DNA of 64,000 nucleotides, taken from Opitutaceae bacterium (GTDB taxonomy: Bacteria > Verrucomicrobiota > Verrucomicrobiia > Opitutales > Opitutaceae). Under the pieces are notes generated by a model, which ran no database searches, was not told where the DNA came from, and saw nothing but the letters and a program-made list of their open reading frames with translations. Below, in pieces: positions 1 to 64,000 of the stretch; the stretch's first letter is position 1; the number at the start of each line of letters is the position of its first letter. The translations under genes and the position numbers were made by a program. The stretch spans positions 1-64,000 of the forward strand of contig JANJTQ010000175.1 of assembly GCA_024711005.1 (NCBI GenBank), in the 5' to 3' direction.

Positions 1-179
1 CCTACTCTCCCGACCTCAACCCCATCGAAATGATGTGGAGCAAGGTGAAGGCCCTTCTTCGCAAAGCTCAGGCACGCACCCATCCCGATCTGCTCGCCGC
101 CATCGCCTCCGCTTTGAACGCCATCACTCCCAGCGACGCCCACGGTTGGTTTGCCCACTGTGGCTATAGTTTTATTTAA
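1..179 (+). mobile_element. C-terminal fragment of IS630-family transposase plus adjacent IS end (cut by window edge)
   Basis: Frame from nt 3 reads YSPDLNPIEMMWSKVKALLRKAQARTHPDLLAAIASALNAITPSDAHGWFAHCGYSFI*; SPDLNPIE is the IS630/Tc1 DDE C-terminal signature; followed by AT-rich end TTTTATTTAAAATGCTCTA. Confidence 0.88.
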
Positions 180-398
180 AATGCTCTAAAACTTTCAGTA
201 TCGATTCGTCGCTAATCGGTTCGGGGAAAGGACGAAAGTTGGCCCGCGCGCCGAGATTCGGTCTTGCATACATCACGGAGGCGGCCGATCCGAAGGGGAT
301 TGGCTGTGTGCTGCAGGGGCGTTCGCAACCACCGGAATGGCCGGATTGCTCGGACAAGCGCCGCCTGCAACACCCTGCCTCCAGACCGAGCCCGTTAA

Positions 399-1574
399 TC
401 ACGACATTTTTAACCGCGTCACCGCCGCGAGAAACCACTCCAGCGCGTACCATGACAACTGCCCCGACGGTCCGCGCGGATTGAAATCGCACGCGTGCGT
501 CGCCCACGGCAGCGACACCAATGCATTCGGCACGTCCAACTCATCGAGCTTGGCATGCAGACGCTCGCTCTGCTTGTGCCACACCATCGGATCCTGCAGG
601 CCGTGCACCAGCAGCGTGGGCACCGCGTTGTCCTTGGTCGCAATCAAATAGGCTGACGCCGTGCGATACGCCTCCGCCGCTTCCTCCGGCGCCCCGCCCA
701 GATACTGACGCAAAAGCTTCACCGCGTTCAGAATGTCGTCCTCCCGCGAAAATCCCCACGCGAACACCTGGTCGTGCGGACCATAAAACGACACCGCTCC
801 GCGCACCGCCGTATCTGATCTTCCATACGCGACCACCGTCGCCAGCTGCCCGCCCGCCGACCGTCCCATCAGCACCAGCCGGGTCGGGTCGATGCCGAGC
901 TCCGTCGCGTGGGTTTTGAAATGGGCGATCGCAGCCGCAATGTCGTCCGCCTGCGCCGGCCACACCGTCTCCGGAGCCAGCCGATAACTCACCGCCGCCA
1001 CCGCATAGCCACGCCGGGCGAGGTGATGATTGACCGCCGGCAGTTGCGTGCGATCGCCACTGTCCCAACCGCCTCCGTGAATCATCACCACACAGGGCGC
1101 GGGCGTCGTGCGTCCCACCGCGCGATAAAAATCCATCGCCAACCCGTTCGTCACCCTCCTCGTTTCCACCGGCACCGGCGCATACCCGCGCGCCACCAGG
1201 CCGCCCAAGGTGAAGGGCGCGCACCGCATCTCCACCTTGCCAAACGCAGCCGTCAGCTTCTTGGGCAACCCGCGCCCGATCCACGCCGCCTGCGCGACCG
1301 GACGCAACAGCGACACCGTCGCCACCGCGCACGCGGTCACGATCACTCCTCGCCATTCACCGCCCCACACCCATCCGCAACCGCCGACCGCCAGCGGGAG
1401 CACAACCAAAAAGTGCCCGAACTCCCCCACCAGAATGGCGGTCCGCCACAGCCACAAGGTCGGCGCGCGCAACCACGTCAGCGAGGCGGCCCCCACCAAC
1501 GCCAAAGCGAGCGATAACAACATCCAGCGCACCATGGTCCTGTTACTACGCCCGGAAACCATCGATGGGTGCAA
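399..1574 (-). CDS. alpha/beta hydrolase (esterase/lipase, HGGGW type) with N-terminal membrane segments
   Basis: HGGGWDSGD oxyanion motif, GRSAGGQ nucleophile elbow, DPMVWHKQS and TH near C-terminus. Confidence 0.85.
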   Translation of the reverse strand: MHPSMVSGRSNRTMVRWMLLSLALALVGAASLTWLRAPTLWLWRTAILVGEFGHFLVVLPLAVGGCGWVWGGEWRGVIVTACAVATVSLLRPVAQAAWIGRGLPKKLTAAFGKVEMRCAPFTLGGLVARGYAPVPVETRRVTNGLAMDFYRAVGRTTPAPCVVMIHGGGWDSGDRTQLPAVNHHLARRGYAVAAVSYRLAPETVWPAQADDIAAAIAHFKTHATELGIDPTRLVLMGRSAGGQLATVVAYGRSDTAVRGAVSFYGPHDQVFAWGFSREDDILNAVKLLRQYLGGAPEEAAEAYRTASAYLIATKDNAVPTLLVHGLQDPMVWHKQSERLHAKLDELDVPNALVSLPWATHACDFNPRGPSGQLSWYALEWFLAAVTRLKMS

Positions 1575-1733
1575 AGTGTTTCCTCAACGTGCAACCACGC
1601 CCTCCTGCCGGCCAACAGAAGACCTCCACCCGCGCACGGTGCTCGCCCGCACGCCCTTACTACAACATGCCGCGGCGTCCCCTTTTCCCAAAGCTCGCAA
1701 CCGCCCGTTCCTCCTTCTTGGCTTTCGGCCAAC

Positions 1734-2429
1734 ATGCGCCGTCTCGACCAGCTCCTCGCCAACCTCGGTTACTGCTCCCGCCGCGAGGCGCGCGACTTTC
1801 TCAAAAAACACGCCGTCAGCGTGCGCGGTGTCGCTGTCCGCGATCCCTCATCCAAAGCCTCGGCCGCCGATGTGCGCATCGACGGCGAACCGCTCGATCA
1901 TCCCGACGGCCTTCTGCTTCTGCTCAACAAACCGCTCGGGCTCGTCTGCTCCCACGACGAACGCGAAGGCCCGCGCGTCTACGATCTGCTCCCCGAACGC
2001 TGGCGCGCCCGCAACCCCCAGGTCACCAGCATCGGCCGCCTCGACAAGGACACCTCCGGACTGATCCTCCTCACCGACCAGACCGAACTCGTCCACAAAT
2101 ACACCTCGCCCAAGCACAAGGTCCCGAAGCTCTACCGCGCCACCACCGACCGCGATCTCACCCCCGACCTTATCCCGCTCTTCGCCGCCGGCACGCTGCT
2201 CTTGGAGGGAGAGAAAGCGCCCTGTGCGCCGGCGGAGTTACGCCTCTTCGCGGACGCCCCACGCACCGCCGAACTCGTGCTCACCGAGGGCAAGTACCAC
2301 CAGGTCCGCCGCATGTTCGCCGCCACCGGAACGACCGTGTTGACCCTGCACCGAGTGCAATTCGGCCAGCTGACCCTCGGAGATCTTCAGCCCGGCGAAT
2401 TCCGCGTCATCAACGAATCCGAGATTTAA
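1734..2429 (+). CDS. rsuA: 16S rRNA pseudouridine(516) synthase, RsuA family
   Basis: S4-like N-terminus MRRLDQLLANLGYCSRREARDFL, LNKPLGLVCS, GRLDKDTSGLILLTD, EGKYHQVRRMFAA; start placed at ATG 1734 rather than ORF start 1569. Confidence 0.85.
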   Translation: MRRLDQLLANLGYCSRREARDFLKKHAVSVRGVAVRDPSSKASAADVRIDGEPLDHPDGLLLLLNKPLGLVCSHDEREGPRVYDLLPERWRARNPQVTSIGRLDKDTSGLILLTDQTELVHKYTSPKHKVPKLYRATTDRDLTPDLIPLFAAGTLLLEGEKAPCAPAELRLFADAPRTAELVLTEGKYHQVRRMFAATGTTVLTLHRVQFGQLTLGDLQPGEFRVINESEI

Positions 2430-2439
2430 AAATCAATTC

Positions 2440-2541
2440 TTAACGCAAAGACGCCAAGGCCGATCACCAGACGCCACGGAAACCACGGCCCCTTCATTTC
2501 GGGTCCTTGCACTCTTCGCGTCTTTGCGCCTTTGCGCTAAA
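2440..2541. repeat. GCAAAGACGCC-type inverted oligo repeat
   Basis: TTAACGCAAAGACGCCAAGG ... CTTCGCGTCTTTGCGCCTTTGCGCTAA between rsuA stop and TonB receptor start. Confidence 0.7.
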
Positions 2542-2559
2542 AATCCGTCTCCCCTCCGC

Positions 2560-4644
2560 ATGAAGCGCACCACCCTCGTTTTCCTCCTGCCCACCATCGT
2601 GATGGGGAGCGTGGGCGATCCGTCCACTCCCCCCACCGTCCTCCCGCCCCTCGTCGTGACCGCCTCACGCAGCGCGCAAAGGGCCGAGACCGTGCCCGTC
2701 ACCGTCACCGTTTTCACCGCCGACGATCTGCGCGCATCACCTTCGCTCGCGATCGACGACACGCTTCGCTCCGCGCCCGCCTTTTCGCTTTTCCGCCGCA
2801 CCGGCAGCCTCACCGCCAATCCCACCGCGCAAGGGGTTTCACTCCGCGGACTCGGTCCCAGCGGCGCCAGCCGTTCGCTCGTTCTCCTCGACGGCGTCCC
2901 GCTCAACGATCCGTTCGGCGGCTGGGTTGCGTGGACCAAGCTTCCCAAGCTTTCGCTCTCTTCCGCCGAAATCGTGCGCGGAGGCGGCTCCGGCGCGTGG
3001 GGCAACTCCGCCCTCGGCGGCACCGTGCAACTCCTCACCCGTCCGCCCGCCGGCAACCGGGCCGCGGTCGAGGCCTTCATCGGCGATTTCGACACGCGCG
3101 GCGCCGAGATTGCCGTCACCCGCACCTCCGCCAACGACCGCCACAGCATAACCGTGGACACCGCCGCCTTCGCGACCGACGGCGTTCACCTCCTGCGCAA
3201 CCCCGGCTCCATCGACCGCCCCGCCGACCTGGATTATCAGCGCGCCCAGGCCGCCTTTCGTAGTTCGATTACGAATACCGTCGATCTCACGGTCACCACG
3301 CGCATCTATGCCGAGGAACGCGGCAACGGCACTCCGCTTCAGCGCAACGCCTCCGACGAAACCTTTCTCTCCGTTGCACTCGCCGACTCGGGCAGCTCCG
3401 ACGTAGGCCGCGAGCTCTCTCGCGCTCCGTCCGACTTCGCTTGGTCCGCGATCATTTACGTCCAGGACCAATCCTTCTCGTCCTTCTTCAGCGCCGTCGA
3501 TCCCACCCGCACCAGCGAAACCCCCGCCCTTGACCAATACGACGTCCCCGCCACCGCGGCCGGCGCCGCCTTTACCGCCACCTGGGGCGACTTCAACGAC
3601 GACGCCATCACCACGCTCGGTCTGGATGCCCGCCACGTGCGCGGCGAAACCCGCGAAGCCTACTTCTGGAACGGTGCCCAATTCGTCAACGACCGCCGCG
3701 CCGGCGGCGAACAACTCTTCGTCGGCCTCTTCGCCCGTCACGACCGCGCACTCACGTCCACCCTCCGCGCCTCTGCGGGCGCACGTGTGGATTATTGGCA
3801 GACCACCGACGGTTTCCGCCGCGAACGCAACACGATCACCGACACCGTCACGCTCGACGAGCGTTATACCGATGCCGACGACATCGAGTTCAATCCCCAC
3901 CTCGGCCTCGTCTGGCAACCCACCTCATCGGTCCGCGCCCGCGCCTCCGTGTACCAGGCCTTCCGCGTTCCCACGCTCAACGAATACCACCGTCCCTTTC
4001 GCGTCGGACCCGTCACGACCAACGCCAACCCGGCGCTCTCGCCTGAAGCCCTCACTGGTTACGAAGTCGGACTGGACCTCGGCCGCGTCGATGCGCTCGT
4101 CGGCGCGTCGTTGACCGCCTTCGTGAACGAATTCGAAGACGCCGTCACCAATGTCACGCTCGTCCCCGGCGTTCTCCGCGAACGGCGCAACCTCGATCGC
4201 ATCCGCGTGCAAGGCATCGAGGCGTCCGCCCACGCCCGTCCGCATGCGTCGCTCCACCTGGAGGCCGCCTACCTCTTCACCGACGCCCGGGTGACCGATC
4301 CCGGCCCGGAAGCTCCCGCCGGTCTCGATGGCAAACGCCTCGCGCAAGTTCCGCGTCACACCGTCACGGCATCCGCGACCTGGAATGCGCCCGCCGCGTT
4401 CCAATTCACCGCCCGCGTACGCTGGTTCTCCGCGCAGTTTGAGGATGACGAAAACACCCTCCGCCTCGCCCCGGCGGCGACGGTTGACCTCGGAGTCTCG
4501 CGACGTTTCGGCCGCCGTTGGGAAGCGTTCGTCGCCGTCGAAAATCTCTTCGACGCCGAAGTCGAAACCGGCCGCACCGCCACCGGCGTGGTGAGCATCG
4601 CCCCACCCCGCTGGTCCCGCGCCGGTGTGCGTTATGACTGGTGA
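2560..4644 (+). CDS. TonB-dependent receptor (BtuB-like)
   Basis: Signal peptide MKRTTLVFLLPTIVMG; plug domain LPPLVVTASR...RGLGPSGASRSLVLLDGVPLNDPFGGWV; C-terminal aromatic beta strand GVRYDW. Confidence 0.9.
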   Translation: MKRTTLVFLLPTIVMGSVGDPSTPPTVLPPLVVTASRSAQRAETVPVTVTVFTADDLRASPSLAIDDTLRSAPAFSLFRRTGSLTANPTAQGVSLRGLGPSGASRSLVLLDGVPLNDPFGGWVAWTKLPKLSLSSAEIVRGGGSGAWGNSALGGTVQLLTRPPAGNRAAVEAFIGDFDTRGAEIAVTRTSANDRHSITVDTAAFATDGVHLLRNPGSIDRPADLDYQRAQAAFRSSITNTVDLTVTTRIYAEERGNGTPLQRNASDETFLSVALADSGSSDVGRELSRAPSDFAWSAIIYVQDQSFSSFFSAVDPTRTSETPALDQYDVPATAAGAAFTATWGDFNDDAITTLGLDARHVRGETREAYFWNGAQFVNDRRAGGEQLFVGLFARHDRALTSTLRASAGARVDYWQTTDGFRRERNTITDTVTLDERYTDADDIEFNPHLGLVWQPTSSVRARASVYQAFRVPTLNEYHRPFRVGPVTTNANPALSPEALTGYEVGLDLGRVDALVGASLTAFVNEFEDAVTNVTLVPGVLRERRNLDRIRVQGIEASAHARPHASLHLEAAYLFTDARVTDPGPEAPAGLDGKRLAQVPRHTVTASATWNAPAAFQFTARVRWFSAQFEDDENTLRLAPAATVDLGVSRRFGRRWEAFVAVENLFDAEVETGRTATGVVSIAPPRWSRAGVRYDW

Positions 4645-4660
4645 GTTTGAACGCGCTCCC

Positions 4661-4740
4661 ATGGCCACCCATTTCACCCGCTACGTCGCCCTCGGCGACA
4701 GCTCCACCGAGGGGATCGGCGATCCCGACGGAGCGGGCGC
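4661..4740 (+). pseudogene. truncated SGNH/GDSL hydrolase N-terminus
   Basis: MATHFTRYVALGDSSTEGIGDPDG is a GDSL block I start; similarity ends just before repeat family B. Confidence 0.6.
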
Positions 4741-4756
4741 TCTGTTAAGTCTGCAC

Positions 4757-4848
4757 CCGGCGTCCGATAGAGACCCGACGACCTCGTCGGGTCGGTTGGG
4801 AGAGCGCGCCGATCAAGTCCGACGAGATCGTCGGGCCTCCAAGCCAAG
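4757..4848 (+). repeat. Interspersed palindromic repeat family B (copy 1)
   Basis: CCGGCGTCCGATAGAGACCCGACGACCTCGTCGGGTCGGTTGGGAGAGCGCGCCGATCAAGTCCGACGAGATCGTCGGGCCTCCAAGCCAAG; inverted near-identical copy at 28589-28680. Confidence 0.9.
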
Positions 4849-4875
4849 CCCCGTCCGAACCTAACGGAGTCGTGG

Positions 4876-5607
4876 CTACTCCACCCGCATCCACATTGCC
4901 GCGGCCATCGCCGCCATGCCGAGATCCTCCGTCAGTGCGACAGTCGACAGCGGCACCTTCAACACCGTGCCCATGCAGGCACAGTTTATATCAAAACCTT
5001 TCCTTAACGCCCGGACCACACCCAGCGCGCCAAAAACCATCACGACCACCGTCAGTCCATAAAGGGCGGGCAAACGCTGTTGCGTCAGGTAGCCGAGCCC
5101 CAGCCCGAGCTCGATCAACGGATACACATACGCGTAACCCGGCGATCGCTTTGCCAGCAGGTCATACATCCGAAATCCGTCGGAAAACCCGCGAAGATCG
5201 AAGAACTTGAACATCGCGAAGACCACGAGGAAGACACCCATGAAGTCGTGCATCCATGCCATTCCCTCCCATGGGCCGGCGTACGCGACTTGTTTGGCGG
5301 TGGCCGCCGCCATGGCCGAACCGATGACAATCAGCAGCGGCAGATAATTGGTCCATCGTCTGCCCCGACCCGGCTCTCGCTTCATTCCCTGGTCATCGGC
5401 CTTTCCCGCGGCGGCGCCCATCCCGCCCGCTTCGTTTACGAACTCGGTCGGGTTGCGCTGGAAGCGTTGCCGACATCGCTCGCTGCAGAAGTGATAGGTC
5501 CGGCCTGCATGCTCCAGTGTCGGCGCACCAGATGGTTCCACCGACATCCCGCAAACCGGATCGATCACCATTCCAGGGCCCGGCTCATCCTGTCGCGTCG
5601 TCTTCAT
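4876..5607 (-). CDS. YHS-domain / MauE-DoxX-like membrane protein fusion
   Basis: N-term VIDPVCGMSVEPSGAPTLEHAGRTYHFCSERCRQRFQRNP (YHS); C-term four-helix membrane domain with CACMGT. Confidence 0.75.
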   Translation of the reverse strand: MKTTRQDEPGPGMVIDPVCGMSVEPSGAPTLEHAGRTYHFCSERCRQRFQRNPTEFVNEAGGMGAAAGKADDQGMKREPGRGRRWTNYLPLLIVIGSAMAAATAKQVAYAGPWEGMAWMHDFMGVFLVVFAMFKFFDLRGFSDGFRMYDLLAKRSPGYAYVYPLIELGLGLGYLTQQRLPALYGLTVVVMVFGALGVVRALRKGFDINCACMGTVLKVPLSTVALTEDLGMAAMAAAMWMRVE

Positions 5608-5610
5608 CGT

Positions 5611-6357
5611 CTACCGATGGTGCCCTGCGGCGACTTCGGGCGCTTCTTTGACCTGCTGGCGCGTGAGATCGACCGCCAGCGTGTGATCGGCCCAACGCAC
5701 TTCACGCACGTGCTCCGGTGACATCGCGACGTTTCCGCCCGGCCACCAGTTCGTGGTATCCACCACGATCTCGGCGATCGTCCAGCGCGAATCGTCCACC
5801 TGCACATCCTCCACGTGTCCAATCTCGCCGTCCGTCGCGCCAATGCCATAGCCGCGGAGCTCGCGCGCGCTGCGCAAATGGGGATTGCCCTCGGGCACCG
5901 GTTCACGGGCGGGCAACGGCGTCAGTTGCTCATGCTCTCCCCTTTGAACGGGCGGAGGTCGCATGGTCCATAGCCCGGATGGCACGGTGCCCGGCATCAC
6001 TCCGGCCCCGAACTCGCCTCCCAGTCCGGCGTCGCCCCAATAGGTCGGCCAGGCGTAATAACCGCGCAGACGCTCCTCCTCGAAACGGGACACGGGCAGA
6101 TTGGTGGATACGTCGGGGCTGTCTTTGACTTGCTGCCGCTTGAGCCCGACCACCACGCTGCGGTGGTCCCAATCGATGCCCCGGAAGCTCTCGGGAGAAA
6201 GCAGCACCCGCTCGCGATTGAACCACGTCCCCGTGTTCACGACGAAGTAGCGAACCGTCCATGAGGCGTCATCGAACAGGATGTCGTCCACCTCGCCGAT
6301 CGCACCGTCGGTCGCCTGAATCTTAAGTCCCTCGATAGTTTTGGCGTCTATTAACAT
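5611..6357 (-). CDS. PRC-barrel domain protein (two PRC barrels)
   Basis: Two repeats of ATDGxIGxVxDxxxDDxxWxxxxxVVxTxxW; ends 3 nt upstream of the YHS gene start. Confidence 0.8.
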   Translation of the reverse strand: MLIDAKTIEGLKIQATDGAIGEVDDILFDDASWTVRYFVVNTGTWFNRERVLLSPESFRGIDWDHRSVVVGLKRQQVKDSPDVSTNLPVSRFEEERLRGYYAWPTYWGDAGLGGEFGAGVMPGTVPSGLWTMRPPPVQRGEHEQLTPLPAREPVPEGNPHLRSARELRGYGIGATDGEIGHVEDVQVDDSRWTIAEIVVDTTNWWPGGNVAMSPEHVREVRWADHTLAVDLTRQQVKEAPEVAAGHHR

Positions 6358-6629
6358 CTGTGATTCCTCCGGTTATGGGTTTGAAGCGGGTGGCCCGGCG
6401 GTTCGCCTGAACGGCCATCCTGAAGCCCAACGCTCGCCCATGATCCGTCCCTTCGCCATCGGATGAATTACTCGCTCCGGACTGGGAGTTCGCCCGGCTC
6501 GCACCCAGGAAAAACCCTTCGTCAAACACGGCGCCTGAATCCGGCCGACCAGGGTATGATCGGACCACGGACACGGTCGTCCGCTTGCGAAAGCGCCGCA
6601 TGCCCGTCACGGTGCGCGTCGTCCTTCCC

Positions 6630-7130
6630 ATGAAACATCTTCTCATCCTCACCGCCTTCCTCGCCATGTTCTCCTTCACTTCCGCCGAGCCTCTCAAAGT
6701 CGGCGATCCCGCCCCGCAGGTCACCGCAACGACCGAAACCGGCACCGAACTCGCCTTCTCCGACGCGTACGCAAAAAGTCCCTACACGTTGGTTTTCTTT
6801 TATCCGAAGGCGTTCACCGGCGGCTGCACCGCACAGAGCTGCTCCTTGCGCGACGGCTACGAGGAACTCACGCGAAAGGGCGTCTCCATCATCGGCGTGA
6901 GCACCGACAGCGTCGAAACCCAGAGGAGGTTTAAAGAGGAACATCGCCTGCCCTACACGCTCATCGCCGACACCGACAAAAAGGTCGTGAAGGCGTTTGG
7001 TCAAAACAGCCTGATGTTCGCCAGTCGCCAAGCCTACCTCATCAAGGACGGAAAAATCGTCTACGCCGACCTCAAGGGTTCCACGAAACAGCAGGCGGAC
7101 GATATCCTGAAGTTTTTGGAAACGAAGTAA
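6630..7130 (+). CDS. peroxiredoxin (AhpC/TSA, Bcp-like), exported
   Basis: Signal peptide MKHLLILTAFLAMFSFTSA; VGDPAPQVTA; FYPKAFTGGCTAQSCSLRD; start moved to ATG 6630. Confidence 0.88.
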   Translation: MKHLLILTAFLAMFSFTSAEPLKVGDPAPQVTATTETGTELAFSDAYAKSPYTLVFFYPKAFTGGCTAQSCSLRDGYEELTRKGVSIIGVSTDSVETQRRFKEEHRLPYTLIADTDKKVVKAFGQNSLMFASRQAYLIKDGKIVYADLKGSTKQQADDILKFLETK

Positions 7131-7175
7131 GCGCGCATCCAGAGCGCGTACCACTCCGACTGTGCCACTCAGACC

Positions 7176-7233
7176 GTAGGGGAAGCGCGGAGCGCTTTCT
7201 TTCGGTGACTAAACGACTCCGTCGTTCCGCTAC
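7176..7233. repeat. Imperfect inverted repeat between convergent genes
   Basis: GTAGGGGAAGCGCGGAGCGCTTTC ... AAACGACTCCGTCGTTCCGCTAC (about 16/24 paired). Confidence 0.45.
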
Positions 7234-7262
7234 GGGAGGGACGGCGTCATCGAGCCCCTCCC

Positions 7263-8195
7263 TTACAACTCGTCGTCGTGCACCGGGTGAAGCAGGGTGG
7301 CCTCGGGGTCGAGCCGCGCGCGTTCCAGCCAGTCGGCCAGCAAGGGTTCTTTCGCCACCAGGTCCGCCGGCAACGGCGCGGCCAGCAGGTCGATCGCCCG
7401 CAACTCGCCGTCGGCCGCACGCACCAGGTTTTTCGAATGCAGGTCCGCCACCAGCCACGGCCGGTCATCCACAAAATACAGCCGCGGATGATCCCGATGC
7501 GCCCGCAGGAATCGTGACGGGATCGGAATCAACGGTGCCGGCTGCACACCCGAGGTATCCGCGCCTTCCGCCAGTCGTTCGCCCAAGGTCTGTTTCGTGA
7601 CAAGCACTCCTTCGTTTTTCGTCACCCCGATCACTTCCGTCGGCATGCCGCCGAGTCGCAGGATGAGATCGAACTTTTCCAACATCGCCCGATAACTTCC
7701 GTCGGACGCGTCCGCCAGCAACGCGATTTCTTCGCCACGCCTGAATGCAAACGTGCCGCCAATGCAGCCGTTGTCCCGCGGCATGAAAAACTTGTAGATC
7801 GAACAATCCTCCGCCTCGAACGCCGTCGCTTCCACCCCGCTGCTGATCGGCCGCAACCGCGGACCGCACTCGGCCAGCAGGTCTTCGACCCCGTGCGGAA
7901 ACCCAAAGTCCTCCAACGAGATAATCGGCAGGAGCGCACGGAAGGCGCAGGCCGCTTCGCTCAGTTCGTGCCAGAGCGGATCGGCTTCCGCCAGCAGGGC
8001 TATTTCGTCGGCTTCCCAGAGGACGAGGTCATCGTCCGGATCCGTTCCGATGCCGACGCGCGCCGCCGCCGCGCCGAGACGAGCGAGCGCTTCCAGTCTT
8101 CGCCGGTGATCGTGTTGAAGCGCACGTCGCTCTTCGTCGGACGGGAGACGTCCGCCGCTGATGCAGGACGGTTTTCCGGTGAAGAGGTCTGCTTG
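7263..8195 (-). CDS. hypothetical protein with kinase-like fold signature
   Basis: WLVADLHSKNLVRAADGELRAIDLLAAPL resembles the catalytic loop/DxD region of kinase-fold proteins; start likely internal ATG (MQADLFTGKP). Confidence 0.55.
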   Translation of the reverse strand, partial: QADLFTGKPSCISGGRLPSDEERRALQHDHRRRLEALARLGAAAARVGIGTDPDDDLVLWEADEIALLAEADPLWHELSEAACAFRALLPIISLEDFGFPHGVEDLLAECGPRLRPISSGVEATAFEAEDCSIYKFFMPRDNGCIGGTFAFRRGEEIALLADASDGSYRAMLEKFDLILRLGGMPTEVIGVTKNEGVLVTKQTLGERLAEGADTSGVQPAPLIPIPSRFLRAHRDHPRLYFVDDRPWLVADLHSKNLVRAADGELRAIDLLAAPLPADLVAKEPLLADWLERARLDPEATLLHPVHDDEL

Positions 8196-8356
8196 CATGG
8201 ATCTGACATGACGGGCGCAAATTCGTGCGCGCCGGACCCGAACGCAACCGGAACTTCCTCCAACTTGCCAACACGTTATTCCCAACGACGCCGACGGATA
8301 ATTATCTCTAAACACTTGCCGCAACTCACCTCCTTCAATCTGGTTGCACCGCTCCC

Positions 8357-10891
8357 ATGCCCCCGCCGTCCCTCCTCCCCCGGCTCCGCTTTCTGTTGGT
8401 ATCCGTTATGTTGCTACCGGGCCTGTCCGCGATTTCACAGGCGGCCACGCGGGCCATCCTCGTCGTCGGGCTCGCCGCCGAGGAAACCCAGGCCGCCCGC
8501 CTGGAGACCCACGTCCAAACGATGCGCACAAGTTTTCTGGCCCGAGGGTTGTCGGCCGACGCCATCGCCGTGATGGGCGGTTCCCGCGAACGGATCCGCC
8601 GTGACGACATCCTCGCCGTGCTCACGCCCTCGATGGATCCAACCGCCACCGCCACTCACGACGAGACCTGGCTCGTGCTACTGGGGTCCGCCAGCACCCG
8701 CGGTGGCGAGCCCAGCTTTCAAGTCGCCGGTCCGCGCCTGACCGCCACCGATTTCGCCGCCGCCGTGAAGGCGCTTCCGGGTCGCAAATACATTGTCGTG
8801 GCGACCTCCGCCAGCGGGGGATTCCTCCCACCGTTGCTTGCGTTGCCCGAGGTCGAGGCCGTCGCCGCGACCGCCGATTCCGGCGAGATCAACGAGCCGC
8901 GTTTCGCCGGGGCCTGGGCCGAATCGTTGATGGCTGCGCCAAAAGCCACGTTCGCCGAACTCGCCGTCGCCGCCGCCGGACGCGTGAAGGATTTCTACGA
9001 GAGCAACTCCCTCGCGCAGGGCGAACACGCCCGGCTGATCGACCGTGCCGCCGGACGGATTATCGAGGCGCCGTTCACCGACGCGACCGCGCTCGCCGGC
9101 ACCATGCCGACGTCCGACGGACGCGCGCCCACGACAGGTTTCTCCGTGGCGGACATCGAGATTCCCACTCCCGCCGGCGACACGGAAGTCGAACGCCGCC
9201 CCGCGACCGACGAGACGCGCACGCTGATCGCCGAGGCTCGCGACGCCGCTCAAGCGAGTGCGCACGCCGCGACGTTCCTGCGCATCGATGTCGACCTCAC
9301 CGTGGGGCGCGATTTTGCCGTGATCGAACGTCACCGCACCCGCGCCTACCTGCGCACCGGCGAAGCGTTGGACGATCTTGGGACGTTGTGGCTGCCCTCG
9401 AATCCGCCCGACCTAATCACGCGCCTCGAAGGCGTGCGCGTGATCACGCCCGACGGTGCGCAGGTACTCGTCAACCCGCGCTCGTTCGACGCGCTCCGCG
9501 CCGAAGATCGCCGGGAAGCCGACGACGCCCGCGCCCAGGGTCGACCGACCGGCCCCGCCGCTCCGCCGTTTCTCCCACTGCCCGAAGTCACCGCCGGTTG
9601 CATCGTCGAGGCCGCATGGGCCATCGAGCGCCACGACTCCGGAGAGTTGCCCGAGTTTTCGCGGGAGTGGTCGCTGGCCGAACGTTATCCGGTGCGCGCG
9701 CTCCATCTCCGCGTGGCCACGCCCAACGACGCACCGGGGACCGTGTTTGCCCCCAATCTTCCTGGCCCCTCGCAAAGCAACAGCACGCGTGTCTGGACCC
9801 TCACCGACCTGCCCGCCTTCGAACCACGCCCCGGCGATCCGCCTTCGCGCCGCACCACTCCATGGGTTGGAGTCAGTTCGCTCGCTTCCTGGGACAACTT
9901 CGCCGCGTGGTATCAACGTCTCGCCGCGGGCAGCAACGAAACCGGCCCCGCCGTCGCCGCGCTCGCGGCGGAAATCTCCCGGGCGCATCCTGATCGTGCC
10001 GGACGCCTGCGCGCCGCCTACGAACGCGTATCCGGTCTTCGCTACGTCGCGATCAAACTGGGCGTCGGCGCCTTCCGTCCGCGCACACCCGAGCAGGTGT
10101 GGACGCAGCGTTACGGCGATTGCAAGGACAAGGCCAACCTCCTCGTCGCCGTGCTCGGCCAACTCGGCATTCCCGCGGAGTTCGCCCTCGTCAACCGCTT
10201 TAGTCACACGTTCACCGACTGGCCCGCGTGGCAGTTCAACCATGCCCTCGCCCGCGTTCCCGCCGCGCCGGACGCCGGCCAACCCCACGATCTCTGGCTC
10301 GACACGACGGATCGCCTCGTCCCCTTCGGCATCATCGCCCCGGGCAACCTCGGACGACACGCCTTCGCCTTCAACGCCCAGGGCGTCGGAGCGTTTCATG
10401 AGATCACCGCCGCACAAGAGCCAAAGAGCGAGTGGCGAGAAGCCTTCCGCTTCATCCCGGACAGCGCCGCATGGGAGTTGCGTCTCTCGGCAACCGGCTC
10501 GGCGGAAGTGGTGTTGCGGCGGTTGTTCGCCGACATGCCCGCGGGCGGCCGAAACGAACGGATTCACGCGATGCTCGGGTTGCGCGACGGAGCAGCCGTC
10601 GCACGCGTGATCGTTGCGGACCCTTATGATTTGAGTTCTCCCTTCATCGTAAAAATGGACGGAATAGGATCGCCGGAAGTCCTGAACGCGCACCCACCCC
10701 GCGCACTCGTCCCGGGGCTGGAGTTTTTCGCCGCCCGCCAGGCCCAACACACGCAGGCGTTATGGTGGGACGAAGGCCGCTCGTGGACGTTCCATCGAGG
10801 CCGCGGGGACCTCTTCGCCTCCTTCCAAATTCCCGGATACACACCACCGCCCGCGCCCGGTGTCGGAATCGCTCCAATCATGATACCCTAA
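8357..10891 (+). CDS. DUF3857/transglutaminase-like protein with N-terminal caspase/C13-like domain
   Basis: Signal peptide; DUF3857-like region; YVAIKLGVGAFRPRTPEQVWTQRYGDCKDKANLLVAVL transglutaminase Cys box; N-term LPGRKYIVVATSASGGFLPPLLALPEVEAVAATADSGEINEPRFAGAWAESL. Confidence 0.75.
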   Translation: MPPPSLLPRLRFLLVSVMLLPGLSAISQAATRAILVVGLAAEETQAARLETHVQTMRTSFLARGLSADAIAVMGGSRERIRRDDILAVLTPSMDPTATATHDETWLVLLGSASTRGGEPSFQVAGPRLTATDFAAAVKALPGRKYIVVATSASGGFLPPLLALPEVEAVAATADSGEINEPRFAGAWAESLMAAPKATFAELAVAAAGRVKDFYESNSLAQGEHARLIDRAAGRIIEAPFTDATALAGTMPTSDGRAPTTGFSVADIEIPTPAGDTEVERRPATDETRTLIAEARDAAQASAHAATFLRIDVDLTVGRDFAVIERHRTRAYLRTGEALDDLGTLWLPSNPPDLITRLEGVRVITPDGAQVLVNPRSFDALRAEDRREADDARAQGRPTGPAAPPFLPLPEVTAGCIVEAAWAIERHDSGELPEFSREWSLAERYPVRALHLRVATPNDAPGTVFAPNLPGPSQSNSTRVWTLTDLPAFEPRPGDPPSRRTTPWVGVSSLASWDNFAAWYQRLAAGSNETGPAVAALAAEISRAHPDRAGRLRAAYERVSGLRYVAIKLGVGAFRPRTPEQVWTQRYGDCKDKANLLVAVLGQLGIPAEFALVNRFSHTFTDWPAWQFNHALARVPAAPDAGQPHDLWLDTTDRLVPFGIIAPGNLGRHAFAFNAQGVGAFHEITAAQEPKSEWREAFRFIPDSAAWELRLSATGSAEVVLRRLFADMPAGGRNERIHAMLGLRDGAAVARVIVADPYDLSSPFIVKMDGIGSPEVLNAHPPRALVPGLEFFAARQAQHTQALWWDEGRSWTFHRGRGDLFASFQIPGYTPPPAPGVGIAPIMIP

Positions 10892-10906
10892 CTCTCTTAT
10901 TTACTC

Positions 10907-11926
10907 ATGACCGCTCACTCCGCTCCCGCCCCGCTGCCCACCGACGAAACCGATGTCGCCCTCTTGCGCGACGTCCCGGACCTCTACGCCCGCCTCCAAA
11001 CCGAACTCGCCAAACGCATCGTCGGCCAGGAGGAGGTGCTGCGTCATCTCTTTCTCGGGCTCCTCGCCCAAGGCCACTGCCTCATGATCGGCGTCCCCGG
11101 CCTCGCCAAGACGCTCATCGTCAAAACGCTTTCCGAGGCGATCGACCTCAAGTTCAACCGCATCCAATTCACGCCCGATCTCATGCCGAGCGACGTCACC
11201 GGCTCCGAGATCATCGAGGAAAACGACCGGGGCGGCCGTGAGTTTCGTTTCATCCCCGGACCGGTTTTCACGCAGCTTCTCCTTGCCGACGAAATCAACC
11301 GCGCACCCGCCAAGACCCAGTCCGCCCTGCTCGAAGCCATGCAGGAGCGTCGCGTCACCGTCGCCGGCCGTACCCGCGAGTTGCCCGCGCCGTTCTTCGT
11401 CCTCGCCACGCAAAATCCCATCGAACAGGAGGGCACGTATCCTCTGCCCGAGGCGCAGCTCGACCGTTTTCTATTCTGCCTCCATGTCGCTTACCCAAGC
11501 GCGGCCGACGAGGTGCGTATCCTGCAATCCACTACCGGCGCGCCACCCGAGGCGTTGGAAAAAATCTGCTCCGCCGAAACCCTGATCGGCCTGCAACGCG
11601 CCGTGCGCCGCGTCCACGTGCCCGCGAGCGTCGCCGAATACGCCGTGCGCCTCGTACAATCCAGCCGCCCCGATTCCCCGGATGCGCCGCCTGCCGTAAA
11701 ACGGTGCGTCCAATGGGGCGCCGGCCCGCGCGCCTCGCAGGCGCTCGCCCTCGGCGCCAAGGCCGCCGCCGCCCTCGACGGACGTCTCAACTGCGCCGCC
11801 GAGGACATCGCCGCCGCCGCGAAGATCGTGCTTCGCCACCGACTCATCCTCAACTACCGCGCCGAAGCCGAGGGCCTCGACGCCGACACCCTCATCAACG
11901 AAATTCTCAAGGCCGTGAAAGCCTAG
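10907..11926 (+). CDS. MoxR-family AAA+ ATPase
   Basis: VGQEEVLRHLFLGLLAQGHCLMIGVPGLAKTLIVKTLSEAI; FVLATQNPIEQEGTYPLPEAQLDRF. Confidence 0.95.
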   Translation: MTAHSAPAPLPTDETDVALLRDVPDLYARLQTELAKRIVGQEEVLRHLFLGLLAQGHCLMIGVPGLAKTLIVKTLSEAIDLKFNRIQFTPDLMPSDVTGSEIIEENDRGGREFRFIPGPVFTQLLLADEINRAPAKTQSALLEAMQERRVTVAGRTRELPAPFFVLATQNPIEQEGTYPLPEAQLDRFLFCLHVAYPSAADEVRILQSTTGAPPEALEKICSAETLIGLQRAVRRVHVPASVAEYAVRLVQSSRPDSPDAPPAVKRCVQWGAGPRASQALALGAKAAAALDGRLNCAAEDIAAAAKIVLRHRLILNYRAEAEGLDADTLINEILKAVKA

Positions 11927-11929
11927 TGT

Positions 11930-11970
11930 TATAGGTCCTATACGACCCATAGGACTCATAAGACCCATTC
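11930..11970. repeat. Degenerate tandem oligo repeat (GACCCATA / GACTCATA type)
   Basis: ATAGGTCCTATACGACCCATAGGACTCATAAGACCCAT immediately 3' of the MoxR stop codon. Confidence 0.75.
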
Positions 11971-11976
11971 CGATCC

Positions 11977-12942
11977 ATGGCCTTTCGCCCGCCCACGCCT
12001 GTCGTATCCGAACCCATGCCGCTCCTTCGGCGCATCGGCTACGCGCCGCCGCCCGTGCGTCCGCTCGACATGGCGGAGTTGTCGGCGCTCGGCACGCTCC
12101 CGCTTCGCGCCCGCCGCCTGGCCGATGCGCTCGGCATCGGCGGACACGCCAGCCGCCGCAAGGGCGCGAGCATCGAGTTCGCCGATTACCGCGACTACCA
12201 GCCGGGCGACGACCTGCGCCGCGTCGACTGGCGACTCTACGCCCGCACGGATCGCCTTCATCTGCGCGAGGCCCACGAAGAAACCCCGCTTCGTGTCGTC
12301 CTGCTCCTCGATGTTTCCCCATCGATGGCCTACGCCAGCCAGCCCGGCCGGCTCAGCAAACTCGACTACGCCCGAGCCCTGCTCGGCGCCCTCGCGTTGC
12401 TCGTCCGTCGCCAACGCGACGCCTGCGGCGCGGGCCTGATCTCCGACGATCTCGCGAAATGGCTTCCGCCGTCCCGCTCGCTCGTCCGGTTGCGGAGTGT
12501 CTGGGGCCTGCTCGATACGCCTCCGCCCGGACAAACCACCGCGCTCGCCCATGCGCTTCACACCGTGCTGGAAGTTGCCCCGCGACGCTGCCTGTTCGTG
12601 GTCGCCAGCGATTTCTACGAGGACCCGGCCGCTCTCTCGCCCGTCATCCAACGCCTGCGTCACGAGCGGCATGATTTGCTCGCGCTGCAAATCGCCGATC
12701 CGGTGGAAGTGGATTTTCCCTTCGACGATCCGAGCCTGTTTCTCGACACCGAGACGGGAGCCGACCTCATCCTCGATCCCGCGGCGCAAGCCACCGCCTA
12801 CCGCGAACGGTTCTCCGCCCATCGCGCTGCGGTGACTGCCACATGTCGCGATCACGGCTTCGACGCGCTGGCTTTGCGCACCGACGAACCGCCACTCGAC
12901 GCCCTCCGCGCCTGCCTCGCCCACCGCGCCGGCCAACGCTGA
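11977..12942 (+). CDS. DUF58 domain-containing protein
   Basis: GIGGHASRRKGASIEFADYRDYQPGDDLRRVDWRLYART. Confidence 0.93.
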   Translation: MAFRPPTPVVSEPMPLLRRIGYAPPPVRPLDMAELSALGTLPLRARRLADALGIGGHASRRKGASIEFADYRDYQPGDDLRRVDWRLYARTDRLHLREAHEETPLRVVLLLDVSPSMAYASQPGRLSKLDYARALLGALALLVRRQRDACGAGLISDDLAKWLPPSRSLVRLRSVWGLLDTPPPGQTTALAHALHTVLEVAPRRCLFVVASDFYEDPAALSPVIQRLRHERHDLLALQIADPVEVDFPFDDPSLFLDTETGADLILDPAAQATAYRERFSAHRAAVTATCRDHGFDALALRTDEPPLDALRACLAHRAGQR

Positions 12943-12972
12943 CCCATGCACCCGCACCTTCCCGCCTCCGAC

Positions 12973-13004
12973 ATGGGTCATTGGACATTGGTCATTGGTC
13001 ATTT
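12973..13004. repeat. STRR-like heptamer repeat (GGTCATT/GGACATT)
   Basis: ATGGGTCATTGGACATTGGTCATTGGTCATTTC 13 nt upstream of the next start codon. Confidence 0.85.
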
Positions 13005-13016
13005 CGCGCAGCGACC

Positions 13017-14999
13017 ATGAACTGGCTCAGTCTCAATTTTCTCTTCGCCGCGGCCGCGATCGTCCTGCCGATCGCACTGCATCTGCTGCGTCGACGTGTG
13101 ACCCGCGTGATTCCATTTCCGTCGCTGCGTTTCCTCACCCCCGCCCGGCCCGCCGACCGCCGCCGTCAAAACCTGCGTCGGCGCATTGTTCTCACCCTTC
13201 GCTGCCTGGCATTGCTCGCCCTCGCCGCCGCGTTTGCCCGTCCCTTTCTCGGTACGCCTGAAGCCGCCATTCACCGCGCGACCGTCATCGTCGTCGATAA
13301 TTCCTACAGCCTGCAGGCCGGCCGGCGCTGGCCCGACCTCGTTCGTTGGACGCTCAACCAAGCCGGTCCCTCTCGGTCCGGTGATACACTCGGCGTTCTC
13401 CTCATGAACCCGCGTCCAACGTGGCTCGTTACGCCGACGCGTGACACCGACACCGCGGTGCGCGCCCTCGAAGCCCTGAAACCCGGCTGGCACACCACGC
13501 GCGCCGAGACCGCCCTCCGTCTCGCCGGCGACCTCCTTGCCGCATCCCCGGCCCGCCAACGCCGCATCCTCTTTCTCGGCGATCAGCAAGCGCTCGGCTG
13601 GAGCGGCGCCGACTTCGCCCGTCCGCTGCCCGCCGGGGTCGAACTCGTCTGGCCGCCGATTCCGGACGCCATTCCCGCCCGGCAGGCCGCCATCGACTTG
13701 GTTCGCCTGCGCACCGATGGCGACCACCTCGTCGCCGACGTGACGATTCGCAACTTCACCGCCGATCACCCACGCACTGCCCGCCTCTTCGTTAACGGCG
13801 AGGACAATAACCCGGTGCTCGCCCCCGTTGCGCTCACCGCCGGCTCAACTCACACGTTCAGTATCCCGCTCCCCGGAAAACCCGAATCCATTCAGTGGAT
13901 ACGCGTGGCGCTCGATCCCGACGACCTGGCCGCCGACGACACCGCTTGGGCCGTCGCATCCACGGCTGCCGGCGCCACCGAGAATCTCGCGCTCCTCGAC
14001 CGCAACCCGGTCGATGGCCAACACGCCTCCGCCGACTACGTGGGAACCGCCTTTCAAACCTTCGCGCACCTCACCCCCGCACTCCGGGTCGGACCCGCCG
14101 CCGCCCCCGACTGGCCGACTCGCGCCGTCGCGGTCCTTCGTTCTCCGGCTTCATTCACCGGAGACGCCGCCCGCAAACTCGACGCGTTCCTCGTCGCCGG
14201 CGGCTCGGCCCTCATCCTCGTTGACGGCAACTCCGACCAACTCGGCTGGCTCGCCCGTCACGACATCGTGCCCAAGCCACTCGCACCCGCCGACGCCCGC
14301 CTGCGCGACTGGACAATCGAACATCTCCTCGTCGCTCCCCTCGCCGAGTCCAGTCTCCGCAGTCTCGTCGGCTGGTCCTTCGCCCGCGGTTGGTCCCTTC
14401 CCTCCGATGCGGTCGATCCCATCGCCTCATGGACAGACGGTTCCGCCGCGCTGGGCGAAGTCCGCGTCGGAGCCGGCCGCGTTCTGCTCGCCGGCTTCTC
14501 CGCCGAACGTCGCGACGGCGACTGGCCGATCGCTCCGGCCTTTGTTCCGTTTCTGCATCGATCAACGCTCTACCTCCTCGATCTCGCTCGCCCCGTCGCC
14601 ACGTCCACCGCCCGCGTCGGCACGACCTTGGAACTCCCCGCCGGGAAAGCCGCCTGGCAAGCCCTCGACGGCCCGTCCGCCGGTCAGCCCGCAATCGAGA
14701 CGTCCGACAGCATCATTCCCGACGCCCCCGGACTCTATCGCCGGACTCACGGAACCGACACCCGACTCTACGCGGTCAACCTTCCCACCGACGAAGGCGA
14801 CCTCACCCCATGGCCCGAAGGTCGCCCCTGGGAAAAGCTCGCCTCATCCGCGCCCGCCCCGGCCGCCGGACTGCACCATCAAGCCGAACTCGCCGCCGCC
14901 GAAGCCGAACAACAAAGCCCGCTCTGGTGGTGGTGCTTCGCCGCCCTCGGCCTGTTCCTCCTCACCGAACTCCCCCTCGCCAACCGCACCGCCCGCTGA
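13017..14999 (+). CDS. BatA N-terminal domain / VWA-like membrane protein
   Basis: MNWLSLNFLFAAAAIVLPIALHLLRRRVTRVIPFPSLRFL (BatA N-term); VIVVDNSYSLQAG. Confidence 0.85.
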   Translation: MNWLSLNFLFAAAAIVLPIALHLLRRRVTRVIPFPSLRFLTPARPADRRRQNLRRRIVLTLRCLALLALAAAFARPFLGTPEAAIHRATVIVVDNSYSLQAGRRWPDLVRWTLNQAGPSRSGDTLGVLLMNPRPTWLVTPTRDTDTAVRALEALKPGWHTTRAETALRLAGDLLAASPARQRRILFLGDQQALGWSGADFARPLPAGVELVWPPIPDAIPARQAAIDLVRLRTDGDHLVADVTIRNFTADHPRTARLFVNGEDNNPVLAPVALTAGSTHTFSIPLPGKPESIQWIRVALDPDDLAADDTAWAVASTAAGATENLALLDRNPVDGQHASADYVGTAFQTFAHLTPALRVGPAAAPDWPTRAVAVLRSPASFTGDAARKLDAFLVAGGSALILVDGNSDQLGWLARHDIVPKPLAPADARLRDWTIEHLLVAPLAESSLRSLVGWSFARGWSLPSDAVDPIASWTDGSAALGEVRVGAGRVLLAGFSAERRDGDWPIAPAFVPFLHRSTLYLLDLARPVATSTARVGTTLELPAGKAAWQALDGPSAGQPAIETSDSIIPDAPGLYRRTHGTDTRLYAVNLPTDEGDLTPWPEGRPWEKLASSAPAPAAGLHHQAELAAAEAEQQSPLWWWCFAALGLFLLTELPLANRTAR

Positions 15000-15011
15000 C
15001 GCTCCATCCCC

Positions 15012-17408
15012 ATGACCTCCGCCCCCGATCACGTCCTTCGTCAACACCATCGTCGGCGGCGAAACACGCTTCTGGTGTGGGCGGTCGCCCTCGCGCTGCT
15101 CGCCACCATCCTGTTTCTCGCCGCCCACCTCACCTGGCTTCCGCAGTCCGTGCCATTGGACATCGGGTATTGGGTCTTGGTCATTTCGTCAGCGCTCGCG
15201 CTGACGACCTGGTTCGTGCGCGCACGCCGTCTCACCCGGGAAGCCATCGCACGCCGCCTCGATGCCGAATGGAAACTCTCCTCCCGCCTCGAATCTTCCC
15301 AGGAGGTTGCGAACGTCCCCGGCGCCTTCGCGTCCGCCCTCCGCGCCGATGCCGCCCGCCACGTCATCGCCCGCAAGGCTCCGTTCGCGCCGTGGTGGCA
15401 CGGCGGCCTCCTCCTTCTTGTCCTCGCCCTCCTGATTGGCGTATTCGAATCCGGGATCCTCGTCTGGCGTTTTTTCGGTCCGACTCCCGCGATCGCCCAA
15501 CCCGCGCCCGCGGACATCTCCGCCTCCATAGACTGGCGCACCCCCGACTCCGAAATCAAAGCCACCGCCATCGAAGAGATCCCGCTCGCCGCACACGCAA
15601 CCACTGTGACCGGCTTCCGACAGGTCACACTTGAGATATCGATCAACGGCCGCGTCCTCCCCTCCCGATTCCTCGACACCGATTCCCTGCAGCGCCTGGC
15701 CCAACCCGGCACCCACGCCATCCAACTCCCGTTGTATCTCGACGAACTCGAAGCCGAACCCTTTGACATCGTCGCCTATCATCTGCGCGCCAATCGGATC
15801 ACCTCCGAGCCCGCTCCGGCCGTCACGTCGCCGCTTCAGTTCGTCCAGATCCGCCCCGTCCGCGACGACGCGGGCGTCATGAAGACCAACGCCGCCAACC
15901 TCCCCCCCGGCGCTCGTCCCATCAACCAAGTCTCCAATCTCATCGGCGCGCTCAAGGCCGCCCAGCTCGCCCTGCTCAAACAAAACTTCCTCCTCGCCCA
16001 TGCCCCGATCGCCAAGACCGACTCGACTTGGACCACCGAAAACACCCGCGTCGCCACGGATCAGGCCTCCTTCGCCGACAAGGTGATCGAGGTTCGCGCC
16101 TTCGCCATCAAAGAGGCGTTGCCCACCCTCGTCGTCGACAACCTCGGCCAGGTCGAACCCCTCGCCCGCGATGCCTCCGCGCTCATCGCCAAAACCGAGA
16201 ACGAAGCCGCCACGCCTCTCCAAGGCCGATCTCTCGCGCTCATCATCGAGCTCGAAAAACTCGTTCGGAAAATCCTCGTCCAGGCAGGTGGAAAAACCGC
16301 CAAGAATCCCGATCCCTTCAAAGACGACCAGAAGTTCCGCCTGCCTCCCCGCAAAGACACCCCCGCCGGCCGACTCGAGGCCCTTGCCGAAAAACAAGAC
16401 GAGCAAACCGACGAGAACGCCACCTGCCCCAACGGTTCATCCGCTCAACAAGGTGCCGCCACCAAACAAGCCGAACTCGCCAAAGAGCTCGAAGAACTCG
16501 CCGGCGCCCAAAAGCTGGATCGTTCCGCCCAAGAAAAAACCGAGCGCGCCGCCCGCGACGCGAAGCAAGCCGCCGAACAGCTCAAAAAAGCCGATTCCGC
16601 CGCCGCGCGTTCCCCGTCCACCGCCGCCGCCGAGTCGCTGAAACAGGGCTCCGCCGCCCAAGAAAAAGCCGGACGCGAAACCGCCCTCGCTCAACTCGAC
16701 GCCGCCCGTCGCGCGCTGAACGAATCCGCGCCTCTTCCCGACCCCGCCGCGCGCGCCGCTCGTCTCGCGGAAGTCGCCCGTCAACTCGGCGCCGATGCCC
16801 GCGCCCAGCAGGAAACCGGCTCCGCCGAGGCCGCCCGCCACCTTCAAGCCGCCGCCCTTTCCGCTCAAAAAGCCGCCGAGGCCGCCGCGAAGGATCGCGA
16901 TCAAAAACCCGTCGGTCAACCCGGCGACGCCACCGGCCAAGGCAAAGACGAAGGCCAAGGCGCCGGCAACACCGCCGGACAATCCCCCACCGCATCCCCC
17001 TTCGAAAACGCCACCGGAACCGCCGCGCAGGCCGAGGCCGCCCTCGCCGGCCACCGCGCCAGCGTCGAACGCGCCCTCCGCCAGCTCGAAGCGGCCCCCG
17101 GCTCCCGCAGCGGCAGTCTTCAACTTGGCTCCCAACTCGCCGATGCCCTTCTCCACACGCCGACATCCGCCCGTCTTCGCCGCCAAATCGAAGGCAGTCT
17201 GCGTCCGTCCGACGCCACCGGCGGCACGCTTTCGCCCGCCGAATTCACCAACGCCGTCGATCAACTCCGCGTCATGCTTCAAGCCTCGCTGAACTCCGCC
17301 GGCCGCGACGAAATCGTCCGCCGCTACAACCCCGACGAAGTCCCGCCCGACTACCGCGACGCCGTCGACCGCTACTTCGAACAACTCAGCCGGGGAGGAA
17401 AGGACTGA
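15012..17408 (+). CDS. DUF4175-like membrane/coiled-coil protein
   Basis: Two N-terminal TM segments, long Ala/Gln/Lys-rich coiled coil, C-term VPPDYRDAVDRYFEQLSRGG. Confidence 0.7.
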   Translation: MTSAPDHVLRQHHRRRRNTLLVWAVALALLATILFLAAHLTWLPQSVPLDIGYWVLVISSALALTTWFVRARRLTREAIARRLDAEWKLSSRLESSQEVANVPGAFASALRADAARHVIARKAPFAPWWHGGLLLLVLALLIGVFESGILVWRFFGPTPAIAQPAPADISASIDWRTPDSEIKATAIEEIPLAAHATTVTGFRQVTLEISINGRVLPSRFLDTDSLQRLAQPGTHAIQLPLYLDELEAEPFDIVAYHLRANRITSEPAPAVTSPLQFVQIRPVRDDAGVMKTNAANLPPGARPINQVSNLIGALKAAQLALLKQNFLLAHAPIAKTDSTWTTENTRVATDQASFADKVIEVRAFAIKEALPTLVVDNLGQVEPLARDASALIAKTENEAATPLQGRSLALIIELEKLVRKILVQAGGKTAKNPDPFKDDQKFRLPPRKDTPAGRLEALAEKQDEQTDENATCPNGSSAQQGAATKQAELAKELEELAGAQKLDRSAQEKTERAARDAKQAAEQLKKADSAAARSPSTAAAESLKQGSAAQEKAGRETALAQLDAARRALNESAPLPDPAARAARLAEVARQLGADARAQQETGSAEAARHLQAAALSAQKAAEAAAKDRDQKPVGQPGDATGQGKDEGQGAGNTAGQSPTASPFENATGTAAQAEAALAGHRASVERALRQLEAAPGSRSGSLQLGSQLADALLHTPTSARLRRQIEGSLRPSDATGGTLSPAEFTNAVDQLRVMLQASLNSAGRDEIVRRYNPDEVPPDYRDAVDRYFEQLSRGGKD
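15154..15187. repeat. STRR-like ATTGGACAT/TTGGTCATT repeat inside a coding region
   Basis: CATTGGACATCGGGTATTGGGTCTTGGTCATTTC, in-frame within CDS 15012-17408, encoding PLDIGYWVLVIS. Confidence 0.7.
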
Positions 17409-17561
17409 AAGACAAACGACTGAAGGACTGAAAGGCTGAAGGGCTGAAAAAAGAATCCCTGAACCCCCGCCTTGCCGTCTCCGATTCCGCCCCTTCAGCG
17501 CTTCAGCCTTTCAGTCCTTCAGCCCTTCTCTTTCTTCAGCCCTTCAGCCTTTCAGTCCTTC
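17399..17561. repeat. Inverted CTGAAGG-type oligo repeat cluster filling the intergenic gap
   Basis: 17422-17453 GAAGGACTGAAAGGCTGAAGGGCTGAAAAAAG pairs with 17530-17561 CTTTCTTCAGCCCTTCAGCCTTTCAGTCCTTC, 31/32 complementary. Confidence 0.92.
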
Positions 17562-17569
17562 TCCCCCAG

Positions 17570-19915
17570 ATGTCCAACATCGTCCACTCCTTCACCTGGC
17601 GCTTCGGCGGTCCGCTTGCCGACCTGTCCGCCGTCGTCGCGTGGACGCTTCTGGGCACGGTCGCGCTCGCCGGACTTCTTTGGATCATCTTCAGCTACCA
17701 GCGCACCCTCGTTGCGCTTCCCCGCTCGCGCCGAACCACCCTCACGTCATTGCGCGTGCTCCTCTGGGCCGTCCTGATCGTCGCCCTCGCCGGCCCCACC
17801 CAGGTCGAACGCACCTACGCCCGTCGCGAGACCCGTCCGCTCGCCGTCGTGGTCGATCGCTCCGACAGTATGACCGCCCCCGACAACCGCGGACAACGTC
17901 GTCTCGATGACGCCCTCCGCCGCTGGCGCGCGCTCGCGCCCACCGCGGCCCGGGTCTTCGGATCACCCCGCACCTTCGCCTTCGCCGACACGGTTTCAGC
18001 CACCGACACTCTGGATCAGGCGCCGCGCCTCGCCACCGAACACACCCGGGTCTTTGCCTCGCTCCAAAGCGTCCTCGACCAGGCTCCCTCCGGCGGCTGG
18101 AGTGGCATCGTTCTCCTCACCGACGGCCTCGACACCAGCACCGACACGCCGGCGGACGACCTCGCCCGGACCGCCGGCGCCGCACTCGCCGCCGGCACAC
18201 CCGTGTACCCACTCAGCGGACACAACCGCTACGCCGGTGGTGAATTCATTTCCCTGCGCGATCTCGCCCTGCCCGCCCGCGTTCCGCCCCGCTCGGCCTT
18301 CAACCTCGAAATCACCCTCGACACGTTTCAGTCAAAAGCCCGCACCGTCCCGATTCGTCTCCGCATTGGCGACACTTGGCGCGAGCCCGAACAGGTCACG
18401 CTCGCCTCCGGTCGACGCGCCTTTGCCTGGACGTCCGAAATCCCCGCCACCGACGAAGGTCCGCTTCCCCTCGAACTCCGTATCGGCGAAGGTACCCGCG
18501 CCTTCACCACTCACGCCGAAGTCCAGGTCGCCCGTCCCGACTCCACTCGCATCCTCTATTATCAGGGCGCACTCGATTGGGGTTATCGTTTTCTCGCCGA
18601 CATCCTTCGCCGCGATCCCGCCTTTAATCTCACTCCGATTTTCAACCTTTCCCCGATCGGCAGCCCGGCCGCATCGCACGCCACGCCGAGCACTCTACCC
18701 GACCTGCCCGACACCGCCGCCGGCCTCGACGCCTACGATGTGGTCGTCCTCGCCAACGCCAGCGCCGACCAGTTTTCCTCCGCCCAACAAACCGCCCTTT
18801 CCACCTGGGTACGCGCCGGCGGTGTGGTTCTCTTCCTCGCGCCCGACAACGACTCCTCCCACGGCTACGCGGGCACCGAGTTGGAAAAGATGCTCCCGGT
18901 CGTCTTCGGCCGCGCCGACACGTCGGTTCCGGTCGATATAGCGCAAAACCAATTCCGTCAGCGCATGCAACAACTCGGCGGATCCAACTCCTACGAAGAA
19001 TCCCGCTTCGCCGCGACCGCCCGCACCAAGAGCGAGCGCCCCAAACTGACCGCCTTTCAATGGGAGCCGGCCGCCGCCACCCTGTTCGACGCCGATCAAC
19101 TTCAACTCGCCCCGCTCTTCGCGAATTACGCGACCGTTGAAAAAGCCAAGCCCGGCGCGACCGTCCTCGCCCGCCACCCCACCGCCCGGTCGTCCGCCGA
19201 AACCGACGAACGCGCCATCCTTCTTGCGATCCAACGTTACGGCCGCGGACAAAGCGCCGCGTTCACCAGCGACGCGCTCTGGCGCTGGAAGCTCAGTCAA
19301 ACCAGCACCGATCGCCATGTGGAGACCTTCTGGCAAAACCTCTTCGCCTGGCTCGGACGCGAGCGCCCGCGCGGCCCTCGCTTCGACCATGCCCCGCTCA
19401 CCGCCCGCACCGGCCGCGAGATCGAATTGCGCCTCCTCGGCGGCGGCTCCACCGCCCCGGTCCTCTCCGTCGAACGCCACGAAACCAACGCCGCCGCCCC
19501 GACGCTCGAAGCCCCGGCACCGGAAGCGGCCCGGCTCACCGCCACCGGCGAAGATGCCGGAGTACGCCTCTACCGCTGGACGCCCCCGGCCGAGGGCGAA
19601 TGGATCCTCACCGCCGTCGACGGCGCCGGTCGCCGGGCGCGCCATTGGATTCAAGTTCTGAATACAACCCTTCTCGGCGAAACCTCCGGTCTGCCGGCCG
19701 ACGACGGCCTGCTTCAGGCGCTCGCCCAACGCACCGGCGGCGTTGCCCTCGGTGACACCGTGCCCTCGGCCTGGCGTGAAGCCTCCTTCGGCCATGCGGC
19801 CGAGCTTCTCCGCGAAAGACGTCGCCCGCTCTGGCACGGAGCCGGCCTGCTGATTGCGCTGCTCCTTCTCTACGCCACCGAGCTGATCCTCCGCCGTCGC
19901 TGGCAGCTCCTTTAA
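17570..19915 (+). CDS. VWA/glutamine-amidotransferase-like membrane protein of the aerotolerance-type operon
   Basis: N-terminal TM; RPLAVVVDRSDSMTAPDNRG (VWA MIDAS-like); LDAYDVVVLANASADQFSSAQQTALSTWVRAGGVVLFLAPD; C-term TM and RRRWQLL. Confidence 0.82.
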   Translation: MSNIVHSFTWRFGGPLADLSAVVAWTLLGTVALAGLLWIIFSYQRTLVALPRSRRTTLTSLRVLLWAVLIVALAGPTQVERTYARRETRPLAVVVDRSDSMTAPDNRGQRRLDDALRRWRALAPTAARVFGSPRTFAFADTVSATDTLDQAPRLATEHTRVFASLQSVLDQAPSGGWSGIVLLTDGLDTSTDTPADDLARTAGAALAAGTPVYPLSGHNRYAGGEFISLRDLALPARVPPRSAFNLEITLDTFQSKARTVPIRLRIGDTWREPEQVTLASGRRAFAWTSEIPATDEGPLPLELRIGEGTRAFTTHAEVQVARPDSTRILYYQGALDWGYRFLADILRRDPAFNLTPIFNLSPIGSPAASHATPSTLPDLPDTAAGLDAYDVVVLANASADQFSSAQQTALSTWVRAGGVVLFLAPDNDSSHGYAGTELEKMLPVVFGRADTSVPVDIAQNQFRQRMQQLGGSNSYEESRFAATARTKSERPKLTAFQWEPAAATLFDADQLQLAPLFANYATVEKAKPGATVLARHPTARSSAETDERAILLAIQRYGRGQSAAFTSDALWRWKLSQTSTDRHVETFWQNLFAWLGRERPRGPRFDHAPLTARTGREIELRLLGGGSTAPVLSVERHETNAAAPTLEAPAPEAARLTATGEDAGVRLYRWTPPAEGEWILTAVDGAGRRARHWIQVLNTTLLGETSGLPADDGLLQALAQRTGGVALGDTVPSAWREASFGHAAELLRERRRPLWHGAGLLIALLLLYATELILRRRWQLL

Positions 19916-19936
19916 ACCCTCCGAACCCCGCCTCCC

Positions 19937-20674
19937 ATGATCAGTCGAAAACTCTTCCTCCAAATGCTCGCCGCCGGCGGCGCCAGCACCCTCGGTCATT
20001 CGCTCTTCGGTCAGACTTCAACCCCGACCAAAACCGGTCCTGCCATCCCGTGGGGTCGTCTTCGTTTTCGCGCCTCCGGCAACGACGACAAGGACTGGAG
20101 CGTTCACCCCAACGGCGACATGAACCTCGTCGACCACATCGGCGCCAATACCTCCGTCAACCTCGGCAAAAAATGGAACGTCGCCGACGTCGGATCCCTC
20201 ACGGAGATGACCGCATTTCCGTTTCTCTTCATGCACGCCGAACGCGCGCCCGTCCTGACCGACGCCGAGCGCAAAAACCTCCGCGAATACCTCCTGCGCG
20301 GCGGCTTCCTCTTCGCCGAGGACTGCGTGATCGGCAACGGCGGCATGGGCCGAAGCCCGCGCAACGATTTCTTCTTTCGCCAGATGGCCGAAACCGAATT
20401 CGCCAAGATTCTCCCCGAGGCCCGCCTCGTGCGCCTTCCGCCGGATCACCCGGTTTTCCATATCGTTTTTCACATGCGCCACGGCATGCCCCACATGCAA
20501 GGCACGCCGCACGGGCTCCACGGACTCGAGCTCAACGGCCGCATCGTCGCCCTGCTGAGCCCGAGCGATCTCCACTGCGGCTGGACCAACGGCGACCGCT
20601 GGTTCGGCGCCGGCGAAAACCAAATCGCCCTCCAGATGGGCACCAACATCTACGCCTACGCGATGACCCAATAA
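19937..20674 (+). CDS. DUF4159 domain-containing protein
   Basis: FPFLFMHAERAPVLTDAERKNLREYLLRGGFLFAEDCVIG; N-terminal export signal. Confidence 0.88.
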   Translation: MISRKLFLQMLAAGGASTLGHSLFGQTSTPTKTGPAIPWGRLRFRASGNDDKDWSVHPNGDMNLVDHIGANTSVNLGKKWNVADVGSLTEMTAFPFLFMHAERAPVLTDAERKNLREYLLRGGFLFAEDCVIGNGGMGRSPRNDFFFRQMAETEFAKILPEARLVRLPPDHPVFHIVFHMRHGMPHMQGTPHGLHGLELNGRIVALLSPSDLHCGWTNGDRWFGAGENQIALQMGTNIYAYAMTQ

Positions 20675-20731
20675 GGATCCCCGGAGCAAGGCATTGAAAT
20701 GCACGAGCCCTCTTGCGGGCGATTCCGATGT

Positions 20732-20792
20732 GGCATGGGCATCCTGCCAATGATTCGATCCACAACCCACGGGCAGGATGCCCGCGCCACTT
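20732..20792. repeat. Interspersed palindromic repeat family G (copy 1)
   Basis: GTGGCATGGGCATCCTGCC-loop-GGGCAGGATGCCCGCGCCAC. Confidence 0.9.
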
Positions 20793-20850
20793 TCACGACT
20801 GCACCAAACCGCCCTACCCACGCCCCACCCGCCGCACCTTTCCCACCTCC

Positions 20851-21849
20851 ATGTTGCCGCTCGTCTATAAACCAGGCTCCACCGCCCCCGTGAGATTGCC
20901 GACTCCCGCCCAGGCGCGAAGCCGCCGGGACGATCCGTCGCCCACCAGCCACATCGTTCTGGGCGCGTTCCTCTGCGGCGCAGGCATCGTGTCCGCGCTG
21001 GCCGGATTCCGCGTGATCAACCCGGCGACGTTGGGCGTGAAGGCACCCGCCGAAGCCTTTACCGCCGCCGGAGCGGCCCTGGCCCTGCTCGGCCTTTTCG
21101 CTTGGGAAAAGGCGTGGCGGGACACCCAATCCGAACGTCGTCACCAACAACTGCGCAGACAACATCCCAACGAACCCGCCCTGACCGATTACGAATGGGA
21201 TCCCGCCGGCGCACGCTCGCAGCTGCATCAACAGGCGCTCCGCGCCACGATGGTCGCGGTTTTGTTCTGCCTGTTTATCGCACCGTTCAACTACCTGTTG
21301 TTCAAGGAAGAGGTCCCGCTGCTCATGAGCATCGTAGTGGGCGCCTTCGACGCCCTCTGCGTTTTCACCCTCGGAAATGCGGGGGTACGTTGGGGACGTG
21401 CCTTCAAGTTCGGCCAGGCCGAACTCCGCTTCGACCGGTTTCCCTGCAGCACGCGCGAACCGGTTCGACTCACCTGGATCGCGCCGTCCGGCTGTTCCGG
21501 CGCGGCCACCGGCGGCTTCACCTTGCGCGCGATTGTCGAATGGATGGAAACCCACGGCAGCCGCAAATCACGCCAAACCCGAGTCGTCCATGAACAACGC
21601 TGGTGCGCGAGCTGGGTACTTGAGTCGCCCACGCTGATCACGCCCGGGATGAACTGCGAACTGGTGTTCGATCTTCCGCCGGACGCCCCCAGCACCGCGA
21701 TGCGCGCCGCCAGACCGCTTTTCTGGGAGCTTGAAGTTTCCCTCAACCTGCCCGGCCTCGACTTCAAAGACACCTACCTGGTGCCCATCTACGGACCACG
21801 CCGTCATGCCGCGATGGATACGACCACCCGTGGCGTCGGAATGAGATAG
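20851..21849 (+). CDS. DUF3592-like hypothetical membrane protein
   Basis: Two TM hairpins; ORF start at 20713 is translation of repeat G; likely true start MLPLVYKPG at 20851. Confidence 0.65.
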   Translation: MLPLVYKPGSTAPVRLPTPAQARSRRDDPSPTSHIVLGAFLCGAGIVSALAGFRVINPATLGVKAPAEAFTAAGAALALLGLFAWEKAWRDTQSERRHQQLRRQHPNEPALTDYEWDPAGARSQLHQQALRATMVAVLFCLFIAPFNYLLFKEEVPLLMSIVVGAFDALCVFTLGNAGVRWGRAFKFGQAELRFDRFPCSTREPVRLTWIAPSGCSGAATGGFTLRAIVEWMETHGSRKSRQTRVVHEQRWCASWVLESPTLITPGMNCELVFDLPPDAPSTAMRAARPLFWELEVSLNLPGLDFKDTYLVPIYGPRRHAAMDTTTRGVGMR

Positions 21850-21855
21850 AGACGA

Positions 21856-23106
21856 TCAGCCCTTCGGTAATTCCACCCAGAAGCGGCTGCCTTGGCCCGG
21901 CGTGGAATCGACGCCCACCCGACCGCCCATGCGCTCCATCGCTTTGCCTACAATCGCGAGTCCGATACCCGACCCTTCGTACTCCGCCGTGGTATGCAGG
22001 CGCTGAAACATTTCAAAAATCCGCTTATGTCCGCGGGTATCAATCCCGATTCCGTTGTCCTCCACCCACAGCCGCACCACCGCGGAGCCCGCCTCCTCCC
22101 GCTCTTCACTCCACACGCGCACGAGGGGCTTCTTCCCTCGCTGCACAAACTTCACGGCGTTGCTCAACAGGTTCGTCAGGCACTGGCTCAGGGTCGCTTC
22201 ATGGCCCAGCATCGGCAGCAACGGGTGCTCGATCACGACCGTCGCCTGCGGCTCGCCTAGTTCAGGACGCTCTTTCACCAAATCGCTGACCAATACATCC
22301 ACATCGACCGTCTCTTTCTTGACCGGCGCGCGAAGCACCTGACTGAGGCTGAGCACATCTTGAATCAGGCTGTCCATACGCGCCGCCGCCTTGACCACGC
22401 GGCCCAAAAGCTCGATCGCCTCCTGCCCGATCTCCCCTTGCGGCATTTCCAATGCCATCTGGGTGAACCCTTGGATCGCACGGATCGGCGCACGCAAGTC
22501 GTGAACCAGACTATACGAGAACGCCTCCAACTCACCCACCGACTCGCGCAGCTGCGTGGTGCGCTCGGCGACCGTCTGCTCCAACGAGTCGGCATGCATG
22601 CGAAGTTCCTTCTTGGTCTCCTCCAGCCGGGCGTTCGCCTTTTCCGCTTCCTCTCTAAGTTCATGCTGGCGCAATGCACTGAGCAAAAGGGCCTCGTTCA
22701 TCTCGGCGGCATTCCGATGAAAATGCACGGATTGCGTCATTTGAATGATCACACGCTCCGGCCGCGCCTCCTCATCCAGCGCCGGCCACATGGCATACAC
22801 CCAGAAAACGGCATCGGCGGCATCCTTGTCCGGCACCACTTGAGTTTCAAATTCGCCGGTTTGATAGACCTTGTCCAAGAGGGGTCTGCAAATTTCGCCA
22901 TTGGACACGATTTCCTCGAAACACCGTCCCACCAGCTCGCACCGGTTGCTCTGCACGAGCCTGCAAAAGGCGTCGTTCACAAAACACACCCGGTGTTCGG
23001 GCCCCTCGACCTCGACCATCGGCAGCGGCGCTCGCTCGATGATCGGAGCGGACCGGCTGCGCCTCTCGGATCGATCGGTTTTGGTGGAGTTGGGTTCGGC
23101 TTTCAT
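21856..23106 (-). CDS. PAS-domain sensor histidine kinase
   Basis: PAS-like PLPMVEVEGPEHRVCFVNDAFCRLV; H-box LEAFSYSLVHDLRAPIRAI; N-box CLTNLLSNAVKFV; GSGIGLAIVGKAMERMGG; start ATG at 23106. Confidence 0.92.
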   Translation of the reverse strand: MKAEPNSTKTDRSERRSRSAPIIERAPLPMVEVEGPEHRVCFVNDAFCRLVQSNRCELVGRCFEEIVSNGEICRPLLDKVYQTGEFETQVVPDKDAADAVFWVYAMWPALDEEARPERVIIQMTQSVHFHRNAAEMNEALLLSALRQHELREEAEKANARLEETKKELRMHADSLEQTVAERTTQLRESVGELEAFSYSLVHDLRAPIRAIQGFTQMALEMPQGEIGQEAIELLGRVVKAAARMDSLIQDVLSLSQVLRAPVKKETVDVDVLVSDLVKERPELGEPQATVVIEHPLLPMLGHEATLSQCLTNLLSNAVKFVQRGKKPLVRVWSEEREEAGSAVVRLWVEDNGIGIDTRGHKRIFEMFQRLHTTAEYEGSGIGLAIVGKAMERMGGRVGVDSTPGQGSRFWVELPKG

Positions 23107-23117
23107 AAAAGGGTCCC

Positions 23118-24677
23118 CTATATCAACGCCTTCGGCTCCGGCGCGATTTCCTTCGTCCCGCCCACCTGCCGCGGCTGGCCCGTGGTCAGGTTCGTGTAAT
23201 CGGTGCTGCGCGGGCTGATCACGACCAGGCCTTTGTCGGTGATCACGTATTCGCGGATGTCTTTGCTGTGGTTGCCGCCTCGCATTTTGACGATGACCAG
23301 GATCTTCCTCAACTGCCCGTCGATCTCTACATAACGCAGCCGGATGATATCGTCCGTCAGGAACGAGATGGCATAGCGGCTGAAATGAAACGCATCGAAC
23401 GAGTCCTCTATTTCGACCGTGCTCACGATCGTCACGCCGGCGTTCGTCAACGCGGCGATCATCCGGTAAAGCGACTCGCGAAAATCCATGCGAAAGCCCG
23501 GCGCCAGCGCCATCTCGAAGCCCACCAGGGAATCGATCACCAGCCGGCGCGCACCGGTCCGCTCCACCGCGTCGAGGATCTCCTGCATCGTCTCGTCCAC
23601 GGACAAGTCGAGCGGGCGCAAATAAAGAAGTTCGAGCAATCCGTCGCCCAGCGCCCGTTGAAAGTCCATCCCGAGACCGGTGGCGCGCGCGGCGTATTTC
23701 GACGGCCGCTCTTCGAAGATGACAATCAATCCCGGCTCGTTCCGTTGAAGGCCGGCGGCGATGAACTGGGTCGCGAGCACCGACTTGCCCGTGCCGGACG
23801 GCCCGGCCAGCAACACACTGTCGCCTTCCGGAATCCCGCCGCCCATCAATGTGTCGAGTTCCGGAATGCCGACCGAAAGACGTCGCCCCGTATATGGATG
23901 CCCGCTCGTCTCCGTGAGTCCCAGCGTCCGTGAAAACGCCTGCAACCCGGAGCTGCCGATCCGGATCGTATGCAGACCCGGCACCGAGGCCTGCCCGCGC
24001 AGCTTCATGATCTGGAGCTTTCTCACCACCGAGTTTCGCTCCACCGATTGCGACAGCCAAAAAAGGCCGTCCGCCACTGTGAACACGGGATTGTCGCGCA
24101 GTTCGCCCTCGGTGTATTCGCCGATCAAAAACGTGGTCGCCTGATAACTCGTCAGCAACATCGCCAGGCGCTGGATGAACGATTGCAGCTCCATCTCCGC
24201 CACCCCGCCGCTCGGCATTTTCCGCAACACGGTGCGAAACGAATCGACCACGACGACCCCGGGACCGCACTGCTCCACCTGTCGCTCGATCTCCGCCAGC
24301 ACCGCATTCAGATCCTGCTCCACGACGATTTCGCTCAGGTTTATAAAGCGAATGGAATCGTTCAGCTTGGCCTGATCGAAGAACGAATACTGCTGCTGAT
24401 ATCGCAGCATCTTGATGGCCGGCTCGCCGAGAACCGTGAAATAAAGCGCGGGGCGTTCGGGCGTCGCATTCGCAAACACGAACTGGTGCGCGAGCGTGGT
24501 TTTTCCGCACCCCGGCGAACCCGCGACGATGTTGAACGAGAATTCGGGCATACCTCCGCCCAGGATTTCATCGAGGCCCCGGACGCCGGTCGGGAGTTGG
24601 CGAATGGTGACTTTGCCGGTCTCTTTCGAGGCATTGACCGCGAGCTTGGCCGCGGCGGCTTGTGATGGTTTTTTCAT
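23118..24677 (-). CDS. KaiC-like double-domain RecA-fold ATPase
   Basis: Two Walker A motifs GSPGCGKTT and GPSGTGKSV, C-terminal VKMRGGNHSKDIREYVITDKGLVV. Confidence 0.93.
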   Translation of the reverse strand: MKKPSQAAAAKLAVNASKETGKVTIRQLPTGVRGLDEILGGGMPEFSFNIVAGSPGCGKTTLAHQFVFANATPERPALYFTVLGEPAIKMLRYQQQYSFFDQAKLNDSIRFINLSEIVVEQDLNAVLAEIERQVEQCGPGVVVVDSFRTVLRKMPSGGVAEMELQSFIQRLAMLLTSYQATTFLIGEYTEGELRDNPVFTVADGLFWLSQSVERNSVVRKLQIMKLRGQASVPGLHTIRIGSSGLQAFSRTLGLTETSGHPYTGRRLSVGIPELDTLMGGGIPEGDSVLLAGPSGTGKSVLATQFIAAGLQRNEPGLIVIFEERPSKYAARATGLGMDFQRALGDGLLELLYLRPLDLSVDETMQEILDAVERTGARRLVIDSLVGFEMALAPGFRMDFRESLYRMIAALTNAGVTIVSTVEIEDSFDAFHFSRYAISFLTDDIIRLRYVEIDGQLRKILVIVKMRGGNHSKDIREYVITDKGLVVISPRSTDYTNLTTGQPRQVGGTKEIAPEPKALI

Positions 24678-25090
24678 AGCTGATCTTTCTCTCCATTTTC
24701 CGACTTCCCGAGCGCCGCCTTCGGCCAGACATCCTGAACAAGGCGCAACATTAACGCTTCGCCGATAAAAGTGACCAAAAGCCCCAGCAGGCTCGTGATG
24801 AGAACGAAACCGCCGCGCGCCGCCTCTTCCGGTCCCACCCGTGTCTCAAGCTCGGCCGAAAGCTCCAGCGAGCCATCCGCCCCGAGCTGCAGTTCGCCCA
24901 GCCAAGGCACCTCCGCCCGGGCCAGCACCAATGCGCGCGCCAACACGGAACGAAAACCCACGACACCCGTGAGCACCGACAAGGACCGCCGCAATTTCTC
25001 ACAGACCCGAAAGGCCGCCCGCGCCTCGGTGTCCGAAGCACGATCCGCCGCAAACTCCTCGGCGATAATGTGTCGGGTGATGTGAAGCAT
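24674..25090 (-). CDS. hypothetical small membrane protein, translationally coupled to KaiC-like gene
   Basis: 4-nt overlap with KaiC-like start; C-terminal TM FVLITSLLGLLVTFIGEALML. Confidence 0.7.
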   Translation of the reverse strand: MLHITRHIIAEEFAADRASDTEARAAFRVCEKLRRSLSVLTGVVGFRSVLARALVLARAEVPWLGELQLGADGSLELSAELETRVGPEEAARGGFVLITSLLGLLVTFIGEALMLRLVQDVWPKAALGKSENGEKDQL

Positions 25091-25224
25091 AGCTGCGACG
25101 TGAGGTTAAAAATGAACCGGCGCCAACGTGATTTCCATGGGCACCGGTCGGACAATAACCGGGCGCAATGGACCTCAAGACCAGCTGCAACCGATTTGTT
25201 TCCCGCTCAGGTGGAAAATATTTA

Positions 25225-25737
25225 TCAACGCGGGGAGGCAGAAAACCGCTCACCCAATTTATGGCTGCTATCGGTGACGAGCTGCTTGCCATCCACGTCA
25301 ACCGCAGGCGCCTCGCAGAGCATCCAATAGTCGTGAAGCACCTTGACGAGCATCCGCAGCTCGCCGGGAGCGGCGGGCTTAACGTGATACGAACTGGCGC
25401 CCAACAGATAGGCCTTCTTGATGTCGTCGTTATCCTGCGATCCCGAAAGGATCACCGTCGGGATAATCGCGGATTCGGGGTTCTTCTTCAGATGCTCCAA
25501 GACCGCAAACCCATCGAGACCAGGCATCTTCAGGTCGGTAAGCACAAAATCGGGGTACGCGTACACGGAGCGGTCGGCATACTTGCCCTCACCCTTCAAA
25601 TAAGCGACCGCCTCATGGCCGCTCTCGGCCGTCTGGACTTTGGAAGTGACACCCACCGCCTTGAACGCCGCCTGAATCAGCAGGAGGTCATTGGGATCGT
25701 CATCCACCACAAGAATCGTCGGATTGGTTTTTTTCAT
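25225..25737 (-). CDS. response regulator receiver protein (Rcp-like)
   Basis: ILVVDDDPNDLLLIQAAF, PDFVLTDLKMPGLDG, VILSGS, VKP; true start MKKTNPT at 25737. Confidence 0.92.
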   Translation of the reverse strand: MKKTNPTILVVDDDPNDLLLIQAAFKAVGVTSKVQTAESGHEAVAYLKGEGKYADRSVYAYPDFVLTDLKMPGLDGFAVLEHLKKNPESAIIPTVILSGSQDNDDIKKAYLLGASSYHVKPAAPGELRMLVKVLHDYWMLCEAPAVDVDGKQLVTDSSHKLGERFSASPR

Positions 25738-25871
25738 GTTTCGATGCCAACAGACGAGCGGGCGTCGTACAGTGCTCAGGGTATAAATCATTAGCAAGTT
25801 ATCACCCCGGCTTAATTCACGAACGAACACGAGGCCCCTCCAAGGCGGGAAGCCTGGGGTTCCGAATCCAC

Positions 25872-25899
25872 GTAGCAGACGAGGTAACGAGGCTGGTCC
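25872..25899. repeat. Partial palindromic repeat family E
   Basis: GTAGCAGACGAGGTAACGAGGCTGGTCC, related to 50203-50272. Confidence 0.55.
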
Positions 25900-25904
25900 C
25901 GACG

Positions 25905-25926
25905 CGGGCGCAGGTACGCGCCCGCC
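25905..25926. terminator. GC-rich hairpin downstream of acyltransferase fusion gene
   Basis: GCGGGCGC-AGGTAC-GCGCCCGC perfect 8-bp stem; no obvious U-tract. Confidence 0.4.
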
Positions 25927-25951
25927 CGGCCCGGCTGTCATCAGCGGATGC

Positions 25952-27649
25952 CTACAACTTCGTCGCCGGTTCCAACCGGTGCACTCCTCGCGGGCGATAC
26001 CCAAGGGCCGTCGCGCAACCGAGGAGATCCGCCATCAAATACACGATGCTCAGCCACATTTCGGTGCCTTGCAGCGATGGCTTTCCTCCCGCCACCACAA
26101 AGTCGAAACCGCGCTCCGCCTTCCAATGACCCAACACCACCGGCAGGCGTTTCCTCACCCATGCCTGCGCTTCCTCCCGGCGATAGTCCGTCTGCCGCAG
26201 GCAAAGCCACAGCGGGTGTACCACGTCGAGCACGTTGCAGGCGTTTTCCTTTCCGCCCGCAAAAAACGCCTTGTCGCCCGCATGCCCCAAAATCGTGTCG
26301 ATGCTCCGCTCCGGATGCGGCAACGGCCGGCCGTATTGCGCATACGTTCCGCGCGTGAGCCGATAGAAGCCGTTCACCGGATGCAGCCAGCGCGACTCCT
26401 CGGTCCAACTGCCCCACATGCCCGACTTCGGATCGCAATGCCCGTCGAGCCACGCGAACAACGCGTTCAAGGGCGGCTTCGCGCCGAAATACTTCGCGTT
26501 GGGCAACAGACACGACGCGTAACAATCGATCCAGTCGCCCGCATGCCAGGCCCGCGTGCTCCACGGCAACCCGGACGTCAAATGCTTCCGCAAACCGGCG
26601 ACCGTCACATCCGCCGCATTTTGCACCGGTCGGGCGAGATTCGATCCGAGGCATTCGAGCGCATAGTTCACGATCATCGTGTTGTAGCGCGGGACCGACA
26701 TCGGATCCTTCGGCGGAGCGGGATTAAACGCGCTGTCCTCCGGAATATGCTCCGGCACCAGCCCCGTTTCCTTGTCCTGAAAATCCCGCAGACGCGTCAC
26801 CCACTCCGCCGCCGTGTAACCCGGAGCCGTGCGCCCAAACATCGCCGCCAGTTCCACCGCGTCGCACCACGGACGCACCCGTTTTCGTGCGCCGCGTTCA
26901 TTCACGTAAGCGATGCCGCCCGCCTTGGACTTCACCTGATAACTCCGCAACAGCGGCTCCAACTCCCCCGCGACCTTGCACCCGAAGTTCTCCAGCTTCC
27001 TCTCCAACGGACTCGCCTTCGACGGAGCCGCCGGAGCGTTGCGCATGCGGATCACGCGCGCCGGATTTCCACCCACGATCGCGTAGTCGGGCACGTCCTT
27101 CGTCACCACCGCACCGGCCGCCACGATGCTGTGGCTGCCCACGCGCACACCGTCCAAAACCGTCACATGCGCCCCCACCCAGATGTCGTCGCCCAACACG
27201 ATGCCCTTGCTCGTGTGCGGCTGCTTGTGGATCGGCACAGTCGTATCCTCGAACCCGTGGTTAAATCCGACCATGCAGGTATAAGCCCCGATGCGGATGC
27301 CGTCCCCGCCTTCGATTTTTCCGCGCAACGTCACAAACGGATTGAGCGTGCAGTGGTGCCCCAGGTGAACGTGATCGGTCACATAGGAGTTGGCCGCGAC
27401 GAAACAGTGGTCGCCCAAGTGCAACCCGCTTCCCGGCTTTCCCGTGATCGACGCCGAGGGCGCAAGATAACACGACGCCCCGACTTCCGTTCCCGCCACT
27501 TCGGCCAAACCCTGTTGATGCGCCGCCTGTTCGGCCTTCTCCGCTTCGGTCGCCTCGGCTGGAAAATGCCACGGACAAAACTCGAAACGCTGACGACGCT
27601 GCGACCGGGACCAAGAGGATGAAGCGGGCATGAGTTGTAGATTTGCCAT
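25952..27649 (-). CDS. hexapeptide (left-handed beta-helix) acyltransferase fused to an alpha/alpha-toroid-like domain
   Basis: Hexapeptide repeats ..GDDIWVGAHVTVLDGVRVGSHSIVAAGAVVTKDVPDYAIVGGNPARVIR followed by about 330 aa with repeated Trp/His-rich helices. Confidence 0.75.
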   Translation of the reverse strand: MANLQLMPASSSWSRSQRRQRFEFCPWHFPAEATEAEKAEQAAHQQGLAEVAGTEVGASCYLAPSASITGKPGSGLHLGDHCFVAANSYVTDHVHLGHHCTLNPFVTLRGKIEGGDGIRIGAYTCMVGFNHGFEDTTVPIHKQPHTSKGIVLGDDIWVGAHVTVLDGVRVGSHSIVAAGAVVTKDVPDYAIVGGNPARVIRMRNAPAAPSKASPLERKLENFGCKVAGELEPLLRSYQVKSKAGGIAYVNERGARKRVRPWCDAVELAAMFGRTAPGYTAAEWVTRLRDFQDKETGLVPEHIPEDSAFNPAPPKDPMSVPRYNTMIVNYALECLGSNLARPVQNAADVTVAGLRKHLTSGLPWSTRAWHAGDWIDCYASCLLPNAKYFGAKPPLNALFAWLDGHCDPKSGMWGSWTEESRWLHPVNGFYRLTRGTYAQYGRPLPHPERSIDTILGHAGDKAFFAGGKENACNVLDVVHPLWLCLRQTDYRREEAQAWVRKRLPVVLGHWKAERGFDFVVAGGKPSLQGTEMWLSIVYLMADLLGCATALGYRPRGVHRLEPATKL

Positions 27650-27704
27650 TCCGATTCTGAATCCAAGATGGATAAATGACGCGGTCTGTTTGTAGATTTG
27701 TCGC

Positions 27705-28517
27705 ATGCTTCGTTACCGTCTGCACACCACGCCCTCGCGGGCGATGCCGCTCAACGTCCGGTCGGCAGGTCATTATCAACTGGCGCCCCACCGCATCGAG
27801 ACACGTGGCGCCGGCGATTTTCTGCAGATCTTCTGGTCGGTCGCGGGAGGCGGGACATTCAGGATCAACGGCAACGCTCACGCCATCAAACCCGGTGTCC
27901 TCTTCTTTTATCCGGCGGGAGAAAACCACCACCTCGTCGCCGGCCCCGAGGGCTGGGATTATCGCTGGCTCACGTTCGACGGCGTTCATCACCGGACCAT
28001 TCCCGCCGACTACAACCTTGCTCTTGTGCAGTCCGCCGGCCCCTGTCCGACCGCGCTCTTCGACCAACTCGACGCCTGCCTGCAAGATCCCACCGCCAAC
28101 GGAGAACTCCGCGCGTCGGTGATCGCCTACGAGATTCTTCTCCTCGCGTCGTCCTCGCAAACCGACAGCCCGTTGACCGGGCAGCACCTCGACACCGCAA
28201 GTCGCGCGAAAGCCTGGCTCGACCTGCACTTCACCGACGCCCGACTGAACATCACCACGTTGACGACCCGCCTTCGCGTGCATCGGGCCACGCTGCATCG
28301 TGTATTCACACGCAATTACGGAGTCTCGCCCGTGCAATACCTGGGCCGCCTGCGCCTCCGCCTCGCGCTCGAACTGCTGACCAGCACGCGACTCCCCATC
28401 GCCGACGTCGCGATCCGGGCCGGCCTGCCGGATGTGGCCTATTTTTCGAAACTCATCACCCGCCACACCGGCTACAGTCCGCGCGCCTATCGCCGCCGCC
28501 ACACGCACGCCGCGTAG
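27705..28517 (+). CDS. AraC-family transcriptional regulator
   Basis: Cupin-like N-term GVLFFYPAGENHHL; C-term HTH LRVHRATLHRVFTRNYGVSPVQYLGRLRLRLALELL...VAYFSKLITRHTGYSPRAYRRR. Confidence 0.92.
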   Translation: MLRYRLHTTPSRAMPLNVRSAGHYQLAPHRIETRGAGDFLQIFWSVAGGGTFRINGNAHAIKPGVLFFYPAGENHHLVAGPEGWDYRWLTFDGVHHRTIPADYNLALVQSAGPCPTALFDQLDACLQDPTANGELRASVIAYEILLLASSSQTDSPLTGQHLDTASRAKAWLDLHFTDARLNITTLTTRLRVHRATLHRVFTRNYGVSPVQYLGRLRLRLALELLTSTRLPIADVAIRAGLPDVAYFSKLITRHTGYSPRAYRRRHTHAA

Positions 28518-28537
28518 CGCGGAGCTTCAGCCCGCGG
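28514..28537. repeat. Left arm of palindromic repeat family A (A1) overlapping the AraC stop codon
   Basis: GTAGCGCGGAGCTTCAGCCCGCGG; TAG stop at 28515-28517 is part of the repeat. Confidence 0.75.
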
Positions 28538-28588
28538 CCCGAAAACCCCGTTGCCCCGAACGCGGGCAATACTCGGACCCGGGGTCCT

Positions 28589-28680
28589 CGGCTTGGAGGA
28601 CCGACGACCTCGTCGGGCTTGATCGGCGCGCTCTCCCAACCGACCCGACGAGGTCGTCGGGTCTCCACCTCGGACGCCGG
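28589..28680 (-). repeat. Interspersed palindromic repeat family B (copy 2, inverted)
   Basis: Reverse complement matches 4757-4848 almost base for base. Confidence 0.9.
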
Positions 28681-28703
28681 AGGCGCAGATGCCGCGTCTA
28701 CGC

Positions 28704-29452
28704 TCACAACCCCAACAGCGAACCGTTTCGCTTAAGCCATTGCTCGGCCTCGCGCCAGCCGGGACAGACCTCCTCGACGCGCGCCCAGAAGCGATCCGAG
28801 TGGTTCATTTCCTTCAGGTGCATGAGCTCGTGGTAAATGATGTAATCCCGCACGAAGTCGGGCGTCTGAATGAGCCGCCAATTGAGCGAAATCCCCCCGT
28901 CCACCGAGCAGGAACCCCAGCGCGTGCGTTGGTTGCGCACCGACACCGCGCTGACCGACATGCCCGTGACGGCCGCCAGTTCCCACGTACGCGCCGGCAG
29001 TTCCGCCTTGGCCAACCGAAGGAAGTGAGCCTCAAGCGTCGGCCGCAGATCGCCGTCGAGTTTGAGCACGCGAAACACATCCGCCGCGATGCACACCTGC
29101 GGACGCTCGCCTTCGCAGGCCTTGCGCACCTCGGAAAGCTCGCCGCGCCACAACACGTGGGTGCCAAGCGTCCACACCGTGGCGCCGCGGGGTTTGCGTT
29201 TCTGACGCTCACGCGCCCGTTCGAGCCATTCGCGATGCTCCTCGACGAACCCGCGCGCTTCGCGTTCGTTGCCGCGCAAGGGAATAATGGCCACGGCGGT
29301 GCCGTCCTTTTTCAGGGTGAGCCGATAGCGGGTCGCCTTGGCGCTGCGCTCGAAAATGACATCGGGCCTCTCCGGCGGAGCTTGCACTCCGGCATCCGGG
29401 ATGGAACCGCCAAAAAAATCGAAGAAACTGGATTGCTCGGCCTGGCTCACGA
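28704..29452 (-). CDS. YgjP-like/DUF45 (M48-type) metallopeptidase
   Basis: RTRWGSCSVDGGISLNWRLIQTPDFVRDYIIYHELMHLKEMNHSDRFW (HExxH...NHS); probable GTG start near 29452 since upstream ORF portion is repeat C. Confidence 0.88.
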
Positions 29453-29620
29453 TTGAGTCGCGAGTAAACGAATCGGCGATGCCGGCGCCAGACCGATGTT
29501 TGCATTCCAAACGGCTTCGAAAGGAGAAAACGCAAACGAACGGGTGAACATCGGTAGGACGAAACCTCCGGCTGGGCCGGAGTCGGGAGCTAAAGAGCCT
29601 CGTGGCCGGAAAAACCAAAA

Positions 29621-29691
29621 GGTGGACGGCGACCTCCGCGCGCCGTTGAGACCGTCCGTCTGCGAAACGCGCTCGGAGATCGCGTTCCACC
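29621..29691. repeat. Interspersed palindromic repeat family C (copy 1)
   Basis: GGTGGACGGCGACCTCCGCGCGC ... GCGCTCGGAGATCGCGTTCCACC. Confidence 0.85.
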
Positions 29692-29718
29692 AGGAATCCA
29701 ACTGGAGGTGGTTTTGTC

Positions 29719-30153
29719 TCACAGCTTCACCCGTTCCCAGCGAAAGTGTCCGTCCTCGACCGTGAGCCAGGCAAAGCTACAGCCCATCCCGCGCGGCTGT
29801 GAAATACACCCCGGGCTGAGCCAGCGCACCCCGCGTACATCCACCTCGTCGCGCGGCAGATGCAAGTGGCCGTGCAACAGCACCCGCGCCCCCGCCGACG
29901 CACGTCTCGGCGGAATGTGTACGAGATGAAACGGCACGCCCTCCCGCACCAGATCAAGCGTGAGCGGCCACGCCGGCCAGTCGTCGCAATTGCCGCGTAC
30001 GACGCGGACCGGCACGCCGAGTTGTTCAAATTCCACCAACGTCGACGGCTCGCCCACGTCGCCCAAATGCCAAATCTCATCGGCCCCACGAAGCCTGTCC
30101 GGCAAATCGGCCGGATAAGAGCCATGGGTGTCGGAGATAACGGCAATGCGCAT
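29719..30153 (-). CDS. YfcE-type metallophosphoesterase
   Basis: MRIAVISDTHGS, IWHLGDVGE, VRGNCDDW, LLHGHLHLP. Confidence 0.93.
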   Translation of the reverse strand: MRIAVISDTHGSYPADLPDRLRGADEIWHLGDVGEPSTLVEFEQLGVPVRVVRGNCDDWPAWPLTLDLVREGVPFHLVHIPPRRASAGARVLLHGHLHLPRDEVDVRGVRWLSPGCISQPRGMGCSFAWLTVEDGHFRWERVKL

Positions 30154-30218
30154 GTGCCCCAGATTGAACAGGTCGCACGGACCATGTCATGCCGCTTTTC
30201 GGTCGGATTTAAAACGGC

Positions 30219-33200
30219 TCAACGGCTTTCCGTTGCGGCTCGCGAGATACTCCGCCGCTTTTCGAGCTCTTCCTTCGGGATAAACCAAAACCCTTCCATT
30301 CCCCACCCTGCGATCATGAGTCCGCGATCGGTGGCAACCAGACTCTTTGGATGAGGATAACGGAAGACCTTCGAATCGCGACCCGCCGCCCGTATCCGCT
30401 GGTCTCCATCGGCGGGCCAGGCGAAGCGAAGCGGATGCACCGTGCTGGCTTCCGCGTCGATCCGGGCGAGCCAAACCGTCGAGCCGTTTCGCGGCAAGCT
30501 GCGGTCCCATATCAGCACATCCAGGCCCCCGTCGCGCCATGCAGCCAGACATTCGGATGCGGCCAAGTTCTCCAGCTCCTTCGGATAAGAGAAGCGCGCT
30601 CGCCCAAGACGATCAAGTTCCGGGTGGGCGAGCAGGAGTTCAGCACCCTCCACATCAAGCAACTCGATGCGAAGAAAACGGCTTCGGTCTCGATCCGGGT
30701 ATTGACGGCGCACGATCAACCCCGGGCAGCTGGTGACCTCCATGTTTTCCACAAAACGTTCATTGAGGAGTTCCGGTGCGGCGGCGCTTGCGCTGTCTAT
30801 CAATGTCCAAACCCAACTCCGAGGGTTGGCGCCGATCATAACGCCGCCATTCCGCGACTGAGACACGGAGAACGGCTTTCCCGTAAGGGCAAGATCGAGC
30901 GGATGCACCGGCGGACGGCGGCGTGAAGACGCGATCAGCTCGCACGTCAACTCCGGTGAAATCCGATACAACGCGTTACCTTCGGTCTGCTTCACATACC
31001 CGCCCCAAGTGGATACCCCGAAGCGGTCCAAAGGTCTCCGTGGGCCACGCCAATTTGGTAACCAGCAGCGGGCAGATCGAGTTTCTCCCACCGCTTTCGA
31101 GTCTCGCCAAGAACCCACACTCCTCGCTCCGCCGTGATGGCAAACTGCTTCCCCCACGCAACAAGCTGTGCCTTATGAGCCCGTTGGGGACGATTCTCGG
31201 GCGAGAGGATAACCGAGTTTCCGCTCTGCGGGTCGATTTGCCATAGCCTACCCCGAAGGGAATCAAGAACCCACAATCGGTTGTCATGCCAGACCGCGGT
31301 GCTCGGATCAAATCCGACATGGTTGCGCAGTTCGTCGGGGGTGTGTTCGGCGGCAATCCAAAGCGACCGGACGATGATGGGATCCTTCGCGTTTTCAGCC
31401 GGACGAAGGGATGGAAATTTCTTCCAGATGCTTAAGCGGGCCGCGTCAATTCCGGCGATCTCCCGCCGGGAGATCGCAGGTCCTGCGCCCCGCGCGTCCA
31501 ACGCCGCGATCAATTGCCGCCCCTGATCTTCGCGGGTGTTAATTCCTCCGGTGGAGAACAAAATTTTAACGCATCCAATCAGAGCCGGAGAAACCTGAGC
31601 CTCCGAATGAATCAACGAGAGAAACAGACCAACCATTTTCTCCTGTTCGGAGGCGAATTCGCTCGACCGGTCCACGTCACTTAGCGGTTCGACCAGCTGG
31701 CCAAAAATCGCGAAGCCATGCGGCCCAGCCAAGTCATCGACGTGCGCGGAAACAAAGTCGGCGATTCGCGCAGTCAGCGCCAGACGGGCCTTTTTATCGG
31801 CGGTTGATTGCCACCGCAGGGCCAAGCCATCGGCTTGGTTCAAGACGTGGGGAGATCGGTCCAACTCATCCAGAAATGCTCCCCAAGCCGCACGCGCGGA
31901 CGCGTCATTGCCCCCGGGTACACGCCAAGCACCGATTCCACCCGGGAACTCTTTCAATGTCGCGGTTCCAGTGAGGAACGGCGGGCGCGGGATCGTACCG
32001 TAAGCGGACGCGCCGTGGGAAAGCTCATTGCGAATCACTTCCGGCCAGCCGGCGAGCCCCGCATCGAAATCCGGGTCCAAGACCATGCGGTAAAAGGCCA
32101 CAGCCTCGGCAGGCGTTTGGGTCCAATAGCCGACGTAGTTGGCGAGATACACGAACAATATCCAACGCTGGTCCCCCAGCGGGCCCTCGCGTAGGAGCGT
32201 CTCGTTGCGCCGGATGGCTTCGCGAAGTCCACGCACCGCATCCGCGTTTGCCTCCGCCCAACCGGAATCGTGAGCGGTCCGCAAAACCCTGAGTCCCGTA
32301 TAAAGCGATTGAACACCCAAGGTTGCCGGATGTTGGAGATTCCGACGCTCGGGCGCATCCTCCGTCGGGTGGGCGTTCCAGTAGTCCCCCGCCAGCAACA
32401 TTGCCTCGGTCGCCGCCGCAACCCTCGCAGGCAGTTCGACTAGGGCGAAGGCTTTCGCCCGATAATGCCCATCCCGCATCAACACTCGCCCCAAATCATC
32501 CCGATACGCACACATCGCCGCCGCTTTCACCCGCAACATCTCAGCCTCCCTCCGCGGCTCCACCCCCAACGCCAGCGCCGACTCCGTCGCCTGCCACGCC
32601 TCGCGCGGCAGACCGTGCTCCAGCATCCACTTCGCCTCAGTCAAAAACGCGGCTGCCTCGGTCTCTTTCTTCGTCCCGACATCCGTCTTCCAACTACCCG
32701 CCATCACCTGAATCACGATCGCATCCACCAAATCACCCGCCGTCCCACCTTCCGCTTCCGCAAAAGTCTCCGCACCCGCCGCACCACGGATACGCACGCG
32801 CGCGCTCAACCGACCGCCATCAGCAGACGCGCTTCCGTCGACGATTTCGGCCGCTTTCCAAAAGGGGCTCTCCTGCGTGGCGAGCGATTTCTCGAACACG
32901 AGATCTCCCATCCGCCACCGCTCCAGCACCACCGCGCCGCGCGCCTGCAAGCGTGCCGTCAGCATCAGATTAATCGCCCGCTCCGTCACCCGGTTCTCCG
33001 CTGAATCCGTCACGAACCGCAGGCCGGTCAAACTGATGCGCGGCCGGAACGGATCGGCCACCGCCCCAAGCAACGGCTGCGTCCGCGCCACGATCCAGCG
33101 CGCCGTTTCCTCGACCGGCATCTTCGGCAGCTCCAGCACCACCACCGTCGCCCCCGACTCGCACTGTACAACCTTCACCACTCCACGGTCCCCGTTGCGC

Positions 33201-33481
33201 TCCACGACCAGCGCAACCTCCGCATCCGTCAACCCGAGGCTCCCGCCCGCCAGCAATCGCTCCGCCGCAAGTTTCGGCAGCTCGGCCCGCCCCAGCGTTT
33301 CCACTCCCGAAAACCCCGCGACCAACAACGCCTCAAGGTCGGGCTCATCGACCAGCAACGCCACGCGGGGAGTTTTCGTTTCCCGCTTCTCAACACCCGC
33401 ACCCGGATCCAACTCAGCGCGCACGACCACGCCGCTGAAAACCATCAGATACATCAGAACCCAAACGAAGCGCATGATCAT
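30219..33481 (-). pseudogene. frameshifted paralog of CDS 33512-36763 (829-aa 5' part 30992-33481, 3' part up to 31157 in another frame)
   Basis: 5' ORF ends ..HGDLWTASGYPLGAGM* where the intact paralog continues ..HGDLWAASGERVLAGNVKQTEGN; the other frame resumes VKQTEGNALYRISPEL. Confidence 0.8.
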
Positions 33482-33511
33482 ATTTTCAATGAATGGATAA
33501 CCTTCAGCCGA

Positions 33512-36500
33512 TCAGTTTCGCGGCCCTGCTCGTTCCACCTTCCGCCGCCCGTCGAGATCCTCGTTCGGGATAAACCAGAAACCGCTCATTGCCCGCCCTG
33601 TGATCACCAATCCATGATCGGTAACAATCAGGCCGCGTGCATCGGGGCTTGGGTATCGAAAAGCCTCGTGACTGTGTGACGCCGCTCGCGTCCTTTTGTC
33701 TAAATCGGCGTTCCAGGCAAAACGAAGTGACCGCGCGACACAGCCGTCCGCATCAATGCGCAAAAGCCACGCCTCCGAAGCGCCCCAAGGTGAACCACGG
33801 GTGGACCATGCCAAAACATCAAGTCCCTCGTTACGCCAAGCCGCCACGTAGTGAGAGGAGGACAGATCTTCGAGTTCTTGCGGATATGCAAACCGCGCCT
33901 TTCCGGCCGGATCACGCTTGGGATGTGCGAGCAATAATCCGCCGATCGCATCATCGATGAACTCGATGCGAACCAACCTCCTTCGATCTCCCGCTTCCTG
34001 CGAGCTGCGAATCGCCAGCCCCGGACTGCTGCTCATCTCCACATTTCCGACGAACTTTTGGTTAAGCCGTTTCGGCGGCACCGCGCTGGCGCTATCGAGA
34101 AATGTCCATTTCTCGCCCCAAGCGCCGACGATCACTCCATCATCCTTCGATTGAGACAGGACGAACGGTGCTCCCGTCAGAACGGCATCCAGCGGATGCA
34201 CAGGCGGCCGGCGGCGGGAAGACGCGACTAGGTCAACGGTCAGCTCCGGCGATATTCGATAAAGGGCATTCCCCTCGGTTTGTTTCACATTGCCAGCCAA
34301 TACGCGCTCTCCGGAGGCGGCCCATAGATCGCCGTGCGCAGACGCAATCCGGTAGCGTGCAGACGGCAAATCCAACTTGTTCCATATGCGCTTCTTCTCA
34401 TCGAGAACCCACACGCCTCGCTGCGCCGTAATAACAAACCGCGTCCCCCATGGGATAAGCTGGGACTCATAATCAGCCTCAGGAGAGTTTTCCGGCAAAT
34501 GGACAACCGCATCCCCACTCCGTGGTTCAATTTCCCAAAGCCTCCCGCGATGAGGATCCAGCACCCACAAAAGCCCATCCTGCCATACCGCCGCATCGGG
34601 ACTAAAACCGATGTGGCCGCGAAGTTTCCCGTTAAGATGCTCGGCCGCAATCCAGAGTGATTGAACCATCAGGGTGTTCACGGCGGATTCCGCCGGGCGA
34701 AGAGAAGGGAATCTCTTCCAAACACTCGAACAAGCAGCGTCGATGCCGGACAACTCCGCCGGAGAGAGCGCGTGCCGTGTGCGACGGGCATCCAGCGCCG
34801 CGAGCACCTCACGTCCCTGCGATTCCTGGATGACGTTGCCGCGCTCAAACAACGCCCATGTGTAGCCGAGTATCTTTGGAGAAACGGTCGACTCGGCGTT
34901 GATTAAAGCGACAAAGGCATCGATCAGCTTTCCTCCGGCCTCCGCGAAATCCGTCGAGCGAGTCGCATGCCGCAGCGGCTCGGTGAACTGGCAAAAAATC
35001 GCATACCCCTGCGGACCGGCCAACGCCTCGACGTTCTCCGACATAAAGTCGGTCATCTGCACCGCGAGAGCGATCCGGGCGCTTTTATCCGCAGTCGATT
35101 GCCAGCGCAGGGCAAGGCTGTCGGCACGATTCAAGGCATGCGAGGAATGCGCCAACTCGTTCAAAAAAGCCTCCCAAACGCTGCGTGCCGTGGCTTCATC
35201 ACCTGCCATCACTCGCGTGGAACCGACTCCAAAAGGGAAGTCTTCCTTGGGCGCAGTGCCGATCAGAAAAGGCGGATGCGGCGCGTCGCCAACGGCAAGC
35301 TCACCGCGAACCGCCTCCGGCCATGTTTTTAAGCCCGCATCAAAATCCGGCGTCAGCACCCGGCGATAAAAGTCCACGGCCTCGGCTGGCGATTCGCTCC
35401 AATAACCGGCGTAGTTGGCGAGGTAGATCAAAAATGTCGTGCGCTGGTTCCCCAAGTGCCCCCCCTCCATAAGCGCCACGTTGCGACGGATGGCAGCACG
35501 AAGACCACGCACCGCATCCGTATTGGCCTCGGCCCAGCCAAGCTCATACGCGCCACGCAACACCCTCAGACCCGTATACAACGTGCGAATACCCAGGCTG
35601 TCCGGATATTCGATAACCCAGCGCTGCGGGGCTTTTTTTAAGGGATAAGCTTTCCAGTAATCTCCTGCCAGCAAGACCGCCTCGGTGGCCGCCGCAACCC
35701 TTGTCCCCAGATCGCCCGTCTTAAATGCCCGCACGCGATAGCCTCCATCCTGTCCATATCCACTATTCTTCAAATCATCCGGATACGCACACATCGCTGC
35801 TGCCTTCACGCGCAACATCTCCGCCTCGCGGCGCGACGTCACTCCCAAGGCCAGCGCCGACTCCGTCGCCTGCCACGCCTCGCGCGGCAGGCCGTGCTCC
35901 AGCATCCACTTCGCCTCTGTCAAAAACGCGGCCGCTTCGGTCTCATTCTTCGCCCCGACATCCGTCTTCCAACTACCCGCCATCACCTGAATCACGATCG
36001 CATCAACCATATCACCCGCCGTCTCACCTGCCGCTTCCGCAAAAGTCTCCGCACCCGCCGCACCACGGATACGCACGCGCGCGCTCAACCGACCGCCATC
36101 AGCCGACACGCTTCCGTCGACGATTTCGGCCGCTTTCCAAAAGGGGCTCTCCTGCGTGGCGAGTGATTTCTCGAACACGAGATCTCCCATTCGCCACCGT
36201 TCCAGCACCACCGCACCGCGCGCCTGCAAACGCGCCGTCAGCATCAGATTGATCGCCCGCTCCGTCACCCGGTTCTCGGCTGAATCCGTCACGAAACGCA
36301 GACCGGGCAAACTGATTCTTGGCCGCATCGGATCGGCCACGGCCCCAAGCAACGGCTGCGTCCGCGCCACGATCCAACGCGCCGTTTCCCCGACCGGCAT
36401 CTTCGGCAACTCCAGCACCACCACCGTTGCCCCCGACTCGCACTGTACAACCTTCACCACTCCACGGTCCCCGCTGCGCTCCACGATCAGCGCAACCTCC

Positions 36501-36763
36501 GCATTCGTCAGCCCGAGACTCCCACCCGTCAGCAGTCGCTCCGCCGCAAGTGTCGGCAGTTCCGCCCGCCCCAGCGTTTCCACCCCGGAAAATCCCACGA
36601 GCAAAAGCGCCTCAAGATTGGGCTCATCGACCAGCAACGCCACGCGGGGAATGCGGGCGTCGGGGTTTTCGATTCTCCCGACCGAACTCGTGCCACCGTG
36701 CACGACCAGCCCGGTGAAAACCGTCAGGAAAATCAGAACCGAAAGGAGTCGCGTCATCGTCAA
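33512..36763 (-). CDS. large exported protein of unknown function
   Basis: Signal peptide MTMTRLLSVLIFLTVFTGLVVHG; CsgG/LpoB-like N-terminal region by eye; beta-propeller-like C-term with repeated LWVLD/GVWVLDE; intact tandem paralog of 30219-33481. Confidence 0.8.
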   Translation of the reverse strand: MTMTRLLSVLIFLTVFTGLVVHGGTSSVGRIENPDARIPRVALLVDEPNLEALLLVGFSGVETLGRAELPTLAAERLLTGGSLGLTNAEVALIVERSGDRGVVKVVQCESGATVVVLELPKMPVGETARWIVARTQPLLGAVADPMRPRISLPGLRFVTDSAENRVTERAINLMLTARLQARGAVVLERWRMGDLVFEKSLATQESPFWKAAEIVDGSVSADGGRLSARVRIRGAAGAETFAEAAGETAGDMVDAIVIQVMAGSWKTDVGAKNETEAAAFLTEAKWMLEHGLPREAWQATESALALGVTSRREAEMLRVKAAAMCAYPDDLKNSGYGQDGGYRVRAFKTGDLGTRVAAATEAVLLAGDYWKAYPLKKAPQRWVIEYPDSLGIRTLYTGLRVLRGAYELGWAEANTDAVRGLRAAIRRNVALMEGGHLGNQRTTFLIYLANYAGYWSESPAEAVDFYRRVLTPDFDAGLKTWPEAVRGELAVGDAPHPPFLIGTAPKEDFPFGVGSTRVMAGDEATARSVWEAFLNELAHSSHALNRADSLALRWQSTADKSARIALAVQMTDFMSENVEALAGPQGYAIFCQFTEPLRHATRSTDFAEAGGKLIDAFVALINAESTVSPKILGYTWALFERGNVIQESQGREVLAALDARRTRHALSPAELSGIDAACSSVWKRFPSLRPAESAVNTLMVQSLWIAAEHLNGKLRGHIGFSPDAAVWQDGLLWVLDPHRGRLWEIEPRSGDAVVHLPENSPEADYESQLIPWGTRFVITAQRGVWVLDEKKRIWNKLDLPSARYRIASAHGDLWAASGERVLAGNVKQTEGNALYRISPELTVDLVASSRRRPPVHPLDAVLTGAPFVLSQSKDDGVIVGAWGEKWTFLDSASAVPPKRLNQKFVGNVEMSSSPGLAIRSSQEAGDRRRLVRIEFIDDAIGGLLLAHPKRDPAGKARFAYPQELEDLSSSHYVAAWRNEGLDVLAWSTRGSPWGASEAWLLRIDADGCVARSLRFAWNADLDKRTRAASHSHEAFRYPSPDARGLIVTDHGLVITGRAMSGFWFIPNEDLDGRRKVERAGPRN

Positions 36764-37018
36764 TGAGTGGGGCCTTGGAAAAGGTCACGTATCGCCGCTT
36801 CCCACACGCGGTGCGATGTCGGAGTCCAAAAACTTGGCAACCAGAATGGGCATTTCGGCATTCCACCCAGAGACGAGTGTCACCGACGGATCCTTGGCGA
36901 AATTTTCGGGTTGGCTCTGGTTTCGTGGGAGCGATGGCAGGATTGCCGTCGATCCTCGGTCCGACGGGACGCCCATGCCACTTTTCAAACTGTCGGTCGC
37001 CAAACAGGTGTTTCCCCG

Positions 37019-37081
37019 CGTAGCACGAAACACCTTCACGCTTTGGCGTGAAGGTGTCGCGGGCTAAAGCTCCGCGCTACG
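37019..37081. repeat. Repeat family A right arm with inner 12-bp perfect hairpin (A2)
   Basis: ACACCTTCACGC-TTTG-GCGTGAAGGTGT followed by GCGGGCTAAAGCTCCGCGCTACG. Confidence 0.85.
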
Positions 37082-37101
37082 GGGACTCGGGAGAACTGCC
37101 C

Positions 37102-38532
37102 CTAGGTCAGCAGCGACTCGGGCTCGCTGACTTGCTCCTTTTTTTCGCCGAAATAAGGGAGCGCCATCAGTTCCTCTTCCACCGCGTCGATCTGCGATTT
37201 CATCAGATGGGGCGAATAGAGTGAGCGCCGTCCGGCGATATCGTGATCAAGCATGATGCGGGCGATCAGGTCGTTCGCGGCGCGCAAATCATCGAGGCAT
37301 TCGCGCACATTGAAGCGGCCGGGAGAAGTCGGCGCCGGCGGCCAGCGGCAATCGGAGACGTAAGACGAGATGATCCGCTTAAACGCGGCGTCGATGTTCC
37401 CGTTGGCGGTGGCGAAGTCTTTGCCGACATGCGCGCACACGGCCTTCAGGCCATCGAGGAGCATCTGGCAGACAGGATCGAGCACACGCGAATAATGCGT
37501 GTTACTCCAGGCCTTGGCAGTGCCGCCATGCCAGGCGATACCGTGTTCGATCGAGGTGATCTGGTCGTTGACCAAGGGAGCTTGCGGGAGATCGAGCACT
37601 TCGCCCGGCGTGCCGAGCGTGTAGCCGTTGGCGATCGCGCAATCGAGCATCTGCTTGAACCGCCCCACGCTCTCGGGTTCATGCTCGAAGAAGCGCGCCT
37701 GGCCGAATTGCTTCACATAAAAATACGCGCTGGTGCCGATGTATTCCGCGTCCTCGGCATACGGCAGAATGAAATTGCCGGTCGCCTCGATGCGCGCGCC
37801 CCAGCGTTTCAACATCGCGTCGATCTCTTCGAGCACGATCGGATGCTTTCGGTTTCCCTCGGTGGCGCCCATGAGATACCAGAGCATCGGGTTGCCCATG
37901 AAGTCGGAGCGGAAGAGCATCTTCAGACCGTTCGGCGCGGTCGAGTAGTTGGTGAGATAGCGGAGATACCGCTCTTTGTCGGCGATGTAGTCCTCGATTT
38001 TGAAGAGCTTGTTTTTGTTGCTGTGTCCGCGCACGTCGAAGCTGAGGTCGGTGGCCTCGCGCACATCGTCGTGGGACAACAACAACGAATCACCGTCCAT
38101 CACGAGCGCCTCGTAGCCGGCTTCCTTGAAAATATCGGGCAGGAAATTCGCCCAGCTGCATTCGGGGTTCCATCCGACGCGCGGGCGCACACCGAGATAG
38201 GTTTCCCACGCGCGCATGCCGTCTTTCAGAGACTTGAGGCCGACCTCGGGCGGGAGATTGGCGAGCATGATGTGAGTGTAGGGGGAGCCGACGCCCTCGA
38301 TTTGGCCGCTGGCGACGAGTGCCTTCAATTTCGCGAGCACGCCGGGCGAAAGCTCGTGCATGGCGCGGAGCGTCTCGCCGGAGGCCTCGAAGCCGATGCG
38401 GTAGCCGCCCTCGGCGACGAGGTCGAAAAGCGGCTCGTAGGAGTTTTCGATCACCCAACGCCGCCGCCCGGGAGGGAGCTGGCTGTACTGAATGTTGGCG
38501 TGCGGAAGAAAAACAGCGTATTTGGTTCTCAT
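37102..38532 (-). CDS. glycoside hydrolase family 57-like protein
   Basis: MRTKYAVFLPHANIQYSQL..., GFEASGETL, GVRPRVGWNPECSWANFLPDIFKEAGYEALVMDGDS; start ATG 38532. Confidence 0.8.
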   Translation of the reverse strand: MRTKYAVFLPHANIQYSQLPPGRRRWVIENSYEPLFDLVAEGGYRIGFEASGETLRAMHELSPGVLAKLKALVASGQIEGVGSPYTHIMLANLPPEVGLKSLKDGMRAWETYLGVRPRVGWNPECSWANFLPDIFKEAGYEALVMDGDSLLLSHDDVREATDLSFDVRGHSNKNKLFKIEDYIADKERYLRYLTNYSTAPNGLKMLFRSDFMGNPMLWYLMGATEGNRKHPIVLEEIDAMLKRWGARIEATGNFILPYAEDAEYIGTSAYFYVKQFGQARFFEHEPESVGRFKQMLDCAIANGYTLGTPGEVLDLPQAPLVNDQITSIEHGIAWHGGTAKAWSNTHYSRVLDPVCQMLLDGLKAVCAHVGKDFATANGNIDAAFKRIISSYVSDCRWPPAPTSPGRFNVRECLDDLRAANDLIARIMLDHDIAGRRSLYSPHLMKSQIDAVEEELMALPYFGEKKEQVSEPESLLT

Positions 38533-38631
38533 TACGAAGTTGCGACTGACAGGGGAGTGCGGGAGCGCCGAGGCCGGGAATGCGGGACGCGGCCACTGTC
38601 GCAACGCGGGCGAACCGTGAGAAGGCCGGTT

Positions 38632-38651
38632 CTGCTGAATTTATTAAGCAG
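38632..38651 (-). promoter_or_regulatory. 20-bp motif site S1 upstream of GH57-like gene
   Basis: minus strand CTGCTTAATAAATTCAGCAG. Confidence 0.5.
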
Positions 38652-38675
38652 GGTGTCGAAACGTAGCGTCCTCCC

Positions 38676-38755
38676 GTAGTGCGGAGCTTCAGCCCGCACC
38701 TTGAACCTTGCGCTTGTCGTAAGCCGTTCGGGTTCGGGCTGAAGCTTCGAACTAC
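38676..38755. repeat. Palindromic repeat family A (A3)
   Basis: GTAGTGCGGAGCTTCAGCCCGC ... GGGCTGAAGCTTCGAACTAC. Confidence 0.9.
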
Positions 38756-38776
38756 GCTCGGAACCTCGGACAGGAA

Positions 38777-39844
38777 CTACAGCGTGACGCCGTCCTGCCA
38801 GACTCCGTTGACGAGCAGGATCTGGCCTTCGGTGTCCAGGGCGACCTTGTCGTAGGTCACGATTTTGCGGACGAGCATGTTGGCCAGCATCCGCCCCATC
38901 GCCTCCACGACATACACGCCGCTGTCGACGCCCGGCTCGGCGTCGTCGATCTCCGCGACGGCATACCCGTAATCGCGCGGGAACTTTACCCCGGCTTTTT
39001 GAAAAAACGCAGGGTCGATGCGCCGATGGCTGAGGAGCGCGTCGGGACGGCTCGCTTTAAGCCATTTGAGAAAACGCGCGGGGGATTCGCCGCGTTTGTA
39101 TTCAAAGGCGTGAAGGCGGGCGTCGAGTTCGCCGGCCATCTCCATCTCCACCAGGTAGCTGCCGAGGAGGTTTTTCTTCACCGCCAGCGGCGCGTCGTCG
39201 TGGTAAATCAGGCCGATGCGGTGGTGACCCTTGGCGCGGATTTTGTCCATGACGTCACGAATCGCTCGAAAGTGATTCATGCTAATCCGGTCGAGACCGG
39301 GATGGACGATGACGCGTTCGGTCGAGACGACGACAAACTCCTGCCAGGGGAACTCGGCCAGCGTCTGGGGTTCGAAGCCCCACCCGAGGACGAGCCCGCG
39401 GATGTTACGCGCGAGCAGGATCTGGCGCAGGCGTTTCGCGGAGTAGTCGAGCGTGTTGAGATAAAAGTCCGAAACGGAGTAGCCGTGGTCGGCCATGCGC
39501 TTGCCGAAACACTCGCGGTGGAAACGAAACAGGCGCGAGTGGGGCGACGTTTTTTCGCACGGATAAATCACCGCAACTTCGCCCAGAAGCCGGGCTGTCT
39601 TCACGTCGGGACGATAGGAAACGAGCGCCGAGAGAAACGGATCGGGGCGGTAGCCAAGCTCGTCGGCGGCCTTGCGAATGGCGAGGCGGGTGTGCGGAGG
39701 GATGCGCGGATTGTCGCGCATCGCATATGACACGGCGGCAACGCTGACGCCGCAGTGTACGGCAATATCCTTGAGTGTGATTCTGCGTCCCACGGGAAAA
39801 GGGGCTGGAAGCGAACTCGAAGCGTCGGTGTCCGGGCCGGACAT
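38777..39844 (-). CDS. LacI-family transcriptional regulator
   Basis: ITLKDIAVHCGVSVAAVSYAMRDNPRIPPHTRLAIRKAADELGYRPDP; periplasmic-binding-like effector domain; start ATG 39844. Confidence 0.95.
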   Translation of the reverse strand: MSGPDTDASSSLPAPFPVGRRITLKDIAVHCGVSVAAVSYAMRDNPRIPPHTRLAIRKAADELGYRPDPFLSALVSYRPDVKTARLLGEVAVIYPCEKTSPHSRLFRFHRECFGKRMADHGYSVSDFYLNTLDYSAKRLRQILLARNIRGLVLGWGFEPQTLAEFPWQEFVVVSTERVIVHPGLDRISMNHFRAIRDVMDKIRAKGHHRIGLIYHDDAPLAVKKNLLGSYLVEMEMAGELDARLHAFEYKRGESPARFLKWLKASRPDALLSHRRIDPAFFQKAGVKFPRDYGYAVAEIDDAEPGVDSGVYVVEAMGRMLANMLVRKIVTYDKVALDTEGQILLVNGVWQDGVTL

Positions 39845-39909
39845 GGCAAGCCGGGGGATTTGATGCGTTGCGCGGAGCGGAGCTTCAGCCCGCGTCGTCC
39901 ACCTCGACC

Positions 39910-39962
39910 TAGGCCGCGAGCTTGCTCGCGCTTCCGACCCGCGCCTGCAAGCAGGCGGCCTA
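39910..39962. repeat. Palindromic repeat family F
   Basis: TAGGCCGCGAGCTTGCTCGCG ... CGCCTGCAAGCAGGCGGCCTA, next to a repeat A left arm at 39874-39893. Confidence 0.75.
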
Positions 39963-39988
39963 CATATCATGGACGGAACGAACTTTCC

Positions 39989-41404
39989 TCACTGCACCGA
40001 CCGCCGAAAACCCCGCTCCCCATACGCGGGCAGTGCGTCGAAGACGGTGCCCCGGCCATCCCAATCCGCGGACGGAGCCGCCGCGAACACCGGGCCCTTG
40101 GGGGCCTTGGCAAAGGTGAACTGAGCGGTGTCGGTGGCCTGGACCTGCTTCCCGAAAGACGGCAGTTCCCGGTCGATCGAAACAATCAGGCTGTTGGAAA
40201 CGCGAACGTGAGTCGCGTCAGGACTTGCGCCCTTCACCTCGATATCGAATGGCGCGACATCACCGACCAGCGTGCAGCGGTCCAGGGTGATCACGCCCTT
40301 CGAATACACACCGATATTGGCGGTTCCGCCGCTGCCCCCGCGCTTGATCGGGAAACCCGCAATGCAGTTCTCAAACGAGGCTTGGCCCCAGATGCGATAG
40401 TTGCGCTTGTTGCGAAAGGCGACGCAGCCTTTGAACACCACGTCGGTGGCTTTGAGATCCCAGCCACCATCGGTGCAGTCGAAGGCCATGCAGTCGATGA
40501 AGGTGATTTTGCTCACGCCACGCTCGGCGACGAAGCCGTCCCCGTTCCAATAGTTTTTGCCCTTGGGCGCCTCGTGCCAGGCGTTGCGAGCGATACAGCC
40601 GACAAAGGTGATGTTGGTGTCGTGAACCCGCTCGATGATGGAGGGCAGGTCCTTCCGCTGATCGCCGCGGATGTCGTAGACCATGTGGAACGGATCGGTG
40701 GCGTAGGGCTTGCCGCCGGCGTCGCCGTGGCAGTCGACGATGCGGAAATCGCGATTGCCACCTTCCCAACGCAGCGCGGACTTGGTGAACCCTTTGAACG
40801 TGCAGTTTTCCACGAGCACGTCGCGCGTCCAAGTCTTGGGATCGTCGGCGCGGGCATTGCCCTTAAAAATCACGCCCATGCGCACGTCTTTCACATCGAG
40901 GCCGGAGATGACGAGACCTTCGTTGCCGCCCAAAGTAACGACGGCGGCGAGGTAATTTTCGACGCGCAGGTTTTTGATCGTCACGAAACTCGCGCCGATT
41001 CCGACGCTGCAAAGAATCTCGCCCGAGGCCGGTTTTTCCTTGGTCCACGAGCCGCGAAACACCGGCAGTCCGCCACCGGTATCTTCGCCAAGGAGGGTGA
41101 CAGGGGAGCCTTTCGCTCCGCCTTTTCCCGACCCGAATTTAACCTTGGGATACGTGCCGCTGCCGATGCGCAGCGTGTCACCGGGAGCGAGTTTCGAGAT
41201 GTGGGCGGACCAGCCATCGGCCGCGGGAGCGGCGGAGGCGTTTTCCCAAGAGCTGCCGTCACCGCTGCCCTTGGCGTCGGACAAAATATAGAAATCAGCG
41301 GCGTCCAATGAGGATGACAGCGCCGACAACACGGCGAAACCGCCGCAAAAAATAAGCGCGGCGGCGCGATTTCGGTTTCGAGGCAAAGTCAAATAGGGGT
41401 TCAT
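39989..41404 (-). CDS. exported right-handed parallel beta-helix (pectate-lyase-like) protein
   Basis: Signal peptide; ADFYILSDAKGSGDGSSWENA...; APGDTLRIGSGTY; repeated VVFKGCVAFRNKRNYRIWG-type coils. Confidence 0.82.
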   Translation of the reverse strand: MNPYLTLPRNRNRAAALIFCGGFAVLSALSSSLDAADFYILSDAKGSGDGSSWENASAAPAADGWSAHISKLAPGDTLRIGSGTYPKVKFGSGKGGAKGSPVTLLGEDTGGGLPVFRGSWTKEKPASGEILCSVGIGASFVTIKNLRVENYLAAVVTLGGNEGLVISGLDVKDVRMGVIFKGNARADDPKTWTRDVLVENCTFKGFTKSALRWEGGNRDFRIVDCHGDAGGKPYATDPFHMVYDIRGDQRKDLPSIIERVHDTNITFVGCIARNAWHEAPKGKNYWNGDGFVAERGVSKITFIDCMAFDCTDGGWDLKATDVVFKGCVAFRNKRNYRIWGQASFENCIAGFPIKRGGSGGTANIGVYSKGVITLDRCTLVGDVAPFDIEVKGASPDATHVRVSNSLIVSIDRELPSFGKQVQATDTAQFTFAKAPKGPVFAAAPSADWDGRGTVFDALPAYGERGFRRSVQ

Positions 41405-41449
41405 GCAGATCGCACTCTGGCCGGGTCCGGACGGCGGTAAACCCTGCCT

Positions 41450-41469
41450 GAGGTGAACCTATTAACCAA
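41450..41469 (-). promoter_or_regulatory. 20-bp motif site S2 upstream of beta-helix gene
   Basis: minus strand TTGGTTAATAGGTTCACCTC. Confidence 0.5.
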
Positions 41470-41517
41470 GCCGTTTCCACGGCATCGCTATCGACGCGAG
41501 GCGCAGAGCGCCGACCT

Positions 41518-41599
41518 GTAGCGCGAAGCTGTAGCTCGCATCGTGAACGCACCGCTCGTCGTGAACCTCATCGGATCTCGGGCTAAAGCGCCGAGCTAC
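41518..41599. repeat. Palindromic repeat family A (A5)
   Basis: GTAGCGCGAAGCTGTAGCTCGCATCGTGAAC ... CGGGCTAAAGCGCCGAGCTAC. Confidence 0.85.
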
Positions 41600-41619
41600 G
41601 GAGGGACCTCAAAGCTCGG

Positions 41620-41639
41620 TTGCTTTATAGGTTCACCAA
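41620..41639 (+). promoter_or_regulatory. 20-bp motif site S3 upstream of pseudopilin gene
   Basis: TTGCTTTATAGGTTCACCAA. Confidence 0.5.
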
Positions 41640-41757
41640 CGCACGTATTGAGACGTCGTTCGCCTTGGCGCACGTTGGTGATGCAGCAGGCATTCGATGC
41701 CTTGCTCCCCCCGTCAGATCCGTCCCCTACTTTTACCCTTAAACGTCCGCGACCGGC

Positions 41758-42429
41758 ATGACCCCTGACCGCACTCATCTTCCTCTCCGCCACGCCCGTC
41801 AAACGCGCGGCTTCACGTTGATCGAACTCCTTACGGTCGTCGCAATCATTGGCATCCTCCTCGCGATCCTTTTGCTGTCCATGGGGCGGGTCCGTGAGTC
41901 CGCGCAAAAGTCCGCCTGCATCGCCAACCTGCGTCAGATCCAGGCTGCCAACATGCTCCACGCCGCCGAAAACAAGGGCTATTACGTCAGGATAAAACTG
42001 AACGGCGCCTGGTGGAATGTTCAGGATGACTTTCTCCGCTACCTGAACGCCGAGCAAAAGGGATACAAGGTTGATCACAACTTTGTAGAGCCTTTGAAGT
42101 GCCCCACCGCCGTCACAGGCATCCTCGTCAATATCACGAACGTTTGGGAGAAAGAGAATTTCCCCGGCTACGGCTACAGTCCCGCCGGTGCCACGGACGA
42201 TAAGACTGGCACGGGGACTTTCACGGCGGTGAATCAAAACAATATCGCCAACCCGGCGAAGGGCATCGCGTTTTCCGACGCTCTGGATTTCCAATTCTAC
42301 CAAGCCCCCAAGGCCAACTACAAATGGGACAACGAGCGTAAGACCAGCGTGACGTGGTCCTACCGCCACCGCAACGGGCGCAATGTGGTCTATTTCGACG
42401 GTCATACCGCCTATCTCCCCGCTCCGTGA
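41758..42429 (+). CDS. prepilin-type N-terminal methylation / H-X9-DG (DUF1559-like) pseudopilin
   Basis: [24 protein letters not shown]-term [17 protein letters not shown]. Confidence 0.92.
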
Positions 42430-42487
42430 CCCGGCTGAATTTTGATTCGTCACTCCCGCTCTCACCCTCGCCTCTTTTGCCAAACGC

Positions 42488-43312
42488 ATGACACACCTCC
42501 ACACCGCACCCGTCTCCGTGCCCTTTGCTCTTCGCGGCCTCGCCGCTCTCTGCGCCCTTGCTTTGACCACCCTGGCCGCCCAGGCCCAGGCCACATGGTA
42601 CCTCAAAGAAAACATCGAAAAGGACGCGTCCTGGCGCAACGCGGGACTCTGGAACAGCGCTCCTGACGGCTCCGGCACGTCCGCCACCGCCATCAACAGC
42701 ACCGACACCTATAACACCAACGGCAAATACGTCCGCTCCAACGGTGTCTTCCCCGGCGGAAAACTCATCCAGGCCGGTGGCCGCATCGACATCAAGCGCG
42801 CCAGCCAGACCATCGCGGGCGACTGGGAGGTCACCGGCGACAAGGCCACCCTTCACCAAGGCGTGCGCGACGGCGCCAGCTACCTCTTTACCGTAAAGGG
42901 CAAACTCATACTCACTTCCCCGCTTCGCGTGTTACATACCACCGACGGCATGCGCGGCATCGACCTGACCATCGGAACCCTCACTGGTCCGGCCGACCTC
43001 ATCATCGGCAGCGGCAACGCCGTCCGAAACACCTCCGTCAGCCTCGGCGTTCTCAAGTTCGAAAACCACACCGGCAAGATCAGGGTGGAACTGGGCTCAA
43101 CCCTCGCTTTCGCCAACGACCAGACATGGACCGGGCCCCTCGAAGTCTCCCTTGGCGCCCACTTGAATCTCAACAAAGCCATCACCGTCCCCGCCGCGAT
43201 TCTCGGCGGCCAACCGGTCTCCGTTGGCACCCACACCGCCGAGCAACTCAAGCAAGCCCACGGCGACATTGTCGTCGACGGCTCCACGGGCACCCTGACC
43301 GTCGCGCCCTGA
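42488..43312 (+). CDS. exported beta-rich hypothetical protein
   Basis: Signal peptide ...ALCALALTTLAAQAQA; autotransporter-like beta-strand repeats. Confidence 0.65.
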   Translation: MTHLHTAPVSVPFALRGLAALCALALTTLAAQAQATWYLKENIEKDASWRNAGLWNSAPDGSGTSATAINSTDTYNTNGKYVRSNGVFPGGKLIQAGGRIDIKRASQTIAGDWEVTGDKATLHQGVRDGASYLFTVKGKLILTSPLRVLHTTDGMRGIDLTIGTLTGPADLIIGSGNAVRNTSVSLGVLKFENHTGKIRVELGSTLAFANDQTWTGPLEVSLGAHLNLNKAITVPAAILGGQPVSVGTHTAEQLKQAHGDIVVDGSTGTLTVAP

Positions 43313-43368
43313 CCAACGACGCCCACCCGCCGACGTAGTGCGGAGCCCCCCTCCGCGCGCATCGCCCC

Positions 43369-44271
43369 ATGACACCCTTCCGCCTTCCCCTCCTCGCCGC
43401 GCTCCTGCTTGCCGCGCTTCCCCCGTCCAGTCCGCTTGTATCCACCTCTCAAGCACAAGAGTTGTCCGGGAAGACGACGAATTCCGCCACCTACGCCACG
43501 GAGGAAAACCTCTCCTACCTCGAAGGCTCCGCCGCCGAAAAAGTCGACGACTATCAGCGCAACCAGTGCCGGCTCGACATCTACCATCCGGATAACCGTC
43601 CCGGCTTTGCCACCGTCATCTGGTTCCACGGCGGCGGCCTCACCGGCGGAAAACGCAGCTTCCCCCTGCTCAAGGAAAAGGGGATCGCGCTGGTCATTCC
43701 CAGCTACCGCCTCTCACCGAAAGCAGAGCTACCGGCCTTTCTTGAAGACGCCGCCGCCGCGACAGCCTGGGTCCTCCGGCACATCGCCGAACGCGGAGGC
43801 GATCCGAAACGGGTGTTCATCTCCGGCCACTCCGCCGGCGGTTACCTCGCCGCCATGGTCGGCATGGATCCTCGCTGGCTCGCCGCGCACGGACTCTCCC
43901 CCAACGACCTCGCCGGCATCATCCCCGTCAGTGCGCAAGTTACGACCCACTTCACGGTCAAACAACTCCGCGGCGACACCGGCCCCGAATTCCGCCCGAT
44001 CATCGACGAGTATGCTCCGCTTTATCACGCCGCGAAAAACCTCCCTCCGATCTGCCTCATTGTGGGTGATCGAAAAATTGAATACAAAAACCGCGTCGAG
44101 GAAAACGACCTGCTCGTCACGAGCCTGCGCAACCTCGGCCACCCGGCCGTCGAGTTCCACGAAATGGGCGGCCTCGATCACGGCATGTCGAGATACGGCG
44201 CCTGGATTCTCATGCCCGGCTTCATCAAAAAAACGACGGCCCGCAATCCACCGACATCCCCCCGTCCGTAG
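43369..44271 (+). CDS. alpha/beta hydrolase (esterase), exported
   Basis: TVIWFHGGGLTGG, FISGHSAGGYLAAM, GLDHGMSRYG. Confidence 0.88.
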   Translation: MTPFRLPLLAALLLAALPPSSPLVSTSQAQELSGKTTNSATYATEENLSYLEGSAAEKVDDYQRNQCRLDIYHPDNRPGFATVIWFHGGGLTGGKRSFPLLKEKGIALVIPSYRLSPKAELPAFLEDAAAATAWVLRHIAERGGDPKRVFISGHSAGGYLAAMVGMDPRWLAAHGLSPNDLAGIIPVSAQVTTHFTVKQLRGDTGPEFRPIIDEYAPLYHAAKNLPPICLIVGDRKIEYKNRVEENDLLVTSLRNLGHPAVEFHEMGGLDHGMSRYGAWILMPGFIKKTTARNPPTSPRP

Positions 44272-44304
44272 CCCCCGCCCCTTCCGCAGTAGCCTGGTCG
44301 TCGT

Positions 44305-44324
44305 CTGCTTTATAGATTCACCAA
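44305..44324 (+). promoter_or_regulatory. 20-bp motif site S4 upstream of PEP-CTERM gene
   Basis: CTGCTTTATAGATTCACCAA. Confidence 0.5.
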
Positions 44325-44405
44325 GGCGCAGCTTGAGGAACGCCGGAGCGCTCCTAATTCTTCCCGTCCTTAGTCCAACTCTCTTATCCCGAATCGAAAA
44401 ACATC

Positions 44406-45143
44406 ATGAAACCCCACCGCATTGTCCTCCTCGCCGCCGGCCTCGTGGCCACGATCGCCACCTGCTCCGCCGCCACCGTGGTCTCGTACCTCGATAACGC
44501 GTTTACCAGCGGCGAGATTACCAACAGCAACGACTCCCTTGCGTTTTCCCTCGCCGATCCTCACGTCACGGCGTCCGCGCTCACAAAATCCATAACCAGC
44601 GATACCCAAAACGGGTTTTCCATCGCGACAGGCACCTTCTATGCGAATACAGCTGCCGTCCCGGCCACGGAGCCCACCGCGCCTGGGCTGACATTCAATG
44701 TCAGCATCCAAGAGGGCTACAATCTCGACCTGACCTCGCTCTCGTTCAAATTTGGCGGCAGCAACAGTGGCGGCAGCTCAACAACCTATACGGCCAATGC
44801 CTCGGTCTATTACTCGTTCAATAATTTCGCGACCGCCGGCATTTTGGTTTCCACGACCAGCAACAGCGCCCTCACACTTGCAGCCAATAACGTGATCAAC
44901 CTCGGCTACACCCCTGACATGGATCTTTCGTCCATCGCCGGGCTCACCGGGCTGACCAGCAACGACAGCGTCGCATTTCGAATCGTCTTCACCGACAGCT
45001 CAGGCATCTCCAACATTTCCCTTCGAGTCGACGACGTCGTCCTCAACGGTGCCGTCTCCACCATTCCCGAGCCCTCCACCTATGCGCTCGTCGTCGGGGC
45101 GCTCACCTTGGGTCTCGCGGTTGTCCGTCGCCGTCGCGCCTGA
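44406..45143 (+). CDS. PEP-CTERM sorting domain protein
   Basis: Signal peptide; C-term STIPEPSTYALVVGALTLGLAVVRRRRA. Confidence 0.93.
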   Translation: MKPHRIVLLAAGLVATIATCSAATVVSYLDNAFTSGEITNSNDSLAFSLADPHVTASALTKSITSDTQNGFSIATGTFYANTAAVPATEPTAPGLTFNVSIQEGYNLDLTSLSFKFGGSNSGGSSTTYTANASVYYSFNNFATAGILVSTTSNSALTLAANNVINLGYTPDMDLSSIAGLTGLTSNDSVAFRIVFTDSSGISNISLRVDDVVLNGAVSTIPEPSTYALVVGALTLGLAVVRRRRA

Positions 45144-45152
45144 TCGTCGATT

Positions 45153-45237
45153 GGCGTAGTACGGAGCGTCAGCCCGCATCGTGAGATTCACGACGGCTTT
45201 AACACTCGGGATGCGGGCTAAAGCTCCGCACTACGCC
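45153..45237. repeat. Palindromic repeat family A (A7)
   Basis: GGCGTAGTACGGAGCGTCAGCCCGCATC ... GATGCGGGCTAAAGCTCCGCACTACGCC. Confidence 0.93.
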
Positions 45238-45274
45238 AAACCGCCCCGTCCATGCCTCGCATCACCTGGCACGA

Positions 45275-47227
45275 ATGATCGCCGTAAAACCTCCGTCGCC
45301 GGAAGCGCCTGTTATATCTTCCCATTCGCCGAAACTTCCGCCTCCGATTCCCCCGATCGACGAAGCCCGCGTTCGCGAGATCAGCGGCCTAATGGAGAAC
45401 CATCCGGTCTTCTTCACGCCGCGGTTCTCCGACCGAGTCTTCTGGAACGCACGCGCCCGCGAAAAATCCGTCGACGTGCTCGCCGCCGAGGCCAACCGGC
45501 TCGCCGCCCTCCCGGTGCCGGAACTGACCGCCACGCTATTCGCCCGGTATTTCGCCACCGGAGAACGCGCCCCTTACGAACAGACCTTCTCCGAGCGCTC
45601 CCACCGTCTCAACGTGTTCCTGTTCGCAGAAGGTTTGTCCGCCAACACCCGCTATCTGCCAGTCATCGAACGCGAACTCGCCGCCATCCTCGATGAACCG
45701 ACCTGGGCATCTCCCGCCCACGTGCAGGGCCAGTCCGACTGGACACGCTGCCGGCAGGTGATCGACCTCGCCGCCGCAGCCCGCGCCTGGAGCCTCGCCA
45801 CCACCGATTTCCTACTCGGCGACCGCCTCGCCCCCGCCACCCGCGCACGCATCCGCGCCGAGATCCGCGACCGCGTGCTCGGACCCTATGCGGCCCGCGC
45901 GCTCCGTGGCGGCCAGGCCGAACATCTGTTCCGCTGGATGACCGGCGTCAGCAACTGGAACGCCGTGTGCAACGCCGGCGTCTGCGGGGCCGCGCTCCTC
46001 TTGTGCGAAACGAAGGCCGAGCGCGCCTGGTTCGCCGCCGCCTTCGAGGCGTTCACCCGCCGCTTTATCGACGGATACGCGGACGACGGATACTGCCACG
46101 AAGGCATCGGCTACTGGGTGTATGGCTTTGGCCACTACGCCATGGCGGCCGAAGCCGTCCGGCTCTCGACCGCCGGCGTGGTCGATCTCGCCTCGCGAAG
46201 CGACAAGATCCGCCGCATCGGCCGGTTCGGCGCGAACTGGAGCATCGACGGGAAATTGTATCCGGCTTTTGGTGACGCCCATATGGACAATCCGCCACCG
46301 GCCTGGCTCAACGACTTCTGCGCGCGGCGTTACGGCGTCTCCGCAAGTTCGCCCGCCGCCCGCGCGCCGGACGGTCTTTCGTATTTCCGGCACGGCCTGG
46401 GCGCGCACCTCTTTGTCACCGCCTTCGATCTGGCCTCGCCTTCACCCGCGTCCGGTGCCGCTGCGGCGTCGCACATGCCGCCGCGCAGCTGGTATCCCGA
46501 GGGCGGGGCCCTCGTCGCACGCCGCGCCAATCCGACCCGCGGTCTCGCCGTCGCGCTCAAGGGCGGTGACAACGGTCAGCCGCACTGCCACCACGACCTC
46601 GGTTCCTTCGTCGTGTTGTGCGACGGCGAACCGCTGCTCCTTGATCCGGGGCGCGACACCTACGTGCGCGACACGTTTTCCGAAAAGCGCTTCACCAGCG
46701 GCATCATGAACTCCTTTGGCCATCCCGTGCCCCGGGTGGCCGGCCGGTTCCAACGCGGCGGATCGGAAGCCCGCGCGGTCACGATCCGCGCCGACTTTAC
46801 CGACGAAAACGACACCTGGGAGATCGATCTCACCAGCGCCTACGACGTGCCCGAACTGGAACGGCTCAGGCGCACCTTCACGTTTTCACGCTCGGACGGC
46901 GGCCGACTGGAGATCCGCGACCACGTGGTTTTCCACAGGCCGCAGACCTTTGGCTCCGCCTTGATTCTGGATCCCGCGCTGCACCACGAGGCAATGGAAG
47001 CGGGATGCCGTGTTCGGGGCGGAACCGCGGCGGTGACTGTGCGCTGGCGCGCAAAGACCGACGGCACGGCCGGAGCGGTCCACGTTAACGAGGAACCGGT
47101 GTTCGGCATCGTCCCCTCGGAAGGCCCGAAGGCACTCCGCATCGGACTCGAACTTGCCGCGCCCGTCCGCGAGGCGACACTGACGGTTGTCGTCACCCGT
47201 AGTGCGGAGCTTAGCCCGCATCCTTGA
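45275..47227 (+). CDS. heparinase II/III-like polysaccharide lyase
   Basis: NWNAVCNAGVCGAALLL, DDGYCHEGIGYWVYGFGHYAMAAE, GDNGQPHCHHDLGSFVVLCDGEPLLLDPGRDTY; last codons and stop lie in repeat A8. Confidence 0.85.
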   Translation: MIAVKPPSPEAPVISSHSPKLPPPIPPIDEARVREISGLMENHPVFFTPRFSDRVFWNARAREKSVDVLAAEANRLAALPVPELTATLFARYFATGERAPYEQTFSERSHRLNVFLFAEGLSANTRYLPVIERELAAILDEPTWASPAHVQGQSDWTRCRQVIDLAAAARAWSLATTDFLLGDRLAPATRARIRAEIRDRVLGPYAARALRGGQAEHLFRWMTGVSNWNAVCNAGVCGAALLLCETKAERAWFAAAFEAFTRRFIDGYADDGYCHEGIGYWVYGFGHYAMAAEAVRLSTAGVVDLASRSDKIRRIGRFGANWSIDGKLYPAFGDAHMDNPPPAWLNDFCARRYGVSASSPAARAPDGLSYFRHGLGAHLFVTAFDLASPSPASGAAAASHMPPRSWYPEGGALVARRANPTRGLAVALKGGDNGQPHCHHDLGSFVVLCDGEPLLLDPGRDTYVRDTFSEKRFTSGIMNSFGHPVPRVAGRFQRGGSEARAVTIRADFTDENDTWEIDLTSAYDVPELERLRRTFTFSRSDGGRLEIRDHVVFHRPQTFGSALILDPALHHEAMEAGCRVRGGTAAVTVRWRAKTDGTAGAVHVNEEPVFGIVPSEGPKALRIGLELAAPVREATLTVVVTRSAELSPHP

Positions 47228-47277
47228 ACGCATCGCATACCTCCAGCCCCCGATTTCGGGCTGAAGCTCCGAACTAC
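47199..47277. repeat. Palindromic repeat family A (A8)
   Basis: GTAGTGCGGAGCTTAGCCCGCATCCTTGA ... TCGGGCTGAAGCTCCGAACTAC. Confidence 0.93.
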
Positions 47278-47292
47278 GACGGAGGACCCGCC

Positions 47293-47312
47293 CTGCTTAA
47301 TAACGTCACCAA
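47293..47312 (+). promoter_or_regulatory. 20-bp motif site S5 upstream of beta-helix/ricin gene
   Basis: CTGCTTAATAACGTCACCAA. Confidence 0.5.
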
Positions 47313-47425
47313 CGGGCGCGTTGAAACGATTGCGATCCTCGGCGCAGGCTCGTTATGCAGCCGAACCCCCGTGTCTTGTTATCGGATGCAGCCGGTTCGG
47401 CCTTCACCCCCAACCCCATCGAACC

Positions 47426-49654
47426 ATGAATCCAACCCCTCCCCATTCGTCGCATCCGTGGATGCTTCTGTTGGTCCTTTTTTCGGCCCTCCTGATTCCC
47501 GTCCGGGCCGCCGACTATTATCTCACCGTGGCCGGCAGCGGCGCCAAGACCGGTGCCAGCTGGGCCGACGCCTATGACGTCGGCGCGCTCTGGACGACCG
47601 TCAACACCACCATGCAGCCCGGCGACACCCTCTACCTCGGCGGCCCGGAAACCTCGGGCGGCGCCACCTACGGCGACCAGCGCCTGACCATCTCGTCGAG
47701 CGGCACGGCCCTGGCCAAAAAAAGCCTGATCGGCGTTGATCGCGGATTTGGTTTTCCCCAGTTCGTCGGCATTCAAGCCACGCGCAGCTACACGACCATC
47801 AGTCTGGCGGACACCGTCAGCCACTGGACGATCAAAAACCTGCACATCGAGCATCGCGAATACGGGATTGCCACGGCGGGCACCGGCCATGTCGGCATCA
47901 CCATCGACGGCGTCACCGTGCGCGCCGTGCGCAACGCCGGTTTTGCCTTCACGGACTGCGACGACCTGCTCGTCCAGAATTGCAAGGCCGAGCGCTACAG
48001 TGGAATCGGTTTCAAGTTCAACCACTCTTGCGACGGCGTGACGGTCAAGAACTGCGTCGCCAACTGCACCGGCATCGGCCTCGCCGACGACCCTTCGTGG
48101 CGCACCAGTTGCAGCAGTCCCGTCGGCTTCGACTTCCACATCAAAAACAGCACCGCCGCCTTCAACACCGACATCCTGCTCGAGGACTGCCTCAGTCTGC
48201 ACAACAACGAGGACACCGCCGACACCTCCGACTACGAGCAGGGCGACGGCTTCAAGATGGAACGCCGCAACGACGGCGTGACCCTCCGGCGCTGCATTTC
48301 CAATCAAAACCAGGACGCCGCCTATGATCTTAAGGGCGAGGACCAACTTCTTGAGGACTGCATCGCCTCGGGCAACTTCCGCTACGGCTTCAAGGTCTGG
48401 TATGAAGGCACGTTGAACAACTGCGCCTCGGTCAACAACGGTGCCCGCCAGTTCACCCTCGCGTCAACCTCCTCCGGTTACACCGTCACCGGCAACCACT
48501 GCACCTTCCACTGCAACACCGGCCAGGCCGGCGCGGTCATCGAGACCTCCGGAAACACCCTTGTTCTCAACGACAGCATCATCTCCTTCGGCAGCTCCGC
48601 CGGCACCTACACCGCCGGGTCCGGGACCTTCTCCCTGAGCAGCACCTCCAAACTGGCCAACACATCCAACACCGCCAACCTGCCTCAGTACATCAACCCG
48701 GCGCTGCCATGGGACGGCACCGGCACCGATTTCGACAACCAGACCTACGGCTCGACCAAGGGATACAACTCCGCCGGCTTCACCGGCGGCGGTGGCGGGG
48801 GCGACGAAATCATCGTCGACAACGCCGACCCCACCGGCGTGACCATCACCGGCTCGTGGACCACGAGCACCTTCACGCCCGGCTACAACGGCGCCGACTA
48901 CCTGCACGATGGCGACACCGGCAAAGGAACCAAGAGCGTGCGGTTCACGCCGACGATTCCCGTCGCCGGCAACTATGACGTGTTCATGATCTGGACGTCC
49001 GGAACCAATCGAGCAACCAACGTGCCGGTGGACATCGTTTCCGCCACGGGCACGACGACCGTCGTCGTCGACCAAACCGTCAACGGCGGACAGTGGGTCT
49101 CGCTTGGCGCCTACGATTTCGATGCCGGCACGACCGGCAGCGTGCTCGTCCGCACCACCGGCACCAACGGCCACGTCATTGCCGACGCCGCCGGCTTCGT
49201 CAGCTCCACCCCGCCGGCGATCACGTCGCCCGCCAAGATCATCAACAGTCACACGTCCAAGGCGTTGCGCCCTTACAACTCGGGCACCGGCGACAACGTG
49301 AACATCATCCAATATACCTACAACGATACGTGGACGAGCGAGCGGTGGACGATCACCGACTTGGGCAACGGCTACCATTCCATCCGCAACGTCTACACCG
49401 GCAAGGCGCTCCGACCGCTGAACTCGTCGACCTCTTCGGGTGCCAACATCGTCCAATACGCCTACGACAGCTCCTGGCTCAGCGAACAATGGGAACTGAT
49501 CCCCGAAGGAGGGGGCTACTACGGCATTCGCAATCGCTACAGCGGACTCGCGCTGCGCCCGCTCAACGCCGGCACCGGTGACGATGTGCAGATCGTCCAA
49601 GAAGCCTACAACGCCTCCGACGCCAGCATGAAGTGGCTGATTGCCGCCCCGTGA
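47426..49654 (+). CDS. exported beta-helix protein with Golvesin-like and ricin-type lectin domains
   Basis: Signal peptide; beta-helix coils; EIIVDNADPTGVTITGSWTTSTFTPGYNGADYLHDGDTGKGTKSVRFTPTIPVAGNYDVFMIW; three repeats of (K/L)ALRPxNxxTxxxxNIxQ..W. Confidence 0.87.
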   Translation: MNPTPPHSSHPWMLLLVLFSALLIPVRAADYYLTVAGSGAKTGASWADAYDVGALWTTVNTTMQPGDTLYLGGPETSGGATYGDQRLTISSSGTALAKKSLIGVDRGFGFPQFVGIQATRSYTTISLADTVSHWTIKNLHIEHREYGIATAGTGHVGITIDGVTVRAVRNAGFAFTDCDDLLVQNCKAERYSGIGFKFNHSCDGVTVKNCVANCTGIGLADDPSWRTSCSSPVGFDFHIKNSTAAFNTDILLEDCLSLHNNEDTADTSDYEQGDGFKMERRNDGVTLRRCISNQNQDAAYDLKGEDQLLEDCIASGNFRYGFKVWYEGTLNNCASVNNGARQFTLASTSSGYTVTGNHCTFHCNTGQAGAVIETSGNTLVLNDSIISFGSSAGTYTAGSGTFSLSSTSKLANTSNTANLPQYINPALPWDGTGTDFDNQTYGSTKGYNSAGFTGGGGGGDEIIVDNADPTGVTITGSWTTSTFTPGYNGADYLHDGDTGKGTKSVRFTPTIPVAGNYDVFMIWTSGTNRATNVPVDIVSATGTTTVVVDQTVNGGQWVSLGAYDFDAGTTGSVLVRTTGTNGHVIADAAGFVSSTPPAITSPAKIINSHTSKALRPYNSGTGDNVNIIQYTYNDTWTSERWTITDLGNGYHSIRNVYTGKALRPLNSSTSSGANIVQYAYDSSWLSEQWELIPEGGGYYGIRNRYSGLALRPLNAGTGDDVQIVQEAYNASDASMKWLIAAP

Positions 49655-49749
49655 GCGCGATCGCGTGACTCCAGGCCGGAGACAAGGCCTCGCCGACAAC
49701 GGCGGGCCTGCGCCTCCGGGCCCGGCGGTGGCGACCGGCATCCACTGGG

Positions 49750-49963
49750 GTAGTGCGGAGCTTTAGAGCGGTTCAGATAGAGTCCTGGCCATCGAGCTGC
49801 CGTGTGTAGTCATGCCCGTGTCGGGCGTGCTCCGGGATTCCGCGCGGATTTCGAGCCACGCGGCCGACACGGCCGCGGCTACAACTTTATTTGAAATGCT
49901 AGCCCGCATCGTGAACCTCCCGCTCTCGCGAGGCGTTCCGTTCGGGCTAAAGCTCCGAACTAC
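49750..49963. repeat. Palindromic repeat family A (A9), interrupted by a MITE
   Basis: GTAGTGCGGAGCTTTA[134 bp]TAGCCCGCATCGTGAACC...GGGCTAAAGCTCCGAACTAC. Confidence 0.9.
49766..49899. mobile_element. IS630/Tc1-type MITE flanked by TA duplication
   Basis: Left GCGGTTCAGATAGAGT and right ACTTTATTTGAAATGC form an imperfect TIR (12/16); right end resembles the IS630 end at 162-189; TA at 49764-49765 and 49900-49901. Confidence 0.82.
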
Positions 49964-50303
49964 GACGGAGCGGCCAGAAGCCCGCGGGCTCGACCTCGAT
50001 GTCCTCGGGTGCGCGCGGGATTACGGACGGCGGTGCGCCATAACGCATCGCGCCCGCATCCACCGCCGCATCGCCCTCCTTCGCCGCAAATTCCTCCAAC
50101 CCGGGCAAGGATCGCTTCGTCATCTCCAACAACATCGCCGCGTCCGCTCCCGCGCCGCGCGCCGGGCTCCCGGCCGCCAAGCGGAAGCCGTCCGAATTCA
50201 GATAGCAGTCGAGATAACGAGGTTGGGTTTCTTCAGCCGCCGTCCAATCAGCCCTCGTTACCTCGACTGCTACCTTCGACTGCATCAGTGCGCCTGAGAC
50301 CAC
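49947..50303 (-). pseudogene. C-terminal remnant of a beta-helix-type protein between repeats
   Basis: NSDGFRLAAGSPARGAGAD...DAGAMRYG resembles the usual C-term of pectate-lyase-like beta-helix proteins; no intact upstream part. Confidence 0.5.
50203..50272. repeat. Palindromic repeat family E (copy 1)
   Basis: TAGCAGTCGAGATAACGAGG ... CCTCGTTACCTCGACTGCTA. Confidence 0.88.
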
Positions 50304-50594
50304 TACCGAGGGCTGTTTTCATAGATGAATTGAGCCTGCCAAAGCGTCTCCGCGCGAACTACCCGTCGGAGACTGATTTCCGCCACCCGGTGGCAAGGAA
50401 TCCCCAAGCGTCGGCGGAAGCAAGCGGACCGCAATCACGAGCGCGCTGAACTTATTAAACATCACAACGCGCCGTCCGTCGGCACCCTTGGCCGGCAAAG
50501 TCTCGCCCCAAATTTGGACACTACCCCTGCAAACCGGCCCTTGACACGAGCGGAGGGCTCCGACACTTCAGTCACCTCTTAACCACTTAAAAGT

Positions 50595-50732
50595 ATGCAA
50601 CCCACCTTCCGCCCGCACCGCCTGAAACGCGCCCGCAAGATCGGTTTTCGTGCCCGTAAAGCCACCGCCGGTGGCCGCAAGGTCCTCGCGAACCGCCGCC
50701 GCAAAGGCCGTAAACGGCTGACCGTCGTCTAA
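50595..50732 (+). CDS. rpmH: 50S ribosomal protein L34 (absent from ORF track because short)
   Basis: [45 protein letters not shown]; directly upstream of rnpA. Confidence 0.96.
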
Positions 50733-50771
50733 GCTCGCGGCCGCATTGCGCCGCAGTACTTCCCCGCCGAC

Positions 50772-51224
50772 ATGCGTTTCCGCGCCGAGCAACATCTGCG
50801 GCGCCCGTTGGATTTCCAGCATGTCCGCACCCACGGGCGCCGCCACGATTGCGGCGCCTTTATGCTTTGGTACGCCCGACAGCCGCCGCCCGCCCTGGTA
50901 GCGGGGAACGTGAGCGACCCGTCCTCCGCCCCGGACGCCGCACCGGCCGCCGCATCGCAGAAAACCGAATCCGCCTTCGTCATCACTCCGCGTCCCGCCC
51001 GTCTCGGCGTGGTCGCCTCCCGTTCCGCCATCGGCAACGCCGTGCAACGCGCCCGCGCCAAACGCCGTCTTCGCGAGATCTTCCGTCATCATCAGCACTG
51101 TGTCCCGGCCGGCTACGACGTGTTGCTCGTCGGTCGCAACTCGCTCAATCGGCTTGAGTATCGCGTGATCGAACAAAGATTCGTGGACGCCTGTCGGAAA
51201 CTTTTTCCCTCCGCCCAAGCCTGA
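50772..51224 (+). CDS. rnpA: ribonuclease P protein component
   Basis: [28 protein letters not shown]; synteny rpmH-rnpA-yidD-yidC. Confidence 0.95.
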
Positions 51225-51535
51225 TGCCCGCCACCTTGATCACCTGTCTTCGCTCTGTCCTGCGCCTCCCGGCGAGGGCGTTGCTTGGCTTGGTGTGGAT
51301 TTACCAGCACACGCTTTCGCCTGTGATCCCGGCGGTGTTCGGCCCGGCGTGCGCCTGCCGTTTTCATCCGACTTGCTCACACTACGCGGCCGAGGCGGTC
51401 CGCTCCCACGGCGCGGTTCGCGGAGTCTGGCTCTCCGCCCGCCGGCTGCTTCGCTGCACGCCCCTCCACCCGGGTGGTTTTGATCCCGTTCCTCCACCGC
51501 GCCGTTCCGTCCGTCCCGTTTGTACGCGCGGCTGA
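51224..51535 (+). CDS. yidD: membrane protein insertion efficiency factor YidD
   Basis: [41 protein letters not shown]. Confidence 0.95.
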
Positions 51536-51565
51536 TTTTTCCCGCTTCAACACCCTTTCACATCC

Positions 51566-53389
51566 ATGGATAAAAAGAATACGACCATCGGCGTCCTCCT
51601 CCTGCTCGTCGGGTTTGTCAGCCTCTACCTGGCCCCGCGTCCGGAACCCGTCGCCCCTCCCGCCCCTACGCCCGGCGCGGTGCCCGCCACTCCGGCCGTC
51701 GAGGGCCAGCCGGTCACGCCGTCCGGCACGGTCATCAACGCCGTCCCCGCGCCCGTCCCGTCAAGCACCACGTTCGCCGCACTGGCTGGTGAAAACACCG
51801 ACGCCACCATCACCGTCCTCGCCAACGACCACGTCGAGCTGCGCCTCACCGACTTCGGCGGAGCGATCCGCGATGTCGCCTTCAAAAAATACGCCGCCGT
51901 CCGGGGCAGCACGGAGCCCTTTGTCTTCAATCTTCTCCACGCCTCCCCGATCCTGGCTCTCAGCGAGTTCCCGGGCCTTGGTCAGGAGACCCAGTTCTCC
52001 TTGGTAAGCTCCACGGCCACCGAAGCGATTTATCGCGCCACCTTCGAGAACCGCATCGAGGTCACCCGCCGCTATGCGCTGCGCGCCCCCGGCGACACCT
52101 CGGGCGACCCTTATCGCATCCATCACGAAACCACCTTCCGCAACCTCACCGAGCAAACCGTTTCGCTTCCCCGCACCGCGCTCAACCTCGGCACCGCGTC
52201 CCTTATCGACGGTAATGACACCGGCCAATATCTCAACGTCGCGACCTACGACGGCGAAGACGCTCATTTCATCGACCGCGGCGATCTTCAAGGCGGTGGT
52301 TTCCTGAGCGGTGTCGGCATCGGCAATCGAGCCGACTTGCCCTTCCTCGAACGGACGGAGCCGACGGTCTGGGCTTCCGTAAAAAACCAATTTTTCGCCA
52401 GCATCTTCACTCCTGAAAAACCCGGCGTCGGCGTGCTCGTGCGCCGCATCGAACTTCCCCCGCTTGCCGGCTCCACCGTCCCGACCATCGGCATGACGGC
52501 CGCCGCCCGCTTCGAGTTGCCCGCCTTGGCTCCCGCCGCGTCCACCATCTTGTCCGGCGAACTCTACGTCGGCCCGAAGGAGTACACCCGTCTCGACAAG
52601 TTCGCCCACCGCGAAGACCTGATCATGCAGTTCAACCGCGGCATGGGTAAGATCTTCCTCAGCGGCATCGTCGCCCCCGCCCTCAACAAATTGATGAAGG
52701 CGACCTACAATTTCATCGGCAACTGGGGCGTCGCCATCATCGTGATGACGATCTTCCTCAAGGTCATCTCGCTGCCCTTCACCCTCGCCGCGTCGAAGTC
52801 GGCCAAGCGCATGCAAAAGCTCCAGCCGCTCATGCAGGCCGTGCGCGAGAAGTACAAGGACAACCCCCAGAAGCTCAACCAGGCCACCATGGAGCTCTTC
52901 AAGGAGCACAAGGTGAACCCGGCCGGCGGTTGTATTCCGATTCTCATTACGATCCCGCTGTTCATCGGTTTCTTCACGATGCTCATGGGCACCGCCGAAC
53001 TGCGCTTCCAAAGCTTTCTCTGGGCGAAGGATCTCTCCGCTCCCGACACCGTGGCCCGCATCTTCGGACTTCCGATCAACATCATGCCGCTGCTCATGGG
53101 CGTGACCATGTTCTTCCAGATGAAGATCACGCCGACGCCGGCGACGGACAACATGCAGGCGAAGATCTTCAAGTTCATGCCGTTCTTCTTCACGGCGATC
53201 TGCTACAACTTCTCCTGCGCGCTCGCCCTCTACTCGACGATCAACGGTCTTTTCACCATCGGCCAGCAGCTCGTGGTCAACAAATACACCAAGACCGATC
53301 CCACCCCCACCCCGCTCGGCGTCCCGAGCGGCACCGGCAAGGGCGGCAAGCGAATCAAAAACGTCACACCTCCGAAAAAGAAGGGATGA
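51566..53389 (+). CDS. yidC: membrane protein insertase YidC
   Basis: NWGVAIIVMTIFLKVISLPFTLAASKSAKRMQKLQPLMQAVREKYKDNPQKLNQATMELFKEHKVNPAGGCIPILITIPLFIGFF. Confidence 0.97.
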   Translation: MDKKNTTIGVLLLLVGFVSLYLAPRPEPVAPPAPTPGAVPATPAVEGQPVTPSGTVINAVPAPVPSSTTFAALAGENTDATITVLANDHVELRLTDFGGAIRDVAFKKYAAVRGSTEPFVFNLLHASPILALSEFPGLGQETQFSLVSSTATEAIYRATFENRIEVTRRYALRAPGDTSGDPYRIHHETTFRNLTEQTVSLPRTALNLGTASLIDGNDTGQYLNVATYDGEDAHFIDRGDLQGGGFLSGVGIGNRADLPFLERTEPTVWASVKNQFFASIFTPEKPGVGVLVRRIELPPLAGSTVPTIGMTAAARFELPALAPAASTILSGELYVGPKEYTRLDKFAHREDLIMQFNRGMGKIFLSGIVAPALNKLMKATYNFIGNWGVAIIVMTIFLKVISLPFTLAASKSAKRMQKLQPLMQAVREKYKDNPQKLNQATMELFKEHKVNPAGGCIPILITIPLFIGFFTMLMGTAELRFQSFLWAKDLSAPDTVARIFGLPINIMPLLMGVTMFFQMKITPTPATDNMQAKIFKFMPFFFTAICYNFSCALALYSTINGLFTIGQQLVVNKYTKTDPTPTPLGVPSGTGKGGKRIKNVTPPKKKG

Positions 53390-53494
53390 AAAACTGAAAG
53401 GCTGAAGGGCGGAATCCCGAACCGGAAATCGACCCGTGACAGCGACTCAACCCCTCCACTCCTTCAGCCTTTCAGCCCTTCAGTCCTTCAGCTC
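53386..53494. repeat. Inverted CTGAAGG-type oligo repeat cluster (second copy)
   Basis: CTGAAAGGCTGAAGGGC...GAATCCCGAACC...CTTCAGCCTTTCAGCCCTTCAGTCCTTCAG, overlapping the yidC stop and ending 11 nt before the next start. Confidence 0.9.
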
Positions 53495-53505
53495 TTTTCC
53501 TCCCC

Positions 53506-54231
53506 ATGGCCGGCCATAACAAGTGGTCCAAAGTCAAACGTCAGAAGGCCGTCACCGACAGCCGCAAGGGCAAGGTCTTCTCCCGTCTCTCGCGCGAAAT
53601 CACCATCGCCGCCAAGTCCGGCGGTGGTGATCCCGAGGCAAACGCCCGTCTCCGCACCCTTCTGCTGAAAGCCCGCGAGGCCAACATGCCCGTCGACAAC
53701 GTCGACCGCGCGATCAAGAAGGGCACCGGCGAACTCCCGGGCGTCAGCTACGAAGATGTCACTTACGAGGCCTATGGCCCGAGCGGCGTGGCGTTCATCG
53801 TCAAGGTCACGACCGACAACAAAAACCGCGCCGCCGCCGACCTGCGCAGCGTCTTCACGAAGCACGGCGGCAATCTCGCCGGCTCGGGCGCGGTGATGTT
53901 TCAATTTCTTCATGCCGGACAGTTCCTCATCGCGAAAGACACGGTCGCCGAGGACCGCCTGCTGGAAGTCGCCCTCGAAGCGGGCGCCGACGATGTCATC
54001 ACCACGGACGAGGGTTACGATGTGCGCTGCAACATTCACGCCTTCGACACGGTTCTCCAGGCCTTGGAAACCGCCGGCATCAAAACCGAAAACGCCGAGG
54101 TCGCCTACATCCCCACGACCACGGTGCCGGTGGACGCCCGCACCACCGAAACGCTCGCCGCGTTGCACGATCTCCTCGACGGCCTCGACGACGTGCAGCA
54201 GGTCTTCTCCAACGAAGAAACCTCCGAGTGA
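53506..54231 (+). CDS. YebC/PmpR-family regulatory/translation protein
   Basis: MAGHNKWSKVKRQKAVTDSRKGKVFSRLSREITIAAKSGGGDPEANARLRTLLLKAREANMPVDNVDRAIKKGTG. Confidence 0.96.
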   Translation: MAGHNKWSKVKRQKAVTDSRKGKVFSRLSREITIAAKSGGGDPEANARLRTLLLKAREANMPVDNVDRAIKKGTGELPGVSYEDVTYEAYGPSGVAFIVKVTTDNKNRAAADLRSVFTKHGGNLAGSGAVMFQFLHAGQFLIAKDTVAEDRLLEVALEAGADDVITTDEGYDVRCNIHAFDTVLQALETAGIKTENAEVAYIPTTTVPVDARTTETLAALHDLLDGLDDVQQVFSNEETSE

Positions 54232-54236
54232 TCGAA

Positions 54237-54408
54237 GTGGCATGGGCATCCTGCCCATGGAATTGCGAGGTGTAAATTAGCCACGCCCATGTCGGGCGTG
54301 CTCCGGGATTCGGAGCGGATTTCGAGCCACGCGGCCGACGCGGCCTCCGCTACAACTTTATTTGAAATGCGCATGACCCCGATCCCATGGACGAGACGCC
54401 CATGCCAC
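54237..54408. repeat. Palindromic repeat family G (copy 2) containing a left-truncated copy of the MITE core
   Basis: GTGGCATGGGCATCCTGCCCATGG ... GACGCCCATGCCAC; internal CACGCCCATGTCGGGCGTGCTCCGGGATTCGGAGCGGATTTCGAGCCACGCGGCCGACGCGGCCTCCGCTACAACTTTATTTGAAATGC matches 49810-49899. Confidence 0.85.
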
Positions 54409-54444
54409 ATCAATCCGAGCAGCCGGATGCGGCCCGCCACATCC

Positions 54445-55371
54445 TCATGAGTCCAATTCGAAGGGGAAATTCACCGCGCCGAAATACTGAAGCTGCAGAC
54501 GATGAATCCGCGCCTTCGTCTGACTCGGCACCAGCCGATGTTCGTCCATGTAGGCGCGCAGCTGACCAAGGTACGTATGCAGATAGGCGCGCGACAGTTC
54601 TCCATGCGTCGCCGCCACCCGTTCGGTCGCCTCGCGCAGGCCCTTGAGTCCGGTCGATTCAAGCATGCCGCACATCTCAAGGATCCGATCGAACTCCGCC
54701 TGCAAATCCGCGATGCCGAAGCTTTGTACACGTTCGATTCTGGACTGAAACCCGACGACCGGAACGCGGGGTAAAACCGCCGCCGCGTGCGGCGTATTTG
54801 AAATATCAAGTTGGTGTTGATCGGACTGGTTGTTCACCTGGAGAACCATCTGGTCCAACTCGGACGCGGCCAGGCGGGCTCGCTCGATCGCCTCGACCGC
54901 GGTCAGTGAAAGCGTCCGCCGTTGCCAGTCGTAACCCGATGACGCCATGTTGCGCGCCGTACCGAGCGCCGTCAGCAGCCCGCTCAACTTGGTGGCGAGC
55001 CGGTCCAGCAAGGCGGGCCATGCGACCAGGTTGTTCAATGCCGTCAACCCACGCACATAGGCCGGCGACGCCGTGCGCATATAGCTGTCCAGCTCGTTGT
55101 CCAATTGCGCGTTAATCAACGCATGCAGTTGCACCATGGTATCCTGCGCGGACGCAGCCTTGGCCAATTCCGTGCGCGCTTTCTCCAACGCGGCAAGCTC
55201 ATCGGGACGGCCGATCGTGGGAAGAAAACGAGTGCGCGAACTGCATGACTGCTGAATGGCTTGGGCACGCAAGGTGAGATCGTCATTGAGCTCCTTCAGG
55301 AGCCCAAGTGCGCAACGCACATGACAATCATCCATGAGTAATTCGTCTAATTTGACGGATATTTGGGCCAT
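54445..55371 (-). CDS. hypothetical helical protein
   Basis: Long ORF with composition and codon pattern of a real gene; no family recognised. Confidence 0.65.
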   Translation of the reverse strand: MAQISVKLDELLMDDCHVRCALGLLKELNDDLTLRAQAIQQSCSSRTRFLPTIGRPDELAALEKARTELAKAASAQDTMVQLHALINAQLDNELDSYMRTASPAYVRGLTALNNLVAWPALLDRLATKLSGLLTALGTARNMASSGYDWQRRTLSLTAVEAIERARLAASELDQMVLQVNNQSDQHQLDISNTPHAAAVLPRVPVVGFQSRIERVQSFGIADLQAEFDRILEMCGMLESTGLKGLREATERVAATHGELSRAYLHTYLGQLRAYMDEHRLVPSQTKARIHRLQLQYFGAVNFPFELDS

Positions 55372-55637
55372 TTGGGGGCTTCTTCAAAAAAACTAAATAC
55401 ACACCAGATACGTGTCTCAAGCATCCTTATGACTACGGCTCGTTTATCCCGTTATTTCAGGTTCGAAAGCAAGATGTCAGGCCTTCCGACACGTCCACAG
55501 CACGTCTGCTTAAATGAAGGAAGGCTGCTAATGTTGACTGGCGATCAGTCCTTTCGTTCCTCCGCCAAAAAGCCGACGACGACATTCTTTGCGCGAACGC
55601 GCCATAGAGCCGGCTCAAACCCGCCTCGTCATGACCA

Positions 55638-57059
55638 TCACCACACCCAGTCGTCTCCGCCCAACTTCGAGCGACCGTTAGCGTCCGTTCGGCTCCCTCC
55701 ACCATCATCAATGCCGTCGGGGCCCGTGGCGTAGAGAAGGAAAGTCGTCGCGCCCGTTTTACGGTAATGAAAGGGCTCGCCCGTCACCAAATCGTGTAGG
55801 CCTCCCACGCCTTGCGCTCCGCTCGGGAGCTCGGCCAGCGACTCCGGATAAGCACCGTGCTCGCGCTGCCAGAGCGCCAGTGCCATCGCCGTGCGAGCGA
55901 GATCAATCTGAGTCTGGCGGGACACAAAAACATCCAGAAAGAGGTGCATCTGGGTCACAATCGGGGCCACCCGCGGCAGTGATCGCTGTTTCGAGTAGGC
56001 ATCCCACGCCGCTAGCAGTCGGTAATCAACCCGGCGCGTCGCCGGGTCGTAAGCGGGCAAAAGGTTATCCATCCACGCGAGCGCATCCGAGGCAGTCTGC
56101 CGAAAGCCCCATCCGGAGGGACGAACCATCACCGCCAGCTTTTCAGAAAAAGTCCGACGATCGCCATACACGAGTTTGGCGGCCGCACCGCCGGGTTCCT
56201 CGATCGCCTGTCGAATGACCGTTGAATTACCAGCCAATTCCATCCGCAACGACCTCCATCCGCCGTCCAGAAAATCCAGTCGCGCCAAACTTTCATCCAA
56301 CGCCATCAACTCCGTCTTGGACCACATGTCGGTCGCATAGCCGCGCCTCAACGCACGCACACCGTGGTCGGTGATCGCGGATGCCACCAATTGATACAAC
56401 AACGTGGGCTCCGCACCGATTGCCTTGGCCACTCCGAAGATCGCCAAGAGATCGTTCGCCGCTCCCGAAGCCTGCCCGCGCTCCATACGCGCCTCCGCCC
56501 TCAGGCGCAGCAACCGAACTGCCTCGATGAGTCCTTCCGGTGAACCCACGTCGGAGGCCTCCATAACCCAAGATGAAAACCGCGCCGAGGGCCGGCGCGC
56601 GCCCACCGAGATCTGCTCCAAGTCGGTCTCATACGAAGCGAGATAAGCCAACAGATCCTGCGTCCCAAGAAGCCTGCGCCAGGCGTCAAGGGTGTTCACA
56701 TTCAGGTAGTCTTCGTTTCCCTGCGGGATAACGCCCTCCGGTCCCCTCAACCGCAAGCGCGCCAAGGCCGCGCGAGCGATCTTTTCATCAGAACTAAACA
56801 ACTCGGCAATAATCGGCGCCTTCGCAAAATTGTCCGCATCCGGAATCGGCGGTAACACGAAGTCGGCAAGCGTCAGCGATTCGCCTCGACTGCGCGCAAG
56901 CGCCTCCACCTCGGCCCAGGCGCGTCGCCCGCGCCAACCCTCGACCACATAAAATCCGGTGACCAGCGTGATCAGGCCCATGCAAGCAAGCAGCGAGCGC
57001 CGGGCATTGCGCCAATTGAGAAACCGGTGACGGACCGAAAGCGGAACAGAGTTATTCAT
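55638..57059 (-). CDS. hypothetical membrane-anchored protein
   Basis: N-terminal TM; C-term YATGPDGIDDGGGSRTD; downstream of sigma factor gene. Confidence 0.75.
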   Translation of the reverse strand: MNNSVPLSVRHRFLNWRNARRSLLACMGLITLVTGFYVVEGWRGRRAWAEVEALARSRGESLTLADFVLPPIPDADNFAKAPIIAELFSSDEKIARAALARLRLRGPEGVIPQGNEDYLNVNTLDAWRRLLGTQDLLAYLASYETDLEQISVGARRPSARFSSWVMEASDVGSPEGLIEAVRLLRLRAEARMERGQASGAANDLLAIFGVAKAIGAEPTLLYQLVASAITDHGVRALRRGYATDMWSKTELMALDESLARLDFLDGGWRSLRMELAGNSTVIRQAIEEPGGAAAKLVYGDRRTFSEKLAVMVRPSGWGFRQTASDALAWMDNLLPAYDPATRRVDYRLLAAWDAYSKQRSLPRVAPIVTQMHLFLDVFVSRQTQIDLARTAMALALWQREHGAYPESLAELPSGAQGVGGLHDLVTGEPFHYRKTGATTFLLYATGPDGIDDGGGSRTDANGRSKLGGDDWVW

Positions 57060-57080
57060 CGAATAAAGAGGGTCGGAAAC

Positions 57081-57503
57081 TCAGCACGCCCGGTCGGCGG
57101 TCGCGCGTTGGAAGCGAAAGAACGAGTGATCCGGCATGCGATTCGTTGCTGGTTTGTTCATGGACGGCGGAGCAGCCGGGGACGTCAGCTCAGCCAGCAG
57201 GCGGCGTTGTTCACGCCATGAGGCGATGGTCATGGCCATCTCGGATGCCGTAGGGCGCACTTCGTGCCCGGCAGACCGACCGGCTCCATTCACCACCAAG
57301 AGCACCACCCATACGGCGGCGAACGCAACCCACGCGGGACGACACGGCACAACCAACTCACGCCAGAGTGTGCGCAGCGCATTGAGCAACACGGGCTGGC
57401 GGACTGCGCGGGTTCCGGCGGCCAGCACGGCGACGCGCATCGCATCGAGTCGGGGTTCGACCGCCCGGTGGCGGGCAAGAAGGATTTCACGTGACGAGAG
57501 CAT
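57081..57503 (-). CDS. small membrane protein coupled to ECF sigma factor (possible anti-sigma)
   Basis: 17-nt overlap with sigma gene; single TM VAFAAVWVVLLVVNG. Confidence 0.65.
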   Translation of the reverse strand: MLSSREILLARHRAVEPRLDAMRVAVLAAGTRAVRQPVLLNALRTLWRELVVPCRPAWVAFAAVWVVLLVVNGAGRSAGHEVRPTASEMAMTIASWREQRRLLAELTSPAAPPSMNKPATNRMPDHSFFRFQRATADRAC

Positions 57504-58056
57504 CGGGAGGATTGAGTTGGAGCCGTTCGCGAAGGACGCGTTTGGCGTAGTGGAGGCGAGACTTCACCGTCCCCAAGGGCGCTTCGGTGATGGTGGCGAT
57601 TTCTTCGAGCGAGAACTCCTCAAGCACATGCAGCACGAGCACGGCGCGCTGGGGCGGCGGCAACTCGTCCACGAGAGCAAGCAGCGCCTCGCCCTGCTCG
57701 GCACGCAGCACGAGATCGCGCGGGTCCGGCGCGGACTCGTCGGCGAGATCGTCCAGCAAATTCCCCAGCGGTTGCTCGCGTCCCGAGCGCCGCCAGTGTT
57801 GCACGCACAGCTGATGAGCGATCCCGAACAACCAGCTCCCAAAGCGGGCGTCCTCACGCAGCGTCCCGATATGCCGCACGGCGCGGACAAACGTCGTCTG
57901 CACAAGGTCAAGACTGGTGGGTTCATGACGCACGAGTTCATGGACAAAGGAAAAAAGCGGCAGTTGGTAGCGCCGCAGCAACCGATCCCACGCAACCGAG
58001 TCGCCCAAACGCGCTTGGGCCACAGGAAGAAACTCGGGATCAAGCGCGGAAGACAT
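57487..58056 (-). CDS. RNA polymerase sigma-70 family (ECF) factor
   Basis: DLVQTTFVRAVRHIGTLREDARFGSWLFGIAHQ; LPPPQRAVLVLHVLEEFSLEEIATITEAPLGTVKSRLHYAKRVLRERL. Confidence 0.95.
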   Translation of the reverse strand: MSSALDPEFLPVAQARLGDSVAWDRLLRRYQLPLFSFVHELVRHEPTSLDLVQTTFVRAVRHIGTLREDARFGSWLFGIAHQLCVQHWRRSGREQPLGNLLDDLADESAPDPRDLVLRAEQGEALLALVDELPPPQRAVLVLHVLEEFSLEEIATITEAPLGTVKSRLHYAKRVLRERLQLNPPDALVT

Positions 58057-58169
58057 GCGGTAGAGAAGCGGTCACCCCCAGAGGAATGCGCGAACGGTTA
58101 AAAGGTTCAATGGAACGGAAAAAATCACCGCGGTATTTTCGCGGCTCGGTGATCGAGATGAGGCGACGT

Positions 58170-59864
58170 CTATCGCGCTGTCGTCACCGCGAACGGACCC
58201 TTAACCGACGCCGTTACGAAAAGTACGGTGATCGCATTCTCCTCGTTCGTCTTTTCATCGAGATTCACTCCGGCGGGCAGCCAGGAAATCCGTCTGCCCT
58301 TCCCTACCCACACCACAGCCGTGCGTCCCGCCGGAACGAGTAGCTCTGTCGTGACCTCGCGTACAAAGAAAACAGGCGCAACCTGCGGATCCAGCTGCAC
58401 GCCCTTTCCGTCCAGGGTGATTACCGACGTCTCCGGCTTCACCGAGGACGCATCGTTATCGCCAGCGGTCTTTGGTCTGCCTTTTTCCACTTCCGGGCCG
58501 TCGCCAAATTCAATGAACCCTTCAAACTCGGTGCTATTCGCGGTGAGGCTCAACCCAACAGCTCCGTCGCCGTGAACCTGGGGCGTGATCACGAGCGTCC
58601 CGCCCACGGTCCTCGTCTCGAAATCCGCAGGCATCCAGCCGGACTGATCCGGACTCTTTTCCCAGCGGATCGGATAACGCATCTCCTGCCCGATTTGAAC
58701 ATTCGCCGGGTTCCCCGCCCCGACCGTCACGGTTGGCGTCGTCATCGAAATCACGTCTTTCATGCCGTCCAACGCCGCAAACACCGCGCCCGCCTGTTCC
58801 GAGGTCAGCATACCCACGACCGCGCCGGGAGTCGGGTCTTTCGCCTGCGTCAAAAACGCCAGCGCGCCGTCGGCCGGCAATGGTTTCTTCATCGTGACAA
58901 AACGCGCACTCACCACGACCGATACCGCGACGTCGGCCAGCATCGCGAATCGTTCGCCCTGCACCACTTCTTCCCGCGTCTTCGCATCGGCCCACGGATC
59001 GAACACAAAGCGATCACCCAACGTTTTTCGCAGTACACCGGACACCGCCAACCGCACCGCGAGATCGGGATGCAGCAGTCCGTCGAACAACATCGATGGC
59101 TTCATCGCCGCCCGTGCCGCCAGTTGATTCAGCGCAAACTCGCGTGACTCCGGGTCTCCGCGCGCGGCCAACTCAAAGATCCGCGTCTTCGCTTCATCCC
59201 AGCCGTTCGCGCCTCCGGCGCTCAAGCGTTCCGAAATCAGCTTCAGCTCGGCCTGACGCTCCGCCGCCGCCTTTACCATTTCGGCAAGGCGAACTTTACC
59301 GTCCTCAAGCCAGCCACGAAACGGATCGGGTTCGGTCATGCCCACCAGTCTTGAAATCTCCTCGCCGCGCGCGTTCACCATCACAAACGCCGGCACCCCG
59401 CGGATCTGATATCGTTTAACCAGCTCCGACTGCTCGTCGTAATCGAGTTTGATGCGCCCAAACGGTTCCAGCCACGATTTCACGCTGCCATTGCTCAGCG
59501 TGGTGCGTTCCATCTGCCGGCAATACCCGCACCACGTCGCCGTAAAATACAACACGGTGGGCGCCCCTTCGATGGATGCGTTCGCCTGAAATTCGGGTGC
59601 TTTGACCGACCACTCATCCGCGACCGGAGCGCCCGCCACCTCCGCCGCTTCCGTCGCCCCCGCCACCTCCGCCGCGCCGGTCTGACTCGCCACAATCACC
59701 CAAGCCAAAATCGCCCCCGTCCGCCTCAGCACCGCGCTTGCGACCGCCCACCCCCAACCCGGTTTGTGACTTATTAAGTGACAAAACGGGTTGGGCGATT
59801 CGTTCGATCGGAGCGAAAAAGGAGAAAGCGACGGAGAAGGGCGTGATGTCCGGAGTAGTGTCAT
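58170..59864 (-). CDS. thioredoxin-domain protein (TWCGYC)
   Basis: LYFTATWCGYCRQMERTTLSNGSVKSWLEPFGRIKLDYDEQSELVKRYQIRGVPAFVMVNARGEE; start overlaps upstream stop. Confidence 0.82.
   Translation of the reverse strand: MTLLRTSRPSPSLSPFSLRSNESPNPFCHLISHKPGWGWAVASAVLRRTGAILAWVIVASQTGAAEVAGATEAAEVAGAPVADEWSVKAPEFQANASIEGAPTVLYFTATWCGYCRQMERTTLSNGSVKSWLEPFGRIKLDYDEQSELVKRYQIRGVPAFVMVNARGEEISRLVGMTEPDPFRGWLEDGKVRLAEMVKAAAERQAELKLISERLSAGGANGWDEAKTRIFELAARGDPESREFALNQLAARAAMKPSMLFDGLLHPDLAVRLAVSGVLRKTLGDRFVFDPWADAKTREEVVQGERFAMLADVAVSVVVSARFVTMKKPLPADGALAFLTQAKDPTPGAVVGMLTSEQAGAVFAALDGMKDVISMTTPTVTVGAGNPANVQIGQEMRYPIRWEKSPDQSGWMPADFETRTVGGTLVITPQVHGDGAVGLSLTANSTEFEGFIEFGDGPEVEKGRPKTAGDNDASSVKPETSVITLDGKGVQLDPQVAPVFFVREVTTELLVPAGRTAVVWVGKGRRISWLPAGVNLDEKTNEENAITVLFVTASVKGPFAVTTAR
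59753..59795. repeat. Long palindrome inside the 5' region of the thioredoxin-domain gene
   Basis: CCCAACCCGGTTTGTGACTT-ATT-AAGTGACAAAACGGGTTGGG, 18/20 paired. Confidence 0.88.
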
Positions 59865-61231
59865 GGTTTCGGTTCCTTTCCGTGCTGAATAGGGGGCCAG
59901 AATTGGTCCCAATTGAAGGGCCGGCTGAATTCGCCGTGGTGGCACTTCAGGCAATCGCCCGGTCCGAGCGGACGCAGATGCGCCGTCACCGGTCCACCAC
60001 TCGCGCGTTGCGCGACATGCACCGCGCCGGGGCCATGACAACTCTCGCAGCCCACATGAGTGAGCTTTGCCGCACCGTATTCACGTCGGTAACCCGTGGG
60101 CGTTCCAAAACCCACCGTATGACAACCGATGCATGACGGATCCGTGTTCGCTCCGCGCGCGATCAGCACGTCGAACGCCCGTCCGTGGGCACTCTTGTGC
60201 CAGACTTGCGCGGCGGTCGGGTGACAGCCCATACACGATTCGCTGCCCACGAACCCCGCGCCGGCACGCGTGCCCGGCACCTGATCCGCCATCGCATGCT
60301 CGGTCGAATCCACCGCCAGCGTGGTCTGCCCGACTTCCCGCCGATAGGCGCGCACCAGCGACAGCACCTCTTCGTGCTCCATGTAACGTTCATCGAGCAG
60401 CGTGATCGCATGCTGGCCGGCGAAAGGCTTGCCCTCGTCCGGGAAGACCAGCTCCAACGCACCGAACGATTTCGATTCGTTCCCCGTGTAGTAAACGTAG
60501 ACCAGCCCTTCCCGCTGCAGCGCCTGGGCCGGCTGGCTGACCTTGCCGCCGAGAACGAGACTGAACTCGTAGAACCGCCGCGCCAATTCCCGCAACGACG
60601 TCTCATCGGTGTACGCCAGCAGGACCAACACATCGGCTGCGCGCGTCACCTCGGGCAGGATGCGCCCCAAACAGGTGGCCATGTCTTCCACCGCCAGCCC
60701 TTCTCCCAAGGTGTCGGCCGACCCGCGCGGATCGACCACGCCCACAAAGGCGATCCGCCGGCCGTCATGTTTCACGATGGTCCAGCCCGGCAGGATCGGA
60801 TTCCCGGTTTCGCGATCCAGGAGGTTCGCGCCGATCAACGGCACCGGCGAAGCGGCGGCGATCTGACGCAACATCCCCGCCGAAAGCGAGGCCTCGCTGT
60901 ACCCCGCGTTGAGCGCGACGTAGTTCATATTCGAATACGCCTTCACCACCTGCTTGTATTTGAGCAGGTGATAATCCTCCGGCCCTTCCAACGCGTCGCC
61001 CACGTCGACACCGAGCGCGTCCTTGTAATTTCTATCGATCGCCGAGCGCAGCAGAGCGAGTCCGCCGTACTGGCCGCTGAAACAGCCGCAATTCGTCAGC
61101 CGCCCGTGGGTCTGCGACGTGAAAAACAGCGGGACCGTATCCGGCCGGTCCGACGCTCCGCCCGGACGGCAACCGCCGAGAAACACGACCGCCACCAAGA
61201 GCAACAATGGCGCGAAGACGCCGAGACCCAT
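59861..61231 (-). CDS. UshA/metallophosphoesterase-like domain fused to tetraheme cytochrome c domain, lipoprotein-like
   Basis: LFFTSQTHGRLTNCGCFSGQYGGLALL; four CXXCH: CMGCH, CIGCH, CESCH, CLKCH; lipobox-like FLGGC; start likely MGLGVFAPL at 61231. Confidence 0.82.
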   Translation of the reverse strand: MGLGVFAPLLLLVAVVFLGGCRPGGASDRPDTVPLFFTSQTHGRLTNCGCFSGQYGGLALLRSAIDRNYKDALGVDVGDALEGPEDYHLLKYKQVVKAYSNMNYVALNAGYSEASLSAGMLRQIAAASPVPLIGANLLDRETGNPILPGWTIVKHDGRRIAFVGVVDPRGSADTLGEGLAVEDMATCLGRILPEVTRAADVLVLLAYTDETSLRELARRFYEFSLVLGGKVSQPAQALQREGLVYVYYTGNESKSFGALELVFPDEGKPFAGQHAITLLDERYMEHEEVLSLVRAYRREVGQTTLAVDSTEHAMADQVPGTRAGAGFVGSESCMGCHPTAAQVWHKSAHGRAFDVLIARGANTDPSCIGCHTVGFGTPTGYRREYGAAKLTHVGCESCHGPGAVHVAQRASGGPVTAHLRPLGPGDCLKCHHGEFSRPFNWDQFWPPIQHGKEPKP

Positions 61232-61248
61232 CCCGCGGCAAACTCCGA

Positions 61249-61320
61249 GGTGGACGGCGAGCTCCGGGCGCAGTTTCGGCACACGCCCCTCGAAAACGCG
61301 CCCGGAGGTCGCGTTCCACC
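61249..61320. repeat. Interspersed palindromic repeat family C (copy 2)
   Basis: GGTGGACGGCGAGCTCCGGGCGC ... GCGCCCGGAGGTCGCGTTCCACC. Confidence 0.88.
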
Positions 61321-61343
61321 CGGCAGGCACCTCCACGCCACTC

Positions 61344-62054
61344 TCAATACAGCAGCACATAGGTCAGGATGTTCACGTTGACCGCGGCGGACGTCAGAAT
61401 CTCGTTGCCGCCGCAGCAGCAGCAGCCCTTGGCGTTGCCGACGTCGTTGAGGCCTTCCTTCGAGTGAATCATCACCAGGCGTCCGTTGACCTCCAGGCCT
61501 TCGAGCAGGGCGACGTTACCTTTCTTGCACTTGAGCGTTTCGATCTTGTTAAGCACCGAAAACACCGGATGGCTCATCGGGATCTTGGTGAGCTTGTATT
61601 CAGGCAGCGCCAGCTCGATTTCCTTGCGCAGCGACTTGTCCCACGCCTCGTTCGAGCAGCTCGGACTCGACAACAGAAAGCCGCCATTGAGCAGATATTG
61701 GCGGAGGTTTTTTCGCTCTCGTTCCGTGAGCGTGAACGTCTCTTCGCCCGAGAAGACGCAAAACGGCAGGTCGAACAGGCCGTCGGAATCCAACCGCACC
61801 GCGCGGAAATGTTTTTCGACGTCCAACGTGGTGTCCTTCGCCGCATCGGTGAGAAACTTGTCCGCAAAACACACGGAGCTGCGGTTGCCCGCATAGATGA
61901 GATTGCCGCAGGGCACCACGCCCGGCTCCAACGGAGCGGTCGAGGGGACCGGCACCGGCACGACCTTGGGAGTCTTCGGCGCCGCCGAGGCCGCGAACAC
62001 AAACGCAAACAGGGAACCCAGAAGAAGCGTGGCCAAACGGAGTTTCGTTTTCAT
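61344..62054 (-). CDS. DUF4159 domain-containing protein with CCCC cluster
   Basis: LPFCVFSGEETFTLTERERKNLRQYLLNGGFLLSSPSCSNEAW; 4-nt overlap with upstream gene. Confidence 0.82.
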   Translation of the reverse strand: MKTKLRLATLLLGSLFAFVFAASAAPKTPKVVPVPVPSTAPLEPGVVPCGNLIYAGNRSSVCFADKFLTDAAKDTTLDVEKHFRAVRLDSDGLFDLPFCVFSGEETFTLTERERKNLRQYLLNGGFLLSSPSCSNEAWDKSLRKEIELALPEYKLTKIPMSHPVFSVLNKIETLKCKKGNVALLEGLEVNGRLVMIHSKEGLNDVGNAKGCCCCGGNEILTSAAVNVNILTYVLLY

Positions 62055-64000
62055 GGGCGGGTGATCTTTTTGAAGTATTCGTCGACCAGGGTGCGGTATT
62101 CGTCGAGGGAACTTTCCCCCGGCACCGCGTCTGACCGGCGGTCGGTCGGGTTGAGCCCTTTCATCACATCGGGATCGTCCAATTGGGACGTGGGCACCGA
62201 GCCCGCGGAGGGCGATCCGTTTCCGCTTTGGGCGTTGGTTTGCTGCGCGGAGGAGTCGCCTTTCGGACTGGCTTCGTTGCCCATGATCGGAGGCTGCTGG
62301 CCGCTGTTCATCGAATAACCCGAGCCGGTGCCCGGCGCGTTGCCGCGGCCAAGTTGGGGAAATCCGCGACCGAGGCCCGACTTGCGGCTCTTGCGCATCT
62401 GCTCGAAGGACTGACCTTTTCCTCCGGAAAGCGTGAGCTTCAGGTAGTCGTCAAGCGCGTCGCTCGCCTCGCCTTGTCCGCCTTCGCACTTTCCAAACAG
62501 TTTCGCCATATCCTGCTCCAGCCGTCGCGCCAGTGACGCGCCTTGCGCGCCATCGCCTTCAAGCATGCGTCCGGTCGCCGCCCCGGCGGACGACGCCAGC
62601 CGCTCCTGCTCAATCGCGTCGGCCAAAGCCTCGGCGCTCTTGCAGGCCTTCGGAAACTTATCCTTCGCGGCGGCGGCTTTCTCACGCAGGCGGGAAGGCA
62701 ACTGCTGCAACGCTTCGCGGATCGCCTGCTGTTGGGCAGCGAGGTCTTTCATCGCAAGCTGGTCCTCACGGTTGAGCGGCCCTTTGTTTTCGTAGGAGGC
62801 CATCTGCTCGGCGACCTGCTGCTGCGCCTGATGCAGACGTTCGAACTGGCTGAAGGTATTGATGAGGTCGTGCAGGCGGCTGAGGTCCTCAAGCGGTATC
62901 TGCACCGAACCGGCAAGCGACTCTTCACGCGCGCCCAGACGCTCGGCGTGATCCTTCGCCTCCTGCTCCATCTTTTCGAAGGTCTCCTTCGAGAGCGAAC
63001 GCTTGCCGTCGGGTCGCACGGTGGATTCGGCCAGCGCACCGACCGCGCCGCTGTTGAGCGCGGTCGAACGCCAGATTTCCGTGGACTCGCGGGTCAGCTG
63101 TTTTTGGAGATCCTTCTCGAAGTCGTAAACCGGATCCTTGCGCACAAAATTGCGCATGCGCTCGGCCTGTTGCTTCAGCCGTTGGTTGATCTCGCTTTGC
63201 CGCGCGGTGAGCTGATCGAACTCCGCCGCGGCGGCCTCCGCTTGTTCCGGCGTCTTCAACCGTTCACGCAATGCGGCGGTGTCTTCGGCAAGTTTTTTTT
63301 GCGCGGTTTGCAGCTCGTGAAAGGCGTTGATCAACTCCTGATACTTCTCGGAAAGATCGCGCACGTCCGAGGCCTCGCGAATGAAGTCGTTGTACTCCTC
63401 CTCCGAAATGATCGTGAGCGTGACGGTCTGGCTGCGCGACAACTTGGGCTCGGGCGCATTGTCGATCGCCTCGGCGAACAGGCTCAACCGGTCGCCCGAT
63501 CTCACCCCCAGATTCGCAAAATCGAATTCCAACGCCTGCCCCACATAACGTTGGGCCCCTTCATAGGTGAACACCAGGGGTTCCGAATACACGCCGTTCA
63601 ACCCGCGATGTATCCGAAGTGTCCTTACGCCGTAATCGTCGGACGCCTCGAAACGGGTGTTGAGCTTGAAGTCGCGACTCACATAGCCGTCCTGCATCGG
63701 CTCGGCCACGCGCACGGAGGGCGGCAGGTCGTGCGTCGCGGAGATGAGCGCCTCGGGCTGGTCGTCCGACGGGATGCCGTCGATGTCGGTGACCCGGAAC
63801 TTAAGTCGCACGTTGTCGCCCAGCGTGAATGCGCCGCGAACCTCGTTCTCGGCGCCGACGGCAAACGCCACGCGTTCGGTGCGCCCATCCTCCCCGGTCA
63901 CTTCCATCACGCCGTCACGGAGCGGGCGGTTGGATTGCAGACGGAAACGCAGTTCGCTGCCGGTGAGCGCGCTGGCCGACTTGAACGGAAAGGGTTTTTC
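62051..64000 (-). CDS. DUF4175-like coiled-coil protein, 5' end beyond window
   Basis: Reading frame open to the window edge; long coiled coil; C-term LDEYRTLVDEYFKKITRP parallels YRDAVDRYFEQLSRG of CDS 15012-17408. Confidence 0.75.
   Translation of the reverse strand, partial: EKPFPFKSASALTGSELRFRLQSNRPLRDGVMEVTGEDGRTERVAFAVGAENEVRGAFTLGDNVRLKFRVTDIDGIPSDDQPEALISATHDLPPSVRVAEPMQDGYVSRDFKLNTRFEASDDYGVRTLRIHRGLNGVYSEPLVFTYEGAQRYVGQALEFDFANLGVRSGDRLSLFAEAIDNAPEPKLSRSQTVTLTIISEEEYNDFIREASDVRDLSEKYQELINAFHELQTAQKKLAEDTAALRERLKTPEQAEAAAAEFDQLTARQSEINQRLKQQAERMRNFVRKDPVYDFEKDLQKQLTRESTEIWRSTALNSGAVGALAESTVRPDGKRSLSKETFEKMEQEAKDHAERLGAREESLAGSVQIPLEDLSRLHDLINTFSQFERLHQAQQQVAEQMASYENKGPLNREDQLAMKDLAAQQQAIREALQQLPSRLREKAAAAKDKFPKACKSAEALADAIEQERLASSAGAATGRMLEGDGAQGASLARRLEQDMAKLFGKCEGGQGEASDALDDYLKLTLSGGKGQSFEQMRKSRKSGLGRGFPQLGRGNAPGTGSGYSMNSGQQPPIMGNEASPKGDSSAQQTNAQSGNGSPSAGSVPTSQLDDPDVMKGLNPTDRRSDAVPGESSLDEYRTLVDEYFKKITRP

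Follow-up and report, generated by a model that had tools for sequence, protein, structure and literature searches.

A putative IS630-type MITE carrying one REPIN and inserted into another in an Opitutaceae genome

The insertion site in repeat A

The analysed window (64,000 nucleotides) belongs to an Opitutaceae MAG near Rariglobus (G000; 5.01 Mb in 351 contigs, 96.6% complete). About 110 bp past the stop of a gene for a beta-helix protein with golvesin and ricin-type lectin domains, a GTAG-tagged hairpin repeat, repeat A, is interrupted by a 134-bp insert (Table 1). This gene and one for a heparinase II/III-like protein (45275-49654) are the genes beside the repeats. Read directly from the window, the locus is GTAGTGCGGAGCTT-TA-(134 bp)-TA-GCCCGCATC, and deleting 136 bp (the insert and one TA) leaves an intact repeat A. 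The joined flanks, GTAGTGCGGAGCTTTAGCCCG, are identical in every letter to the uninterrupted arm at 45214-45234 on the minus strand. The emptied repeat pair is 78 bp long, compared with 77-84 bp for the rest of the uninterrupted long-class pairs, and can be aligned with eleven other pairs of its family, F6. The original prediction, that a single event placed a 134-bp element here with duplication of TA, fits these observations, the right end having later undergone a small slip. Its example of an uninterrupted repeat, at 47199, was less apt: such repeats exist, but this one is one T short (GCTTAG) and is not the best empty site.

A chimeric join, introduced during assembly or binning, might also put a MITE inside a repeat, and the MAG is indeed in 351 contigs with IS630 copies at contig edges. 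Such an artefact is highly improbable, given that removing the insert and one copy of the 2-bp TA duplication gives back the REPIN exactly, and that the same MITE family is present in a separately assembled sister genome. The insertion itself is confirmed.

Repeat A is a REPIN, that is, a REP pair, of family F6. Each GTAG-tagged hairpin has the stem CGG-a-GC, the loop TTTA and the returning strand GC-CCG, and is weak (predicted −2.3 kcal/mol). There are 39 F6 REPs genome-wide, often as facing pairs, versus 1 in the reversed control. The insertion point is the TA of the TTTA loop in one F6 REP hairpin. One other MITE copy, on contig C199, has a flank reading GTAGCGCGGAGCTT-TA, which is the same loop TA of another F6 REP; its far side has diverged. 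The chance that 2 of 28 copies fall at F6 loop TAs is about 2e-5 (about 71,000 TA sites, 15 loop TAs), a figure that overstates target preference because insertions survive mainly between genes, which the estimate ignores.

F6 REPs are strongly clustered: this 78-kb contig carries at least 11 of the 39 (by a binomial estimate, a chance of about 2e-11), in the window between 28514 and 49963. A motif scan of the window found no RAYT for F6, including on this F6-rich stretch. The one candidate link between F6 and a RAYT is a single F6 REP in G002 that has a RAYT about 1 kb away (L096).

Table 1. Coordinates of the insertion, its parts and related features in the window
Feature	Position	Strand	Remarks
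Right end of IS630 element, cut by contig edge	1..188	+	End of DDE_3 transposase and terminal repeat (173-188)
Interrupted F6 REP (repeat A), first part GTAGTGCGGAGCTT	49750..49763	+	Continues at 49900-49906
TA target duplication, left	49764..49765	.	
Putative IS630-type MITE, 134 bp	49766..49899	+	28 own-genome matches; ends and flanks of copies
Left terminal inverted repeat GAGCGGTTCAGATAGAGT	49766..49783	+	
F1 REP, left arm of putatively captured REPIN	49806..49829	+	GTAG and 8-bp stem, 3-nt loop
F1 REP, right arm of putatively captured REPIN	49859..49882	-	Identical to free REPs in G032
Right terminal inverted repeat ACTTTATTTGAAATGC	49884..49899	-	2 bp short of consensus
TA target duplication, right	49900..49901	.	
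Interrupted F6 REP, remainder TAGCCCG	49900..49906	+	
Partner F6 REP, same REPIN	49943..49963	-	
F8 REP left of second MITE copy	54237..54259	+	F8 REPs surround a RAYT in G002 (L101)
Second, eroded MITE copy	54260..54371	+	Match 54278-54370
F8 REP right of second MITE copy	54386..54408	-	

The MITE family and its IS630 partner

The insert is short and non-coding, and it has the terminal inverted repeats and multiple copies that had been claimed for it. There are 28 blastn matches in its own genome, and a search with the end motif gave 35 matches, compared with 4 for the reversed control. Ten copies have both ends, 7 of them with TA on each side (TA|TA) and 3 with one transition off on one side. 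Together, the blastn matches, the TA-flanked copies and the excess of end-motif matches exclude a chance origin. A BLASTn search with a listing of TA flanks had been proposed as a check; other TA-flanked copies do exist, and the empty sites are found among paralogous repeats of the same genome. Copies could not be counted from a loose scan for pairs of terminal repeats, which was too noisy and was used only for picking candidates by eye.

A typical copy is TA-GAGCGGTTCAAATAGAGTCATGGCC...GGCTACAACTTTATTTGAAATGCTC-TA, about 136 bp long. The window copy has the right end GC|TA where the consensus has GCTC|TA; it lacks 2 bp and so measures 134 rather than 136 bp. A CTCT to CT slip explains this shorter end, and the window copy may no longer be mobile. 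The MITE is also present in a Rariglobus sp. MAG (JAQSWS01), and the sister species G004 has 12 matches. The second copy in the window has lost its left end and is flanked on both sides by F8 REPs (GTGGCATGGGC...). In a general test for MITEs flanked by inverted repeats, the two window copies alone gave REP cases; most other copies lie outside REPs.

Ends like those of the MITE flank IS630/DDE_3 transposase fragments at contig edges of the same genome, including the fragment at the left edge of the window, and a complete 999-bp IS630 element with matching ends, TA|GAGCATTTTAAATAAAACTGTAGC...GCTATAGTTTTATTTAAAATGCTC|TA, is present in the relative G012. The MITE thus shares its ends with IS630 elements of the same or a near genome, although several positions of its left end do not match the IS630 end (GG for AT). 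These shared ends support the original assignment of the insert as an ‘IS630-type MITE’, which would have been moved in trans by the IS630 transposase. No complete IS630 coding region was found anywhere in the fragmented MAG. The contig of the window begins within an IS630 element, and copies also terminate contigs C20, C51 and C71. Intact IS630 copies are probably hidden by the assembly, because the copies sit at contig ends.

REPINs inside IS630-type ends

The interior had been read as one long hairpin, a reading that was rejected since it differs from the predicted fold. It consists instead of two separate facing hairpins, each with GTAG, an 8-bp stem and a 3-nt loop, and the stem positions change as pairs. 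Judged from these features, the interior is a REPIN of a second family, F1. The original interpretation of a MITE within repeat A stands, but it missed that repeat A is a REPIN and that the interior is a REPIN of another family.

F1 REPINs also occur free of the MITE, on contig C63 of G004, at C198:57535 in G000, and in G032. In G004, a RAYT gene (C63:22794-23252) is flanked on either side by F1 REPINs without IS630 ends; its product has the motifs MPDHAHLFV and YVRQNPVRAGL and matches Y1_Tnp below the Pfam cut-off (E 0.0003). In G032, which belongs to another genus, F1-type REPs are numerous, largely without MITEs, and surround a RAYT that is 59% identical to that of G004.

Stem-loop folding is common in bacterial MITEs (PMC2229807), and the inner edge of the IS630 end, read inward, is TGTAGC(C), which is also how a REP tail is spelled. 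At one junction, some of the resemblance to GTAG is therefore contributed by the IS630 end itself. The insert could then be an ordinary IS630-derived MITE, palindromic inside by happenstance, with a REP likeness that arose by convergence helped by TGTAGCC in the end. We regard this as unlikely: F1 arms are found as REPINs outside the MITE and on either side of RAYT genes, which already weakens it; the second arm carries a separate GTAG, some 20 bp inward from the end; and several unrelated REP families are found in the same ends.

Those families were recovered with a pattern blind to the interior (TTCAAAT...ATTTGAA). In the genus, IS630-type ends enclose pairs of F1, F2, F3, F4 and F5, of which F3 is not proven as a REP, and the remaining matches look like chance. 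Other species of the genus have different REPINs within the same IS630 ends. G001, where F4 REPINs lie on either side of a RAYT, also carries an F4 element, as does G007. For both F1 and F4, one junction between REPIN and end falls at the TGTAGC(C) of IS630. In G000, a second MITE family has the same ends with an F2 REP pair inside (L042, L043, L044 and L047, on C248, C314, C29 and C232), and a third has F3 arms (L045 and L046).

The REP families differ in how often they occur with these ends. In 464 kb of G000, an IS630 end is near 12 of 13 F1 REPs, whereas none is near 4 of 5 F2 REPs or any of 14 F6 REPs; for random positions, the baseline is 0.2% for both ends and 6.8% for one. F5 is mostly free in G002, with 9 of 14 REPs lacking a nearby IS630 end (400 kb). 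Over the whole of G000, MITE matches overlap 33 of the 34 F1 REPs; the remaining one is the free REPIN on C198. An F1-type RAYT was not found in this draft genome. Its own short RAYT (L083, C219) is flanked by a different REP type, GTAGGCCGCGAGCTTGCTCGCG.

That nearly all F1 REPs of G000 sit in MITEs would suit a reversed order of events, in which the F1 family was born from the MITE interior and was adopted by RAYTs later. This order is quite improbable, since F1-type REPs are numerous and largely MITE-free in the other genus, where they have their own RAYT. The REPIN would instead have been captured by the element rather than have arisen inside it; we favour capture because F1 REPINs occur free and bracket RAYT genes, and because the same ends enclose other REP families.

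Overall, we think it likely that MITEs mobilised by IS630 captured REPINs and sometimes land in REPINs. At the level of sequence, this reading is supported by the ends, the TA duplication, the copies, the free F1 REPINs, the RAYT-bracketing REPINs of G004 and the insertion within a REP. An F1 REPIN would first have been captured by a pair of IS630 ends, and the copies would have spread in the genus afterwards. Capture may have gone through recombination at the short TGTAGC(C) match or through RAYT insertion beside GTAG. The IS630 transposase would then cut and paste the non-autonomous element at TA, duplicating the TA, and one MITE would have landed at the loop TA of an F6 REP, giving F6 REPIN [IS630 ends [F1 REPIN]].

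Two unrelated families of small mobile sequences are nested here, with a MITE in the loop of one hairpin repeat and a second hairpin-repeat pair inside the MITE. REPINs are usually described as dependent on a resident RAYT. Here, F1 REPs appear to have multiplied inside the ends of another transposon, in a genome that yielded no matching RAYT. Together with the similar packaging of several REP families in one genus, this points to another way in which REPs could spread and persist. A wider reading, which we hold only tentatively, is that REPINs of this genus hitch-hike in IS630 ends after several separate captures and multiply without their own RAYT, while REP loops are preferred targets, so that capture and nesting reinforce each other. 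Two transposases would act on this one composite element, a pairing that can be put to the test.

Comparison with known systems

Known papers each cover part of this arrangement: RUP and IS630-Spn1, the REPIN/RAYT system, REPs as targets of insertion sequences, and the Anabaena palindromes. In the open-access literature, we did not find this combination, in which a single set of IS630 ends holds several REP families; a search there for REP elements with MITEs in Verrucomicrobia returned only PMC3733652, and one for chimeric MITE/REP elements returned nothing.

RUP of Streptococcus pneumoniae has IS630-Spn1-like ends, inserts at TA and is often found in other mobile DNA (PMC2229807). Like the present MITE, it is a short non-coding element with IS630-like ends; it differs in its length (107 bp) and its listed ends (9 bp), and a REPIN interior is not described there (PMC2229807). 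REPs are known targets of insertion sequences of the IS3, IS110, IS4, IS256 and IS5 families (PMC1525189), which likewise place mobile DNA within REPs, but IS630 and MITEs are absent from the text of that paper. The REPIN/RAYT system (PMC3116915) resembles our case in that both the MITE interior and its target are facing pairs of tagged hairpins and F1 REPINs bracket a RAYT in a sister species. In contrast, the REPIN here would travel within IS630 ends, in a genome in which no F1-type RAYT was found.

Finally, in Anabaena variabilis, GTAG-15 dimers lie inside a long palindrome, TATAGGA...TCCTATA, and REP-free palindromes were not found there (PMC3733652, section 7). In both cases, REP pairs are enclosed by a repeated TA-ended palindrome. 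For the Anabaena palindrome, that paper names no transposase and one REP family, whereas the ends described here match a known IS630 and enclose several. The packaging of REPINs within IS630 ends has a bearing on those earlier Anabaena observations of palindrome-enclosed REP pairs.
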